Of a stretch of 64,000 nt of DNA, positions 1-64,000 are shown in pieces; the first letter of the stretch is position 1; each line of letters begins with the position of its first letter. A program made the translations under genes and the position numbers. The notes under the pieces are model-generated. The model did not search any database. It was not told where the DNA came from and was given only the letters and a program-made list of their open reading frames with translations. The DNA comes from Candidatus Bathyarchaeota archaeon. GTDB lineage: Archaea > Thermoproteota > Bathyarchaeia > TCS64 > PIYN01. The DNA lies in assembly GCA_003601775.1 (NCBI GenBank), contig PIYN01000012.1, positions 1-64,000 on the forward strand, read 5' to 3'.

Positions 1-1
1 A

Positions 2-205
2 AGGGAGGTCCTCGAGGTCGAGTCGAGTTTGAAGAAAAGGATGCTGAGGGCCCTCATCCTCATCAGGGAGAAGCTATGGGAGATCTATGGGATGCCCCAG
101 GGGATGCAGAGGGGCGCTGAAGAGGTAAGAAAGATCATCTCTGCGAGACACATCCCAAAAAGCAGGATCGAAGAGGCAGTTCGATCCCTGAGGGAACTCC
201 TCTAA
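2..205 (+). CDS. C-terminal fragment of an unidentified protein (5' end outside window)
   Basis: Open frame from base 2 to TAA at 203-205: ...KKRMLRALILIREKLWEIYGMPQGMQRGAEEVRKIISARHIPKSRIEEAVRSLRELL*. Confidence 0.5.
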   Translation, partial: REVLEVESSLKKRMLRALILIREKLWEIYGMPQGMQRGAEEVRKIISARHIPKSRIEEAVRSLRELL

Positions 206-247
206 CGATTAAAGAGATCCGGGGGCTGTAGAGGTCTCTATGACCCT

Positions 248-439
248 TTACCGTGTCTTCGTTTTCTGGGTCTTGAAGATCGTGAATCCGCATTTTCCAC
301 AGGCGTATCGGTCGCCGTGGTCTGCCATGAAGTACCCCCTTCCACACCTGTTGCAGAAGGGGAGCCTCCTCTTCAACTTGCCGTCTTCTATGATGTAATA
401 GGTGTAGGCCCTGCTCCTCCTCTTCTCACCACTGGTCAA
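248..439 (-). CDS. rps27ae: 30S ribosomal protein S27ae
   Basis: Short basic protein with CxxC...CxxC zinc ribbon ([25 protein letters not shown]); adjacent to S24e. Confidence 0.93.
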
Positions 440-442
440 AGA

Positions 443-733
443 TCATCCCTCCTCCTCTTCGGGGAGTTTGTTCCTCTCGACGATATGCTCCCTCTCCACG
501 AGGAGCGCCCGTTCCACCGTGTCATATATGTGGGCCCTGCCCAGGGTCCTATGGGACCCTGTCTTCGTCTCGAGTTTCACGATGTAGACCTTCTCTACGT
601 CGACCCCCATCTGTGCTGCCATCTCCTTCCTCACGTCCACCCTCCTTGGTGTTGAGGGGTGCTGGATCTCGAAGTCTATCTCCCTCCTCCCCAGCAGGGG
701 ATTATCCTTTGTGGAGATCACCGTGATCTTCAT
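443..733 (-). CDS. rps24e: 30S ribosomal protein S24e
   Basis: MKITVISTKDNPLLGRREIDFEIQHPSTPRR... typical archaeal S24e; next to S27ae. Confidence 0.93.
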   Translation of the reverse strand: MKITVISTKDNPLLGRREIDFEIQHPSTPRRVDVRKEMAAQMGVDVEKVYIVKLETKTGSHRTLGRAHIYDTVERALLVEREHIVERNKLPEEEEG

Positions 734-1281
734 CCTCCCCCTCCTCGCTCCATCCTCTCCAGGAACTCCAAGGTCCAGCGCTTCCTCTCCTCAGTCACCT
801 CCACGACGACTATTCCTTCCCTTGGTTGACCGTAGACCACGACTGAGCCGATAGGTGCCAGCGCGATTACTGGGAGCGTCAAGAGGTCCTCCTCTCCCTC
901 AACGATAACCACCGCCCCTTTATTAAGATTTATCGCCTCCTCCAGCACGTCCCAGACCTCCCCCCTTATGGTTCCAGCTGGATTCCTAACGTGGAACTCC
1001 CTCCACCCCTTAGGGAACCAGGGCTCCACCTCCTCCCTCATGACCCTGTTGTCGATGACGGCCACCTTCAAGGGGAGGCCGGCTCTGATGATATTCCTGG
1101 ATGTGACATCCCCAACGGAGATGAGGATCCCTGCCGCCCTCTCCTCAACAAACCTCCTTAGGGCATCCATCGTTTCCCGGGGCTCTCCCCTTATTAACAA
1201 GCCGAGGGGGCGCTTCAACTCCCCCCGGAGTTCCCTTGGGAGCCTTAGATCCCTTCCTCTCATCAACTCAGGGCGCCTCAT
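730..1281 (-). CDS. DUF359 family GTP-dependent dephospho-CoA kinase
   Basis: Motifs SVGDVTSRNI, VIDNRVMRE, EGEEDLLTLP; syntenic with spt4/rps24e. Confidence 0.85.
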   Translation of the reverse strand: MRRPELMRGRDLRLPRELRGELKRPLGLLIRGEPRETMDALRRFVEERAAGILISVGDVTSRNIIRAGLPLKVAVIDNRVMREEVEPWFPKGWREFHVRNPAGTIRGEVWDVLEEAINLNKGAVVIVEGEEDLLTLPVIALAPIGSVVVYGQPREGIVVVEVTEERKRWTLEFLERMERGGGG

Positions 1282-1296
1282 AAGGCTGAGGAGTCT

Positions 1297-1482
1297 CTAT
1301 CTCACCCGGAGGGCATAGCGCCCTTTCTTCTTGATGCCCGCCCTCTTAGCGAGCTCCGAGTTCTCCGGGTCGAGGACTACGAGGAGGCCTGTGAAGTCCT
1401 CGCTGAGGTCCGAGCTCCTGCAATTCGGACAGACCCTGTCCCTCGTGATGAGGCGGCAGTTTCTACATGCCTTCTCACTCAT
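1297..1482 (-). CDS. spt4: Transcription elongation factor Spt4 (RpoE'')
   Basis: 61 aa zinc protein CRNCRLITRDRVCPNCRSSDLSEDFTGLLVVLDPENSELAKRAGI. Confidence 0.92.
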   Translation of the reverse strand: MSEKACRNCRLITRDRVCPNCRSSDLSEDFTGLLVVLDPENSELAKRAGIKKKGRYALRVR

Positions 1483-1510
1483 CTATCTCACCAATAACCC
1501 CTATATGCGG

Positions 1511-2071
1511 TTAGGCCTCGCCTCTCGCCTTCTTCACTTCCTCCTCGATCCACTCAAGCTTCCCCAGGAAGGGCTGTCGGGCCGTGACCCCTGTCTTACC
1601 TGTGCTCCTCCCTGAGGGGAAGGAGACGGCGACGATCCTCACACGGACCACATCCCCCCTCCTTAGCGTCCTCCCCGTCTCCTTACCGGTCAAGATTCCC
1701 TGCTTCTCGTCATAGGAGATGAAGTCGTCCATGAGCTGGGAGACATGGAGGAGCGCGTCCAAGGGGCCTATCCTGAGGAAGGCCCCGAAGTCCGCCACCT
1801 CGACGACCTCCCCCTCTATGACCTCTTGCAATTTTGGGTAGAAGGTCAGTACGGAGAAGGTCGCTGAGTGATAGGTCGCGCCATCCCCAGGGATGATATG
1901 CCCCATGGGGTCCACATCGACGTCGATGACCCTGATCACATACCCGAGTTCATCGTTCACCAGCCCCTCGTACTTCTCCCTCAGCGCTTCCAAGGTGGCC
2001 TCCTCTAAGGGTTTCCCGAAGTTGGATGGAGGGATGCGTACCGTGTCCTTCAACGTGATTATCTGGAACAC
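1511..2071 (-). CDS. rpo7: DNA-directed RNA polymerase subunit Rpo7 (RpoE')
   Basis: MFQIITLKDTVRIPPSNFGKPLEEATLEALREKYEG...GDGATYHSATFSVLTFYP + S1 domain. Confidence 0.93.
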   Translation of the reverse strand: MFQIITLKDTVRIPPSNFGKPLEEATLEALREKYEGLVNDELGYVIRVIDVDVDPMGHIIPGDGATYHSATFSVLTFYPKLQEVIEGEVVEVADFGAFLRIGPLDALLHVSQLMDDFISYDEKQGILTGKETGRTLRRGDVVRVRIVAVSFPSGRSTGKTGVTARQPFLGKLEWIEEEVKKARGEA

Positions 2072-2151
2072 GCCATGTTTACCTCCCTCGGCTCGATCTG
2101 AGTGATGAAATAAAAGCCTTTATGCTCCATGTTCGCCCTCCTCCGCCGTGC

Positions 2152-2901
2152 TCAGACCTGTATCAGGGTCTCTATAGGGCAGACCCCGGCGATCTCCTCC
2201 AACAGCTCCTTCCATTCATCCCCCACGGAGACGATGACGAAGATACCTGCCAGGTCAGGTCCAGCCCGCTTATCCTTCTTCCTCGCCTTCATCTTCAGCA
2301 CCATATCGGCGAGGGCCTTGAGGGTCTCACCGGTCCTGACGACGTCGTCGATGATGAGGACGCTATCCCTCGGCTTGATCGCCGTCCTCGGGATGTATAG
2401 GGTCCTCCTCACCGCCAGGCCCTTAGGGATATAGGTCTCCTCCAGGAACTTGTCGACCCCGACCTCCCTGCTCTCCTTCGCGATGACCAGGTCGACGTCT
2501 AAGAGGCTCGCCACCATCGTGGAGATGGGGATCCCATCCACGGCGGCCGTCAGGATCTTCGTCACACGGGCTCCGGCGAACCTCTCCACCACATAGTTCG
2601 CCATCAACTTCAGCCAAGTGATATCGGAGACGAGGGGTGTGTTATCGAAGTACCCCTCCTCATCGAACTTCAGGAGCTTCCTTAACTCCTCCTTGATATT
2701 CACGATCTTCAGGAGCCTCTCATAGAGCCACTGGGCCCTGGAGTAGCTGGGCAGGACGTGGCCACGGGTGTAACGGCTGAGGATCGGGGGGCTCAGCCCC
2801 AAGAGCTCCTTCAGCTCCTGGTATTTGTATTTCTTGCTCGCCACCTTCAGGAGCTCTGTGACCATCATCCTGTACTTCAACTTCACCGCACGGGACTCCA
2901 T
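2152..2901 (-). CDS. GfcR-like transcriptional regulator (HTH + phosphoribosyltransferase domain)
   Basis: N-terminal HTH (YQELKELLGLSPPILSRYTRGHVLPS) fused to PRTase with SVLIIDDVVRTGETLKAL PRPP-binding motif. Confidence 0.82.
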   Translation of the reverse strand: MESRAVKLKYRMMVTELLKVASKKYKYQELKELLGLSPPILSRYTRGHVLPSYSRAQWLYERLLKIVNIKEELRKLLKFDEEGYFDNTPLVSDITWLKLMANYVVERFAGARVTKILTAAVDGIPISTMVASLLDVDLVIAKESREVGVDKFLEETYIPKGLAVRRTLYIPRTAIKPRDSVLIIDDVVRTGETLKALADMVLKMKARKKDKRAGPDLAGIFVIVSVGDEWKELLEEIAGVCPIETLIQV

Positions 2902-2925
2902 GTTTCTTACTCTCCGCGATCTCTG

Positions 2926-3015
2926 CGGGCCTGAGGGGAATTGAACCCCTGACCGCCGGGTCTCTTCGACCGTTTCTTAAAAGCCCGGAGCTCTACCTTA
3001 CTGAGCTACAGGCCC
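2926..3015 (-). tRNA. tRNA-Lys(UUU) with ~16-nt intron at canonical 37/38 site
   Basis: Reverse complement GGGCCTG TA GCTC..GAGC T CCGGG CTTTTAA[intron]..CCCGG..AGGGG TTCAATT CCCCT CAGGCCC; CCA not encoded. Confidence 0.88.
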
Positions 3016-3045
3016 TCCTCGACGCATTTTAATGTTCTCCCCAAT

Positions 3046-3055
3046 TTTATATAAA
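3046..3055 (-). promoter_or_regulatory. TATA box for tRNA-Lys
   Basis: TTTATATAAA centred ~35 nt upstream of the tRNA-Lys mature 5' end. Confidence 0.5.
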
Positions 3056-3105
3056 TGTTGTTTTGTGAATTGTTATGAAGGTTTAATTATTTAAGGTGTA
3101 TTTGG

Positions 3106-3220
3106 TCCCGCCCCCCGGAGTCGAACCGGGAACCCTCCGGTGTCTGCTCAATTGCTGGATGCTCTCGCCCAGGGTGGGCGGGAACTACAGCCGGATGCTC
3201 TACCATTGAGCTAGGGCGGG
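3106..3220 (-). tRNA. tRNA-Tyr(GUA) with ~43-nt intron
   Basis: Acceptor CCCGCCC/GGGCGGG giving C1-G72, anticodon loop CTGTAG.., T arm CCCGG TTCGACT CCGGG, A73; CCA encoded at 3103-3105; intron contains a CGCCCA/TGGGCG hairpin. Confidence 0.9.
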
Positions 3221-3268
3221 ACCAATAAGTCTTAGTTGAGGGGGGTGACTTAAATTTTCCGCTTCCTT

Positions 3269-4354
3269 TTATCCGAAGGCTTTCTTTATGTTCTCTGGGT
3301 AGGGTGGGTAGATGATGCCCTTCTCGGTGATGAAGGCTGTGATGTACTTCGCTGGGGTGACGTCGAAGGCGGGGTTGCGGGCGGGTGAGTTCTCCGGCGT
3401 TATCCGTACCCTCCTGCGTTCTCCCTTCTCATCCACGCCCCAGACCCATTGAACCTCCTCTTCGCCTCGCTCCTCTATTGGTATATCCCCTCCGCTCCTC
3501 GCCTTGAGGTCGAAGGTCATGGCTGGGGCTGCGACGTAGAAGGGTATGCCGTTCTCCTTCGCGAGGACGGCCTTCTCATAGGTCCCTATCTTGTTCGCCG
3601 TATCTCCGTTGGAGGCGATCCTATCCGCCCCGACGATGACGAGCTGGATCTCCCCCCTGCTCATGTAGTAGCCCGCGGCGTTGTCCACGATCACGACGTG
3701 GTCGATGCCCTCCTGTAGGAGCTCCCAAGCGGTGAGGCGTGCCCCCTGGCACCTCGGCCTCGTCTCGTCGACGAAGACCCTTATACGTTTTCCTGCCCTG
3801 TGGGCGAACCTTATGGGACTGAGAGCTGTTCCGTAGTCGAGGAAAGCAAGGGCCCCTGCGTTGCAGTGGGTGAGGATGCCATCCCCATCCCTTATGAGGG
3901 CGTTCCCATACTCCCCGATCTTTCTCGAGGCCTCCAAGTCCTCCTCCGCAATCCTCTCCGCCTCCCTCACTATCCGCTCCCTACCCTCCTCGACAGTTTC
4001 ACACGCCTCTAAGACGCGGAGGCATCTATCCACCGCATGAAATAGGTTTACAGCTGTCGGCCTTGTCGCCTTCAACAACTTTGCAGCTTCATTAACATAT
4101 GCTTTGAAAGCCTCCAAGCTCCCTGTTGGTGCCTGGAGGGCTGCCTGGGCGATCCCGTAGGCAGCGGTCACGCCTATCGCCCCTGCCCCACGGACTGCCA
4201 TATTCCTTATCGCCTCTGCTGTCTCCCTCTGATCATGGAGTTGAATAATCTCGAACCTATGGGGTAGGAGCCTCTGATCGATCATATGGACGATTCTCTC
4301 CTCCATCCAGACGGTCTTAAAGTCCTTCGTCTCCCCTTTGATCCTCACCCTCAA
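3269..4354 (-). CDS. mtnA: S-methyl-5-thioribose-1-phosphate isomerase / eIF2B alpha-like
   Basis: IRNMAVRGAGAIGVTAAYG, GILTHCNAGALA, VDETRPRCQGARLTAWEL, IVGADRIASNGDTANKIGTY. Confidence 0.88.
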   Translation of the reverse strand: MRVRIKGETKDFKTVWMEERIVHMIDQRLLPHRFEIIQLHDQRETAEAIRNMAVRGAGAIGVTAAYGIAQAALQAPTGSLEAFKAYVNEAAKLLKATRPTAVNLFHAVDRCLRVLEACETVEEGRERIVREAERIAEEDLEASRKIGEYGNALIRDGDGILTHCNAGALAFLDYGTALSPIRFAHRAGKRIRVFVDETRPRCQGARLTAWELLQEGIDHVVIVDNAAGYYMSRGEIQLVIVGADRIASNGDTANKIGTYEKAVLAKENGIPFYVAAPAMTFDLKARSGGDIPIEERGEEEVQWVWGVDEKGERRRVRITPENSPARNPAFDVTPAKYITAFITEKGIIYPPYPENIKKAFG

Positions 4355-4515
4355 CTTCGATCCCTCTTAACTGATCTCCGCACAACTGTTGAAGAACTTT
4401 CCCCTATTATTTGGCTTAGATCCCCGATCGATCTCCGTTCTATCGATTTGACTTAGCATCTTCCTTCGAAGTTAATTTAAGTTTTTATGGGAGATGCCTA
4501 AAACTGCTTTATGGT

Positions 4516-5364
4516 GTGAACGAAGTAGCCCCACGTCCTCTGCTTTTAACGGCGGAGATCGTGCAGGAAATACTTAGGGGTAGAACCCGGGTCACCCTCG
4601 ATCTCGGACTCTCTGAGACCACTATCACCTTGGAAGGGGGAGCCGTGATCTTCCCCGATGGTAGCAGGGTGAAGCTTGAGGCCCTGCATCGGATTCTGAA
4701 GCGACCTAATGTAGTCTTTATGCTCATCGACTCCGAGCCCCGTCCTCTCTCGCTTACCAACGATCATTTTTACAAGCTCGTCCCCACAAAGGGAGCCCCT
4801 ACCCTGGAAATAGATGGAGTAAGGATGCACCGGACGAAGGGGACGACTCCCGAGAAGGATGCATGGGAGAAGGTCAGGGTCTTAGGGGTCAGAGGGGGGA
4901 GGGTCTTGGAGATAGGGACTGGGTTGGGGTACACCACACAGGCGACCCTCAATGCCGGTGCTGAGGTGATCCTCTCTCTGGAGCTGAGCCCCGCGGTGTT
5001 GAAGATCGCCCGGCTGAACCCTTGGTCGAGGAGGATCTTCACCGATGAGAGGGTGCACCTCATCTTGGGGGACGCCTATCAGGTCTTGCCCTCCCTTCGC
5101 TCCGGGTTCTTCGACTACATCCTCCATGACCCTCCTCGCTTCTCCCTCGCGGGCCATCTCTACGGTTCGGCCTTCTACGCCCAACTCTTCAGGGTCTTGA
5201 GGCCGGAGGGAAGGTTGTTCCACTATGTGGGTGAGCCCGGGGCGAGATACCGGGGGCGAAACGTGAGGAGGGGGGTGATAAATCGGCTAAGGAGGACGGG
5301 CTTCACAAGAATACTCTACCACAGGGAGGTCAGGGGGATAACCTGCATGAAACCTAATCTGTAA
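4516..5364 (+). CDS. Predicted archaeal SAM-dependent methyltransferase (COG2521-like)
   Basis: SAM-binding motif GGRVLEIGTGLGYTTQATLNAGAEVILSLELSP and DYILHDPPRFSLAG. Confidence 0.8.
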   Translation: MNEVAPRPLLLTAEIVQEILRGRTRVTLDLGLSETTITLEGGAVIFPDGSRVKLEALHRILKRPNVVFMLIDSEPRPLSLTNDHFYKLVPTKGAPTLEIDGVRMHRTKGTTPEKDAWEKVRVLGVRGGRVLEIGTGLGYTTQATLNAGAEVILSLELSPAVLKIARLNPWSRRIFTDERVHLILGDAYQVLPSLRSGFFDYILHDPPRFSLAGHLYGSAFYAQLFRVLRPEGRLFHYVGEPGARYRGRNVRRGVINRLRRTGFTRILYHREVRGITCMKPNL

Positions 5365-5821
5365 CCCTCACAGTGATGCAAATTGAGTGTTTTACATCCC
5401 CAGCCACAGCATCCACATCGACATAGTACACCCCCAGTGTGGTCAAGTCCCTGATCTCGACCGTTAACACGCAATGCCCCTCACCACCAGCGGGCAGATA
5501 TACGTGATGAGGCTGCAATTCAAACTTCAGATCCTCAACGGTCCCAAGGAAGCCTACTCGGACCCTTCTAATCTTAAAGGTCACGTTGTGATTGAATCCA
5601 TTTACGGACTTTACCGTTATAGTCGTGCTATTGGAGTTCCCAACCCAATTCTTGAGGGTTATCATGCTCGAGTTGGCTGAGAGCTCAAAGTTAGGTTCCT
5701 GTTCCTCTGAACCCGCTTTAAACCAAGGGGGCAGAAGGGGTAGATTTATCACATCGAGATAGTGCATAGTAACAGAAGCGAGTATCAGTATGGAGAGGAT
5801 CAAGATACCCTTCTTTATCAC
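5354..5821 (-). CDS. Signal-anchored extracellular protein of unknown function (Ig-like/NPCBM-associated-type beta domain)
   Basis: N-terminal hydrophobic segment then beta-rich Asn/Thr-rich domain (VTFKIRRVRV...GGEGHCVLTVEIRDLTTLGVYYVDVDA). Confidence 0.55.
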   Translation of the reverse strand: MIKKGILILSILILASVTMHYLDVINLPLLPPWFKAGSEEQEPNFELSANSSMITLKNWVGNSNSTTITVKSVNGFNHNVTFKIRRVRVGFLGTVEDLKFELQPHHVYLPAGGEGHCVLTVEIRDLTTLGVYYVDVDAVAGDVKHSICITVRVTD

Positions 5822-6022
5822 CCTATCCCTTTAAATGTTATTTTCTTCCGGTTGCCTAAATGGATTATGAAGTATTAATACGGATAAGAGCAAATAATCT
5901 CGTTTTAATGTAAGTTGGACAGACGTAAGGGCGTGAGAAGGTTAGAGAGAATGCCCTTCCGAGCCCTTCTCCGACTACTATAGAATAGTTTATTACGTCT
6001 CGTAGAGGGCTATTAAGGGGGG

Positions 6023-6568
6023 ATGCCTTTGTCTCTGGAGGACCTCCTCTTCGAGTTCGACAACGATTCTGTGAGGATGGTCGCCGTCAGGAAGATCCCG
6101 AGGATCGAGACCTCAGGCCTTCTTCTGGAGGGGTATGAGGAGAACGAGGAGTTCACCGTCAACCTCTGGATTGGGAGGGAGCTCGTGGAGTCGGGGGTCG
6201 CCCGGTTCGCTGAGGAGGAGATCGGGAGCCAGGAGTTGGGGAGGATCCATTACATGGAGCGGATACAGCCTCTGGGGAGGCTGGCGCCCCTCCCCGAGCG
6301 GTTCTATCAGAGGGTCTACCTCACCCTCTCCAGCCTGAGGAGGAGGGCGAGAGGGGACCTCGCGCGGATCGAGGCGTATAACCGGTTGGTGGGGATGTTC
6401 AGGGATATAGTGGAGGGGAGGGTGAGGAAGATCGTCAGGCTCGCCTCCTTCGGCGCCTCGACGGATCAGGTCAAGAACCTCGCCCCTGAGGAGCGGAGGC
6501 TCTACGAGGAGCTCTCCTCCATCATCTCGAGCTGGAGGTCCAATATCCTAAGGATCGCGGGTGAGTAG
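6023..6568 (+). CDS. GINS complex subunit
   Basis: Size and sequence consistent with archaeal GINS; 2 bp upstream of MCM in the same orientation. Confidence 0.75.
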   Translation: MPLSLEDLLFEFDNDSVRMVAVRKIPRIETSGLLLEGYEENEEFTVNLWIGRELVESGVARFAEEEIGSQELGRIHYMERIQPLGRLAPLPERFYQRVYLTLSSLRRRARGDLARIEAYNRLVGMFRDIVEGRVRKIVRLASFGASTDQVKNLAPEERRLYEELSSIISSWRSNILRIAGE

Positions 6569-6570
6569 GT

Positions 6571-8619
6571 GTGGAGAGGACCGAGTTACTGAACCCTGAG
6601 GAGAGGTTCACGAAGTTCATAGAGGGCTTCAGGGATGAGAAGGGGGAGTACAAGTACGAGCAGAGGCTCTCGGAGATGATCGCGAGGGGGGAGACCTCCC
6701 TCGTCATCGACTTCAACGACCTCTACACCTTCGACATGGAGCTCGCGGAGGCCGTCCTACGGGACCCGGATGACTACCTGCCTCGCTTGAACGAGGCCGC
6801 CTTGGTGAAGCTCAGGGTGAGGGATAGGGAGTATGTGGAGAGGGTTGGCGAGATCAACGTCCGCTTCAGGGCCCTCCCCGAGGTCGTCCCGCTGAGGAGG
6901 ATCGGGTCGAGGCATATAGGGCGCCTCATCATGGTCAACGGGATCATAGTCCGCTCCTCCTCCGTCAACTCCCTCCTCACGAAGGCCGCCTTCAGGTGCT
7001 CCGTCTGCGGTGAGATGAACTACGTGATCCAGACGGGGCAGACGATGAAGAGCCCCCCGAGGTGCGAGAGCTGCGGGAAGAGGGGGGGCTTCGAACTCGT
7101 CCCCCAGGAGTCCACCTTCATCGATATCCAGCGCATCTCCATCCAGGAGCGACCGGAGGAGCTCCCCCCAGGGCAGCTCCCCAGGTCCCTGAACATCGAG
7201 ATCCGAGGGGATCTCGTCGACGTGGCGCGCCCTGGGGATCGGGTCAGCATCACGGGGATCGTGAGGCCTTTCCCGAGGACTGGTCGAGGGGGGACCCTGA
7301 GGACCTTCGACCTTTACCTTGACGCGAACTACATAGATGTGAGTGGGAAGGAGCTGGAGACGGTCGTGATCTCGCCGGAGGACGAGGAGCTGATCAAGGA
7401 GTTGGCGAAGGACCCCTGGATACATCAGAAGATCATGAGGTCGATAGCCCCCTCCATCTATGGGTATGAGCCCATCAAGGAGGCGATCATGTACCTCCTC
7501 TTCGGCGGCGTGACGAAGAACCTGCCGGACGTCCAGATCCGGGGGGATATCAACATCCTCCTCATCGGGGACCCCGGGACGGGGAAGAGCCAGCTCCTCC
7601 AGTACACGGCGAAGACAGCCCCGAGGGGTCTCTACACGACTGGGAGGGGGTCGACGGCCGCCGGCCTGACGGCCGCCGTGGTGAGGGAGAAGGGGGGAGG
7701 CTTCGTCCTGGAGGCTGGGGCGCTCGTCCTCGGGGATAAGGGGGTCTGCTGCATCGATGAGATGGATAAGATGAGGGAGGAGGACCGGAACGCCATTCAC
7801 CCCGCGATGGAGCAGCAGGTCGTCTCCGTCGCCAAGGGCGGTATCGTCGCAACTCTCAACGCCCGGACCTCCATCCTCGCCGCGGCGAACCCGGCGCTGG
7901 GGAGGTACAACCCCTACCAGACCGTGGCCCAGAACATCAACCTCCCCGTCACCATCCTCTCCCGCTTCGACCTCATCTTCGTCCTCAGGGACGAGCCGAG
8001 CAGGGAGAGGGACTCCAAGATGTCTGAGCACATCCTCTCCCTCCACAGGAGCGGGAGGACGCCGGTGGAGCCCCCCCTCAGCCCCGAGCTCCTGAGGAAG
8101 TACATCAGCTACGCCAAGCAGCTGAGGCCCGTGCTCACGGAGGAGGCGATGGAGAGGATCAGGGACTTCTACCTGAAGATGAGGTCCGTCTCGAAGGAGG
8201 GGGGTGAGGGCTCGGCCATCAGCATCACGCCGAGGCAGCTCGAGTCCCTCGTCCGGCTCGCGGAGGCGAGGGCCCGGGTCCATCTGAGGGAGGAGGTGAC
8301 GGCTGAGGACGCGGAGGCCGTGATAGCGCTGATGAAGAGGAGCCTCGAGCAGGTGGGGATCGACATGACGACGGGGGAGATCGACATAGACCTCATCATG
8401 ACGGGGAAGCCGAGGAGCCTCCAGAACAAACTCCAGAGGGTCCTCTCCGTCCTCACGGAGATGGAGAGGGCGACGGGCCTCGTCAAGGACGAGGACCTAT
8501 ACCAGAGGCTGGAGGAGGAGCACAACATGAGCAGATCCGAGGCGGGGAGGCTCATCAGGATACTCCTCCGCGACGGGACCATCTACTCCCCGAGGCCGGG
8601 GTACTTCAAGAAGGTCTGA
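6571..8619 (+). CDS. mcm: Replicative helicase MCM
   Basis: Zn motif CSVCGE..CESCG, Walker A GDPGTGKSQLL, CIDEMDKM, arginine finger LSRFDLIFVL. Confidence 0.97.
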   Translation: MERTELLNPEERFTKFIEGFRDEKGEYKYEQRLSEMIARGETSLVIDFNDLYTFDMELAEAVLRDPDDYLPRLNEAALVKLRVRDREYVERVGEINVRFRALPEVVPLRRIGSRHIGRLIMVNGIIVRSSSVNSLLTKAAFRCSVCGEMNYVIQTGQTMKSPPRCESCGKRGGFELVPQESTFIDIQRISIQERPEELPPGQLPRSLNIEIRGDLVDVARPGDRVSITGIVRPFPRTGRGGTLRTFDLYLDANYIDVSGKELETVVISPEDEELIKELAKDPWIHQKIMRSIAPSIYGYEPIKEAIMYLLFGGVTKNLPDVQIRGDINILLIGDPGTGKSQLLQYTAKTAPRGLYTTGRGSTAAGLTAAVVREKGGGFVLEAGALVLGDKGVCCIDEMDKMREEDRNAIHPAMEQQVVSVAKGGIVATLNARTSILAAANPALGRYNPYQTVAQNINLPVTILSRFDLIFVLRDEPSRERDSKMSEHILSLHRSGRTPVEPPLSPELLRKYISYAKQLRPVLTEEAMERIRDFYLKMRSVSKEGGEGSAISITPRQLESLVRLAEARARVHLREEVTAEDAEAVIALMKRSLEQVGIDMTTGEIDIDLIMTGKPRSLQNKLQRVLSVLTEMERATGLVKDEDLYQRLEEEHNMSRSEAGRLIRILLRDGTIYSPRPGYFKKV

Positions 8620-8678
8620 CCACCGGAGCACTCCTGAGGCGATAGGCTGAAAAGCGGGGACACCCACCCCAGATCGGG

Positions 8679-9902
8679 ATGGGCAAGAACAAGAAGTACT
8701 CCGGCTACAGGGCCTACCAGTACCTGGAGGCCGGCGTCGACTACAAGCCCTTCAAGCTGGCGAAGGGGATCGGCCGGGTCGAGGCCTACTGGGTCCCCCT
8801 CTCGAAGGTGGAGGAGGAGCGGGCTGAGGGGCTTCTGGAGAAGTGCGTCGTGGTCTCGATGCACGATCACCCCGTCCTCTTCCCGGAGGATATGAGTCAG
8901 CTCGTGGAGTATCAGAGGGAGGGGAGGGAGTTCCTCGCCTACGAGGACCTCAGCCGCTCCTGCCTCGACGCCGTCTTCGACAACATGATGGATGGGACTG
9001 CCTACATCACCTCCAAGGCGGGGTGGAAGTGGGGCGACGTGATCTACGACCTCGGGATGAGGCTCTGCGACCTCGCCCACCAGGACTTCGTCATCAAGTG
9101 CGAGAAGGTGGAGGACGTCCTCGAGGCCCATAGGACCGGGAGGATCGCCCTCATACCCAGCCTCGAGTCCGCTACGCCGATAGAGAACGAGGTGGACCGA
9201 ATAGACATCCTCTACGGCCTCGGCGTCAGGATGATGGGGATCGTCTACAGCGAGTCCAACGCCCTCGGCTCCGGCCTCAGGGAGCCGAGGGATGGGGGCC
9301 TCACCGACTTCGGGTACGACTGCGTGAAGCGGATGAACAAGATCGGGATGGCGATAGACGTCTCCCACGCCGGTGACCAGACGGCCCTCGATACCATCGA
9401 GGCGAGCGACAAGCCGATTATGATCTCCCACGCCGGGGCGAGGGCCCTCAACGGGACGGCGAGGATGTTCCCCGACGAGGTCCTCACGGCGCTGGCTGAG
9501 AGGGACGGCGTCATCGGGATCGAGGCCGCCCCCCACACCACCTACACGAGGAACCACCCCGAGCACAGCATAGAGTCCTACATGGAGCACATGGAGTACT
9601 GCATCGAACTCATGGGGATAGACCACGTCGGGGCTGGTCCGGATACCCTCTACGGGGACCACGTCGCGCTACACGGGGTCTGGTTCGGACAGACGGGTCG
9701 GGGACACTACCCGAGGCCGCGGACGAGGGAGGGGGTCGTCGAGCCGAGGAGGGTGGAGTACGTGAGGGGGCTGGAGAACCCCTCGGAGTGCCTCATAAAC
9801 ATCACGAGGTGGCTCGTGAAGCACGGCTACTCTGACCAGGAGATCGAGAAGCTCATAGGGGGAAACGCCCTGAGGCTCCTGAGAAGGGTCTGGTGGCGCT
9901 GA
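8679..9902 (+). CDS. Membrane dipeptidase-like (peptidase M19 family)
   Basis: VVSMHDHPVLFP, LIPSLESATPI, AIDVSHAGDQT, IMISHAGARAL, MGIDHVGAGPD. Confidence 0.85.
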   Translation: MGKNKKYSGYRAYQYLEAGVDYKPFKLAKGIGRVEAYWVPLSKVEEERAEGLLEKCVVVSMHDHPVLFPEDMSQLVEYQREGREFLAYEDLSRSCLDAVFDNMMDGTAYITSKAGWKWGDVIYDLGMRLCDLAHQDFVIKCEKVEDVLEAHRTGRIALIPSLESATPIENEVDRIDILYGLGVRMMGIVYSESNALGSGLREPRDGGLTDFGYDCVKRMNKIGMAIDVSHAGDQTALDTIEASDKPIMISHAGARALNGTARMFPDEVLTALAERDGVIGIEAAPHTTYTRNHPEHSIESYMEHMEYCIELMGIDHVGAGPDTLYGDHVALHGVWFGQTGRGHYPRPRTREGVVEPRRVEYVRGLENPSECLINITRWLVKHGYSDQEIEKLIGGNALRLLRRVWWR

Positions 9903-9975
9903 GGGGAGGCCACTCCAGACTGGGAGGCCTTATCCCCTCCCTTTTTAGGATACGGAGAAAAGAAAGTGGGGTTGA

Positions 9976-10560
9976 TCAGCTCCTCGGGGCCCTCGGCTTG
10001 GCTATGACCTCCCGGATGAAGAGGTCCTCGAAGAGCCTCATGGTATGGGCTGGCTTCACGACGAGGGCCGTGTCGGCGCCCCTCCCGGAGCCGGCGATGG
10101 CTATGACGTCGCGGTCGACGGGGATCAGCCCGGCGTCCGCCGCCATGGCGACGATCTCCACGGCGACCTTCGTCCCCTGGCCGAAGAGTCTGAGGGTCTG
10201 GGCGATGACGTCGGCGAAGGAGACGGTCTCGAACTTGCGCCTGACGGCCCTGTTGACGCCGCCGAAGATATGGGTCGCTGTGAAGACCTTCCCCCCTCCC
10301 TCCTCGATCCTCCTCCTGTTCTCCTCGCTGAGCTCCTGGACCCCCGGCTCCCTGAACCCCGTGGAGTGGGTGACGACGACGACGTTGTATCCCTTAAAGA
10401 CCTCGACGGCCTTGACCCCTGAGGCACCCCTCGTGGAGGCGACGACGATGTCCCTTATCCCCAGCTCCTCAGCCCGCTCCTTCGCCACCCTGAAGACCTC
10501 GTCGCTGTTCTCAGGCCCAGGCTCGTCGAAGTAGGTGACCTTCTTCACGGTAGAGCCCAT
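9976..10560 (-). CDS. Stand-alone pyruvate kinase alpha/beta (C-terminal) domain protein
   Basis: ERAEELGIRDIVVASTRGASGVKAVEVFKGYNVVVVTHSTGFREPGVQELSEENRRRIEEGGGKVFTATHIFGGV...IAGSGRGADTALVVKPAHT. Confidence 0.72.
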   Translation of the reverse strand: MGSTVKKVTYFDEPGPENSDEVFRVAKERAEELGIRDIVVASTRGASGVKAVEVFKGYNVVVVTHSTGFREPGVQELSEENRRRIEEGGGKVFTATHIFGGVNRAVRRKFETVSFADVIAQTLRLFGQGTKVAVEIVAMAADAGLIPVDRDVIAIAGSGRGADTALVVKPAHTMRLFEDLFIREVIAKPRAPRS

Positions 10561-10657
10561 GAGACAACACCGCCTTAATTATCTTGAGGCTGGAATTTAA
10601 AGGTTAATAGGGGGCTCCGACCCCTAAGTATCCCGGTAGGCGGCGGTGAGCTGAGGG

Positions 10658-12919
10658 GTGTTGAGGGTAGAGAGCCTCGACGTGCCTCGGGAGGTGAGGG
10701 AGGTCCTCATCAAGGAGGGAATCGAGACTCTCTACCCCCCGCAGGAGGAGGCCATCAGGGTGGGGGTCCTCAAGGGGAGGAGCCTCGTCATGGCGACGCC
10801 GACGGCGAGCGGGAAGACCCTCGTCGCCGTCCTCTGCGCCCTGAAGCACGTCATAGAGGAGGGGGGGAAGGTCCTCTACCTCACGCCCCTGAGGGCCCTG
10901 GCCTGGGAGAAGTACGAGGAGTTCCTCCGGTTCTCTGGGATCGAGAAGAGGAATGGGGGGAGGGTCTCGGTCGCCCTCAGCACGGGCGACTACGACAGCT
11001 CCAACCCCCGGCTCGGGAGATACGACATCATCGTCACGACGAACGAGAAGTGCGACTCCCTCCTCAGGCATAGGGCCCCCTGGATATCTGAGGTCACCCT
11101 CGTCGTCGCCGATGAGGTGCACCTCATAGGCTCCGACAGGGGCCCGACCCTCGAGGTGGTCCTCGCCCGGCTGAGGCAGATGAGGCCTGACCTCCAAGTC
11201 CTCGCCCTCAGCGCCACCATCAGGAACGCGGAGGAGGTCGCGGAGTGGCTGGGGGCGGAGGTCGTCTCGACGGAGTGGAGGCCCGTAGAGCTGAGGGAGG
11301 GGGTCTACTACAGGGACGTGGTGATCTTCAGGGACGGCTCCTCCTACAGGCTCAAGCCCATGCACGGCAAGGCCCCGATAAACCTGGCGCTCAACGCCGT
11401 GGCCTCGGGGGGGCAGGCTCTCATCTTCGTCGAGTCCAGGAGGAGGGCGATGAGCATGGCGAGGGAGACGGCGGAGGCGCTGAAGGATCTGCTGCCCAGG
11501 AGGCAGCTGAGGGCGCTGCGGAGGGTGGCGGATGAGGTGCTGATCCACGGGGAGAGGACGAGCATCGGCGACCTCCTCGCCTCCTGCATAAGCATGGGGG
11601 CGGCCTTCCACCACGCGGGGCTGAGGGCTGAGCATAGGCGGATCGTGGAGGAGGCCTTCAGGGAGGGGAAGATCAAGGTGATAGCCGCGACGCCCACCCT
11701 TGCGGCCGGCGTCAACCTCCCCGCCCGTCTCGTTGTTATAGCGAACTACAGGCGCTTCGTCCCGGGGTATGGGATGTACCCCATCTCCGTTATGGAGTAT
11801 AAGCAGATGAGCGGGAGGGCCGGGAGGCCGCAGTATGATAAGTTCGGGGAGGCGATCCTCATAGCCGAGTCCTCCGAGGAGCAGGACTACCTGATGGAGA
11901 GCTATGTCCTCTCGAAGCCTGAGAGGCTCTACTCCCGCCTCGCCTCGGAGGCCGCCCTCAGGGGGCACGTCCTCGCCGCCGTCGCCTCCGACTACGCCCA
12001 CTCCGAGGCGGGCCTCCTCGACTTCTTCTCCAGGACCTTCTACGCCTACCACTATGACCCCCGGGGGCTCAGGGAGACGATAGGGTCGATGCTCAGGTTC
12101 CTCTCCAAGGAGGATATGATAAGGCTCGAGGGGGAGTACCTCTACGCCACGGAGTTCGGGAGGAGGGTCTCAGAGCTCTACATCGACCCCCTCTCCGCCG
12201 TCATCCTGAGGGATGGGCTGAGGAGGAGGGTGGAGCGCCCGACGGACCTCACCTACCTCCACCTCATCTGCCACACCCCCGATATGTCGCCGGTCCTGAG
12301 GCCGAGGAGGAACGAGCTGGTGGAGGTCGAGGTCTTCCTCGAGGAGCACCGTGACGAGCTCGCCTGCCGCATCCCCCAGCCCTGGGAGGACGAGGTGGAG
12401 TACGAGCAGTTCCTCGGGGAGGTGAAGACGGCGATGGTCCTCATGGGATGGATCGAGGAGCTCTCCGAGAACGACCTCCTGGAGAGGTTCAACGTCCAGC
12501 CCGGGGACCGCTTCCGTATCGTCCAGAACGCCGAGTGGCTCCTCTACGCCGCTCAGGAGCTCGCGGCCATCCTCAAGATCAGGGGGCTCAGGGGACGTCT
12601 CTCAAGGCTGAGGGACAGGGTGAAGTACGGTGTGAAGGAGGAGCTCCTCCCCCTGGTGAGGCTCAGGGGGATCGGCCGGGTGAGGGCCCGCGTCCTCTAC
12701 AACTCCGGCCTCAGGACCTTGGAGGACCTGAAGAGGGTGCCTCTGAGGAGGCTCGTGGAGATCCCGCTGATAGGGGCTGGGATGGCGAAGAGGATAAAGG
12801 AGCAGGTCGGGGGCGTCGTGGAGGAAGAGGAGTGGAGGAGACTCTCGGAGAGGGAGGCGGAGCAGAGGGCGCTGACGGAGTTCATCGAAGAGGAGCCGCC
12901 AGAGGAGCCCCCACACTGA
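10658..12919 (+). CDS. hel308: ATP-dependent DNA helicase Hel308 (Ski2-like)
   Basis: MATPTASGKTLVAVLCALKH, VADEVHLIG, ALSATIRNAEEVAEWLGAE, QMSGRAGRPQYD, C-terminal HhH; GTG start. Confidence 0.93.
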   Translation: MLRVESLDVPREVREVLIKEGIETLYPPQEEAIRVGVLKGRSLVMATPTASGKTLVAVLCALKHVIEEGGKVLYLTPLRALAWEKYEEFLRFSGIEKRNGGRVSVALSTGDYDSSNPRLGRYDIIVTTNEKCDSLLRHRAPWISEVTLVVADEVHLIGSDRGPTLEVVLARLRQMRPDLQVLALSATIRNAEEVAEWLGAEVVSTEWRPVELREGVYYRDVVIFRDGSSYRLKPMHGKAPINLALNAVASGGQALIFVESRRRAMSMARETAEALKDLLPRRQLRALRRVADEVLIHGERTSIGDLLASCISMGAAFHHAGLRAEHRRIVEEAFREGKIKVIAATPTLAAGVNLPARLVVIANYRRFVPGYGMYPISVMEYKQMSGRAGRPQYDKFGEAILIAESSEEQDYLMESYVLSKPERLYSRLASEAALRGHVLAAVASDYAHSEAGLLDFFSRTFYAYHYDPRGLRETIGSMLRFLSKEDMIRLEGEYLYATEFGRRVSELYIDPLSAVILRDGLRRRVERPTDLTYLHLICHTPDMSPVLRPRRNELVEVEVFLEEHRDELACRIPQPWEDEVEYEQFLGEVKTAMVLMGWIEELSENDLLERFNVQPGDRFRIVQNAEWLLYAAQELAAILKIRGLRGRLSRLRDRVKYGVKEELLPLVRLRGIGRVRARVLYNSGLRTLEDLKRVPLRRLVEIPLIGAGMAKRIKEQVGGVVEEEEWRRLSEREAEQRALTEFIEEEPPEEPPH

Positions 12920-13045
12920 CCCCAAGATCCCGAGAGCCCGTGATGAGAGATTAAAGGGAACCGGCGATGATGGACAGCGACCCATGGGCCGGCTGCATAA
13001 GACCTATCTCTCAGCCTGAGTGCTTGTAACACGGGGAGTGGATCG

Positions 13046-13867
13046 ATGGAGTTGAATGAAACCATTAGGAGGCAGTGGAACAAGGGGGCCAAGAGCTGGG
13101 TCGAGTTCGTCCGGAGTGGGAGAGACTACTATAAGGAGCATCTGAACGGCCCGGCGTTGAAGCGGATGGTGGGGAATGTCAGGGGGAAGAGGGTGCTCGA
13201 CGTCGGTTGTGGCGAGGGGTACTTCTCGAGGGTTTTTGCAAGGATGGGCGCGGAGGTTACGGGGATCGACATCAGCGAGGCCCTCATCGAGGCGGCGAGG
13301 GAGGAGGAGCGAGAACACCCCCTCGGGGTCAAGTACTTCGTCGCCGACGCCGCCGACCTCGGCATGCTCGAGTCCGAGAGCTTCGACATCGCCTTCTGTC
13401 ACATGGCCCTCTCCGACATCGCGGACTATGAGGGGGCGATAGCCGAGGTCTCCCGCATCCTCAAGGTGGAAGGGAGGTTCGTCATCGTGATGGAACACCC
13501 CTGCTTCAGCACAAGGTTCATGGAGGGGAAGAAGGTGAGCGGCTGGGAGATAAGGCTCGGCAGGGATGGCTCGAAGGAGTACCTCTACTACCGGGTCGAG
13601 GACTACCTCCGGAGGCATAGCTACACCTGGGAGTGGAAACACGACCGGCTCCCCTACAGCTTCGTGACGACGGGCTTCCACCGTACCCTCTCAGACTACG
13701 TGAACACGCTGACCAAGAACGGGCTGGTCATCACAAGGCTCGATGAGCCCCAGCCCCTCGAGGAGGGGGTCAGGATCCACCCTCCTCTGAGGAAGCACTA
13801 CAGGGTCCCCTTCTCCCTTGTCATAGAGGCCACTAAAATCCCCTGGAGACTGAGGAGCGGGGACTAA
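13046..13867 (+). CDS. Class I SAM-dependent methyltransferase
   Basis: KRVLDVGCGEGYFSRVFARMGAEVTGIDISEALIEAA. Confidence 0.85.
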   Translation: MELNETIRRQWNKGAKSWVEFVRSGRDYYKEHLNGPALKRMVGNVRGKRVLDVGCGEGYFSRVFARMGAEVTGIDISEALIEAAREEEREHPLGVKYFVADAADLGMLESESFDIAFCHMALSDIADYEGAIAEVSRILKVEGRFVIVMEHPCFSTRFMEGKKVSGWEIRLGRDGSKEYLYYRVEDYLRRHSYTWEWKHDRLPYSFVTTGFHRTLSDYVNTLTKNGLVITRLDEPQPLEEGVRIHPPLRKHYRVPFSLVIEATKIPWRLRSGD

Positions 13868-13932
13868 AGGAGAGGGCCTTCTCCTTCCTCTACCATACTT
13901 ACATAAGAACTCTTCTTAACCCTTCGCAGGGT

Positions 13933-14238
13933 GGTCGGTGTGCCGGCCGTAACCCATCTTCTGTTTTAGGCGGCATTCGGCTGAACGGGCTACCCGCGTC
14001 TCGGGCAGGTGCTCATGGACGCCTATTCGCCCTTTCACCCTGCGGGTCGGCCGTCTCACCCGACCCGACTGCGTCCTCGACGCCTCCTCGGCGCGTCACC
14101 GCCATTCGCAGGCGGGGGTCTCGTTTCTGTTCCGGAGCCAGGGCTCTCGCCCTACGCCTTGCGGCGTCGCAGTCCTGCCTGGTGGATGGAGTTTCCCCAA
14201 GCCCTGAGGCTCGGAAGCCGCCCACCGGCTCACCGACC
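13933..14238 (-). ncRNA. rnpB: RNase P RNA
   Basis: On minus strand: P1 pairing GGTCGGTGAGCCGG / CCGGCACACCGACC, CR-I-like GGGGAAACTCC, AACAGAAACGAGACC, GGGTGAAAGGGCGAA, and 3' AACAGAAGATGGGTTACGGCC. Confidence 0.9.
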
Positions 14239-14317
14239 AAGATGGAGATGTGAGGGGGGTTCTAAATACTTTATGGCATTCAGAGTTTCCTACAGGCCCT
14301 TCGACTAAGCGGATCCC

Positions 14318-14863
14318 TTAAGCCCTCACCTGTGGTGCTACAGGCGCCTCTATGAGGTTCGCGAAGAGCTCCTCCTCCAGCTCGTCGAAGGACTTGAGCT
14401 CCTTCTTCCTCCTCTTCCTCCGCTTCCCCTCCTTCCTCTTCTCCTTCTTCTCCTCTTCCTTCGCCTTCTCCTCTCTCCTCTTCTCTACCCTCGGCCTCTC
14501 CTTCACCTCCTCCTTCTTCTCCCCTCGCTCCCCCTTCATCGGAGGGATCTCCTTTGGGAGGAGGACGTCAAGGGGCTTGGTGAGGAGGATGAAGCTGCCG
14601 ACTCTGTCGATATACTCGAAGGGGACGGAGATCCTGTCCTGCCCCTTCAGCCGCTCCCTCAAGGTCCTCCCGGTGACGATGAGAGCGATGTGGCCATCTG
14701 GGGTATAAGTCCAATCTATGGCCTGTCCTATGCGTTCGAGTTCATAGTCGAAGACAACCTTCCCGAGTAACTCCTCCTTCGGGATGTATTTGGGAAGCCT
14801 TAATGTGGCTACGAACCCCTTATTATTCTCGTCTCCTCTCTTCTTATCCCAGAACATGGACAC
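14318..14863 (-). CDS. PRC-barrel-like domain protein with long Lys/Glu-rich tail
   Basis: N-terminal YIPKEELLGKVVFDYELERIGQAIDWTYTPDGHIALIVTGR; tail of alternating K/E/R runs. Confidence 0.5.
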   Translation of the reverse strand: MSMFWDKKRGDENNKGFVATLRLPKYIPKEELLGKVVFDYELERIGQAIDWTYTPDGHIALIVTGRTLRERLKGQDRISVPFEYIDRVGSFILLTKPLDVLLPKEIPPMKGERGEKKEEVKERPRVEKRREEKAKEEEKKEKRKEGKRRKRRKKELKSFDELEEELFANLIEAPVAPQVRA

Positions 14864-15020
14864 CCACGCCTTCTTCTCTCCCCCACTACTTCCCCGAGGT
14901 GAAACATATAATACCTTTATGAAGCATTAATCGAGATCTACACTTCGTTTCGATAACACATCTGAGAATACCATCCCTTCATAACGCCCTAATGAAGAAG
15001 CAAAAAATAGAAGAAGGTGG

Positions 15021-16187
15021 TCAGGCGGAGTAGAGGACTTTTCCGTCTATCAGGACCATCTCCACCTTCGACTTGATGTTCAGAGGGTCTCCGCTGAGGA
15101 TCCTCAGGTCGGCGTCCTTCCCCCTCTCGATGCTCCCCACACGGTCAGCGATCCCCAGGATCTCAGCGGGGTTGATGGTCATGGCACGGAGGGCGACGTC
15201 CCTCGGCAGGCCGTTCTTCACGTAGAGGGCGGCTACAAGGGGCAGCAGCCTGATGGCCTGTGAGGTCGCGTCCGTTGTGATGGCGATCTTGACCCCGGCG
15301 TCATGTAGGACCTTCGCCGTCTTGAAGCTCATCTCCCGCATCTCCCAGGTCCCCCTCCTCATCGCCGGACCGTGGACGGCTGGTATCCCCTTCCTCGCCA
15401 CCCACTCCGCGACCCTGTGCCCCTCCGTCGCATGGTGCCAGACGACCTTCACCCCGAACTCCTCCGCAACCCTCACCACCGACGCGATATCATCGGCCCT
15501 GTGGGCGTGGGCGAGGAGGGGGATCTCTCCCCGTAACACGGGCTCCAAGGCCTCGAGCTTCAGGTCCTTGTCGGGCATCTTCGAGGGGTCCTCCTTCGCC
15601 ACCTCCTTCTTCCTCATATAATTCTGGGCCTTCACCAGCCATTCCCTCAGGATCCCCGCGATGCCCATACGGGTTGATGGTGTCTTCTTCTGGGTCTGGC
15701 CGTAGACTCTCCTCGGCATATCCCCGAAGGTGATCTTCATCCCTGAGGGATTCCTCACCACCATCTCGTCCACCACGGTCTTTGGAGCCGTCTTCAGGAC
15801 GGCGGCGGTCCCCGCGATGACATTCCCGCTCCCAGGGAGGACTTGGATCGTGGTGACGCCCGTCTCGAGGGCAGCTCTCAGGCCCCCCTCATCCGCGTTC
15901 GCCTTGATCCCATCGATGACGCGCATCTGGGGTGTAGCGGGGTCCGTCGTCTCATCGCTGTCGGCTCCGGCCCACCCTATGCTCTCCTCCACGATGCCCA
16001 GGTGGCACTGGGCCTCGACCAGACCCGGCATCACGACCTTTCCGGTCGCGTCGATGACCTCGGCACCCTCTGGAATCTGGACATCCACGCCTACGTCCAG
16101 GATCTTCCCATCCTCTATGAGGATTGTCCCCCCCTCGATGGTCCCCTGGGTTATCGTGAGGATCTTACCACCCTTGATGGCTAACAC
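15021..16187 (-). CDS. Imidazolonepropionase-like amidohydrolase (paralog 1)
   Basis: [53 protein letters not shown]; ~60% similar to downstream paralog by eye. Confidence 0.85.
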   Translation of the reverse strand: MLAIKGGKILTITQGTIEGGTILIEDGKILDVGVDVQIPEGAEVIDATGKVVMPGLVEAQCHLGIVEESIGWAGADSDETTDPATPQMRVIDGIKANADEGGLRAALETGVTTIQVLPGSGNVIAGTAAVLKTAPKTVVDEMVVRNPSGMKITFGDMPRRVYGQTQKKTPSTRMGIAGILREWLVKAQNYMRKKEVAKEDPSKMPDKDLKLEALEPVLRGEIPLLAHAHRADDIASVVRVAEEFGVKVVWHHATEGHRVAEWVARKGIPAVHGPAMRRGTWEMREMSFKTAKVLHDAGVKIAITTDATSQAIRLLPLVAALYVKNGLPRDVALRAMTINPAEILGIADRVGSIERGKDADLRILSGDPLNIKSKVEMVLIDGKVLYSA

Positions 16188-16193
16188 GTCCCA

Positions 16194-17372
16194 TCACCTC
16201 CCAACCAGCACCTCTCCATCCACGATGACCATCTCCACCTCCGTCATGGGGTCGAAGGGGTCTCCGCTGAGGATCCTCAGGTCGGCGTCCTTCCCCCTCT
16301 CGATGCTCCCCAGACGGTCTGCGACTCCCAGGATCTCAGCAGGTGTAATCGTCACGGCCTTGAGGGCTGCCTCCCAGGGAAGACCATGTTTCACGGCCAT
16401 GGCGGCACAGAGTGGAAGGAATCTTATCCCACTCCCCACGGCATCCGTCTGGATCGCGAACTTGACACCTGCCTCGTGAAGCACCTTCGGAGTCTCGAAG
16501 TTGAGTTCCCTCATCTCCCACTTCGGCCTCCCCATGAGGGAGGGGCCCCAGACGGCGGGGACACCCTTTGATGCGATCCACTTCGCGATCCTGTGCCCCT
16601 CCGTCGCGTGCTCCCAGGAGAGGCTGATGCCAAACTCCTCCGCGATCCTCACAGCCGTGGCGATATCATCGGCCCTATGGGCATGGACCCTCAGCGGGAT
16701 CTTCCCCTCCAAGACGAGTTGAAGGGTCTCCAGCTTCAGGTCCTTGTCGGGCATCTTTGAGGGGTCCTTCTTCGCCAGCTCCTTCTTCCTCATATAGTTC
16801 TGGGCCTTCACCAGCCACTCTCGGAGGAGGGCAGCGACGCCCATCCTGGTGGCGGGCATCCTCTTCAATCCTTGACCATAAACCCTGCGTGGGTTCTCCC
16901 CGAGGGCGACCTTCAGGCCCGAGGGGTTTCGAAGGACCATCTCGTCCACCGTCGTCTTCGGGGCCGTCTTCACCACCACCCCGGTCCCCCCTATGACGTT
17001 GGCGCTCCCCGGGAGGATCTGGGCCGTCGTGACGCCCGTCTCGAGGGCCGCTTGAAGGCCCTTCTCATCGGCGTTCGCCTTTATCGCATCGATCGCCCTC
17101 AGATGGGGCGTGACGGGGTCAGTTGCCTCGTTCCCATCGCTCCCAGCCCATCCGACGCTCTCCTCGATGATTCCTATGTGACAGTGGGCCTCGACCAGAC
17201 CTGGCATCACGACCTTTCCGGTCGCGTCGATGACCTCGGCACCCTCCGGAATCCGGACGTCCCTTCCAACCTCGACGATCTTGCCCCCCTCGACGAGGAT
17301 CACGCCCTCCTCGATGATCCCCTTCGTCACGGTCAGTATCCTACCACCCTTAATGGCTAACAATCGCATCAC
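16194..17372 (-). CDS. Imidazolonepropionase-like amidohydrolase (paralog 2)
   Basis: [53 protein letters not shown]; 6 bp from paralog 1. Confidence 0.85.
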
Positions 17373-17464
17373 CTAATCAGTTATTCTCCTCAAAATAATA
17401 TAAAAAACTGCAAGTATCCTTTAGCAGAACAATTGCCTCTCTTATAACTAAGAATCTGGCGTTC

Positions 17465-18790
17465 TCAGGGGTAATGCCACCTATCGATAAGGCAGCCGTT
17501 AAAGCCTCTATTCTCCCGGCCATACCTCTGGAGGGGCTTCGTGAGGTGCCTCTGGGCCCTTGGAGGGGGTAGATACAGCCCCTCCCTTACCTCCCTCTTG
17601 AGGACGACCTCCCTCTTCCCCGCATCCCTCCTACGGAGCCCACATCTCCTGCATCTATAGCCCTGGCCCCTCCCCATGGACTCCATCCTCCGCCCGCATC
17701 TGGGGCAGAGGGGGTTCTCGTAGACGACCTTGGGCGCCAAGTGGAGGACCTCGAGCTTCTCCATGTTCAACGTCACCCCATGCCCCTCCCCCCGAAGCCT
17801 CACTCCTCCATAGACCCTTACGACGTCGCCGGGTACGAGGCTCCTCACGACCCTCCTGAAGTCTCCGGTCGGCTCGTAGGCGGCGCAGTCCACCTCGCCA
17901 CTCCCGTCGCCCACCCTCAGGATGACATGCCCCCCCTGGATCGTCCGAGGCTCCTCCAGGACGGTGCCCTCGATGATGGCTGGGTAGTGGGGCCTGAGGT
18001 CCGCTATCCGGCTCACGTTAGCGAGGTGGGCATCAGTCCCCTGGTTCGTCCTGTAGATGACCCACCTCTCTATGGGCTCCTCCACGATCAGCATCTGGAA
18101 GGCCTCGTAGACCGCCTCAGGGGTCTCCCCCCTGATCCCGAGGAGGACGGGGTCGGGTCCCCGGGGGGTTATGAGGACGCGGCGGGTCTGGGGGTCCACG
18201 TTGTTGAAGGTGAGGGGCCTCGTGGCATCATCCATCCTAAAGACGGAGTCCGCATCAACGCGGCGTCTCTTCCCACGGTTCTCCGGCGTCCTGTAGGCGA
18301 GGAGCTCGTAGGTATGGTCCCCGTCGAGGACTTCGCCGATGGCTGCCAGGGCGCCTATGAGCCCTCGCCCCTCCTTGAGGCCGAGGGCCGAGTCCCCGAA
18401 CCTCCTTATGAGGGCGATCGCCTCCTCCAACTCCACGAGGCCCGTTATAGCTCTCCTCGCGAACTTCCTCACCTCCGGTGGGACGTCGCCCACATGGATC
18501 ACCGCCCCGGGGTTCGTGTTCTTGCAGGTGAGGTCGGAGTTCTCCTCCAAGGTCTCGAAGATTACTTCCTCGACCTTCTCCAGCGCCTCGGGGGGGCATC
18601 GGACCCTGAGGCAGACGGCACCGTTCCCCCGGGTCTTCCAGGGGGCGTTGGGGTTCAGCCTGATGAGGTTTGGGTAGTCGATGAACTCGGTCCCCATCGC
18701 CAGGAGCCTCTCGACTAAGAGGGCGCCGAGGTAGGTGGTGCAGCCGCCCCTTGGTGAGTCCGTGTCATCGAGGCCTATGTGAACCTTCAT
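17465..18790 (-). CDS. tiaS: tRNA(Ile2) 2-agmatinylcytidine synthetase TiaS
   Basis: MKVHIGLDDTDSPRGGCTTYLGALL..., OB-fold and C-terminal zinc ribbon CPRCGRRMESMGRGQGYRCRRCG. Confidence 0.93.
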   Translation of the reverse strand: MKVHIGLDDTDSPRGGCTTYLGALLVERLLAMGTEFIDYPNLIRLNPNAPWKTRGNGAVCLRVRCPPEALEKVEEVIFETLEENSDLTCKNTNPGAVIHVGDVPPEVRKFARRAITGLVELEEAIALIRRFGDSALGLKEGRGLIGALAAIGEVLDGDHTYELLAYRTPENRGKRRRVDADSVFRMDDATRPLTFNNVDPQTRRVLITPRGPDPVLLGIRGETPEAVYEAFQMLIVEEPIERWVIYRTNQGTDAHLANVSRIADLRPHYPAIIEGTVLEEPRTIQGGHVILRVGDGSGEVDCAAYEPTGDFRRVVRSLVPGDVVRVYGGVRLRGEGHGVTLNMEKLEVLHLAPKVVYENPLCPRCGRRMESMGRGQGYRCRRCGLRRRDAGKREVVLKREVREGLYLPPPRAQRHLTKPLQRYGRENRGFNGCLIDRWHYP

Positions 18791-18912
18791 CCTCGCACCG
18801 AGTAAAGGACCTCCACCACCTAAAAGTTTCCCTCAAAATCGGGAGAGTGTAGGGTCGATAAGTTACTTCCCCTTCTTTTAATCTAAATTCTTAAAAATAA
18901 AAGGGGAGAGGT

Positions 18913-20142
18913 CTACCTCGCCCTCGTGTACTCCCTTCCGAGGAGCTCCCTCGCGATGACGATCCTCTGGATGTTCATAGTCCCCTCGGCGCCTATGCAG
19001 TAGGACATGACGCCCCTCAGGCCCATCTCCAGAGGACACTCCTTCGTGTAGCCGTAGGCCCCGAACCAGAGCATCGTGTCGTAGAAGATGTCGAAGGCCA
19101 GCTGGGGGGCGAGGAGCTTGCACATTGAGATCCACTTAGCACATTCCAGGGACATCGACCGATCGGGCATCTTCCCCTGCTCCGCCTTCTCATACTTCTT
19201 GTCCAACATCCAGGCCGTCTTGTAGACCAGCTGCTTCACCGCCTGCAACTTAGCATAGTCGTCGGCCAACTCAAATTGGATGCCCTGGAAGGCCGCGAGG
19301 GGCCTCTCGAAGGCTCTCCTCTCCTTGATGTACTCCATCCCGATCTCGAGGGCTCGCTCGGCGGCGCCGATGCAGCTCGCAGCGACGAGGAGCCTTGCGG
19401 CGTCGAAGCCCTCCATGGTGAGGTAGAAGCCCCATCCCTCCTCGCCCAGCTGATACTCCAGGGGGATCTTGACGTTGTTCATGGTGAAGCCGCCTGTGGA
19501 GATGGCCATGCGCCCCATGTCGTCGAAGCGCTTCGTGACCTCGACCCCTGGGGCGTCGATGGGGAGGTAGAAGGCCGTCATGCCCCTGTGTCCCTTCGAT
19601 CTGTCGTGGTAGGCGTTGCAGAAGTAGCCGCCGCCCATCTCCTTGCATTCCTCCGTCCCGCTGATGTAGGTCTTCTCGCCGTTCACGATCCAGTAGTCCC
19701 CCTCCCTCCTCATGGTGGACTTGAAGCCGGCGACATCTGACCCCCCTCCGGGCTCCGTGACCCCGATCCCTATGAAGGCCTCTCCACGAGCCGCCTTACG
19801 TAGGACCGCGTCCCTCACAGCATCCGTGGCGTACCTGTCCACGACGTATCCCCAGCTCGCCTGGACGAGGAAGAAGACGGGGAGGGCGATGGAGATGTCC
19901 CAGTAGCCGATCTCCTCCGCCGCGAGGGTCGTCGTCACCCAGTCCGCCCCGGCGCCGCCGTGCTCCTCGGGGAGGGTCATGCAGAGGAGACCCAGGTCCG
20001 CCAAACCCTTTATGAGTTCCTTGGGTATCTTCGCCTTGGTGTCGTTCTCCCTCACCTTCTCCAAGGGGAGGTTCCTCTCGAACCAGTCCTTGAGCGCCTG
20101 CCTGAAGAGTTCCTGTTCCTCTGTAAAGGAGAAATCTATCAT
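18913..20142 (-). CDS. Acyl-CoA dehydrogenase
   Basis: FSFTEEQELFRQALKDW, LPEEHGGAGADWVT, GIGVTEPGGGSDVAGFKSTMRREGDYWIVNGEKTYIS, C-terminal MNIQRIVIARELLGREY. Confidence 0.93.
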   Translation of the reverse strand: MIDFSFTEEQELFRQALKDWFERNLPLEKVRENDTKAKIPKELIKGLADLGLLCMTLPEEHGGAGADWVTTTLAAEEIGYWDISIALPVFFLVQASWGYVVDRYATDAVRDAVLRKAARGEAFIGIGVTEPGGGSDVAGFKSTMRREGDYWIVNGEKTYISGTEECKEMGGGYFCNAYHDRSKGHRGMTAFYLPIDAPGVEVTKRFDDMGRMAISTGGFTMNNVKIPLEYQLGEEGWGFYLTMEGFDAARLLVAASCIGAAERALEIGMEYIKERRAFERPLAAFQGIQFELADDYAKLQAVKQLVYKTAWMLDKKYEKAEQGKMPDRSMSLECAKWISMCKLLAPQLAFDIFYDTMLWFGAYGYTKECPLEMGLRGVMSYCIGAEGTMNIQRIVIARELLGREYTRAR

Positions 20143-20252
20143 CCTAAACGCCTCTCCTTAATAGACCGTAGAATAGAATTTAAAGTTTGTCAGATTATAA
20201 ACCCTCTACTTCATATATCATCACTCTCAGATCTCTGAGGGGAGGGAAAGAT

Positions 20253-21038
20253 ATGGGAGTGTGGCCCGAGGGGAAGAGGTGTGCCGTCTTCCTCTCCTTC
20301 GACTATGATGCGGAGAGCGCGGAGGTCTGGAGGTTCCCGAAGGGCGTCATCGAGCAGTCGAAGGGGCAGTTTGCCCCGAGGGTCGCGATCCCGAGGATCC
20401 TCGACCTCCTCGATAGGCTTGAGGTGAAGGTGACCTTCTTCGTCCCAGGGTGGACGGCCGAGACCTACCCGGAGACGGTCCAGGAGATCCTCTCGAGGGG
20501 GCATGAGGTCGGGGCCCACGGATACCTGCACAAGAAGCTGAATGAGGTCTCAGCGGAGGAAGAGGAGGAGATCTTCGAACGCATGATGACCGCCCTGACG
20601 GATGTGATGGGCGAGAAGCCCCTGGGTTTCAGGGCTCCCTACTGGCTCTACAGTGAGCGGACTATCGACCACCTCAAGAGATATGGCTTCTTCTACACCA
20701 GCGACTTCATGAATGATGATATGCCCTACATGCTGAGGTACAAGGGGGAGGAGACGGGGCTGGTGGAGCTCCCCGTGGAGTGGTTCCTCGACGACTGGGT
20801 CCTCTTCGAGACCCATAGGAAGACCTGCTCGGAGGTCTATGAGACCTGGCTGGGGGAGTTCGAGGGGATCCACGAGCTTGGCAGGTACCTCTGCCTCACC
20901 TTCCATCCCCAGACCATAGGGAGGATATCGAGGCTTAGGATGCTCGAGAGGCTGATCAGGGAGATGAAGAGGCGGGGCGACGTCTGGTTCCCGAGGGGTG
21001 TCGACCTGGCAAGGTGGTGGAAGGAAAGAAAGGCATAA
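20253..21038 (+). CDS. Polysaccharide deacetylase family protein
   Basis: VFLSFDYDAES, VTFFVPGWTAETYPETVQEILSRGHEVGAHGYLH (NodB motifs); ATG at 20253 preferred over ORF start 20187. Confidence 0.87.
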   Translation: MGVWPEGKRCAVFLSFDYDAESAEVWRFPKGVIEQSKGQFAPRVAIPRILDLLDRLEVKVTFFVPGWTAETYPETVQEILSRGHEVGAHGYLHKKLNEVSAEEEEEIFERMMTALTDVMGEKPLGFRAPYWLYSERTIDHLKRYGFFYTSDFMNDDMPYMLRYKGEETGLVELPVEWFLDDWVLFETHRKTCSEVYETWLGEFEGIHELGRYLCLTFHPQTIGRISRLRMLERLIREMKRRGDVWFPRGVDLARWWKERKA

Positions 21039-21082
21039 GGGTCCTTCTCACGGCCCTCTGCAGGGGATGAGAAAGAATCACT

Positions 21083-21844
21083 CTATTTTCTCCTTTTTAT
21101 CGCCTCTACCAGCCGAGGCAGGGCCTCGCCTGAGGGCGCCCTTATGATGATGTCGCAGAGGGGCGTGAGCTCCGTCTCCCTGGGGTTGACCTCTATGAGG
21201 ACCCCTCCAGACTGTTTGACGGCGATGGGGAGGGAGGCTGCGGGGTAGACGACCCCCGAGGTCCCAATGACGAGCATGCAGTCGCACTTCGCGGTCTCAT
21301 CGTAACACCTCCTCAGGACGTCCGGGGGGATGGGCTCGCCGAACATGACGGTATCACTCTTTATCAGACCGCCGCAGAGGGGGCACCTCGGGGGGATCTC
21401 CTCGATCCTGAAGGACTCCCTGTCGAACCGACTGTGACAGGAGATGCACCTCAGCTTATAGGCGTTCCCATGGATCTCGATGACGTTCCTGCTGCCTGCT
21501 TGGAAGTGTAGGTTATCTATGTTCTGCGTAATCAGCGCCCTGAGGATACCCATCCGCTCCAGCTCCGCCAGAGCGTAGTGCCCCGGATTCGGCCTCGCCC
21601 TCCTGAGGGCTTCCCCGAGACCCCCTGGCCGGGAGACCCCCCTCAGCCTCCTCTCCCACCAACCCTTCGGGTCGGCCTTGAACCGCTCAAAGCCCCTCAT
21701 ATCCGGTTCGCCGAAGCGGGTCCAGAGGCCGCCTGGACCCCTGAAGGGGGGTATCCCGCTCTCCACTGAGACCCCTGCCCCCGTCAGGGCCACGACATAC
21801 CTTGCTCTCAGGATCGCCTCCACGGCGGCCTCTATCTCCTCCAT
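21083..21844 (-). CDS. NAD-dependent protein deacylase (Sir2 family)
   Basis: VVALTGAGVSVESGIPPFRGPGGLW, LITQNIDNLHFQAGSRNVIEIHGN, Zn CISC..CPLCGG, KSDTVMFGEPIP. Confidence 0.94.
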   Translation of the reverse strand: MEEIEAAVEAILRARYVVALTGAGVSVESGIPPFRGPGGLWTRFGEPDMRGFERFKADPKGWWERRLRGVSRPGGLGEALRRARPNPGHYALAELERMGILRALITQNIDNLHFQAGSRNVIEIHGNAYKLRCISCHSRFDRESFRIEEIPPRCPLCGGLIKSDTVMFGEPIPPDVLRRCYDETAKCDCMLVIGTSGVVYPAASLPIAVKQSGGVLIEVNPRETELTPLCDIIIRAPSGEALPRLVEAIKRRK

Positions 21845-21900
21845 CCTCCAGACCCCTCTCTGGGGTGCTCGGGAAGACCTCTTGGGCCCGCTCCAGCCGC

Positions 21901-22887
21901 TTACTTGCCCAGCTTCTCCTTCAGGGCCTTCGTCAGGGCGGGGACCACCTTGTAGAGGTCGCCCACGATCCCGTAGTCCGCTATGTTGAAGATCGGCGCC
22001 TCCTCATCGCTGTTTATCGCCACGATGACCTTGGCGTCCCTTATCCCCGCTACGTGCTGGATCGTCCCCGAGATCCCGCAGGCGATGTAGAGGTCGGGCT
22101 TGACCTTATGCCCCGAGAGGCCGATCCACTCCTCGAGCCAGTGGTAGTCCGCTGCGAGCGGCCTTGTGCACCCCACCCTCGCCCCGAGGACCTCCGCGAG
22201 CTCCTCCAGCAGCTTCAGGTCCTCCCTCTTCTTGATCCCCCTACCTCCGGCCACGATGACGGGGGCGTCCTCGATCCTGAAGCCCGCCCTCCGCTTCTCC
22301 TTCCTCTCCACGACCCTGACCCTGGGCTCCGGGACCTCGACCTCCAGGGCCACAACCTCACCGCGCCTCTCAGCGGGCTCGGGCCTCTCGTAGACCCTCG
22401 GGGGGATGGTCGCCATCTGCGGCTTCCTCAGGCAGACCTCCTCCGCGACGGTCGAGCCCCCGTAGGTCAGGCGCCTCCCCACGAGCCGTCCCTCCTCGTC
22501 CACTTCCAGGGAGATGCAGTCGGTCATACAACCCGTCTCAAGGGCGGCCGCCACCCTCGGGGCGAGCTCCTTCCCCCTCTTCGTCCCCCCGATGAGGAGG
22601 ACCTCCGGGGGCTCAGCCTCAACGACCCTCAGGAGGGCTGCCTTGTAGGTCTCGACGTTGAAGTCCGCCAGCCTCGGGTTCTCCAGGACATACACCCTAT
22701 CAGCCCCGTGCCTAATTGCCTCCTCCCTCCTCTCCCCGCCGACCTCGCCACCGATCAGGACCGCTGAGAGGGGGGCGCCGAGTTTGTCAGCCAGCCCCCG
22801 CCCCGCTGCGAGGAGCTCGAGGAGGAGACTTGGGTTCTCAGAGTAGACCATCACGCCCCTGAAACTTGATCCATTCATCTCCGTCAC
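21901..22887 (-). CDS. etfA: Electron transfer flavoprotein alpha subunit
   Basis: VIVAGGRGIKKREDLKLLEELAEVLGARVGCTRPLAADY, YIACGISGTIQHVAGIRDAKVIVAINSDEEAPIFNIADYGIVGDLYKVVPAL. Confidence 0.94.
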   Translation of the reverse strand: MTEMNGSSFRGVMVYSENPSLLLELLAAGRGLADKLGAPLSAVLIGGEVGGERREEAIRHGADRVYVLENPRLADFNVETYKAALLRVVEAEPPEVLLIGGTKRGKELAPRVAAALETGCMTDCISLEVDEEGRLVGRRLTYGGSTVAEEVCLRKPQMATIPPRVYERPEPAERRGEVVALEVEVPEPRVRVVERKEKRRAGFRIEDAPVIVAGGRGIKKREDLKLLEELAEVLGARVGCTRPLAADYHWLEEWIGLSGHKVKPDLYIACGISGTIQHVAGIRDAKVIVAINSDEEAPIFNIADYGIVGDLYKVVPALTKALKEKLGK

Positions 22888-23675
22888 CTCAGCACCCCTT
22901 CCTCCATGAGCTTCTCAACCAGCCTCTCGGCCGCCTCCTCCGGTGTCTCCGCCTCGATGATCATCTTCTTCCTCTCCATCTTGGGGGCCCTGACCTCCAG
23001 GATCTCCACGGCCGACCCCGCGGAGCCCACCTCTCCCTCAGAGAGGCCGAGGGCCTCCCTGTCCCACTCCTCTATCTTCTTCCGCGAAGCCCTCATGATG
23101 CTCATGAGGGAGGGGATCCTGGGCTCGTTGATCTCCCTCACGACCGTCACGACGGCGGGCATCGGGGCCTCGACCACCTCGTCCTCCTCCTCCAAGTCCC
23201 TCTCAGCCACGACCCGCCCCTCCTTGAGGTCGAGGCTCCTCACGTAGGTCAATTGCGGTAGCCCCAGGAGCTCGGCGACCCTCGGGCCCACCTGGGCTGA
23301 GAGGCTGTCGAGGGTCATCTCGCCGCAGAGGATGAGGTCGTACTCCCCGATCTTCCTTATCGCCGCGGCGAGTATCCGCGAAGTGGCGAGGGTATCCGAC
23401 CCCTCGAAGGCGGGGTCCTTCAGGAGGTAGGCCTCATCACAGCCCATCGCCAGGGCCTCGCGGAGGGCCGTCCGTGTCTTGTCGTCCCCCAGGGAGAGGA
23501 CGGCGACCTTCCCCCCATGCTTCTCCTTCAACTGAACAGCGGCCTCCACCGCCCTCTTATCCACGTCGCTGATCTTCCTGGGGAGCCCCGCGAGGATCGG
23601 ACGCTGGGTCCTCGGGTCTACCTTTATCTCGGTCAGGTCCACGATGTCCTTGATGAGGACTATCACGTTGACCAA
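22884..23675 (-). CDS. etfB: Electron transfer flavoprotein beta subunit
   Basis: ISDVDKRAVEAAVQLKEKHGGKVAVLSLGDDKTRTALREALAMGCDEAYLL..., SAQVGPRVAELLGLPQLTYV; overlaps etfA by 4 bp. Confidence 0.93.
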   Translation of the reverse strand: MVNVIVLIKDIVDLTEIKVDPRTQRPILAGLPRKISDVDKRAVEAAVQLKEKHGGKVAVLSLGDDKTRTALREALAMGCDEAYLLKDPAFEGSDTLATSRILAAAIRKIGEYDLILCGEMTLDSLSAQVGPRVAELLGLPQLTYVRSLDLKEGRVVAERDLEEEDEVVEAPMPAVVTVVREINEPRIPSLMSIMRASRKKIEEWDREALGLSEGEVGSAGSAVEILEVRAPKMERKKMIIEAETPEEAAERLVEKLMEEGVLR

Positions 23676-23809
23676 GGATCTACACCCCTTTCTCAGAAGA
23701 ATAATTTGCTGGGATATTTAGTGTTTTTCCCAGTCATCTCCCCTTGAGGCGGGTCGGCGCTCGGAAAATCTTTAACCTTCTTAGGAGAATATGGAGGTGG
23801 AGAGGGAAG

Positions 23810-24949
23810 ATGAAGGTAGAGGATTTGAGGAAGATCGCCGTTCTGGGCGCGGGGGTCATGGGACACGGGATCGCCCAGGTCGCCGCGGTCGCGGGCTACA
23901 CCGTGGCCATGAGGGATATCTCCGAGGAGATCCTGGAGCGGGCCGTGGGGAACATCAGGCGGAGCCTGGAGAGGCTCGTCAGGAGGGGGCGTCTCAGCGA
24001 AGGGGATGTCGAGGCGACTCTCTCGAGGATCAGGACGACCTTGGACCTCAGGGAGGCCGTGGGGGACGCGGGCCTCGTCATCGAGGCCGTCCCCGAGAGG
24101 TTGGACCTGAAGAAGAGGGTCTTCAAGGAGGTTGAGGAGGCAGCGCCAGAGAGGGCGGTCCTCGCCTCGAATACGTCGAGCCTCAGCATCACTGAGATAG
24201 CGGAGGCCGTTGAGGACCCGGGGAGGGTCGTGGGGATGCACTTCTTCAACCCTCCGGTCATCATGCGCCTCGTGGAGGTGGTGCCGGGGGAGAGGACCTC
24301 CAGGGAGACGGTGGAGTTCGCCCTCGGCTTCGTGAAGAAACTGGGGAAGACGCCCGTCTTGGTGAAGAGGGACAGCCCAGGCTTCATCGTCAACAGGGTC
24401 CTCGTCCCATACCTGAACGAGGCCGCCAAGATGGTGGATAGAGGGGAGGCCGAGGTCCTGGAGATCGACAGCGCGATGCAGTTCAAGGCCCGGTTCCCCA
24501 TGGGCCCCTTCCTCCTCTCAGACCTCATAGGGATAGACATCGTCCACCACATCCTCAAGGTCTTCGAGGAGAAACTCGGGCCCTTCTACAAGCCCTCGGA
24601 GTCCATAGAAAGGCTCTACAGGGAGGGGAAGCTCGGCAGGAAGACGGGGGAGGGCTTCTACAACTACAGGGAGGGACGCCCCCAGGTCCCGGAGGAGGCC
24701 GGGAGGGGCTTCGACGTGAATCGGCTCTTGGCGCTGATGGTCAACGAGGCCGCGAAGGTCGTCTCAGAGGGGGTCGCGGAGATCGAGGACGTCGATACGG
24801 CGATGAAGCTGGGGGCGAACCTCCCGGAGGGACCCTTCGAGGCCGCGAGGAGGATCGGCGTAGGAAGGCTGACGGAGGTGCTGAGGGAGCTGGAGGAGAG
24901 GTATGGGGAGGGGTATGCGCCCTCCCCCCTCCTCTCCAGCCTGAAGTAG
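23810..24949 (+). CDS. 3-hydroxyacyl-CoA dehydrogenase
   Basis: KIAVLGAGVMGHGIAQVAAVAGYTVAMRDIS, VLASNTSSLSITEIAEAV, GMHFFNPPVIMRLVEVV, DSPGFIVNRVLVPYLNEA; ATG at 23810 preferred. Confidence 0.94.
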   Translation: MKVEDLRKIAVLGAGVMGHGIAQVAAVAGYTVAMRDISEEILERAVGNIRRSLERLVRRGRLSEGDVEATLSRIRTTLDLREAVGDAGLVIEAVPERLDLKKRVFKEVEEAAPERAVLASNTSSLSITEIAEAVEDPGRVVGMHFFNPPVIMRLVEVVPGERTSRETVEFALGFVKKLGKTPVLVKRDSPGFIVNRVLVPYLNEAAKMVDRGEAEVLEIDSAMQFKARFPMGPFLLSDLIGIDIVHHILKVFEEKLGPFYKPSESIERLYREGKLGRKTGEGFYNYREGRPQVPEEAGRGFDVNRLLALMVNEAAKVVSEGVAEIEDVDTAMKLGANLPEGPFEAARRIGVGRLTEVLRELEERYGEGYAPSPLLSSLK

Positions 24950-24964
24950 TCACCGGGGGTCCCC

Positions 24965-25762
24965 GTGGTGGGAGAGTTGGAGGAGAAACCTGTCCTGATC
25001 CGAAGGGAGGGGAACCTCGCGTGGATCCTCCTGAACAGGCCGAAGAAGCTCAACGCCCTGAATGCTGATATGCTCGACCTCCTGGAGTCGGCCCTCGAGG
25101 AGCTGGACTCCGATGAGGGGGTCCGCTGCATCCTCCTGAGGGGGGTCGGGGAGAGGGCCTTCTCGGCCGGCGCCGACGTCTCCTGGCTCTCGGGTCTCTC
25201 CGTTGAGGAGGCGAGGACCCAGGTCTCTGAGAAGGGGCATAGGGTCGTCATGAAGATCAGGGGGCTCTCTAAGCCGGTGATAGCCGTAGTCAACGGCTAC
25301 GCCCTCGGCGGAGGATGCGAGCTTGCCCTCGCCTGCGACCTCAGGATCGCCTCCGAGAAGGCACGGTTCTCCCAGCCGGAGATCAGGCTGGGCCTCATCC
25401 CGGGGTGGGGAGGGACCCAGCTCCTGCCGAGGGTCGTGGGGGCGACGAGGGCCGGGGAGATGATCCTGCTTGGAGGGGCGGTCGACGCGGAGGAGGCCCA
25501 TAGGATGGGACTGGTGAATAGGGTCGTCCCCCCTGAGAAGCTGGACGAGGAGGCCGTGAGGGTGGCCGAGGCCCTGGCCTCGGGGCCGCCGAGGGCGCTG
25601 GCCGTGGCGAAACGCCTTCTGAACCTCAGCCTTCAGGGGCCCCTGGAGGAGGGGTTGAGGGAGGAGGCTGAGGGCTTCTCGAGCCTCTTCTCCACCGAGG
25701 ACTTCAAGGAGGGCGTCGCCGCCTTCAGGGAGAAGCGGAGGCCCGAGTTCAAGGGGAGGTAG
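24965..25762 (+). CDS. Enoyl-CoA hydratase/isomerase
   Basis: WILLNRPKKLNALNADMLDLLESAL, AFSAGADVSWLSG, VIAVVNGYALGGGCELALACDLRIAS. Confidence 0.94.
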   Translation: MVGELEEKPVLIRREGNLAWILLNRPKKLNALNADMLDLLESALEELDSDEGVRCILLRGVGERAFSAGADVSWLSGLSVEEARTQVSEKGHRVVMKIRGLSKPVIAVVNGYALGGGCELALACDLRIASEKARFSQPEIRLGLIPGWGGTQLLPRVVGATRAGEMILLGGAVDAEEAHRMGLVNRVVPPEKLDEEAVRVAEALASGPPRALAVAKRLLNLSLQGPLEEGLREEAEGFSSLFSTEDFKEGVAAFREKRRPEFKGR

Positions 25763-26141
25763 GGCCGAGGGGCTTGAAGAAGAGGAGGGTCTTGTCTCCC
25801 TCCTTCCTGAACTCGGCGACGACCTTTGTCCCCACCTGGACCTCCTGGCCCTCGGAGATCCTCGCGGTTATTTTAGGTCCCTCCTTCAATTCGACGACAG
25901 CAACGGCGTAGGGGGTCCTCCCGGCCATCGAGGTCGGGGGGACGTGGATGACGGTGAAGGCCTTGACCTCCCCCTCGCCCCTGAGCTCCTCCCACTCCAT
26001 CTCCCTGTCCCCACACCTCGGGCAGAGGGGCCTTGGAGGGAGGTAGAGGGTCCCGCACGCCTTGCACCGGCTCCCCATCAGCCTCCCCTCCTCCAGGAAG
26101 GCTTGGAAGGACGACGGCGTGAACGACCTCACCTCGCTCAT
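25749..26141 (-). CDS. DUF35/OB-fold Zn-ribbon protein (thiolase partner)
   Basis: GSRCKACGTLYLPPRPLCPRCGDREMEWEEL...; directly 3' of thiolase. Confidence 0.88.
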   Translation of the reverse strand: MSEVRSFTPSSFQAFLEEGRLMGSRCKACGTLYLPPRPLCPRCGDREMEWEELRGEGEVKAFTVIHVPPTSMAGRTPYAVAVVELKEGPKITARISEGQEVQVGTKVVAEFRKEGDKTLLFFKPLGPTSP

Positions 26142-26145
26142 CCCC

Positions 26146-27390
26146 TCACCTCCCGTAGATCTGGACGACGACGGTCCCCCCCGAGGCCCCCACGTTGTGG
26201 ATCAGCCCTACCTCAGCATCGTCCACCTGCACCCTCCCCGCCTCCCCCCTGAGCTGCTTGAAGACCTCGTAGACCATGGAGGCACCTGTGGCGCCGACTG
26301 GATGACCCTTCGCCTTGAGGCCGCCGTCGGGGTTCACGGGGATCTCCCCATCCAGGGCCGTCCTGCCCTCCACCGCCGCCTTCCCCCCCTCCCCCTTCGG
26401 GAAGAAGCCGAGGTCCTCCGTGGCCAGGACCTCGGCTATCGTGAAGCAGTCATGGACCTCCGCCAAGTCCACGTCCCTCGGTTCTATCCCCGCCATCCTG
26501 TAGGCGGTGCGGGAGGCGATCCTCGTCCCCTTCAGCGTCGTCAGGTCCTCCCTGTCGTGGAGGGCCATGGTATCCGAGGCCTGCCCTATCCCCCTCACGT
26601 AGATGGGTGTGTCCGTGAACTTCTTGGCGACTTCCTCGGAGGCGAGTATGACGACGGCGGCCCCGTCGGAGGTCGGACAGCAGTCGAAGAGCCTCAGGGG
26701 GTAGGCGACCACCGGGTTCAGAGGGGACCTCAGGAACTCCATCTCATCCTTGAAGCTGTAACCCCTCCGCGCCCCCCACCTCCTCGCCATGTCCATGATC
26801 TCCTCCTGGAACTGGGCCTTGGGGTTCAGGGAGCCGTTGTGGTGGTTCTTGATGGAGATCGCCGCGAGCTCCTCCCAGGTCGAGCCGTACTTGGCGAAGT
26901 GGGCGGTGGCCATGGAGGCGTAGAGGCCTGGGAAGGTCGCGCCGACGGAGGCCTCGTAGATCTCGTCCGCGGCCATGGCGAGGGTGTCCGTGACCTCCTC
27001 GGTACTGAGGTTCCTCATCTTCTCCACGCCCCCCACCATCACCACGTCGAAGGCCCCGGAGGCGATCGCGAGGATCCCCAACTGGATCGCGACGCCCGAG
27101 CTGGCGCAGGCGTCCTCGATCCTGACGGAGGGGACGGGCGTGACGCCAAGCCAGTCCGCCATGATGGCCCCCAGGTGGCCCTGGTGCTCGAAGGCATCGC
27201 TGGAGAAGTTCCCGACGTAGAGGGCCTCGATATCCCTGAGGTTCATCCCTTTATCCACGGAGTCCAGGGCCTCGAGGGCGGCCTCCACGAAGAGGTCCCT
27301 ACTGGTCTTGTCCAAGTGCAGCTTGTGGTGGAACCGGGTCATGCCCGCCCCGACCACAGCCACCCCGCGGGCGAGTCCCATGGAGAACAC
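26146..27390 (-). CDS. Thiolase family protein (acetyl-CoA acetyltransferase-like)
   Basis: VRIEDACASSGVAIQLGILAIASGAFDVVMVGGVEKM, EVHDCFTIAEVL, NPDGGLKAKGHPVGATGASMVYEV. Confidence 0.92.
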   Translation of the reverse strand: MFSMGLARGVAVVGAGMTRFHHKLHLDKTSRDLFVEAALEALDSVDKGMNLRDIEALYVGNFSSDAFEHQGHLGAIMADWLGVTPVPSVRIEDACASSGVAIQLGILAIASGAFDVVMVGGVEKMRNLSTEEVTDTLAMAADEIYEASVGATFPGLYASMATAHFAKYGSTWEELAAISIKNHHNGSLNPKAQFQEEIMDMARRWGARRGYSFKDEMEFLRSPLNPVVAYPLRLFDCCPTSDGAAVVILASEEVAKKFTDTPIYVRGIGQASDTMALHDREDLTTLKGTRIASRTAYRMAGIEPRDVDLAEVHDCFTIAEVLATEDLGFFPKGEGGKAAVEGRTALDGEIPVNPDGGLKAKGHPVGATGASMVYEVFKQLRGEAGRVQVDDAEVGLIHNVGASGGTVVVQIYGR

Positions 27391-27466
27391 CGCTAATAGA
27401 CTATTTGTTGGAACAAATTAAAAATTGCGACGAAGGATATTTCGTCATCCAACGAAGTTGGAGGGG

Positions 27467-28762
27467 TCAGCCCGATCCGAGGAGGTACTCGAAGACCCTC
27501 AGGGCGGTCCTGGAGGCATGGTCCAGCGTCTCGGCTATATTCCTCGGGGCCTCCGCCGTCCCGGCGAGGAAGACCCCCTCCACGCCGGTCCCACTCGTCT
27601 CGAACTTCGGGTGCTCCGCCCTGTAGAAGCCGTCCTCGGCCACTTCTAACCCGAGGATCGGTGCGAGGTCGGCGTTGGGGGAGGGGCCCGTCTCGAGGAC
27701 GACGAGGTCCCCGCTTATTGAGAGGAGCTTCCCCGTGGAGGAGTCGAAGAGCTCCACGTTCAACGAGCCGCCCTCCCCAGGCCTGATCTCCGAGGGCTGC
27801 CCCTGGATGAAGATGACGCCCTCCTCCATCGCCCTACGGTAGTACTCCTCGACGCCCCGCCCCACGGCGCGGAGGTCGATGTAGCAGACGTAGACCTCCA
27901 CCTCCTCGCCGTACCTCTCCTTCACTGAGAGGGCCTGCTTCACGGCGACGGGGCACCCGATCCTGCAGCAGTAGGCGTTGTGCTTCAGGTCCCTCGACCC
28001 GATGCAGGTGAGGAAGACGACGCTCCTCGGCCTCTCCCCGTCGCTCACCCTCACGACCTCCCCAGAGGTCGGCCCCTCCGGGTCCAGGAGCCTCTCGAAC
28101 TCCATGTTATTGACCACGTCCCTGTAGCGTCCATAGCCGTACTGGGGGATCTTCGAGGCGTCGAAGAGGCGGAAGCCCGTCGCCACCACGATGGCGTCCA
28201 CCTCGACCTCTCGCTCCACGGCCTTCTCACCGTACCTCACCGCCTCCTGGGGGCAGACCTCCTCGCAGAGTCGGCAGTCCTCCCCCCGAGACCGTAGGCA
28301 GTTCTCCTCGTCGATGAGGTAGGCCCTTGGGTAGGCGCCTGGAGGTAGGTAGATCGCCTTCCTCCTCCCCAGACCCATCTCAAATCTCTTCGGGACCTCG
28401 ATGGGGCAGGCCTCCACGCACCTCCCGCAGAGGTCGCACCTGCTCGGGTCGACGAAGCGGGGTCTCCGCCTCAGCCCCACCCTGAATCGCCTCCCTTCAC
28501 GGACGACCTTTATGACCTCGCTATTTGTCTCAACCTCGACCCTTGGGTCCTTAACCACCGCCTCGACCTGTTTCTCGAGCCACTCCCTAACCCTCTCCTC
28601 CGTTGGGACGTCCCTGTAGAGGAAGCGGGCGTGTCCTCCCAAACCGGCTTCCTTCTCCACGAGGAGGACCTCCACGCCCAAGCTCGCCAGGTGGTGGGCG
28701 GCCTGGAGCCCCGCGACGCCCCCGCCTATCACCAGGACCCTCTTGTCCCTCACTGCCTCCAT
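27467..28762 (-). CDS. HdrA-like FAD/Fe-S oxidoreductase
   Basis: VLVIGGGVAGLQAAHHLASLGVEVLLVEKEAGLGGHA, ferredoxin motif CDLCGRCVEACP, CRLCEEVCPQEAV, YCCRIGCPVAVKQALSVKERYG. Confidence 0.85.
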   Translation of the reverse strand: MEAVRDKRVLVIGGGVAGLQAAHHLASLGVEVLLVEKEAGLGGHARFLYRDVPTEERVREWLEKQVEAVVKDPRVEVETNSEVIKVVREGRRFRVGLRRRPRFVDPSRCDLCGRCVEACPIEVPKRFEMGLGRRKAIYLPPGAYPRAYLIDEENCLRSRGEDCRLCEEVCPQEAVRYGEKAVEREVEVDAIVVATGFRLFDASKIPQYGYGRYRDVVNNMEFERLLDPEGPTSGEVVRVSDGERPRSVVFLTCIGSRDLKHNAYCCRIGCPVAVKQALSVKERYGEEVEVYVCYIDLRAVGRGVEEYYRRAMEEGVIFIQGQPSEIRPGEGGSLNVELFDSSTGKLLSISGDLVVLETGPSPNADLAPILGLEVAEDGFYRAEHPKFETSGTGVEGVFLAGTAEAPRNIAETLDHASRTALRVFEYLLGSG

Positions 28763-28834
28763 CTCCGACCTTGCCTCAACTCTCTTCCCAGATATACTTA
28801 TAAATTAATTTCCCATATCCCTTTGAGCCATCCC

Positions 28835-29362
28835 ATGGGGCGAAGGGCCTTGACCTTGAGGGACCTTACATCGGAGGCGGCCTCGGAGGGGGAGCTGAGG
28901 GAGAGGATCGTTAGGGAGCTGGGCTCCGAGTTCCAGTCCTGCTTCCGCTGCCTCCGGTGCACGAGCGGATGCACCTCCATGAAGCTCCTCGAGCTGAGGC
29001 CCCACTTCGTCATGAACATGGTTAAGCTGGGACTTGTGGAGGAGCTCATCTCCTCGGGGATCGTCTGGACCTGTGCCCTCTGCCTCAAGTGTGAGGAGCG
29101 CTGCCCCCAGGAGGTCTCACCCAGCGAGCTCATCACCCTCCTGAGAAATTTCTCCTTCCAGAGGGAGGAGAACGTCCCGGAGGCCTATCTCAAGGTCGTC
29201 AGCTCCGTCCTCGAGACGGGTTTCATCCAGGAGCCGATGGAGGTCGTCTCCAGGGAGTTCGAGGAGTTCACGAGGGAGTCGCTGGGGCTCCCGAGGCTCG
29301 TCGGCCCCCGAGAGGCCTTCAGCGAGAACCTCATCGAGTTGATGACGAGGGAGGCGGGATGA
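28835..29362 (+). CDS. HdrC-like 4Fe-4S protein
   Basis: CFRCLRCTSGCTSMKLLELRPHFVMNMVKLG...CALCLKCEERCPQEVSPSELI; ATG at 28835 preferred over ORF start 28631. Confidence 0.87.
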   Translation: MGRRALTLRDLTSEAASEGELRERIVRELGSEFQSCFRCLRCTSGCTSMKLLELRPHFVMNMVKLGLVEELISSGIVWTCALCLKCEERCPQEVSPSELITLLRNFSFQREENVPEAYLKVVSSVLETGFIQEPMEVVSREFEEFTRESLGLPRLVGPREAFSENLIELMTREAG

Positions 29363-29363
29363 G

Positions 29364-30248
29364 TTGGAGGTCGCCGTCTACTGGGGCTGCATGATCCCCA
29401 CAGTGGAGTACGCCTACGAACTCTCCCTCAGGGCAACCTTCCCGAGGCTGGGCGTCAAGCTCATAGACCTGAAGGGGGTCTCCTGCTGCGGCTCCCCAAT
29501 AAAGAGCGTAAACAGGCTGGCAGCCGACTACCTCGCCCTGAGGAACATAGCCCTCGCCGAGGAGACAGGGACCGAGCACCTCCTCGTCCCCTGCAACGGG
29601 TGCTACCTCAGCCTATCCGAGGCCCTCCACCACTGGAGGACCGATGAGGAACTTCAAGGAGAGATGGAGAAGTTCCTGGACAAGGAGGGCCTCACGCTGG
29701 AGGGGGGGATCAAGATCGTCCATACCATAAACTTCCTACATGACATCATCGGCCTGGAGGCCGTGGAGAAGGCCGTCAAGAAGCCCCTAACCGGGCTGAG
29801 GCTGGTGAGCCACAGCGGCTGCCACATCCTCAGGCCCAGCAAGATACTGGACGTCGACGACCCCGAGAGGCCCAGGAAACTCGACGACCTGATCAGGGCG
29901 CTCGGGGCGGAGGTCTTGGAGTACCCTGAGAGCCTCGACTGCTGCGGCGCCGGCCTCCTCCTCTCTCACCCCGAGACCGCGGTGAGCCTCTCAGCCACAA
30001 AGCTCCGGGCGATCCAAGGGCTCGGAGTCGACGGTCTCGTCGACTCCTGTCCCGCATGCCACATGATGTTCGACGCGAGGCAGGAGACGGGGGCACGGGC
30101 GATAGGCTATAAGCTCTCCCTCCCCGTGGTCTACTACACACAGCTCCTCGGTCTCACGATGGGGCTGGATGGGAGGTCCCTGGGTCTCCACCTCAACCAG
30201 TCCCCGGTCGAGAAGCTCCTGGAGAGGGCTCAAAAGACTTTTCCATGA
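29364..30248 (+). CDS. HdrB-like CCG-domain protein
   Basis: Two cysteine-rich CCG domains: YWGCMIPTVEYAYELSLR..VSCCGSPIKS..CNGCYLSL and SGCHILRP..LDCCGAGLLLSHP..SCPACHMMFD; TTG start. Confidence 0.88.
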   Translation: MEVAVYWGCMIPTVEYAYELSLRATFPRLGVKLIDLKGVSCCGSPIKSVNRLAADYLALRNIALAEETGTEHLLVPCNGCYLSLSEALHHWRTDEELQGEMEKFLDKEGLTLEGGIKIVHTINFLHDIIGLEAVEKAVKKPLTGLRLVSHSGCHILRPSKILDVDDPERPRKLDDLIRALGAEVLEYPESLDCCGAGLLLSHPETAVSLSATKLRAIQGLGVDGLVDSCPACHMMFDARQETGARAIGYKLSLPVVYYTQLLGLTMGLDGRSLGLHLNQSPVEKLLERAQKTFP

Positions 30249-30278
30249 GGAGAATTAGAGTGCCATGGGGACTATAGG

Positions 30279-30655
30279 GTGCCGCGGTCGCTCATCCGAC
30301 GCCTCCTCTCCCGGGATTCAGCGCCTCTATTAGTGGTCCTCCTGTGGTCCGTGGCCCTCCTCCTCTCGACCTCCACGACCACCCACCCCACCCTGCGCTG
30401 GCTCATCTCGATCCCCTATCTCGTCTTCGCTCCGGGGTACGGCCTCCTCACCCTCCTGAAGGGGACGAGGGAGATCGATGTCGCGGAGGGCCTCGCCCTG
30501 AGCCTCAGGGTCGATGTGAAGGTTGGGGATCTCTCTACCCCTCCCCCAAGCAGGGCCTCGCCGTCACCCCTCCCCACGATCTGGAGGTCACGGCCTTTAC
30601 CTTGGGGGCCCTCGCCGCCTCAGTCTACCTGAGACGCCTTAGGGGGGCGCGGTGA
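30279..30655 (+). pseudogene. Disrupted DUF1616-like membrane protein
   Basis: Frame 1 gives TM segments ...LISIPYLVFAPGYGLLTLLKGTREIDVAEGLALS then the 92-bp foreign segment and a stop; the plausible TM C-terminus DLEVTAFTLGALAASVYLRRLRGAR* continues in another frame to 30655. Confidence 0.6.
30494..30585 (+). repeat. 92-bp perfect inverted repeat, copy A
   Basis: Identical to the reverse complement of 30818-30909. Confidence 0.97.
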
Positions 30656-31124
30656 CGTTGACCCATAGCTGGTTCCATATCCCCGTGTATCGGTAGCTCC
30701 CTGAGGTGTTGAGGATATAAAGCTCGAAGATGACCCTCCTGTCCAAGCCCGTCTCGTTCAGGGTCAACTCCAATTGAGAGGTCCTCTGGCCTCTGGGGGG
30801 GACCGTGAACTCGAGGGTCCAGATCGTGGGGAGGGGTGACGGCGAGGCCCTGCTTGGGGGAGGGGTAGAGAGATCCCCAACCTTCACATCGACCCTGAGG
30901 CTCAGGGCGCCGTCGTTCTGGACCACGACATAGAGCAGGAAGGGCTCCCCCGCCGTCACATTCCCAGGGTAGAACCTCGGGTCAGCATTCCCCCTCTCGT
31001 TCAGGATGTAGAGGGAGAGGACCCTCTTCTCCCCGGTGCTGCCGAGCCACGTGTTGATGAGGCCCGCTGAGATGGCTAAGATGGCGATGATGATGCTGAT
31101 GGAGACGATTGTATCCTCATCCAT
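30639..31124 (-). CDS. Membrane-anchored extracellular protein resembling DUF1616 C-terminal domain
   Basis: N-terminal TM (VSISIIIAILAISAGLINTW) then LSLYILNERGNADPRFYPGNVTAGEPFLLYVVVQNDG... Confidence 0.6.
   Translation of the reverse strand: MDEDTIVSISIIIAILAISAGLINTWLGSTGEKRVLSLYILNERGNADPRFYPGNVTAGEPFLLYVVVQNDGALSLRVDVKVGDLSTPPPSRASPSPLPTIWTLEFTVPPRGQRTSQLELTLNETGLDRRVIFELYILNTSGSYRYTGIWNQLWVNVTAPP
30818..30909 (-). repeat. 92-bp perfect inverted repeat, copy B (inside the intact minus-strand gene)
   Basis: Reverse complement of 30494-30585, no mismatches by eye. Confidence 0.97.
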
Positions 31125-31251
31125 GGCCCGACCAACCAGGGCCGTGTTGACCTCCCAGCCCTAAGGACCCTTTCCCAACATCGCTTATATGCCTTTCAAC
31201 CAAGGGAAAGGCTTTTACTAAATCCCCGGAAGTTCTAAGTGGGTATGGAGG

Positions 31252-32439
31252 ATGGTTGTGAAGACCTTAGGTAAGGAGGATCTCTGGTGCGGCGTCGTCG
31301 GAGGGGCCGCCCTCGCGACGGGGGGCGGCGGGGCCGCGATGCCGAGGGAGTTCTTCGATGCCCGGGTAGATCCCCTCATCGAGAAGGGCGTGAAGTTCCA
31401 GATCGTAGAACCCCAGGACATCCCGGAGGATGAGCTCATCTTCGTCCGCCTCGGCGTCGGCGGTGGGATTGAGAGGCGTATGCAGGAGAGGTGCCTGAGG
31501 AGGTTCGGGGTCGCCGATTGGATCAGGGAGATGGACAGGGTCTTCCCCCTCCCCAAGTGGGCTGAGATACCCGATGAGGAGTGGGCGAGGGTCGCCCCCT
31601 ATCGGAGGCTCGTGGAGCTCAAGGGGAGAGAGCCCTTCGGCTTCATGCCCTTCGAGATCGGTCCGAACGTCGCCTTCGAGATCATCAGGGCCGCGATGCT
31701 GGGGAAGCCGCTGATCGACGCCGATAACGCCGGATATAGGGCCGTCCCCGAGGTCTCCCTCGGGACGCTGAACGTTATCCACGCCCCGATAACGCCCTAT
31801 GTCGTCGCGACCTCCTATGGGGACCTCATGGTCTTCGAGAAGTTCCTGAGCTGGCAGAGGGCTGAGGACCTCGTGCGGCACATCGCCATCACCTCAGGCG
31901 GGGGGTGTAGCGGCATGGTCTCCTTCGACGAGGACTTTATCAAGAAGGGGACGATCTACGGCACCGTCTCCCTCGCCATGAAGGTGGGCAAGGCGATCCT
32001 GGACGCCCGCGAGGGAGGCGATGACCCCGTCGAGGCGATACTGGAGACGACGGGGGGCTACAGGCTCTTCGAGGGAAAGGTCGGTGGGACCACCAGGGAG
32101 GGCTACGGGGCCTTCACCTGGGGGAACATCTGGATAAAGGGGACGGGGGAATACGCAGGGCACACCATGAGGATCTGGTACAAGAACGAGAATCAGATCA
32201 GCTGGATCGATGAGGAGCCCTACGTGACCTGCCCAGACCCCTTCACCGTCGTCGACAAGAAGACAGGACTCGGACTCTCAAACTTCAGACCTGACCACTG
32301 GCCCGTAGGCAGGGAGGTCACGGTCTGGGGGATGAAGTGCGCCGACCTCTGGAGGACTGAGAGGGGCCTACGCATCTACAACCCAAAGCACTTCGGCTTC
32401 GACATCAAATACGTCCCCATAGAGGAGAAGGTCGAGTAG
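31252..32439 (+). CDS. DUF917 family protein (S-methyl thiohydantoin desulfurase-like)
   Basis: GVVGGAALATGGGGAAMPREFFD, IEPQDIPEDEL-type N-terminus, NAGYRAVPEVSLGTLNV, ITSGGGCSGMVSF. Confidence 0.8.
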   Translation: MVVKTLGKEDLWCGVVGGAALATGGGGAAMPREFFDARVDPLIEKGVKFQIVEPQDIPEDELIFVRLGVGGGIERRMQERCLRRFGVADWIREMDRVFPLPKWAEIPDEEWARVAPYRRLVELKGREPFGFMPFEIGPNVAFEIIRAAMLGKPLIDADNAGYRAVPEVSLGTLNVIHAPITPYVVATSYGDLMVFEKFLSWQRAEDLVRHIAITSGGGCSGMVSFDEDFIKKGTIYGTVSLAMKVGKAILDAREGGDDPVEAILETTGGYRLFEGKVGGTTREGYGAFTWGNIWIKGTGEYAGHTMRIWYKNENQISWIDEEPYVTCPDPFTVVDKKTGLGLSNFRPDHWPVGREVTVWGMKCADLWRTERGLRIYNPKHFGFDIKYVPIEEKVE

Positions 32440-32737
32440 TCTCCTCATCCCCTCTTTTTTCTTATGCGCTTGTGCGGCTCTGTGTAGTCTGGGTAGTGAG
32501 GCATCTCCCTTTTTAGGGGGGTGTGGATGGTTTGTTTTTTTAGGTTTCTTTTTTGCTTCTTGTTAGGTACTGTTCTGCCTCTGCCCTGCTTGTACTTGCT
32601 GTGTTTCCATGTGATTAGTTGTGTTTGAGAGATCCCATTTTTCTATTCTTTTATCTCGTTTTCTTTATAGCTGTAGTTCGGTGTGGAATCTTATTTTTTG
32701 CGAATTTGGTAGCTCTTTTCCCTTTTAGGCATCCGTG

Positions 32738-33493
32738 TCAGGGAGAGCCTCTCTTCTCAGTTATGATCACCATCTCTTTACTCTCTTCGGTGAAGGGCTT
32801 CTTCCTATGGTCTCCGTAGAAGGCTTTGATCCGAAACCCATTTTCCTCTAGGAGTTCTCTTATTCCCTCTGGTGTATGGATGTAGACCTCGCCGTACTCA
32901 TGGTACCTCTCTTTCATCTTTCCGTCCACGTAGACATCGTAGAAGAGGTCTATCGAGGCCTTACGAGCCGTGTAGTCTCTTCTGAGGAAACCGCTTCTAA
33001 CGACCATCTGTCCTTCACCCAAGTCTCTACGCTCTATGAACCAATCTGAGTTTGGTTCACCCTCCCTCACGTGGGCGAGGTCGAAGGCGTAGACTCCACT
33101 TGGTCGGAGGTGGCGGTGGATGCAGCGCAGGGCGTTGATCTGGTCCTCCCTTATCAAGAGGTGGTCGAAGGTGTAGGCAGGGAAGTATATGAAGGGAAAG
33201 GTCTCGTGGAGGTCGAAGTCGCGGACATCGGCCCTCCTCAGTGTGATGAGGCTCCTCACCTCCGGAGGCTCCTTTGCTATCTTCCTCCTAGCCGCCCTGA
33301 GCATATGCTCCGAGTTATCTATCCCCCAGACCTCTACGCCGTCCCTCGCGAGCTCTATCGCAAGCCTCGCGGTCCCCACCCCAAGCTCCAGGGCTCGGTC
33401 CCCATTTTCGTGCGCCAGCTCCCTATAGAAGTTTACATCATCCTTCGTCCCGAAGAGGTCGTAAAACCTCTCCGCCCCGCTTCGATACGTCAT
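32738..33493 (-). CDS. Class I SAM-dependent methyltransferase
   Basis: RALELGVGTARLAIELARDGVEVWGIDNSEHMLRAAR; internal ATG at 33493 (MTYRSGAERFYDLFG) preferred. Confidence 0.83.
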   Translation of the reverse strand: MTYRSGAERFYDLFGTKDDVNFYRELAHENGDRALELGVGTARLAIELARDGVEVWGIDNSEHMLRAARRKIAKEPPEVRSLITLRRADVRDFDLHETFPFIYFPAYTFDHLLIREDQINALRCIHRHLRPSGVYAFDLAHVREGEPNSDWFIERRDLGEGQMVVRSGFLRRDYTARKASIDLFYDVYVDGKMKERYHEYGEVYIHTPEGIRELLEENGFRIKAFYGDHRKKPFTEESKEMVIITEKRGSP

Positions 33494-33707
33494 CTCGAAA
33501 AAAATTATTACTGAGAGCTTTAAAATCTTAGGCGCTTCTGGGACACCATAAACCCTAAAAGGCATATAATGAATTGCGGGAAATATCCCCTCTACGGTCC
33601 TTCTGGATGAAATCATTTAATCCTATCAGTGGAACTCAAATCGATCCATTTAGGAGAAAATGGGTTTGTACGCAAAAATTTTTGCTCAAAAGGGATATTA
33701 GGGCGCG

Positions 33708-35291
33708 TTGGAATCCTCAATAATTATGTCGAGGCAAGGGGTGGATGAGGAGTTCCACGTGAGTGATTACCTTAAGTCCGCGGCCAGGGGGCTCCCTCTC
33801 CCTGACCGGGTTCTCATCTTCGATACGACCCTCAGGGACGGCGAGCAGACGCCGGGAGTCACGTATACCCTGGAGAATAAGGTGCGGATCGCGAGGCAGC
33901 TGGAGAAGCTGGGCGTGGACGTGATCGAGGCGGGGATGCCCATCACCTCCGAGGGAGAGAGGCGGGCTGTAGAGGCGATCGTGAAGGAGATCTCAGGTTC
34001 AAGGGTCTGCGCCCTGGCTAGACCGCTCAGGGTCGATGTCGACGCGGCGCTGGACTGCGGGATCGATTACATCCATATCTTCATAGCGACCTCCGACCTC
34101 CACCTGAAGTATAAGCTGAAAATGGGATGGGAGGAGGTTGTGGAGCAGTCGGTGAAGTTCATAGAATACGCGAAGGAGCACGGGGTCACCGTGGAGTTCT
34201 CCGCCGAGGACGCCACAAGGACGGGTCTGAGGCGTCTGGAGGAGATCTACCAGAAGGCCGTCGAGGCGGGGGCCGACATCATCAACGTCCCAGACACGGT
34301 AGGTGTGATGACTCCTCGGGCAATCTACGGGCTCGTCAGGGAGATCAAGGAGGCGGTTGATGTGCCCTTGAGCATCCACTGCCACAACGACTTCGGCCTG
34401 GCGACGGCGAACTCCCTCGCCGCGGTCGAGGCAGGGGCCGAGCAGGTCCATGTCTGTGTCAACGGGCTGGGGGAGCGGGCTGGGAACGCGTCGCTGGAGC
34501 AGGTGGTCATGGGCCTCAGGGCGCTCTATGGGGTGAGGGTGAATGTCAAGACCCGGTACCTGGCGGAGACCTCGGACCTCGTCCAGAGGCTCAGCGGGAT
34601 ATATCTCCCCCCCACGACCCCGATCGTCGGGGATAACGCCTTCACCCACGAGGCCGGGATCCACGTCCACGGCGTACTCGGGCATCCTGGGACCTATGAG
34701 CCGATGACGCCGGAGCTGGTGGGCAGGAGGAGGAGGCTCGTCGCGGGGAAGCATAGCGGGAGGCACGCCATCAGGGCGATGGTGGAGGAGATGGGCCTCC
34801 ACCCCTCCGAGGAGGAGTTGAGGGAGATCTACCGCCTCGTGAAGAGCCTTGGGGATAGGGGGAAGACGATAACCGACGTGGAACTCTACGGCCTGGCGAC
34901 GAGCGTCATGGACCTCTCCTCCCAGGAGAAGATAAGGCTCAAGGAGCTCACCGTCGTGACGGGGAAGAACATAACCCCCACCGCCTCGGCGATCATCTCC
35001 TACGAGGGGAGAGAATTCACGGAGTCCAGCACGGGCGTCGGCCCCATCGACGCCGCGATCAACGCCGTGAAGAGGTGTGTGAAGGGCTTCTCGGACATGG
35101 AGTTGGAGCGGTTCTTCCTCAAGGCGATCACCGGGGGAACCGACGCCCTTGGGGACGTGACGGTGAGGCTCCGACGCGGGGATAAGACGGTCACCTCCAG
35201 GGGGGTCAGCCCAGATATCGTCATGGCGAGCGTCGAGGCCATCATCCGGGGGATGAACAGGCTCATCGAGATGGAGGAGGGGGAGGACTAA
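33708..35291 (+). CDS. leuA: 2-isopropylmalate synthase family (LeuA/CimA type, with C-terminal regulatory domain)
   Basis: [67 protein letters not shown]-terminal LeuA dimer domain; start may be 33726. Confidence 0.88.
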
Positions 35292-35337
35292 TCAACCATT
35301 TATATCGGGTCGTTGTAACGAGAGAGGGGTCCTCGAG

Positions 35338-36600
35338 TTGGGGATGACCATCGCCGAGAAGATCCTGGCCCGCTCCTCGGGTAGGAGGACGGTCTCCTCG
35401 GGCGAGATCGTGAAGGCTAAGATAGACGTGGCCATGATGGTCGACGTGACGGCCCCGCTGGCGATCAGATCGATGAGGGAGATGGGGCGTGAGAGGGTCT
35501 GGGACCCTGAGCGCGTCATCATCGTCCTCGACCACCTCGCCCCCGCCTCCTCCATCGCCGCCGCGGAGACCCATAGGACGCTGAGGGATTTCGCCAAGAG
35601 GCAGGGCATCAGAGGCCTCTACGAGGTGGGGGAGGGGATCTGCCACCAGATCCTCCCCGAGAAGGGGCACGTCCGTCCGGGCGAGGTCGTGGTGGGGGCG
35701 GACTCCCACACCTGCACCCACGGAGCCTTCGGCGCCTTCGCCACGGGCGTCGGCTCCATGGATATGGCGGCGGCCCTCGCCACGGGGAAGCTCTGGTTCC
35801 GTGTCCCCGAGACGGTGAGGGTTGAGATCGAGGGGCGGCTCCCAGAGATGGTCACGCCGAAGGATGTCATCCTCGAGGTCATAGGGAGGATCGGGGCGGA
35901 CGGTGCCACCTATAAGGCCGTCGAGTTCCACGGGGCGACGGTGAGGGAGATGAGCATAGCCGGGAGGATGACCCTCTGCAACATGGCGATAGAGATGGGA
36001 GGGAAGACGGGGATTATAGAGGCGGACGAGAGGACCTTAGAGTACCTCAAGGGAAGGACCGAGGCGCCCCTTAGGCCCGTTCGGAGCGACCCGGACGCCG
36101 AGTACTCGGAGCGCTTCACCTTCGAGGTAACAGGGCTCGAGCCGAGGGTGGCCATCCCGAGTTCCGTGGATAACGTCAGGGCGATCTCGGAGGTGGAGGG
36201 GAGGGAGGTCGACCAGGTCCTGATAGGCTCTTGTACGAACGGCAGGTTGGAGGACCTCGAGGTGGCGGCGAGGATTCTCAAGGGGAGGAAGGTCCACAGG
36301 GGCGTCAGGCTCCTCGTGACCCCCGCCTCGAGGGAGGTCTACCTCAAGGCCCTGCGGTCAGGGGTCCTCGAGGTCCTCCTGAGGTCGGGGGCGGTCGTCA
36401 CCAACCCCACCTGCGGGGCCTGCTGGGGCGGCCACATCGGCGTCCTCGCCCCTGGGGAGGTGTGTCTGAGCACCTCCAACCGCAACTTCGTGGGGAGGAT
36501 GGGGAGCCCGGAGGCCGAGGTCTACCTGGCATCCCCGGCGACGGCCGCCGCCTCGGCGATAAGGGGGGCCATTACGGACCCCAGGGAGATGGTTGGGTGA
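35338..36600 (+). CDS. leuC: 3-isopropylmalate dehydratase large subunit
   Basis: [96 protein letters not shown]. Confidence 0.93.
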
Positions 36601-36605
36601 AGGCG

Positions 36606-37109
36606 ATGAGCTTCAGGATCGAGGGGAGGGTCTGGAAGTATGGGGATAACGTGAACACGGACGTCATCCTGCCGGGGAAGTACCTCGTCATCACCGACCC
36701 GGTTGAGCTGGGCAGGCATGCGATGGAGGGGGTGGACAGGGACTTCTCCCGGAAGGTGAGGAGGGGGGATGTGATCGTCGGGGGTAGGAACTTCGGCTGC
36801 GGGTCGAGCAGGGAGCATGCGCCCCTCGCCCTGAAGGCCGTGGGGGTCGGGGCCGTCGTAGCCGAGTCCCTCGCGAGGATCTTCTATCGGAACGCGATCA
36901 ACCTCGGGCTGCCGGCCCTGGAGTGCAGGGGCGTCTCGGGGCTCGTCCAAGAGGGCGACCTCATCGTCGTCGACGTCCTGAGGGGGGAGGTTAGGAACCC
37001 GAGGACGGGGCGCTCCCTCAGGATCACGCCCCTCCCCGAGTTCATCGTCTCGATACTCAGGGCCGGGGGTCTCATCCCCTACCTCAGGGAGCACATCGAC
37101 GAGTGGTGA
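36606..37109 (+). CDS. leuD: 3-isopropylmalate dehydratase small subunit
   Basis: KYGDNVNTDVILPGKYLVI, GGRNFGCGSSREHAPLALKAVGVGAVVAESLARIFYRNAINLGLP; ATG at 36606. Confidence 0.94.
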   Translation: MSFRIEGRVWKYGDNVNTDVILPGKYLVITDPVELGRHAMEGVDRDFSRKVRRGDVIVGGRNFGCGSSREHAPLALKAVGVGAVVAESLARIFYRNAINLGLPALECRGVSGLVQEGDLIVVDVLRGEVRNPRTGRSLRITPLPEFIVSILRAGGLIPYLREHIDEW

Positions 37110-37113
37110 GGAA

Positions 37114-38139
37114 ATGGCTAAGAGGTACAGGGTCTCGGTCATACCCGGGGACGGGGTCGGCCCTGAGATCGCCTTCCCCGTGCTGGGGGTCCTCGAGACG
37201 CTCTCCGAGGCCCTGGGAGGGTTCCGCTTCGAGTTCCTCTGCCTCGATGCGGGGGATGAGGTGAAGAGGAGGACCGGCGTTGCGCTCCCGGAGGAGACCC
37301 TTGAGGGCGTCAAGGGGTCCGATGTCTGCCTCTTCATCGCCGTAGGGGAGACGGCGAGCGAGGTCATCCTTCCCCTCAGGCAGAGGCTGAACCTCTACGC
37401 CAACGTGAGGCCGGCGAAGACCTATCCCAACGTCCCCCACGGGAGGCCCGGCGTCGACCTCGTGATAGTGAGGGAGAACACGGAGGGGCTCTACAGGAGG
37501 GTGGAGGACGGGACGGAGGACTGGGGCGTCTCGATGAGGGTCATAACGCGGAGGGCCTCAGAGAGGATCGCCCGCTTCGCCTTCGAACTGGCTCGGAGAG
37601 AGGGTAGAGGACGGGTGACCTGCGTCCACAAGGCGAACGTCTTGAAGTCCACCTGCGGCCTCTTCAGGGACGTATGTCGCGAGGTCGCCCTTCAATACCC
37701 CGAGGTCGGGTTCGATGAGATGTACGTCGATGCCTGTGCCCTCAGGCTCGTCATGAACCCCGGGGCCTTCGACGTCATCGTGACGACGAACCTCTTCGGC
37801 GACATCCTCTCGGACCTGACGGCGGGCCTCGTCGGAGGGCTGGGGATGGCCCCCTCGGGGAACATCGGGGACGACTTCGCCATCTTCGAGCCCGTCCATG
37901 GGTCGGCCCCCGACATCGCCGGGAAGGGCATCGCAAATCCCTCAGCGGCGATCCTCTCGGCCAAGATGATGCTCGACTGGCTGGGGGAGAAGCGGGGAGC
38001 CGAGGTGCTCGAGAGGGCCCTGATAGAGGTCCTGAAGGAGGGGAGGATCCTGACCCCTGATCTGGGGGGGAGGGCCAAGACCCAGGAGATGGCCGAGGCG
38101 GTCTCCCAGAAGATAAGGGAGATCGCTGAAGTGATCTAA
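37114..38139 (+). CDS. leuB: 3-isopropylmalate dehydrogenase family
   Basis: VSVIPGDGVGPEI, IVRENTEGLYRRVEDG, VTTNLFGDILSDLTAGLVGGLGMAPSGNIGDD, FEPVHGSAPDIAGKGIANPSAAILS. Confidence 0.92.
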   Translation: MAKRYRVSVIPGDGVGPEIAFPVLGVLETLSEALGGFRFEFLCLDAGDEVKRRTGVALPEETLEGVKGSDVCLFIAVGETASEVILPLRQRLNLYANVRPAKTYPNVPHGRPGVDLVIVRENTEGLYRRVEDGTEDWGVSMRVITRRASERIARFAFELARREGRGRVTCVHKANVLKSTCGLFRDVCREVALQYPEVGFDEMYVDACALRLVMNPGAFDVIVTTNLFGDILSDLTAGLVGGLGMAPSGNIGDDFAIFEPVHGSAPDIAGKGIANPSAAILSAKMMLDWLGEKRGAEVLERALIEVLKEGRILTPDLGGRAKTQEMAEAVSQKIREIAEVI

Positions 38140-38336
38140 AGGATAGTCCAGACCCCATAATCCGGGCGACGAGTTCTGGGTATATGCAGGAGAAACACCA
38201 TTTCCTTAATCATATCGAATCGATAGCGGATTACTGGCAGTGAAGCTACCAAAAGAACTTAACATCCCCTTTTCCTTTAAACCCCGAGTAAAACCTATTT
38301 ACAGGTTAATCCCTACATTAAAAATAGAGGGTATAG

Positions 38337-38810
38337 ATGTTCAAGGAGAGGCTGGTCGTTAACCTCCCAGCAGAACGGGCCTACTCCTCCCTCCTCAACT
38401 ACCTCAAAGAACACCACATTGAGGGAGTTGAGGTGATACGATCTGGCCCCTCATATATCGAGGTTAAACTTATCGAGGTTGGATGGGGTGCAAGCGCGAG
38501 GATAAAAATCGCCTCTCTAGAAGATAATAAAAGTAGTGTTCTAATTGACTTCAATTTTAATAGAGATATTATCGCTTGGGTCGCAATAGACTTGCTCTTC
38601 ATCCTGCTTATCATCATCGTCTTTGCACTTAGGGTGAATCCTCATAAATTCCCGGAATTTGCCGCGGAACTTATTCTCATGGGCCCCGTGCTTACAATCT
38701 CCTTCCTTGGCTATGCAATCACATCTACGAAAAAGGAATTTCGAGATAAAATCTCAGGATATTTTAGTGGGATTGAACGTGCCACTTCTTCAGCTCAAGA
38801 CATTGAATAA
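38337..38810 (+). CDS. Hypothetical protein with two predicted TM segments
   Basis: ATG ORF with hydrophobic segments IIAWVAIDLLFILLIIIVFAL and FAAELILMGPVLTISFLGYAI in an AT-richer patch. Confidence 0.5.
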   Translation: MFKERLVVNLPAERAYSSLLNYLKEHHIEGVEVIRSGPSYIEVKLIEVGWGASARIKIASLEDNKSSVLIDFNFNRDIIAWVAIDLLFILLIIIVFALRVNPHKFPEFAAELILMGPVLTISFLGYAITSTKKEFRDKISGYFSGIERATSSAQDIE

Positions 38811-38886
38811 AATATTCTATGGAAAGCATATTTCAATAGTATCGAAAGGTTAAGATAAGCTCTACATAATAGACGACGAGACCTAT

Positions 38887-39090
38887 ATGCATGGTAAGCA
38901 CAGCTGGTATGTCGAGGGCTCTTCCAGCGAGGATGCCGTCATCGAGCAGACCCTTAGAGATGAGGTGGTGGAGTACATTAAACGGAAGTCTGGCGTATGC
39001 TTCAGCTTCTGGTACAAGCTGAGGGCGTCATTTCAGGCTGTGGGAAGAACGAAGAAGAAAGTAGATGCTTATGCTTTATATTCAGATTAG
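38887..39090 (+). CDS. Small hypothetical protein
   Basis: 67-aa ATG ORF in AT-richer intergenic patch; no recognised family. Confidence 0.3.
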   Translation: MHGKHSWYVEGSSSEDAVIEQTLRDEVVEYIKRKSGVCFSFWYKLRASFQAVGRTKKKVDAYALYSD

Positions 39091-39168
39091 GGATTCGATT
39101 CGGTGCTTGATCGTCCCTAATACAAAAACATTTATTAGAATGTCTCAGTAGGGGTTAGTTGAGCGTCG

Positions 39169-39354
39169 ATGAGGGAGCGTCCCCCCTGCATAGGCCTCTA
39201 CGGCTCCGAGGACGAGTGCGAGACCTGCCCCTTCAAGGAGGAGTGTAAGGAGTATACGAAGAGGATCGAGTCAGCGGTCTTCAGGAAGGGGACCCACGTG
39301 AGGATCGTGGGGAAGTACAAGGAGAAGAAGTACAAGCCGAAGAGGGTGCCCTAA
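39169..39354 (+). CDS. Small four-cysteine, Lys-rich protein
   Basis: CIGLYGSEDECETCPFKEEC followed by basic tail; TATA-like AACATTTATTAG upstream. Confidence 0.6.
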   Translation: MRERPPCIGLYGSEDECETCPFKEECKEYTKRIESAVFRKGTHVRIVGKYKEKKYKPKRVP

Positions 39355-39402
39355 GCCCCTCTCCAGATCAAACGCCAACTTCACGGGGAATCTCAGGCTC
39401 CC

Positions 39403-41496
39403 TCAGCCCTGCTGGACGCGGGACTCCCCCTCCACCTTCCTGACGAGGATGTTATTCACCTTCTCCTCCTCCCCATAGCCGTGATGGGTGACCAGGATGA
39501 TCTGCCCGATCTCCCGGGTGCTCTTCGAGATGTACTCCAATAGGGAGGGGATGTTCTGCGAGTCCACGGCGTCCGTCGGCTCGTCCAAGATGAGGAGGTG
39601 GGGGAAATCCATGATCCGGAGGAGGGCTAAGCGCTCTGAGAGGGCAAAGAGGCTCTCATGGCCTCCACCGCACCTCCAGGCGGGTATGAAGCGCGTGCTC
39701 CCGATGGGGTAGACCTGGAGGCTGTAGTTCCCCGGGTCTATGAAGCAGTCGCTGTAGAGGTGCTGGTCCGTCAGGCGCTGGAAGTACTTGAAGGTGAGCC
39801 ACCCCAACTGCTTCAGGATCGTCTCCCTCATCCTCTTCTCGTACTCCGTGTACCTCTGCTCCATCCTCTCTATCGTCCTGATCTTCGCCTCAAACTCCAG
39901 GATCGAGGCGAGCTCCCTCCGGATCTCCTCGACGAGGCGTCGGTACTCCTCCACCCTCCTCTCAGCCTCCCCCCTCCTCCTCAGCCTATCCCCGATCAGC
40001 GCCCTCGTGGACTTCAACTCCCCCTGGAGCGCGGCCCACTCCCTCTCCCTCCTCTCCCTCTCCTCCTGGAGGTACGCCCTCGCCTCCTCGAGGGAGGAGA
40101 AGCCCCTCCCGAGGGCCCTCTCAGCCCTCTCCCTCAGCTCCCTCTCCCCCGCCGCGAGCCTCTCCCCAAAGGCCCTGCACTCCTCCGATAGCCCCTTGAT
40201 CGCCTCCTTCACCTTCTCCACCTGCTCCATCTCACTGAGGAACCTCGCAAGGGCCCTCTCCGCGTCTATCCTCCTCCTACGCGAGGACTCGATCTGCTGC
40301 TTCACGGCCCTGATCTCCTTCTCCAGGTCCCTGAGCCTGAAGGTCTTCTCCTCCAGCTCCGCCTTGTAGGCCCTTATGTCCTCCTCCAGCTTCTCGAAGT
40401 CTATCCTCTGCCCGCACTTTGGGCAGACGGCGACCCCCATCTCCTTGAGCTCCGCGTGCTCCCTTATCCTGTGGTTGAGGGAGGCGATCTCCCCGTCCAG
40501 CCCCCTTCTCTCCACCTCCAGCTGCTTCTCCAGTATATCCTGTAGACGCCTCTCCAACTCCATCGCCTTGGCGCGTCGCTCCTCCAGCTCAGCCAACCGG
40601 CTCTCAGGCTCCTCCCCGAGCCTGGAGTAGAGGTCTTGGAGGTCCCTCTCCCTGTCCTTTATCCTCGCCCTCAGCGCCTCCAGCTTGAGGCGTCTTCTCT
40701 CCATCTCATCGAAGGCCTCGGCCAGCTCCCTGAGTTGCCTTACCTCTTCCTCCCCCTTCTTCAACCTCTCCTCCAGTTCCTTGAGACGCCCCTCCAGCGC
40801 TTCCATCTCCCTGTTGAGCTCCTCGATGCGTTCCTCCTCCTCCCTCAGCCGTTCCATGGCGTTCTTGAGGCGCTCCTCCACGGCCCCCCGCTGGTCGATC
40901 CGACCCTCCCTCCCGAGAGTCGTCTTCACGGCCTTCAGCTGCTCCCTGATCTCCGTCGCCGTGGTCAGGCCGAGGATGGCGTCCATCCTCCCCTTCACGG
41001 GGTTGAGGATCTCGACGAACTCCTTCTGCTTGGCGTATACGACGTTGAAGAAGGTCCTCTTCCCTATGCCCAGCAGCTCCTTGACCTTCCTGTTCACGTC
41101 CCTCTCCCTCGTGAGGGGGTTCTCCTCCCCCTCCACCTCCATCTTGACCCCCCTCCCCACGAACCTCCCCCCCCTGTCCAGCGTCCCACTCCTCGTGATG
41201 GTGGCCCTCTGCCCCGTCAGGGGGCTCCTGAACCTCAGGGTAACCCTGAGGGTTCCTCCCTTCAGGGAGACGAGGTCCCTCCTATTCACGCCCGGGACGT
41301 CGCCGAAGAGGGCGAAGAGGATCGCCTCAAGGATCGTCGTCTTCCCCGCGGCGTTCCTCCCCGAGATCTTGTTCAGCCCAGGGGTGAACCGGATCGTCTG
41401 CCTCTCCCCGAAGGACTTGAAGTTCTCCAGGGTTAGCTCCTCGATCACTCCACCCCCACCTCCCTGAAGCTCCGCTCCCTGAACCTCTTCAGCCAC
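39403..41496 (-). CDS. rad50: DNA repair ATPase Rad50
   Basis: Walker A NAAGKTTILEAILFALFG, zinc hook VCPKCGQ, coiled coils, Walker B LLILDEPTDAVDS; next to mre11. Confidence 0.93.
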   Translation of the reverse strand: MAEEVQGAELQGGGGGVIEELTLENFKSFGERQTIRFTPGLNKISGRNAAGKTTILEAILFALFGDVPGVNRRDLVSLKGGTLRVTLRFRSPLTGQRATITRSGTLDRGGRFVGRGVKMEVEGEENPLTRERDVNRKVKELLGIGKRTFFNVVYAKQKEFVEILNPVKGRMDAILGLTTATEIREQLKAVKTTLGREGRIDQRGAVEERLKNAMERLREEEERIEELNREMEALEGRLKELEERLKKGEEEVRQLRELAEAFDEMERRRLKLEALRARIKDRERDLQDLYSRLGEEPESRLAELEERRAKAMELERRLQDILEKQLEVERRGLDGEIASLNHRIREHAELKEMGVAVCPKCGQRIDFEKLEEDIRAYKAELEEKTFRLRDLEKEIRAVKQQIESSRRRRIDAERALARFLSEMEQVEKVKEAIKGLSEECRAFGERLAAGERELRERAERALGRGFSSLEEARAYLQEERERREREWAALQGELKSTRALIGDRLRRRGEAERRVEEYRRLVEEIRRELASILEFEAKIRTIERMEQRYTEYEKRMRETILKQLGWLTFKYFQRLTDQHLYSDCFIDPGNYSLQVYPIGSTRFIPAWRCGGGHESLFALSERLALLRIMDFPHLLILDEPTDAVDSQNIPSLLEYISKSTREIGQIILVTHHGYGEEEKVNNILVRKVEGESRVQQG

Positions 41497-42701
41497 TCCT
41501 CTATGAGGGGCCTACGCTGGCTCGGGGAGAGCAGCCCCGTCTGGACGCTGGCACCCTCCTCGAGGGCCTCCCTGACCTTGGCATGCATCTCACTGATCTC
41601 CTGGGCGAAGTCCCCGAAGTCCTTGAAGAACTCCGCGACGTCTATCCGCTCCCGCTCGTAGGGGAGTCTGAGGCGGGGGAGCTCGAGGTCCATGGTGTCC
41701 ACGTCCACGTAGAGGAGCCTCGGGTCCTCCCTGCACATCTCCTCCACCCCGGAGAGGTCTATATCTGCGGGGAAGCCCTCTGAGAGCCCCCCACTCACCA
41801 CGACCCTGAGGTACCCCTCCTTCCCCAGCCTCTCCAGCTCCCCCCGAAACTCCCTGACGGCCTCCAGGATCCTCTCCTGATACCAGGAGGGGGGCCTCCT
41901 CCTCTCGCTCTTGACCCTCACCTGCCTCATGTGGTGCATCGGCTCCACCTCCACCCACCTGAATTGGGGCTCAGAGCCCTCGTCCACGTCCACGAGCCAG
42001 AGGCCCTTCGGGGGCTCCTCGCCGAAGTCATAGAGCTCGAGGGAGCCGGGGGTGAGGAGCCATGCCCCGCTCCTGAGCCTCTTGGGCTTCCCCCTCCTGT
42101 GGTGGTGTCCGGTGAAGATGAAGTCCACAGGGACCTCGGAGAGCTCGTCTACGGTGACGTAGGGCGCGTTCGGCGGGACGTCGTTGTAGCCCTTGACGAA
42201 GGCGTGGAGCATGAGGACCCGTATCCCCCCCTCCCCCTCCTCCTCGAGGGCCGGCTTCACGATCTCCCCGACGATCCTATCCGCCTGGTCGTAGTACCCC
42301 ACCCCGACGACGGTGACCCGCCTATCGCGGTAGACTCGCCGCTCCTCGTCGAAGACGAAGAGGTACCGGGCCAGGGGGTGCTTGATGTAGTCCAGGGTGT
42401 TAGAGGCGGGGCGGCCGTCGTGGTTTCCCCGGATGACGAGGATCCGGACCTCTCTCCCGTGGCGGACCATCGTCTCCCTCGCGAGCCTGTAGAGTTCGTC
42501 GTGGACGAAGCCGACGAGGTGAGGGCGAAGGGTCCTCCTCTCGAAGAGGTCCCCGCAGAAGAAGACGTAGTCGACCCCAGCCTCGATGATGGCGTCGACG
42601 GCCTTGGAGAGGGCCCTGGAGAAGGCCTCCACCCTGTACTGGGAGACGCTCAGGGGTATCCTCCGCCCGATATGGGCGTCGGCCAGGACCGCGAACCTCA
42701 C
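41445..42701 (-). CDS. mre11: DNA double-strand break repair nuclease Mre11
   Basis: VRFAVLADAHIGRR, FFCGDLFE, VIRGNHDGRP, FIFTGHHHRRG; GTG at 42701 preferred over ORF start 42809. Confidence 0.93.
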   Translation of the reverse strand: MRFAVLADAHIGRRIPLSVSQYRVEAFSRALSKAVDAIIEAGVDYVFFCGDLFERRTLRPHLVGFVHDELYRLARETMVRHGREVRILVIRGNHDGRPASNTLDYIKHPLARYLFVFDEERRVYRDRRVTVVGVGYYDQADRIVGEIVKPALEEEGEGGIRVLMLHAFVKGYNDVPPNAPYVTVDELSEVPVDFIFTGHHHRRGKPKRLRSGAWLLTPGSLELYDFGEEPPKGLWLVDVDEGSEPQFRWVEVEPMHHMRQVRVKSERRRPPSWYQERILEAVREFRGELERLGKEGYLRVVVSGGLSEGFPADIDLSGVEEMCREDPRLLYVDVDTMDLELPRLRLPYERERIDVAEFFKDFGDFAQEISEMHAKVREALEEGASVQTGLLSPSQRRPLIEEWLKRFRERSFREVGVE

Positions 42702-42714
42702 CTTCCCTCCCTTC

Positions 42715-44307
42715 CTAATAGATCTTGGACCTCCTCCTCTCCCGCTCCTCCTCAGCCTCGGCCCTCGCCTCCTGGAGCAGCCGGTAGATGTCGGGGGTCC
42801 TCCCCCCATGCTGGGTCTCCCGCTCCATCGTCCTGATCATCACGGGGACGGAGACGAAGGGGCCGACGAGGACCACCTCCCCCTGGTCCAGGGCCGGGAG
42901 GTCCTCCAGGAGGTCCTCTGAGAAGGACTCGCTCGCCGCCTGTATCATCGCCTGGTCCCCCCTGTTCACGACCCTCAGGACCGCGAGGTTGGAGCAGTTG
43001 CTCAGGATATCCGGGTCTATCCTCCTCGGCCTCTGGCTGATGATGGTGAGGAAGAGGCCGAACTTCGACCCCTCCGCGGCGATCCTCGCCAGGATGTCCC
43101 TGGAGAACCTCCCCCCTCCCATCTCCGGCGGGGCGGCGAACCTATGGGCCTCCTCCACGAAGATGAAGAGGGGGAGACGGGCCCAGGGCTCCTTCCTGAA
43201 CTTGGCGTCGAAGACCTTCCTGAGGATCAGGCCGACGAGGACGTCCTGGACCCCGCTGGGGATTCCGCTGAGGAAGATGTCTGAGAGGTGCATGGGCCTG
43301 AAGAACTCCCTCACCGGCGTCTCGTAGTCGCTGAAGATCCGGCGGGTCCTCAGGTCCTCGAGCCTGCGGATGACGTTGAAGAAACGCACCCTCTCCGCCG
43401 CCCTCTCCTCCCCCTCCATCCTCTCCTCCAGCCGCTCTATCACGTCCTCGAGGCCGTAGTTCCCTTCCCTCTCCTCCCCCAGCTCCCTCAGGACGTTCCG
43501 GAGGACGATCATCTGGAGGTCCCCCTGGATCCTCGCCAGGGAGCAGAGCTCGGTGAAGCCGCAGGAGGCGACGGCGAGCCTCAGGGGCTTGACGTGGGGG
43601 AGGTTGAGCGCCTCAGCCCCCTCAGGCCTGTAGACGGTCACCTTGTCCCTGAAGAAGTCGTGGGCGACGCCGTCGGGGCGGTTCACCATGTTCACGTAGT
43701 CGCCGTGGACGTCTATCGTGAGGATCGTCGCCCCCCTCTTCAGGAGCTCCTCCATCACCTTCCCCGCGAAGTAGCTCTTCCCGTATCGCGTCATCGCGAG
43801 GATCGCCGTATGCCTATGGAGCTCCCTCCCCGAGATGGGGATCTTGACGCCCGGCCTGTGGAGGAGGTGCCCCACCACCAGGGGGAGGTCCCTCTCAGGG
43901 AGGCAGAAGAACTCCATGATCAGCTCGTCGGAGGCTCGGTAGACGGGCGTCCCGGGGAGGGGCGGCGTCCTCGGCCTCCTGATCTCACGTCCGCCGTCCT
44001 CCGACCTGTGGATATATCCGAGTATCTTCGCCTTCGCGATGGTCTGGAGGAGGTCCTCCGCGACCCCGAGTTGACGCTGCTTCCACATCGCCTCGGGGCT
44101 CGTCCTGGCGTCGTAGAAGGGGTGGCTCGAGTAAATGGCCTTCACCTGGCCCAGCACCGTCACCCTCTCCCTCCGCTCCCCCAGCATCTCCTCCACCTCT
44201 ATCTGGACGTACTCGTAGTTCGAGGGCCTCACCTCTGGGTCCGCGACGGCGAACTCGAAGAAGCTGGGGCTCGTCTGCCCGATCACGGGGCCGTACACGA
44301 GGGTCAA
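42715..44307 (-). CDS. herA: HerA family DNA translocase/helicase
   Basis: TAILAMTRYGKSYFAGKVMEELLKRGATILTIDVHGDY, LFIFVEEAHRFAAPP, IAAEGSKFGLFLTIISQRPRRIDPDILSNCSN. Confidence 0.94.
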   Translation of the reverse strand: MTLVYGPVIGQTSPSFFEFAVADPEVRPSNYEYVQIEVEEMLGERRERVTVLGQVKAIYSSHPFYDARTSPEAMWKQRQLGVAEDLLQTIAKAKILGYIHRSEDGGREIRRPRTPPLPGTPVYRASDELIMEFFCLPERDLPLVVGHLLHRPGVKIPISGRELHRHTAILAMTRYGKSYFAGKVMEELLKRGATILTIDVHGDYVNMVNRPDGVAHDFFRDKVTVYRPEGAEALNLPHVKPLRLAVASCGFTELCSLARIQGDLQMIVLRNVLRELGEEREGNYGLEDVIERLEERMEGEERAAERVRFFNVIRRLEDLRTRRIFSDYETPVREFFRPMHLSDIFLSGIPSGVQDVLVGLILRKVFDAKFRKEPWARLPLFIFVEEAHRFAAPPEMGGGRFSRDILARIAAEGSKFGLFLTIISQRPRRIDPDILSNCSNLAVLRVVNRGDQAMIQAASESFSEDLLEDLPALDQGEVVLVGPFVSVPVMIRTMERETQHGGRTPDIYRLLQEARAEAEEERERRRSKIY

Positions 44308-45629
44308 GCGACCACCTCCCTCAGGTCCCTGACCCTGCTCAGCAGGGTCACCCCCCTCTCCTCTATCCTCTTGATGATGAAGGGCTCGTAGCGGGAGGCG
44401 TAGAGCCGACGGTCGAAGCGGGCGAGCCTATCTGCCTGGCGGAGGGGGAGGTTATACTCCAGAGGATTGCAGAACCAGAAGCCGAGGTGGTCCAGGACCT
44501 CCCTCACGGCGTCGAGGCCCCGCCCCTCGGCCACGAAGGCGTTCCGCCGGATCTCCTTCATGGGGAACCCGTACCCAAGAGAGGAGGCGGAGATATCGAG
44601 GCGGAAGGGGCGGGCGCCGCGGTGGGGCCTCCAGTAGGTGACGGCCACGGGGGGCCTGGAGAAGAACGCCTCCAGGGCGGAGACGACCCTCTCGGCCTCC
44701 TCCCCGGGGAGGAGTTCCCTTACCCTCCTGTAGAGGGAGGGGACGGCGTCCCCCCTCCTGTAGTAGATGGAGGGTGCGAGGAGCAGGGGGTGGGTGAAGC
44801 CGGGACCATCAACCGAGGTCTCCACGAGCTCCTGGTCGCAGAGGGGCTTAACCCCCCCGAGGAGGCCCTCCAGCACCTCCCTCTCTCCCTCCTCAAGTCG
44901 CCCCATCTTCCCTCTCAGGGAGAGGGGGGAGGGTGACTCCGCGACTATGGAGGCAAGGTTTCCATCGATGCCGGAGAGGGCGAGGATCTCCCGGAGGAGG
45001 GCCATGTAGAGATAGAAGACCGTCGAGTCCTTCGCCAAGGCCACCACGGGGAAGCCGTGGTCCCTGGCGAGGATATGGAGGGAGGCCATGGCCTCGAAGA
45101 GCTCCGCGAGGAGCCTCGGGTGGGAGAGGTACTCCCGCTCGGCGTAGGGGAACCTGCTGAGGTAGAGGGAGCCATCCATGAGGACCAAGGGACGCCCGCC
45201 GGCCTCCACCACCTCCTCCGCCGCCTCCGAGGCGACGCCGTACTCAGCTATAAGCCTCACGTAGCTGGGGATGTAGGCCCTATCCCTATCGTCGAATATC
45301 CTCCCTATGTGGATCTTGACCCGCTTCCTCACGCGGAGGGCTTCCTCCCCGGGGCTGCGGATGAGGGCGCAGGCCCTCCCGACAGAGACGGTCCAGCCGT
45401 GGGAGAAGCGGGACTGCTGGACTCCTCCGTCGACGCCGATGAGGGTGAGGGGGGAGAGGTCCTCGCTGGGCTCGTATTCATGCCACCTCCTCCTCAAGGC
45501 CTCGACCAACTGGAGGGGCATCTCCATCCTCAACTCCTCCCCCCTCAGGTCGGCCACGACCCTCTCTAGCTCCCTGTAAAACTCCTCGAAGAAGATATCC
45601 CTCACCTGCGACATAAGCCGGTCTACCAA
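44304..45629 (-). CDS. nurA: 5'-3' nuclease NurA
   Basis: LTLIGVDGGVQQSRFSHGWTVSVGRACA, LVLMDGSLYLSRFPYAE; directly upstream of herA. Confidence 0.92.
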   Translation of the reverse strand: MVDRLMSQVRDIFFEEFYRELERVVADLRGEELRMEMPLQLVEALRRRWHEYEPSEDLSPLTLIGVDGGVQQSRFSHGWTVSVGRACALIRSPGEEALRVRKRVKIHIGRIFDDRDRAYIPSYVRLIAEYGVASEAAEEVVEAGGRPLVLMDGSLYLSRFPYAEREYLSHPRLLAELFEAMASLHILARDHGFPVVALAKDSTVFYLYMALLREILALSGIDGNLASIVAESPSPLSLRGKMGRLEEGEREVLEGLLGGVKPLCDQELVETSVDGPGFTHPLLLAPSIYYRRGDAVPSLYRRVRELLPGEEAERVVSALEAFFSRPPVAVTYWRPHRGARPFRLDISASSLGYGFPMKEIRRNAFVAEGRGLDAVREVLDHLGFWFCNPLEYNLPLRQADRLARFDRRLYASRYEPFIIKRIEERGVTLLSRVRDLREVVA

Positions 45630-45775
45630 GATAGAATTCCTACCTTCCCAAAGTTAAGGATAATGCCCTGTGGAGGGAAGAATGGACTCCCTCACTCCGA
45701 GGCGGCCATGAGGTGATGCTGATGAGCTGACGATGAGGACTCGGGCAAGAGGCCGGAGTCCGGGGCGCCTTACGG

Positions 45776-47068
45776 CTATATCGCCGCTCTCTCCGGCTCC
45801 TTCACGAATTTATAGGTGATGAGGAGGCTGGCGAGGAGAGCCGTGATGAGGATGATGAAGGGGAGGCGGGGGTCAACTTCGTATAGGTATCCTCCTGTGA
45901 AGGAGCCTATCGAGGCGGGGAGGAAGAGGAGGAAGCCCCCACCCCAGTAGCGGCCCGTCGAGATCATTATCCCCCGCTCCCCGAGCAGCGCATAGAGGCG
46001 GCCCCTCCGCTCCCTTGGGATGAGGTTCGCGATGAGGGTGGAGAAGGAAGGGGTGATCGCCGTATTCGCTATAGAGAGAAGAGTCAGCGCCAGGGCCGCC
46101 CCCCAGAAGGAGGGGGAGAGGAGGAAGACGACGATGCTGAGGGGGGCTAATGAAAGGGAGATGAGTATCACGGGCTTCGCCCCATATCTGTCCACGAGGG
46201 CCCCCATGGGGAGGCTTAACAGGAGGCCGAAGATGCCTGAGATCAACATGATGGTCCCCCAGTGCTGAGGCTCGAGGCCGATGACGTCCTTCGCATAGAG
46301 GACCCAGAAAGGGGCGGCCATGCTCACGAAGAGGGACTCGAGGATCTCCAAGAGGACGATGTATCGGAGGGAGCGCGGCATCCATCTGATGGATTCGAAG
46401 ATACTCCTGTACGACTCCCTCAGGATACGGGGGAACCCACTGACCGTGATGCTACCCTCCTCCCCGCTCAGGGTCTCCTTGAGGAACTTCAACCTCAGGG
46501 TCGCAACTAACAACCCCACTAGGAGGGTGATGGTGAAGCAGATGCGCATGGCCATGATGAGGCCCCTGTCACCGCTCCCATAGTAGGCGATGAGGAGGCC
46601 TCCGAGGTAGGGCGCCACGATCCGGAAGATCTGGGGGAGAGCCCTCACCGTGGCGAACCCCCTCCCCCTGACATCTGGGGGGAGGGAATCCGCCATGAGG
46701 GCGTTCATCGCGGGGGTGTAGAAGAGAAGCATCTGGCTGAGGAACTGGCCGACCGCGAGTGCCCTCCAGTCCTTCGCCGCTATGTAGAAGATGTGGGAGA
46801 GGGCGTAGAGGTATGTGGAGAGGCCGACGAGCCTCACCCTCCCCCTGAGATCCGCGATGTAGCCCCCCACGGGGTAGAGCAGCATCCCCGAGAGGAGGCC
46901 CAGAGCGTTTATCACTCCAACATCTGCCGGAGAACCACCCAAGGCACGGATATATAGGGAGAGATAGGGGAAGGCGATGGAGGTGGAGATGCTCCAAAGG
47001 ATACGGCAGACGGTCAGGACTAATATGTTTCCATGGAAGAAGCTGAAGAACTCTCGGACCTTGCCCAA
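45776..47068 (-). CDS. MFS transporter
   Basis: ~12 hydrophobic segments; ADLRGRVRLVGLSTYLYA and LVDRYGAKPVILISLS loops. Confidence 0.88.
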   Translation of the reverse strand: MGKVREFFSFFHGNILVLTVCRILWSISTSIAFPYLSLYIRALGGSPADVGVINALGLLSGMLLYPVGGYIADLRGRVRLVGLSTYLYALSHIFYIAAKDWRALAVGQFLSQMLLFYTPAMNALMADSLPPDVRGRGFATVRALPQIFRIVAPYLGGLLIAYYGSGDRGLIMAMRICFTITLLVGLLVATLRLKFLKETLSGEEGSITVSGFPRILRESYRSIFESIRWMPRSLRYIVLLEILESLFVSMAAPFWVLYAKDVIGLEPQHWGTIMLISGIFGLLLSLPMGALVDRYGAKPVILISLSLAPLSIVVFLLSPSFWGAALALTLLSIANTAITPSFSTLIANLIPRERRGRLYALLGERGIMISTGRYWGGGFLLFLPASIGSFTGGYLYEVDPRLPFIILITALLASLLITYKFVKEPERAAI

Positions 47069-47215
47069 ATAAGACTCCCTCCCAGATATTCCATCAAAGA
47101 TGTCGAGTCATCTTTTTATCTCTTTCCCTCCCAGGATGAGGAGTCCTCCTCCATCAGAAGGGTCCTCGATTGTGCTGGAGGGAGGATTATAAAAACGGAG
47201 GGGACGAAGTTGATT

Positions 47216-48394
47216 ATGAGGGGTAACCAGATGATAGATTTGTCCCATTACTCCGTTGTGGATGGCCACTGCCACCCCTTCCTCCCGGAGAGGGAGAGGG
47301 GAGAATTGGACCAACTGCTCAATCTATCCACCATCCCCATACCCAGACTCCATAGCGAGAACATAATCCTGTATAGGAAGGTGATGATGGAGCTGGCGCG
47401 GGTCTTGGGTTGTCCCCTCAGGCTCGATGAGATCCTGAGGCGGAGGAGGGAGGAGTATGCCAGACCTGCGGAGTACATCGGGAGGCTCTTCGAGGAGGCG
47501 AAGATCGATACCCTCCTCCTGGACACGGGATACCCACGCCCGCCCATCCCCTTAGAAGAGTTCAGGAGGTTGGTGAGGTGCAGGGTGAGGTGCATCTACC
47601 GCCTTGAACCGCTGATCTCTAGGCTCTTTCAGAGCGCTCCGCCCTTTGATGAGTTGCTGGAGAGATATGAGGAGGCCCTCGAATCCGCGGTGAGGGATAA
47701 GGGACATGTGGGGTTCAAGTCTGTCATAGCCTACGGCTTCGGTCTGAGGATCCAGAGGGTGGAGGAGGGCTCTGCTCGAGAGGCCTATGAGAGGCTGAGA
47801 GATGAGGGGGTCCTGACCCTCCCCCTGAGGAGGAAGAGCCCCAGGGCTGTTAGGGACGAGAAGACCCTACGGAACTACCTGGTCTGCCGTGGTATCGAGA
47901 AGAGCATAGACCTCGATGTGCCCTTCCAGATACATACGGGGATAGGGGACTCGCCCTACATAGACCTGAGGGAGGCCAACCCCCTCCACCTCTTCGACGT
48001 GATAAGGGACGAGGAGCTGGGGAAGGCTAAGATCGTCCTCGTCCATGCAGGTTACCCCTACGTCGAGGAGGCTGGGTTCCTGGCAAACAACTACCCCAAC
48101 GTCTACATAGATCTCTCCGAGATGATCCCCTTCATCGGCCCGGGGATGAGGGAGAAGATCCTCCAGCTCCTCTACATGTCCCCCACTACAAAGATCCTCT
48201 ACGGATCAGACGGCTACAACATCCCCGAGATCTTTTGGATCTCAGCGATCTGGGGTAAACAGGCCCTATCGGAGGCCCTTCAGGAACTCGTGGAATCAGG
48301 AGCCATAGACGAGGACTATGCATACAAGGCAGGGAGGCTCATCCTCTGGGAGAACGCGGTCAGGCTCTACAAGCTCCCACCTGTGGGACTGTGA
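47216..48394 (+). CDS. Amidohydrolase family protein
   Basis: VVDGHCHPFLPERER, DVPFQIHTGIGDSPYIDLREANPLHLF, KIVLVHAGYPYVEEAGFLANNYPNVYIDLSEMIPF, ILYGSDGYNIPE; internal ATG 47216/47231. Confidence 0.85.
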   Translation: MRGNQMIDLSHYSVVDGHCHPFLPERERGELDQLLNLSTIPIPRLHSENIILYRKVMMELARVLGCPLRLDEILRRRREEYARPAEYIGRLFEEAKIDTLLLDTGYPRPPIPLEEFRRLVRCRVRCIYRLEPLISRLFQSAPPFDELLERYEEALESAVRDKGHVGFKSVIAYGFGLRIQRVEEGSAREAYERLRDEGVLTLPLRRKSPRAVRDEKTLRNYLVCRGIEKSIDLDVPFQIHTGIGDSPYIDLREANPLHLFDVIRDEELGKAKIVLVHAGYPYVEEAGFLANNYPNVYIDLSEMIPFIGPGMREKILQLLYMSPTTKILYGSDGYNIPEIFWISAIWGKQALSEALQELVESGAIDEDYAYKAGRLILWENAVRLYKLPPVGL

Positions 48395-48807
48395 GGCTTA
48401 GCGGGGCCGCCCTTCCTCACAGCCCTTCTAACAACCTCATAGCCCTCCGCGGGGTCATCTATACTTAGGACCATCCTCTCGAAGGGGCACATATCCGTCC
48501 CCTCCCTGTTCAGGATCTCCTCGACGACCTCCTCCGCGACACATACTATCCCACAGCGATCCAGGACCGGGGCACTCCTCCTGCTCAGGACCTTGGCGTA
48601 GACCCGCGCCGCTTTAAAGTAGGCTATGATGAGGGCTGCCGCCTTCCCAACGATCCTGTCTACGACCGTTGAGCCCTCGAGCCGTCCCACCCCAAGCTCC
48701 TCGACGGCCTCCACGAGAGGCGCGATCCCCTCCATGGCGCTGGAGAATAGGGTCGCTCCATCCTTGAGAATCATGAGGTTCAGGCCCAGGGCGTCAAGCC
48801 TTTCCAA
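48367..48807 (-). CDS. DUF1893 domain protein
   Basis: LMILKDGATLFSSAMEGIAPLVEAVE..STVVDRIVGKAAALIIAYFKAARVYAKVLSRRSAPVLDR. Confidence 0.82.
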   Translation of the reverse strand: MERLDALGLNLMILKDGATLFSSAMEGIAPLVEAVEELGVGRLEGSTVVDRIVGKAAALIIAYFKAARVYAKVLSRRSAPVLDRCGIVCVAEEVVEEILNREGTDMCPFERMVLSIDDPAEGYEVVRRAVRKGGPAKPHSPTGGSL

Positions 48808-48842
48808 GAGTTTCGTCGCTCATCACATCCCATAGACCTTGG

Positions 48843-48918
48843 TGGGGCCGCCCGGATTTGAACCGGGGACCCCGCGGGCCCAAGCCGCGGATCGTAGACC
48901 AAGCTGGACCACGGCCCC
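48843..48918 (-). tRNA. tRNA-Pro(UGG), no intron
   Basis: GGGGCCG..CCGCGG CTTGGGC CCGCGG..CCCGG TTCAAAT CCGGG CGGCCCC A; CCA encoded. Confidence 0.93.
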
Positions 48919-49006
48919 CTCCTTAGTTTAATCGGTCGTCTAATTAGGTTTTTGCCCCACGGAGGGGCCCGTGCTGGTTTCCAGGCACAAGGTTTAATTA
49001 CTCTGA

Positions 49007-49028
49007 GGTAATATTACCTAAGGGTAAT
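49007..49028 (+). promoter_or_regulatory. Operator-like palindrome immediately 5' of HTH gene
   Basis: GGTAATATTACC perfect 12-bp palindrome followed by a third half-site GGTAAT abutting the start codon at 49029. Confidence 0.6.
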
Positions 49029-49595
49029 ATGTCCTTGAGGCTGAGGCTCGTGAGGGGGGAGGAGGTGCTCCTCGAGGTTCCTCTCTCCCCAGAGGAGTGG
49101 AGCGAGGAGGAGCTGGTCCAGGAGCTCTTCAAGGCGGGGAGGGATGCCTATCGTTTCAGGAATTTCTGGATGGTCTTCTCAAACGAGAGGAGGCTCCGGA
49201 TGATGATCCACCTTCTGAGGGACGACGACCATGTGATGCACTTCAAGGAGTTCCAGGAGGAGCTGGGGATGAACCCCAAGAGTATAAGGGAGCATGCCAT
49301 GAGGCTCCATAGATGCGGCCTGTTGGCCTTCCCCCGGAGAGGGTGCTATCGCCTCCTCCACCGTGCGGGCCTCCGCTTCATGGTTCTGAACCTCGCCTTT
49401 AGGCGGATCTTCCGCTTTTTGACGGAGGAGTATAGAGAGGAGTGGGAGGTGGGAACATGTGGGAGCACCACCACCCACACCGCCGCTTCTTCTGGCACCG
49501 AGGTCTATGGAGACGTAGATTCCTCACCAGGGAGGAGAGGATCAAGATACTGGAGAGGTACAGGGAGTCCTTGGAGAAGGAGCTGGCGGGAGTGA
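49029..49595 (+). CDS. ArsR-like winged-helix regulator
   Basis: NERRLRMMIHLLRDDDHVMHFKEFQEELGMNPKSIREHAMRLHRCGLLAFPRRGCYRL; C-terminal ~45 aa lies in the overlap with the next ORF. Confidence 0.65.
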   Translation: MSLRLRLVRGEEVLLEVPLSPEEWSEEELVQELFKAGRDAYRFRNFWMVFSNERRLRMMIHLLRDDDHVMHFKEFQEELGMNPKSIREHAMRLHRCGLLAFPRRGCYRLLHRAGLRFMVLNLAFRRIFRFLTEEYREEWEVGTCGSTTTHTAASSGTEVYGDVDSSPGRRGSRYWRGTGSPWRRSWRE

Positions 49596-49630
49596 AGGAG
49601 CGGTTGGAAGAACTTAAGAAGGAAGAGTGA
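49457..49630 (+). CDS. Small His/Arg-rich protein with C-terminal coiled coil (DUF5320-like)
   Basis: MWEHHHPHRRFFWHRGLWRRRFLTREERIKILERYRESLEKELAGVKERLEELKKEE; ATG at 49457. Confidence 0.6.
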   Translation: MWEHHHPHRRFFWHRGLWRRRFLTREERIKILERYRESLEKELAGVKERLEELKKEE

Positions 49631-49696
49631 CCGCCCCTTTTTCTCCCTCTATTTTTTACCCCGAGCGGGCAGGGTGGGCCCTTGTACGCTGAGTAC

Positions 49697-50629
49697 CTAA
49701 GTGAAGATGGACGGAGATTCGTTCCTTTTTCCCCAGAGCGTCTCCAGGAGGAGCCAGAGGAGGGTGGGGATGAAGCCGAGGGGTATGAGGGTGACGGGCG
49801 CCCTGACCTGGGGGTTGAGTATCATGAGGACGACGACGAGGGCTGTGGTGAGCCAGAAGGCTGCAACGGCATGGCCGAGTCTATCAGCCGAGACGAGGGG
49901 CATCAAGAGTCGGCGTAAGTTGATGGAGAGGAGGAGGTAGCCCGCTATGGAGACAAGGAGGCCGAGGAGGAGGGAGGAGAGGGGTGTGAGGATACCCATC
50001 TTGATGAGATCGGCAACATCTCCGAAGGCCCCATAGCCGCCGGAGAGGAGGTATCCGGCCGAGCTGATGTAGTTCCAGTAGGCGAACCAGAGGAGGAGGG
50101 TCCCCAGGCGCCAGGGCTGGGGGCGGAGGAGAAGGAGGAGTTGGAGGGCGAAGGATATGAGGAGGCAGTTGAGGATGCCTCCCCCGATGATGAGACCCCT
50201 CTGCCAGGGTGCGAGATCAGGGAGGTCCCACCAGATATAGGAGGTCCGGAGGGGCCAGAGGAGGCTTATGCGAACTCTCAGGATACGCCCTCCGAAGAGG
50301 AGGACATAGAGGCCGTGTCCCCCGACCTCGTGCATCACCTCCGCGGCCACCTTCATGATGAGGGCCATGACGATGAAGAAGGCCAAGTTCGAGAACCCGC
50401 TGGAGGGATGAGGGATTTCTTCTCTCCTGAGACCTAAGTAGAGGCCGAGGGCCAGCGCTACGGCTCCGAGGGCCGCGAGGGGGAGGGCGTAGTCTCTGTA
50501 GGGGTGGGTGATGACGGGGAGCCAGCCGGTAGATCTCTTGGTGTAGAGGTGGCAGAAGGACGCCGCTAAGAGGAGTATCAGCGAAAGGATAAGTAGTCCC
50601 TGCTCCTTCCTCACTCCCTCCCTCACCAT
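49697..50629 (-). CDS. Polytopic membrane protein, M50 metalloprotease-like
   Basis: AEVMHEVGGHGLYVLLFGGRILRVRI within a TM region; GGGILNCLLISFALQ. Confidence 0.6.
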   Translation of the reverse strand: MVREGVRKEQGLLILSLILLLAASFCHLYTKRSTGWLPVITHPYRDYALPLAALGAVALALGLYLGLRREEIPHPSSGFSNLAFFIVMALIMKVAAEVMHEVGGHGLYVLLFGGRILRVRISLLWPLRTSYIWWDLPDLAPWQRGLIIGGGILNCLLISFALQLLLLLRPQPWRLGTLLLWFAYWNYISSAGYLLSGGYGAFGDVADLIKMGILTPLSSLLLGLLVSIAGYLLLSINLRRLLMPLVSADRLGHAVAAFWLTTALVVVLMILNPQVRAPVTLIPLGFIPTLLWLLLETLWGKRNESPSIFT

Positions 50630-50728
50630 CTATCAATATCGTCTCCACCACGATTTAATACCACGGATTAGAACAATCCTCCCCATTTGTGAGGATCTCC
50701 ATAAAAGAAGAGGAGGGCGAGGCCCCTT

Positions 50729-51886
50729 CTATAGCTGGAAGAGCTCCCTGTCGAAGTTCGTCAGGAACTCTGACTTCCTCTTCCCGACGAGGACGATGTC
50801 CTCGACACGGAGGTAGTACTCGCCGGCGTGCCAGACCTTCGGCTCCAGGGCCATGACCATGTTGGCGCGGAGGGGCTCCTCATAGGCCGGGCTGAGCCAT
50901 GGGGGCTCATGGACCTCGACGCCGATCTGGTGCCCCAGGGTCCTGGTCTTCAGCCGTGCCCGGAGATAGTCCCCATAGCCCAGTCTGTCCAGGACCCTCT
51001 CGAGGGTGGGGTAGAGGTCGCAGACCCGCATGCTGCCGTCGTACATCCTATCCACCGTCTCGAGGACGCCCTGGTGTAGGGCCTCATACCCCTTCTTGAC
51101 CTCGGTGCTGGCGGGTCCGAAGTAGAAGCTTCTCCCGAAGTCGGAGCAGTAACCGTCCATCACGAAGCCGATGTCGAAGGCGATGGAGGTCCCGGGGACC
51201 AGCCCCTTCTCCTTCGGGTAGGTGAAGGGCGTCTCCGCGACCTCGGAGCCGGACTTAACGAAGCCGACCGTCGGCGGGAAGGAGACGTCCGAGGCCCCTA
51301 AGAGGCGTCCCTGGAACTCGACCTCCAGCTCCAGGTCCCGTTGGGTGACCCCCTCCTCGATCCTCGGGAGGACCTCCTCCATCACCCTGTCGGTAAGCTC
51401 GGCAACCCTCCTCAGCCGTTCGACCTCCCCGGGGTCCTTGATCATTCTCAAGTGATCCATGAGGTCCTCTGCGCTGTGGAACTCCACGTCCCCCATAGCC
51501 TTCCCGATCTCCACCACCGTCGACCCCCAGACGTGGTCTCCCAGCCCCACCTTCCTCCCCCTCAAGTCCAGGTTCGAGAGGACCTTCCGCAGGAGTTCTC
51601 CGTAGTCCGCTCCCCTCTCCAATACTCGGATATCCCTGATCCAGGTCTCTGAGGCATGGTCGGAGAAGGCCTCGGCCAGGGTCAGGATCGGCTCCCCCTC
51701 CCTCGGCACGAAGACGTTATTCGCCCCACTCATCAGGTCTGTTCCACGCCGCCAATCGATCAGGAGGCCCGTCAAGTATTGGAAGTTCTGACAGGACCCG
51801 TAGACGACGAGGTCGAGGCCGAGGTCTGTCATCTTCTCCTGGAGGCCCACCAACCTCCTCTTGAAGTTGAGACTCACATAAGCCAC
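50729..51886 (-). CDS. Xaa-Pro aminopeptidase (M24 family)
   Basis: SIAFDIGFVMDGYCSDFGRSFYFG, RTLGHQIGVEVHEPPWL, MVMALEPKVW. Confidence 0.9.
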   Translation of the reverse strand: MAYVSLNFKRRLVGLQEKMTDLGLDLVVYGSCQNFQYLTGLLIDWRRGTDLMSGANNVFVPREGEPILTLAEAFSDHASETWIRDIRVLERGADYGELLRKVLSNLDLRGRKVGLGDHVWGSTVVEIGKAMGDVEFHSAEDLMDHLRMIKDPGEVERLRRVAELTDRVMEEVLPRIEEGVTQRDLELEVEFQGRLLGASDVSFPPTVGFVKSGSEVAETPFTYPKEKGLVPGTSIAFDIGFVMDGYCSDFGRSFYFGPASTEVKKGYEALHQGVLETVDRMYDGSMRVCDLYPTLERVLDRLGYGDYLRARLKTRTLGHQIGVEVHEPPWLSPAYEEPLRANMVMALEPKVWHAGEYYLRVEDIVLVGKRKSEFLTNFDRELFQL

Positions 51887-52042
51887 CCATCCAATAGTAT
51901 AACCCAGAAGGGTCTTAACACTTTAGGTCGTCCCGTAGGCCCACGCCCGGGTTCCTCCCCCTCCTCCTTTCCATCGAAAGACTTATTTAAAACGAAAATT
52001 CTCTTCAAGAGAAGAAAAGCTCTCTTATTGGGTAGATCCCAA

Positions 52043-53314
52043 GTGGCGTCGATCCTCAGGCAGGTCTTCTCGAACCGCAACATCATCGTCATATCATCAA
52101 CTAACATGCTCTATAGCATCTTCAACGGCCTCTGGCAGCTCTGGTGGACCCTTTATCTCATCGAGGAGCTCAAGACTCCCGTGGCCATCGTCGGCCTCCT
52201 CGCCACGATCCAGAATACGAGCCGTATCCTCTTTCAGCTGCCCGGCGGCATAGTCGCGGATCGCATCGGGCGGAAGAGGGTCATCGTCTTCGGGACATCG
52301 CTTCGGGTCATAGCGCCCATAATCCTCCTGTTGGCGAGATCCTGGGCCTGGGTCATCCCCGGGATGGTCATCAACGCCATAGCCTCCCTCTACTCCCCTG
52401 CCTTCAACGCCCTCATCTCCGAATCCCTGCCCCAGGAGAGGAGGGGGGCGGCCTTCGGGGCCTACCGCATGTTGACCTCGACGCCGAGGATATTCATGCC
52501 GGTGATCAGTGGCTACTACCTCGATGTGATGGGGATAGGCAGGGGCGTCAGGGTCGGCCTCATGATGTTCACCGCCGCGGCCCTCACCGCCGTCCTCCTA
52601 AGGGCGGCCTTCCTCACGGAGACCCTGGAGAGGGATGATGGGCAGAGATCGGCTGACCCGGATGGGGTTCCCGTTGAGGAGGAGAGGGGCTCGCCTCTCA
52701 GGCGTCTCCATGGGACCCTCCTCGCCATGCTCGTCGTCTCCGTCATCTCGGGCTTCTCCATGAGGATGGTCTGGTCCTTCCTCGCCCCCTACGCCTACTA
52801 CGAGATCGGGCTCACCACAACCCAGTACGGGCTCCTGCAGACCCTCGCCATGGGCATCTCCGTCCCCCTCTACCTCCTGAGCGGCCTCATCGCCGACCGC
52901 TTCGGCAGGATCCCCTGCATATTCCTCGCCAGGGCCCTCGGGCCCGTGGACTCGCTGAGCCTCCTGCTCCTCAGGGACTACAGGCAACTCCTCGCCATAT
53001 ACGCCGTCATAGGCGTCGCCGGGGGGCTCGGGGGCGGCAGGCTGAGGGGTGGAGGCTACACCGGGGGACCCGCGTGGCAGGCGCTGGTCGCCGACCTCGT
53101 CCCCAGCAGGGATCGGGGAAAGATAATGGGGTTGATGGGGACCGTGACGGGCCTCATCTCCCTACCGGCATCCGCCATAGGCGGCTACCTCTACGACTAT
53201 GACCCCCACCTCCTCCTCGCCCTGGGCTCGGCCCTCGAGGCCACCTCCATCCCCATCATCCTCCTCTTCTTCAGGGAGCCCAAGAGACGGAAAACCTTTA
53301 GGGGCAATCGATGA
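52043..53314 (+). CDS. MFS transporter
   Basis: GGIVADRIGRKRVIVFGTSLRVIAPIILL, SGLIADRFGRIPCIF; GTG start 52043. Confidence 0.87.
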   Translation: MASILRQVFSNRNIIVISSTNMLYSIFNGLWQLWWTLYLIEELKTPVAIVGLLATIQNTSRILFQLPGGIVADRIGRKRVIVFGTSLRVIAPIILLLARSWAWVIPGMVINAIASLYSPAFNALISESLPQERRGAAFGAYRMLTSTPRIFMPVISGYYLDVMGIGRGVRVGLMMFTAAALTAVLLRAAFLTETLERDDGQRSADPDGVPVEEERGSPLRRLHGTLLAMLVVSVISGFSMRMVWSFLAPYAYYEIGLTTTQYGLLQTLAMGISVPLYLLSGLIADRFGRIPCIFLARALGPVDSLSLLLLRDYRQLLAIYAVIGVAGGLGGGRLRGGGYTGGPAWQALVADLVPSRDRGKIMGLMGTVTGLISLPASAIGGYLYDYDPHLLLALGSALEATSIPIILLFFREPKRRKTFRGNR

Positions 53315-53336
53315 CTGATAGATCGCCGGGTCTCCC

Positions 53337-54023
53337 ATGAGGATAGAGAGGTACAGCCTCATCTCAGGGGCGAGGAGCGCTCGAGGCCTCGCCGTCATCA
53401 TCGACGTCCTCCGAGCCTTCACAACGGCGGCCTACGTCATGGCGAACGGGGCCGAACGTATCATCCCCGTCGCAAGCCTCGAGGAGGCCTTCGAGCTGAA
53501 GCGCCTACATCCTGAGTGGGTGCTGATGGGCGAGCGGGATGGGAGGAAGGTTGAGGGATTTGACTTCGGGAACTCCCCCTATGAGGTCAGGGACGTGGAC
53601 TTCACGGGTAGGACGGTGATCCAGACGACGAGTGCCGGGACCCAGGGGGTGGTCAACGCGAGGGAGGCTGAGGAGGTGGTCCTGGGGAGCTTCGTCACGG
53701 CGGGGGCCATCGTCAAACATATTCAGAGGGTCCACCCCGAGGTCGTCTCGCTCGTCGCCATGGGGAGCCGCGGCATCGAGCCCGCTGAGGAAGACGAGCT
53801 CTGCGCCGACTACATCGAGGGATGCCTTAAAGGCGGCACCCCCGACTTCAAGGAGATCAAGGAGCGCATCAGGGATTCCCCCTCGGGGGCTAAGTTCTTC
53901 GACCCATCCTACCCGGAATTTCGTGAGGAGGACTTCCATTTGGCCTTGGAACTCGACCGATTTGACTTCATCCTCAAGACCATCAGAGATGATGGCGTAT
54001 ACATCATCAAGGAATGGCCCTGA
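53337..54023 (+). CDS. comB: 2-phosphosulfolactate phosphatase family (ComB)
   Basis: LAVIIDVLRAFTTAAYVMANGAERIIPV, LMGERDGRKVEGFDFGNSPYEV, TVIQTTSAGTQGV, LVAMGSRGIEPAEEDELCADYIEGCLKG. Confidence 0.88.
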   Translation: MRIERYSLISGARSARGLAVIIDVLRAFTTAAYVMANGAERIIPVASLEEAFELKRLHPEWVLMGERDGRKVEGFDFGNSPYEVRDVDFTGRTVIQTTSAGTQGVVNAREAEEVVLGSFVTAGAIVKHIQRVHPEVVSLVAMGSRGIEPAEEDELCADYIEGCLKGGTPDFKEIKERIRDSPSGAKFFDPSYPEFREEDFHLALELDRFDFILKTIRDDGVYIIKEWP

Positions 54024-54150
54024 GGGGTACCTCTAATCGACGACACTGGCTCCGATATCCCTATGCCGAGGAACCCTCAGAAGGCTTGGAGATCTTCCTT
54101 GTAGGTGCCAAGAGTTTTATCCTTAGATAGAGTAGAGATCTCCGGGGGTC

Positions 54151-54906
54151 ATGAAGCCGAGACGTGCCCTTGTTCGGGAACCCGGGGATAGATATACACT
54201 CTGCATCTCGTCACACCCCCTACGCCACACTATCGACGTCTCCCTCGCCCGTAGGCAACACGCTGAGTACTGCAGGATCCTATCTGAGCTCGGCCTAGAG
54301 GTCATCCACCTTCCAAGGGATGACGACCATCCCGACTCCTGTTTCGTGGAGGATAACGCCGTCATCCATGGCAGGAGGGCCCTCATCTGCCGGATGGCGA
54401 AGGAGAGCCGCCGGGGAGAGGAGGTAGCCGTCGAGGAGGCCCTTAGGGAGTATATGCCTGTTAAACGGGCCGTCCCTCCAGCCACCATCGAGGGCGGGGA
54501 TGTCATCCACCTCCCGGACCACCTCATCAGCGGGGTGACCCAGCGGACGAATAGGGAGGGGATAGCCCAGATGGAGGCGTGGCTCAACGTCAAGGTCGAG
54601 ACGATCGCCGACCCCCGGATCGTCCACCTGAAGAGCTACGTCACCTATCTCGGCAGGGGAATGATGATCGCGACGAGGACCTACGCCGACCACCCCGCGC
54701 TGAGGGCGTTCAACGTCCTCGTCGTCGGGGACGACGAGTCCTACGCCGCCAACACCCTCGCCATCGGGGATACCGTTCTGATGCCGAGGGGATATCCAAA
54801 GTTGCAGAGGCTGGTGAAGGAAGCCGGGTTCGATGTGATCCCCGTGAATGTGAGCGAATTCCAGAAATGTGAGGGGGCCCTGACCTGCCTCTCCCTCCTT
54901 TTCTAA
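54151..54906 (+). CDS. Dimethylarginine dimethylaminohydrolase / arginine deiminase family protein
   Basis: DDDHPDSCFVEDNAVIHGRRALICRM, IEGGDVIHL, SGVTQRTNREGI, EFQKCEGALTCLSLLF. Confidence 0.87.
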   Translation: MKPRRALVREPGDRYTLCISSHPLRHTIDVSLARRQHAEYCRILSELGLEVIHLPRDDDHPDSCFVEDNAVIHGRRALICRMAKESRRGEEVAVEEALREYMPVKRAVPPATIEGGDVIHLPDHLISGVTQRTNREGIAQMEAWLNVKVETIADPRIVHLKSYVTYLGRGMMIATRTYADHPALRAFNVLVVGDDESYAANTLAIGDTVLMPRGYPKLQRLVKEAGFDVIPVNVSEFQKCEGALTCLSLLF

Positions 54907-54926
54907 TCCTCCCATAAGTCCAGTGG

Positions 54927-55022
54927 CGGGCTCGGTGGGATTTGAACCCACGACCTCCAGCTCCGCAGGCCTACGCGCCGAGGGATCGGCTTAGCGTCTT
55001 ATCCTGACTGGACCACGAGCCC
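54927..55022 (-). tRNA. tRNA-Arg(GCG) with ~21-nt insertion on the 5' side of the anticodon stem
   Basis: GGGCTCG..CGAGCCC acceptor, T arm GTGGG TTCAAAT CCCAC, anticodon loop CTGCGGA with 3' stem GCTGG; 5' stem CTA..GC interrupted by AGCCGATCCCTCGGCGCGTAG; CCA encoded. Confidence 0.82.
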
Positions 55023-55123
55023 CCGTGAACTCGGCTCTATCAACATCTCACTTGAAGAGGAGTTATTATAGTTTTTCTTATCGTTGTGGCTCGATCTCTC
55101 TTGATTACTCTGGAATTAGATTA

Positions 55124-55263
55124 AAGGAGTTTATTGCATGGACCTGGGTAATATCATCAATTATCCAAACACACTTATTCATCTTCAGAAACGGCGGAAG
55201 ACGTTGGAAGTCCTTCCAAGGTCCTTAAGGGAGGAAGAAATCATCCACTGGAATAAACTCCTT
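55124..55263. repeat. 140-bp segment bounded by perfect 12-bp inverted repeats
   Basis: AAGGAGTTTATT at 55124-55135 and AATAAACTCCTT at 55252-55263; inner hairpin TTGGAAG-TC-CTTCCAA near 55204-55219. Confidence 0.7.
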
Positions 55264-55310
55264 ATAATCCATTAGTTTAGCGTATCCTCAAAAAGAGGGA
55301 TTAGAGGGAT

Positions 55311-56395
55311 TTATTCTCCCCAGGCTTTCCTGAAGACCCTCAACCAGTTCTCGCCAAGGATCTTTCGTATCTCCCTGTCTGAGTAGCCTCTCGCTATTAG
55401 GCCCTTGGCTAGGTTGGGTAGCTTGTCTATGGAGTCCAAGCCTTCGGGGTAGTCGTAGGTTCCCTGGGGGGTCGGCCTCCCCCAGATATCTGGTCTACGG
55501 TCCAGGAGCCTGTGCCTCTCCAGGGGCCAGCCCTCGATGAGGTCGAGGCCTATGCCCACGTGTTCAACCCCGACGAGGTCCGAGATGTAGTCGATGTGGT
55601 CGAGGACGTCCTCGATCGTTGGTCTCTCCCCCTGCTCCATCTTCGTCCACTTGACGAAGGAGGGGAAGGCGACGACCCCGATGACCCCACCCTTCTCTGC
55701 AATCGCGTGGATCTCCTCATCCGTCCTATTCCTCACGTTGTCGCAGAGAGATCGGGCGTTGCTGTGGGTGGCCACGGGGAAGTCGGAGTACTCGCAGCCA
55801 TCGAGGGTGTCCTGCACGCCGAGGTGGGAGCAGTCGAAGAGCATGCGGAGCCTGTTCATCCTCTCCACCAGTTCAAGCCCCAGGCGGCTCAGCCCCCCGT
55901 TGCTCCTCTCCCCACAGCCATCGGCGAAGACGTTCCTCTCGTTGTAGGTGGGCTGGAGGATCCTCAGCCCCAACCGGTGGTATACTGGAAGGAGATCGAG
56001 GTTCGGGGGCGGCCCGACGAGGAAGTCGGCGTGCTGCGAGCCGAAGACCACGGCGACTCTCTCCCCCTCCTTAGCCCTCAGGACATCCCCGCCCTCGTCA
56101 CCGGACCGAGGACCACATCAGGGTTCTCCTCGATGAGCCTATACCTCCCGGCGCAGGAGGTCAGGTCCCTTATGCCCAGGTAGGTGCAGGTCACACCCGA
56201 GTCCCTGATCTTCCTCATGTACTCGTCGTCGATGACGGAGGCCTGGAGGCAGTCTATCACAATCGACTGCCTGTAGAGTTCCAGGGCGTGCTCCTCTTCA
56301 TCCCTACTCAGGTCAACGATCCTCCTCATAACTCTTCTCAAGAGATAAAGAAGGGGCTCCGTCCTTAATGCTTTATCGAAGTGACTCGCGGTCAC
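55311..56395 (-). pseudogene. Peptidase M19 (membrane dipeptidase) split by a frameshift
   Basis: ORFs 56078-56395 (N-term, IDCLQASVIDDEYMRKIRDSG) and 55311-56051 (rest, FDCSHLGVQDTL, VATHSNARSL, VEHVGIGLDL) joined as GPVTRAG/DVLRAKEGERVAVVFGSQHADF by adding one G. Confidence 0.75.
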
Positions 56396-56431
56396 CCCTC
56401 GATTTATGAAGCAGATGCCACATAGATCGTT

Positions 56432-57484
56432 GTGAGAGGGATGAGGACGAGGACCCTGCTACAGGTGGTCGATACCCACACCGAAGGGGAGCCGACGAGG
56501 ATCGTCTTGGCGGGTCTTCCAAGGCTGGAGGGTTCCACGCTGTTTGAGAAGAGAAGATTTTTGGCGGAGAGGCTCGACCACCTGAGGACCAGCCTACTGC
56601 TGGAGCCTAGGGGGCACGACGATCAGTTCGGAGCCCTGGTCCTGCCGACTGAGAGGAGGGACGCCGATTATGCCCTCCTATTCATGGACACTGAGGGCTA
56701 CCTCGACATATGTGGCCACGCAACCATAGGGGTAACGACGGCACTCATCGAGATGGGTATGGTGGAGCCCAAGGAACCCCGGACCACCGTGAAGTACGAG
56801 ACGGTGGGGGGATCGTGAGCGCCGTTGCCCGTGTCGAGGGAGGCTCCGTCACCGAGGTGACGCTGGTGGGTGCCGAGCTTCTATCTGGGCTCCTATGAGA
56901 TAAGGGTGGGAGGGATGACCCTCCTCGTTGACATCGCCTATGGCGGCAACTTCTATGCCATAGCCGAGGCAGAGGGTCTGGGGACCCAGGTTCGACGGGG
57001 GTATATCGCCGAGCTCGTTGAGAGGGGCATCCTCCTGAGAGACGTGGCCCGTCGCCAGGTACAGGTCTCACACCCTGACTTCCCCGACGTCCCTATGGAG
57101 GTCAACCTGGCGATGATCACGGATAGGCCTGAGCTGCCTCACAGCGACGGGAAGAATATCGTCGTGTTTGGGAGGGGGCAGTTTGACAGGAGTCCCTGTG
57201 GGACGGGGACGGCGGCGAGGCTCTCGGCGATGTACAGTAAGGGGCTCATAGGGGTTGGGGAGGAGTTCATCCATGAGAGCATCATCAACACAACTTACAG
57301 GGCGAGGATCCTGAGGACGACGAAGGTGGGGCCCTACGAGGCTGTGGTGCCGGAGATAACCGGCAGGGCCTTCATAACCCAGATGGCCACCGTAGTAGTG
57401 GACCCCAGAGACCCTCTGTGGAGGGGCTTCAGCCTGACCTCATTCAAGTCCTCCGGCTTGGAGACCGGGACTCTCCACACTTAA
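56432..57484 (+). pseudogene. Proline racemase / hydroxyproline epimerase family, two apparent frameshifts
   Basis: ORF 56432-56818 (DICGHATIGVTTALIEMG) then IVSAVARVEGGSVTEVTLV in a second frame, then 56870-57484 (PSFYLGSYEIRVGG..., DRSPCGTGTAARLSAMYSKG). Confidence 0.75.
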
Positions 57485-57494
57485 ATCCAGGTAG

Positions 57495-58133
57495 ATGCAG
57501 GTAGATAACGGGATGAAGAGGCCTAGAGTCCTGAAGGCGGTGGAGGAGGCCATAATCGAGGCGGCGGAGATCGTCAGGGGTGGAGGGGTCGTCGTCTATC
57601 CGACGGAGACGGTCTATGGGTTGGGCTGCGACCCCTTAAACCCCGAGGCGGTCTACCGCCTCCTCAGGGTCAAGGGAAGGGGGAGGAAGCCCCTCCCCGT
57701 CGCGGCGTCCTCCGTGGAGAGGGCCCGTGAGATCGCCTACTTCACCCCCCTGGCCGAGAGGGTCGCGTCGTTGTTCCTCCCAGGGCCCCTCATGCTCATC
57801 CTCAGAGCTAAGGTCCAATTCCCTCGAGGGGTAACCTGCGGCCTGGAGACCGTTGGGGTCAGGGTCCCGGACCACCCAGTCGCGCTGAGGCTCGCCGAGC
57901 TCTCCGGGGGGTGCCTGGTGAGCACGAGCGCCAATAAGTCCGGGGAGCCGCCGCCGAGGGATGTGGAGGAGGCCGTGGCCCAGATAGGGGGGGAGGTAGA
58001 TCTCATTCTGGATGCCGGGCCCTCTCCCCTTGGACGACCCTCCACGATCTTGGACCTGACCTCTGAGAAGCCGAGGGTGCTGCGGGAGGGGCCCATCCCC
58101 GTAGAGCGGGTCTTGGAGGCCTTGAGGGGTTAG
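57495..58133 (+). CDS. L-threonylcarbamoyladenylate synthase (Sua5/YrdC family)
   Basis: GGGVVVYPTETVYGLGCDPLN, VKGRGRKPLPVAASS, GVRVPDHPVALRLAELSGGCLVSTSANKSGEP. Confidence 0.93.
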   Translation: MQVDNGMKRPRVLKAVEEAIIEAAEIVRGGGVVVYPTETVYGLGCDPLNPEAVYRLLRVKGRGRKPLPVAASSVERAREIAYFTPLAERVASLFLPGPLMLILRAKVQFPRGVTCGLETVGVRVPDHPVALRLAELSGGCLVSTSANKSGEPPPRDVEEAVAQIGGEVDLILDAGPSPLGRPSTILDLTSEKPRVLREGPIPVERVLEALRG

Positions 58134-59020
58134 AGCCTGAACCCCTTGGGGACGAGTTTCGCGACGTTGCAGCCCAGGGGGGCCCCGAGGTTCTCGGCAA
58201 CGGGCTCGCACTTCACTCTGAGGAGGAAGAGGGTGGGGGTGGGTGTCCCGAACTCCGTCAGGGTCTCCCAGTTCGCCATCCCCTTCGATAGGATGAGGTG
58301 GGAGCTGTAGAGCCTCTCCAGGAACTCCTCCGAGCACTCCTCGGGGTTCACCCCTATCGCATCCGCCCCCGTCGTGACGACCTCGCTGGCTATGTCCCCC
58401 ATCCCCACCTGGAGGGCGTCCTCCATCAGGGCGTCGTTGAGCGCCGGACCGCCCTTCACCGCCACGGTCACCCAGCAGCCCAGCCTCCTCAGCTCCCTGA
58501 CAAGGAGCCTATCAAAGGCGATCTCGCCAGCGTTATCCGTGAGGTAGAGGACCCTGACGCCACGATCAGCCCGGTCGAAGAAGGCCTCTGTGTCGTCTAT
58601 GTAGAAATCCTCCCCCTCTAAGCGCCTCACTGGGTCCTCGACGAGGGCGCTGTGCCCGGGGATGTCGTACTCGATGATGTTCCCCAGCGACGCCGCCTTA
58701 CAGGCCATCCTGAACCTCTCGAGTGGGGTGGGCTGCACCTCGATGAGGGCCTCGACGAGGGAGAGCATCGCGAGGGCCTCCCTGTTTGCCCTCCGCTTCA
58801 GCTCGTAGTAGGGGTCGGGGTTCCCCGTGATCCTCCTTATCATCCTATCCCTCTTGGTGCCGAGGAGGGAGGGGACGGCCTCGGGGGTGAACTCCCTCCC
58901 CAGCATCTCTATGACTTCGGAGAGGGCCCTGAACCGCCTCTCCCTATCCTCCGTAGCCCTCAGGATCTGGTTGTAGGCCCGGTGGACGAGGCAGAGGGCG
59001 CACTGGTATCCGACCTTCAT
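58130..59020 (-). CDS. DUF89 (ARMT1-like / damage-control phosphatase) family protein
   Basis: MKVGYQCALCLVHRAYNQI, RVLYLTDNAGEIAFDRLLVRELRRLG, VVTTGADAIGVNPEECSEEF, LILSKGMANWETLTE; ATG at 59020 preferred over ORF start 59764. Confidence 0.87.
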   Translation of the reverse strand: MKVGYQCALCLVHRAYNQILRATEDRERRFRALSEVIEMLGREFTPEAVPSLLGTKRDRMIRRITGNPDPYYELKRRANREALAMLSLVEALIEVQPTPLERFRMACKAASLGNIIEYDIPGHSALVEDPVRRLEGEDFYIDDTEAFFDRADRGVRVLYLTDNAGEIAFDRLLVRELRRLGCWVTVAVKGGPALNDALMEDALQVGMGDIASEVVTTGADAIGVNPEECSEEFLERLYSSHLILSKGMANWETLTEFGTPTPTLFLLRVKCEPVAENLGAPLGCNVAKLVPKGFRL

Positions 59021-59098
59021 CTCAAGCCTCAGAGGAATAGAGGCGGACCCATATATAAAGGGGGGAGAGTAGATCCGGTTCAGGGAGGCCTTGGAGGG

Positions 59099-59668
59099 TT
59101 GATCCCGGACTTCAATCTCCTCGCCACGACCTATCGGGGCGACGAGAGCAGGGGGTGTGCGGAGCTCTGGATGCTCCTGAAGGAGATGGGGGACCCCAGG
59201 CCGATGGTGGACTGGAGCGGCGTCTACGGTCTCATCGTCGGGAAGACCGTCCTTGATCCCGTTAAGACCATAGAGGGCTTCAGGGAGGTGCTGGCTCAAA
59301 GGCCGGAGGCCTTCCAGGCCCTCATAAGGGTGATCCCCGTGGAGGTCGTCGTCCCGGCTGACGTGGATAAGATGAGGGAGGCGGTGATGGGGCTCTCGGG
59401 GAGGATCGGGGAGGGGGAGTCCTTCAGGATCACGGTGGAGAAGAGGTGGACGAGCCTGAGGAGCAGGGAGATCATAGAGGCCGTGGCCGAGGGGATAGAC
59501 CGCAGGGTCGACCTCGAGAACCCCGACTGGGTCGTCCTCATAGAGATCATCGGGAAGTACGCCGGAGTCTCGGTCATCAGACCCTCCGGCATCCTCCACG
59601 CCTTGAAGGAGAGGAGGGCTACCGATGAACCGCGAGGAGGGCGCACCTCTCAACGACGAGGGATGTGA
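59099..59668 (+). CDS. THUMP domain protein
   Basis: NLLATTYRGDESRGCAELWMLLKEMGDPRP... ENPDWVVLIEIIGKYAGVSVI; TTG start 59099. Confidence 0.8.
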   Translation: MIPDFNLLATTYRGDESRGCAELWMLLKEMGDPRPMVDWSGVYGLIVGKTVLDPVKTIEGFREVLAQRPEAFQALIRVIPVEVVVPADVDKMREAVMGLSGRIGEGESFRITVEKRWTSLRSREIIEAVAEGIDRRVDLENPDWVVLIEIIGKYAGVSVIRPSGILHALKERRATDEPRGGRTSQRRGM

Positions 59669-60089
59669 GGGCCGAGGCCTCCTCCTTCTTGGACCCCGCC
59701 ACGGCCTCCAGTTCCTCCTCGGAGACGGAGAAGACCTCCATGAGCCTCTGGAACTTCTCCCCATCGATCTCCAGGACTGAGTCGTCCGGCACCCCCAGGA
59801 GCGGTGTGGCGCGTCTTATGGCCTCCACGGCCTCCTCCGCCGAGTCTGTGAGGACGATGAGGGCTACCCGGGTCGTCTGGGGTGTGAGGCCGACGAGGGT
59901 GAAGGCCCTGCTGATTTGGTCTTGGCAGGAGGCATAGAGGAGGATCTCGATGTCGAGGCGCTCCGCAATATTCCTCCCATCCTGGAAGGCCCTTAGGGCG
60001 TTGAGGGCCGCGAAGTAGAGGTGCTCCCACCCGGCGACGTGGTCCGCGTTGAGGAGCTGGAAGATGTGACCCCCGATCCTCTCCCTCAC
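59619..60089 (-). CDS. cgi121: KEOPS complex subunit Cgi121
   Basis: FQLLNADHVAGWEHLYFAALNALRAF..., DIEILLYASCQDQISRAFTLVGLTPQT, DDSVLEIDGEKFQRLMEVF. Confidence 0.82.
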   Translation of the reverse strand: MRERIGGHIFQLLNADHVAGWEHLYFAALNALRAFQDGRNIAERLDIEILLYASCQDQISRAFTLVGLTPQTTRVALIVLTDSAEEAVEAIRRATPLLGVPDDSVLEIDGEKFQRLMEVFSVSEEELEAVAGSKKEEASALTSLVVERCALLAVHR

Positions 60090-60168
60090 CGCCCCTATGA
60101 GGGATGGGACGTCGCCGATCCGGGCCTCCCGGAAGCCGGCTATCCCGAGGTACTTCTCCTCGAGCCTC

Positions 60169-60828
60169 TCAACGCGGATGGCCGGACCCCTCCTGTAGGC
60201 GCCCTCTCTTCAGGGTCAGGGCAACTTGGGCCACGCGCCTCCCGACGCCCCTGGAGTCCCTGAGGGCTATCCCATCGTCGCTCGTCCTCCTCCACCCCGC
60301 ATCTCCCTGGAGGGTCCCTATCCCGGACCAGGACTGGATGAGGGGATCCCCACAGCCCCCGACGACGATCATCCCGTGGGTGAGGCCGAACCTCAGGATC
60401 TCCTCCACCACGGCCTCCCCTCCTCCACTCCTCAGCGCGGAGACGGAGAGGGCGGAGATGACCTTCCCCGAGAGGAGGTGTCCCCCCATCTTCAGGGGTC
60501 TGGACCGATCCATGAGGTTCTTCAGGATCCCCGGGACGGAGGAGAAGTAGCTCGGCGCGGCGATGATGACGGCGTCCGCCTCCTGGAGCCTCTCCTTCAG
60601 CTCCCCCATATCGTCCTCCTCATCCAGGGGGCACACACCTTCCCTCACGCAGATGTTACACCCGTCGCAGGGTAGGACCCTGTAATCTGAGAGGCGGAGG
60701 AGTTCTGTCTCGACGCCCTCCACCTTGGAGGCCGCCTCGAGGGCTGCCCTGAGGAGGTGCTCCGTGTTCCTCCCCTTCCTCGGTGAGCCGGAGATGCCAA
60801 GCACCCTTACAGAGACCATGATCCTCAC
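60169..60828 (-). CDS. NAD(P)H-dependent FMN reductase / iron-sulfur flavoprotein
   Basis: VLGISGSPRKGRNTEHLLRAAL, PCDGCNICVREGVCPLDEEDDM, AIIAAPSYFSSVPGILKNLMDR. Confidence 0.87.
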   Translation of the reverse strand: MRIMVSVRVLGISGSPRKGRNTEHLLRAALEAASKVEGVETELLRLSDYRVLPCDGCNICVREGVCPLDEEDDMGELKERLQEADAVIIAAPSYFSSVPGILKNLMDRSRPLKMGGHLLSGKVISALSVSALRSGGGEAVVEEILRFGLTHGMIVVGGCGDPLIQSWSGIGTLQGDAGWRRTSDDGIALRDSRGVGRRVAQVALTLKRGRLQEGSGHPR

Positions 60829-60872
60829 TCCCTTATCTCGTCCCTCCTTATTTTAGGGTTCCCGTGGGCTAA

Positions 60873-61658
<786 letters not shown>

Positions 61659-61718
61659 CCCCCTGGGGAGAGGTTTATAATCGAGTAGTGGGGGAGTTCT
61701 TCGTGGCTTGGTGGAGGG

Positions 61719-62171
61719 GTGGCGGCTGTGCCGACGGAGTTCCGCTGGAAGATCCTGAAGAGGGCCCTCATGATGGGCGTCCTCTTCACCCTCCTCGATA
61801 TCGCCATCGCCTTCAACGTCTGGACTAAGGGGGATTATATCTTCGGCATCCCCACCTACCCCTTCCTCCACATCATGTTCGCCCTCACCATCTTCAGCCC
61901 CTTCATCTTCATGATCAGCCTCGTCCCCCAGTACTTCTGGCAGCTCCTGGGGATGAGCATCATCGTCTGGACCATCGAGGACCCCCTCTTCTTCCTCCTC
62001 ATCCCCACGGGGGACGACCCCCTCATCAAGGGGAAGTACTGGGTCTGGGGGGCGAACGAGTACGCCATCTACATCTCCTGGGAGCTCTTCTGGGCCCTCT
62101 TCTTCCTCAGGCTCATCATCGGCTATGCGATGATCTCGAGGCCGATAGGAAAGCCCCGATTCCTAAAATAA
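61719..62171 (+). CDS. Hypothetical integral membrane protein
   Basis: ~4 hydrophobic segments; TATA-like GGTTTATAATC at ~61673 upstream. Confidence 0.65.
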   Translation: MAAVPTEFRWKILKRALMMGVLFTLLDIAIAFNVWTKGDYIFGIPTYPFLHIMFALTIFSPFIFMISLVPQYFWQLLGMSIIVWTIEDPLFFLLIPTGDDPLIKGKYWVWGANEYAIYISWELFWALFFLRLIIGYAMISRPIGKPRFLK

Positions 62172-62288
62172 AGAGGGAAAATCTAGGTTGATCATGATGA
62201 GGGAAACCCCTTGCGTCCTTCCTGATACAGGTCGAGTCCCTCCCAAACAGTAGATAAGAAACCGATAGAAAGGAAAGTTTCTCTCAAT

Positions 62289-63656
62289 TTAAACCCTTGA
62301 GACCATCTCTTCGAGTAGCTTCTTGAACTCTTCCATGAGTTCTCTGACCCTCTCCTCCGTCTTTGCCTCCGCGTAGAGCCTGAAGATCGGCTCAGTCCCG
62401 CTCGGCCTCACCAGGATCCAGCTGGAGTCGGGGTACCAGATCTTCACCCCGTCGAGGGTCTCGACCCTCGGCCCCTCCACGACGCTCCTCAGCTCCTCCA
62501 GGACTCGCCCCTTCAGCTCCTCGGGGCACTCCACCCTGTCCTTCATCTGGCGGTACCTCGGGAGCTCATCAAAGAGCTCCGAGAGGCGCTTACCCGTCCT
62601 CGCCAGGATCTCCAGGATGAGGGCGGTAGTCATGGCGCCGTCCCTCACGGGCTGGTGGGGGCCGTACATGACGCCGCCGTTCTCCTCTCCGCCGAGCTTC
62701 AGGTCCTCCGAGAGCATCTTCCGGGAGACGTCGACGCTCCCCACCCTCGTCCAGACGACCCTGCCTCCATAGGCCTCGACGACGTCCCTCACAACCTGGG
62801 AGGAGCTCACAGGCGTCACCACCGCCTCGCCCGGATGCTCGGCCAAGAACTCGCGGGCGATGAGGGCGAAGCTCCTATCCCCCCAGTGCACCCGCCCCCT
62901 CTCGTCCACGAAGATGGCGCGGTCCCCGTCCCCATCGAAGGCGACGCCCAGGTCCGCCCCCGAGGCCCTCACGAGGGTGGAGAGGCCGCTCAGATTGTCG
63001 GGCCTCGGCTCGGGACTGCGCCCCGGGAAACGCCCATCTATATCGGCGTTCACCGTCACGACCCCGCATCCAAGGTCACGGAGGATCTGGGGGACGATGA
63101 GGGCTGTCACGCCGTTACCGGGGTCCACGGCGACGTGGAGGCCGGCGCCTTGGATCAGCCCAACGTCGACCTGTCCCAGGATCGCCTCCCTGTAAACCTC
63201 GAGGACCTCGGTCCTTTCTCGGAGCTCCCCTACCCGGTTCCACTCAGCCCTCTTGAACCGCCCCTCGAAGAAGATCTCCTCGACCTCCCTCTCCCTCCCC
63301 CGGTCTATCTCCACCCCGTCGGCCGCCATCACCTTGATCCCGTTGTACTCCGGGGGGTTGTGGGAGGCGGTGATCATCACCCCGCCGTCCATCCCGAGGT
63401 GCCCCACCCCGTACTGGAGGGCGGGGGTCGGGACCATCCCGGCGTCGTGGGCCTCGCAGCCGGTGGAGAGGAGGGCCCCCGCGACGGCCGACTTGAGGAA
63501 GGGGCTGCTCACCCTCCCGTCGCAGCCGAGGAGGATCCGTCCGCCCTGGAAGAAGGTCCCTATGGAGAGGCCGACGCGGACGGCGAACTCGGGGGTCAGG
63601 TCCCTGTTGGCGACGCCGCGGATGCCGTTGGTCCCGAAGAGGCGGCGGGGCATCAC
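62289..63656 (-). CDS. glmM: Phosphoglucosamine/phosphomannomutase family
   Basis: LFGTNGIRGVANRDLTPEFAVRVGLS, MITASHNPPEYNGIKV, VAFDGDGDRAIFVD, GGEENGGVMYGPHQPVRDG. Confidence 0.93.
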   Translation of the reverse strand: MMPRRLFGTNGIRGVANRDLTPEFAVRVGLSIGTFFQGGRILLGCDGRVSSPFLKSAVAGALLSTGCEAHDAGMVPTPALQYGVGHLGMDGGVMITASHNPPEYNGIKVMAADGVEIDRGREREVEEIFFEGRFKRAEWNRVGELRERTEVLEVYREAILGQVDVGLIQGAGLHVAVDPGNGVTALIVPQILRDLGCGVVTVNADIDGRFPGRSPEPRPDNLSGLSTLVRASGADLGVAFDGDGDRAIFVDERGRVHWGDRSFALIAREFLAEHPGEAVVTPVSSSQVVRDVVEAYGGRVVWTRVGSVDVSRKMLSEDLKLGGEENGGVMYGPHQPVRDGAMTTALILEILARTGKRLSELFDELPRYRQMKDRVECPEELKGRVLEELRSVVEGPRVETLDGVKIWYPDSSWILVRPSGTEPIFRLYAEAKTEERVRELMEEFKKLLEEMVSRV

Positions 63657-64000
63657 ATCACCCTTCGCGGCTCCAGGATGCTCTCCTCAACTCTCTTGGA
63701 GGGGCAGACGCTGACGCCCCGGGTGAGGGTGACCTCGTCGCAGATGGTAGCATGGTCTCCGATGATCGCCCCCTCCTCGATCTTCACCCAGCGCTCCAGC
63801 ATCGCGTTCTCCCCGATGATCGCCCCCTTCACGGAGGTGAAGTCCCCTATAACGGCGCCAGAGAAGATGATGGAGTTCTGCACTCTGCACCCAACCCCTA
63901 TCTCTACGTGGTCCGCAATGGCGCAGTTAGGGCCGATCACCGACCTCCCCCCGATCTTCACTCCCTCCCCGATGATGGAGGGGGGCAGGACCTCAGCAGA
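63653..64000 (-). CDS. Sugar-1-phosphate nucleotidyltransferase C-terminal left-handed beta-helix (5' end outside window)
   Basis: Hexapeptide repeats IGPNCAIADHVEIGVGCRVQNSIIFSGAVIGDFTSVKGAIIGENAMLE; frame open to 64000 (SAEVLPPSIIGEGVKIG). Confidence 0.85.
   Translation of the reverse strand, partial: SAEVLPPSIIGEGVKIGGRSVIGPNCAIADHVEIGVGCRVQNSIIFSGAVIGDFTSVKGAIIGENAMLERWVKIEEGAIIGDHATICDEVTLTRGVSVCPSKRVEESILEPRRVM

Follow-up and report, generated by a model that had tools for sequence, protein, structure and literature searches.

In a 64,000-nucleotide stretch of a Candidatus Bathyarchaeota genome (positions 1 to 64,000 of contig PIYN01000012.1, assembly GCA_003601775.1; hereafter the window), two convergent DUF1616-type genes carry the arms of a perfect 92-bp inverted repeat. 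We consider it likely that this repeat is the scar of a real and recent mutation, in which the middle of the plus-strand gene (the N gene) was replaced by an inverted 77-nt copy (92 nt with junction homology) of the convergent DUF1616-C gene (the C gene), some 320 bp away. As read from family alignments and codon usage, the N gene has lost a conserved native segment and its frame is broken, and the copy has presumably inactivated it; both the mechanism and the recency of the event are what we infer from the features below.

30279 to 30503, plus strand: native 5' part of a DUF1616-N-type gene, with two hydrophobic stretches, ending in ...EGLALS (family profile as far as ALS; codon model)
30494 to 30585, plus strand: copy A, a 92-bp inverted copy within the DUF1616-N gene (exact repeat, taking the place of the relatives' conserved segment)
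30504 to 30580, plus strand: putative foreign part of copy A, 77 nt, the remaining ends being junction microhomology
30581 to 30655, plus strand: native 3' end of the DUF1616-N-type gene (LEVTAFTLGALAASVYLRRLRGAR, stop), out of frame with the 5' part (codon model)
30586 to 30817, no strand: spacer between the arms, 232 bp
30639 to 31124, minus strand: intact DUF1616-C-type gene coding for a 161-aa protein, its extracellular domain accompanied by a single TM helix (match to PF07760 positions 151-301; alignment with relatives)
30818 to 30909, minus strand: copy B, native coding sequence for residues 73-102 (ALSLRVDVKVGD...PTIW; aligned with seven relatives)
30496 to 30510, no strand: palindrome CCCTGAG-C-CTCAGGG, present in both copies

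The inverted repeat and its two host genes

The reverse complement of 30818-30909 is identical to 30494-30585 at 92 of 92 nucleotides, which confirms the exact repeat and 232-nt spacer described in an earlier, sequence-only reading of this DNA. The arms are free of third-position changes, and similarity ends immediately beyond them on both sides, the flanks outside the 92 nt being dissimilar. Taken as a single strand, the region has a folding energy of -175 kcal/mol (-83 for shuffles), a value that only restates the presence of the repeat. The window contains no other inverted repeat of at least 20 nt. Across the assembled genome (47 contigs, 1,527,575 bp, the window being contig 20), no other perfect inverted repeat within 3 kb exceeds 28 nt, the next longest measuring 28, 26 and 24 nt; in related single-contig genomes from the same order, of which two stretches of 400 kb each (800 kb in all) were scanned, the longest inverted repeat is 19 nt. 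We reject a chance match, given that the repeat is unique in the window and the genome and that nothing comparable occurs in the 800 kb of related genomes.

Against the Pfam family PF07760 (gathering cut-off 31.6 bits), the minus-strand ORF matches positions 151-301 and the plus-strand ORF positions 2-43, with scores of 20.8 and 20.3 bits that both fall under the cut-off; an NCBIfam search gave no match for either ORF. Despite these scores, we call the two ORFs DUF1616-like halves on the strength of their alignment with relatives; the genome holds no further piece of DUF1616. In same-class relatives (L005, L007, L008, L009, L010 and L011), the N and C parts are adjacent or fused, the C protein having an extracellular domain with a single TM helix, and the N protein TM helices that are often preceded by an additional N-terminal domain. 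Where separate, the two genes run in the same direction in L008-L011 and diverge in L005; in the window they converge. The L007 fusion (485 aa) runs C then N, the reverse of the Pfam order. Among the genomes searched, this genome alone represents its family, and a search for close relatives by way of the adjacent HdrB-like gene returned as best match a 56% identical sequence in the Bathyarchaeota MAG CP070759, with no adjoining DUF1616 pair. Going by this match and by gene content, the genome is archaeal and probably belongs to the Bathyarchaeia.

The minus-strand protein is colinear with seven relatives across the copy-B stretch, with small gaps only and the conserved VxVKxG motif in place, so that copy B is native; by this alignment copy B is the source and copy A the copy, and the reverse direction is rejected on the same colinearity. 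The extracellular domain in which the earlier reading placed copy B does not belong to an unrelated gene: the neighbour corresponds to the family's own other half. The palindrome CCCTGAG-C-CTCAGGG lies where it had been placed; as copy B has it too, it is native to the source gene rather than a product of the junction, and it loses the role of fold-back evidence that had been given to it.

The plus-strand gene and its displaced tail

The plus-strand gene follows its family up to ...EGLALS, and a codon-usage model trained on long ORFs of the genome scores this 5' part as coding in the frame of 30279 (+17.3). The relatives then continue with [IVL]GLSLAxxPLxGLxLNYTPWGIRL..., and copy A begins exactly where they keep the conserved GLSLAxxPLxGLxLNYTPWGIR segment; in the aligned N-family members the passage between the ALS motif and the last helix is free of indels, and it is this segment that is missing in the window. 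The ORF from 30279 stays open for 117 aa and reads ...GLALSLRVDVKVGDLSTPPPSRASPSPLPTIW, a peptide identical to residues 73-102 of the minus-strand protein, and the tail TAFTLGALAASVYLRRLRGAR, with its stop, lies in a different frame; translation thus bears out the shared peptide and displaced tail claimed before. As read in the plus-strand gene, the inverted copy gives LRVDVKVGDLSTPPPSRASPSPLPTIW, followed in another frame by a hydrophobic, arginine-ended tail, LEVTAFTLGALAASVYLRRLRGAR, which overlaps the 3' end of the minus-strand gene by 17 bp.

For this tail, the codon model gives +5.1 in the frame of 30584 as against -27 and -16 in the other two plus-strand frames, and with moderate confidence we take the original sequence to resume past the copied segment, 30581-30655 appearing to be coding in a frame different from that of the 5' part. 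An N-family profile run with placeholder residues for the missing part detected no signal in the tail, in any frame or at any length, so the native segment is bounded only loosely, at about 69-84 nt. By the codon model, then, about 69-84 nt of native sequence would have been replaced by 77 nt, a nearly length-neutral exchange that nonetheless shifted the frame, with the native C-terminal helix resuming out of frame. The colinearity of the neighbour, the relatives' conserved segment and the codon usage of the tail all support the proposal that an inverted copy of this neighbour took the place of part of a DUF1616 gene. If the event is real, gene callers will list the 117-aa hybrid as a protein.

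Artefact, switch or old arrangement

A more prosaic origin, to which we give a minor but appreciable share of belief, is that a chimeric molecule from library preparation or whole-genome amplification, or a wrong repeat resolution or gap closure during short-read assembly, inserted the inverted copy, the gene being intact in the organism. Gaps of 3-92 nt filled with N interrupt the draft genome, in which two longer runs of N may represent masking, and contig ends coincide over exactly 91 nt in two pairs; these overlaps and gaps point to a probable de Bruijn assembly of short reads at k = 91. The 92-nt repeat equals k+1, and its sitting at the k limit is an uncomfortable coincidence. The contig ends in question are those of C11/C30 and C22/C41, other ends sharing 46, 36 and 26 nt. 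The near-equal length of the replaced segment is also what a sized gap would give. Against this, assemblers and gap fillers require about 20 nt or more of shared sequence, for which the joins of ~13 nt and ~5 nt are too short, and an artefact would require two coordinated, independent wrong joins; gap filling by a long overlap is rejected, since ~13 nt is about the upper limit for the left overlap. Chimeras of multiple displacement amplification (MDA) resemble the present case in being local and mostly inverted, with junction homology of 2-21 nt (PMC1855051), but they consist of a single chimeric junction, without a return to the original strand after 77 nt, and they are frequent, at about one junction per 22 kb of amplified DNA (PMC1855051), as against one event in 1.53 Mb here. 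Frequent local inverted junctions are thus not what this genome holds: among perfect inverted repeats within 3 kb, the 92-nt pair alone exceeds 28 nt. On the same count we reject a genome-wide fold-back artefact.

The perfect arms would also suit an invertible switch, in which recombination between them would invert the 232-bp spacer, each gene receiving the 3' end of the other; copies A and B read in the same frame, and a flip would give an in-frame fusion of the 5' part of the N gene with the remainder of the C domain. The common frame is, however, explained by the ALSL codons shared at the junction, the flip would halve the extracellular domain and deprive the intact gene of its tail, the genes adjoining the arms include no recognised recombinase, and the relatives are without such an arrangement. 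We regard such a switch as very improbable, and a live one, alternating in part of the population between the broken N gene and an in-frame N-C fusion, as more improbable still. Equally hard to credit is an old, functional arrangement with the 117-aa plus-strand protein as its real product. That the plus-strand ORF stays open over its whole length speaks for it, but the arms are identical, with no third-position change, the segment conserved in the relatives is absent from the plus-strand gene, and codon usage downstream is non-coding in the frame that is read (-27). Of the three origins offered by the sequence-only reading, template switching with return (or short-patch recombination) is the one we favour, the invertible segment finding no support and the amplification or assembly chimera being disfavoured.

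Mechanism and comparison with known systems

Judged from the residues of the family, the native N gene would have shared with the incoming copy a left junction of ~10-13 nt (CGCCCTGAGC, perhaps up to CTC) and a right junction of ~5 nt (about CTGGA). The left homology is unlikely to have been much longer than ~13 nt, since at the following residue most of the family has glycine (GGN) and the copy has AGG (arginine). In the mechanism we propose, a 3' end in the N gene would have used CGCCCTGAGC(CTC) during replication or repair to pair with the complementary strand of the C gene, copied about 77 nt on the opposite strand some 300-400 bp away, and returned to its own template at the short match CTGGA, nearly at the expected register, an excursion of four-point order 1-4-3-2. 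The same scar could be left by a short single strand from the C gene annealing at both microhomologies (short-patch double illegitimate recombination). A precedent for this is SPDIR in Acinetobacter baylyi, reportedly described by Harms et al. in 2016, in which a short intragenomic segment is said to replace chromosomal DNA of similar length between two microhomologies in a non-reciprocal manner. SPDIR is known from bacteria and the present case is in an archaeon, with a similar replacement between two putative microhomologies. Template switching with return and short-patch recombination are inseparable from sequence; the length-neutral replacement fits SPDIR at least as well, and a source that is close by and inverted suits template switching and SPDIR alike.

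Short-range template switches, as formalised in the four-point model of Loytynoja and Goldman, share with the present case a nearby inverse-complement copy, the return to the template, the order 1-4-3-2 and a single inverted repeat. Their defining trait, an exact inverse complement of nearby sequence, is found here over 92 of 92 nt, with the source 232 bp off. In a survey of great apes, the 1-4-3-2 type was a majority pattern and yielded a single inverted repeat, the copied stretches had a median of 12 nt and a maximum of 128 nt, and just 5.5% of the switch events left the length unchanged (PMC7954356). The copy described here thus lies far above the median of the surveyed switches, yet inside their range, and its host is an archaeon. 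Quasipalindrome-associated switches in E. coli and yeast (PMC7202029, PMC8604942) are alike in that a polymerase switches between inverted stretches to produce a perfect inverted repeat and clustered coding changes, but they homogenise an existing imperfect inverted repeat, whereas here prior similarity is evident only over ~10-13 nt.

What counts against the preferred reading, a real template switch or short-patch recombination, is the size of the copy, which at 77-92 nt is well beyond the published 12-nt median, and the rarity of unchanged length among such switches, together with the finding of no close relative with an uninterrupted gene at this locus among the genomes searched, the match of the repeat to the apparent k plus one and the failure of the N-family profile to see the tail. 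The event is most likely a known kind of mutation, unusually long, and no new system. Provided that it is real, the event has left a clean footprint, very recent and of unusual length, of inverted template switching (or of short-patch recombination) in an uncultured archaeon, where it overwrote an entire helix-sized coding segment in a single step.

Elsewhere in the window, at 15021-17372 on the minus strand, lie two tandem, highly similar genes of 388 and 392 aa, which we label amidohydrolase-like by eye. They share exact stretches of up to 55 nt at a spacing of about 1,176 nt, and represent a tandem gene duplication.
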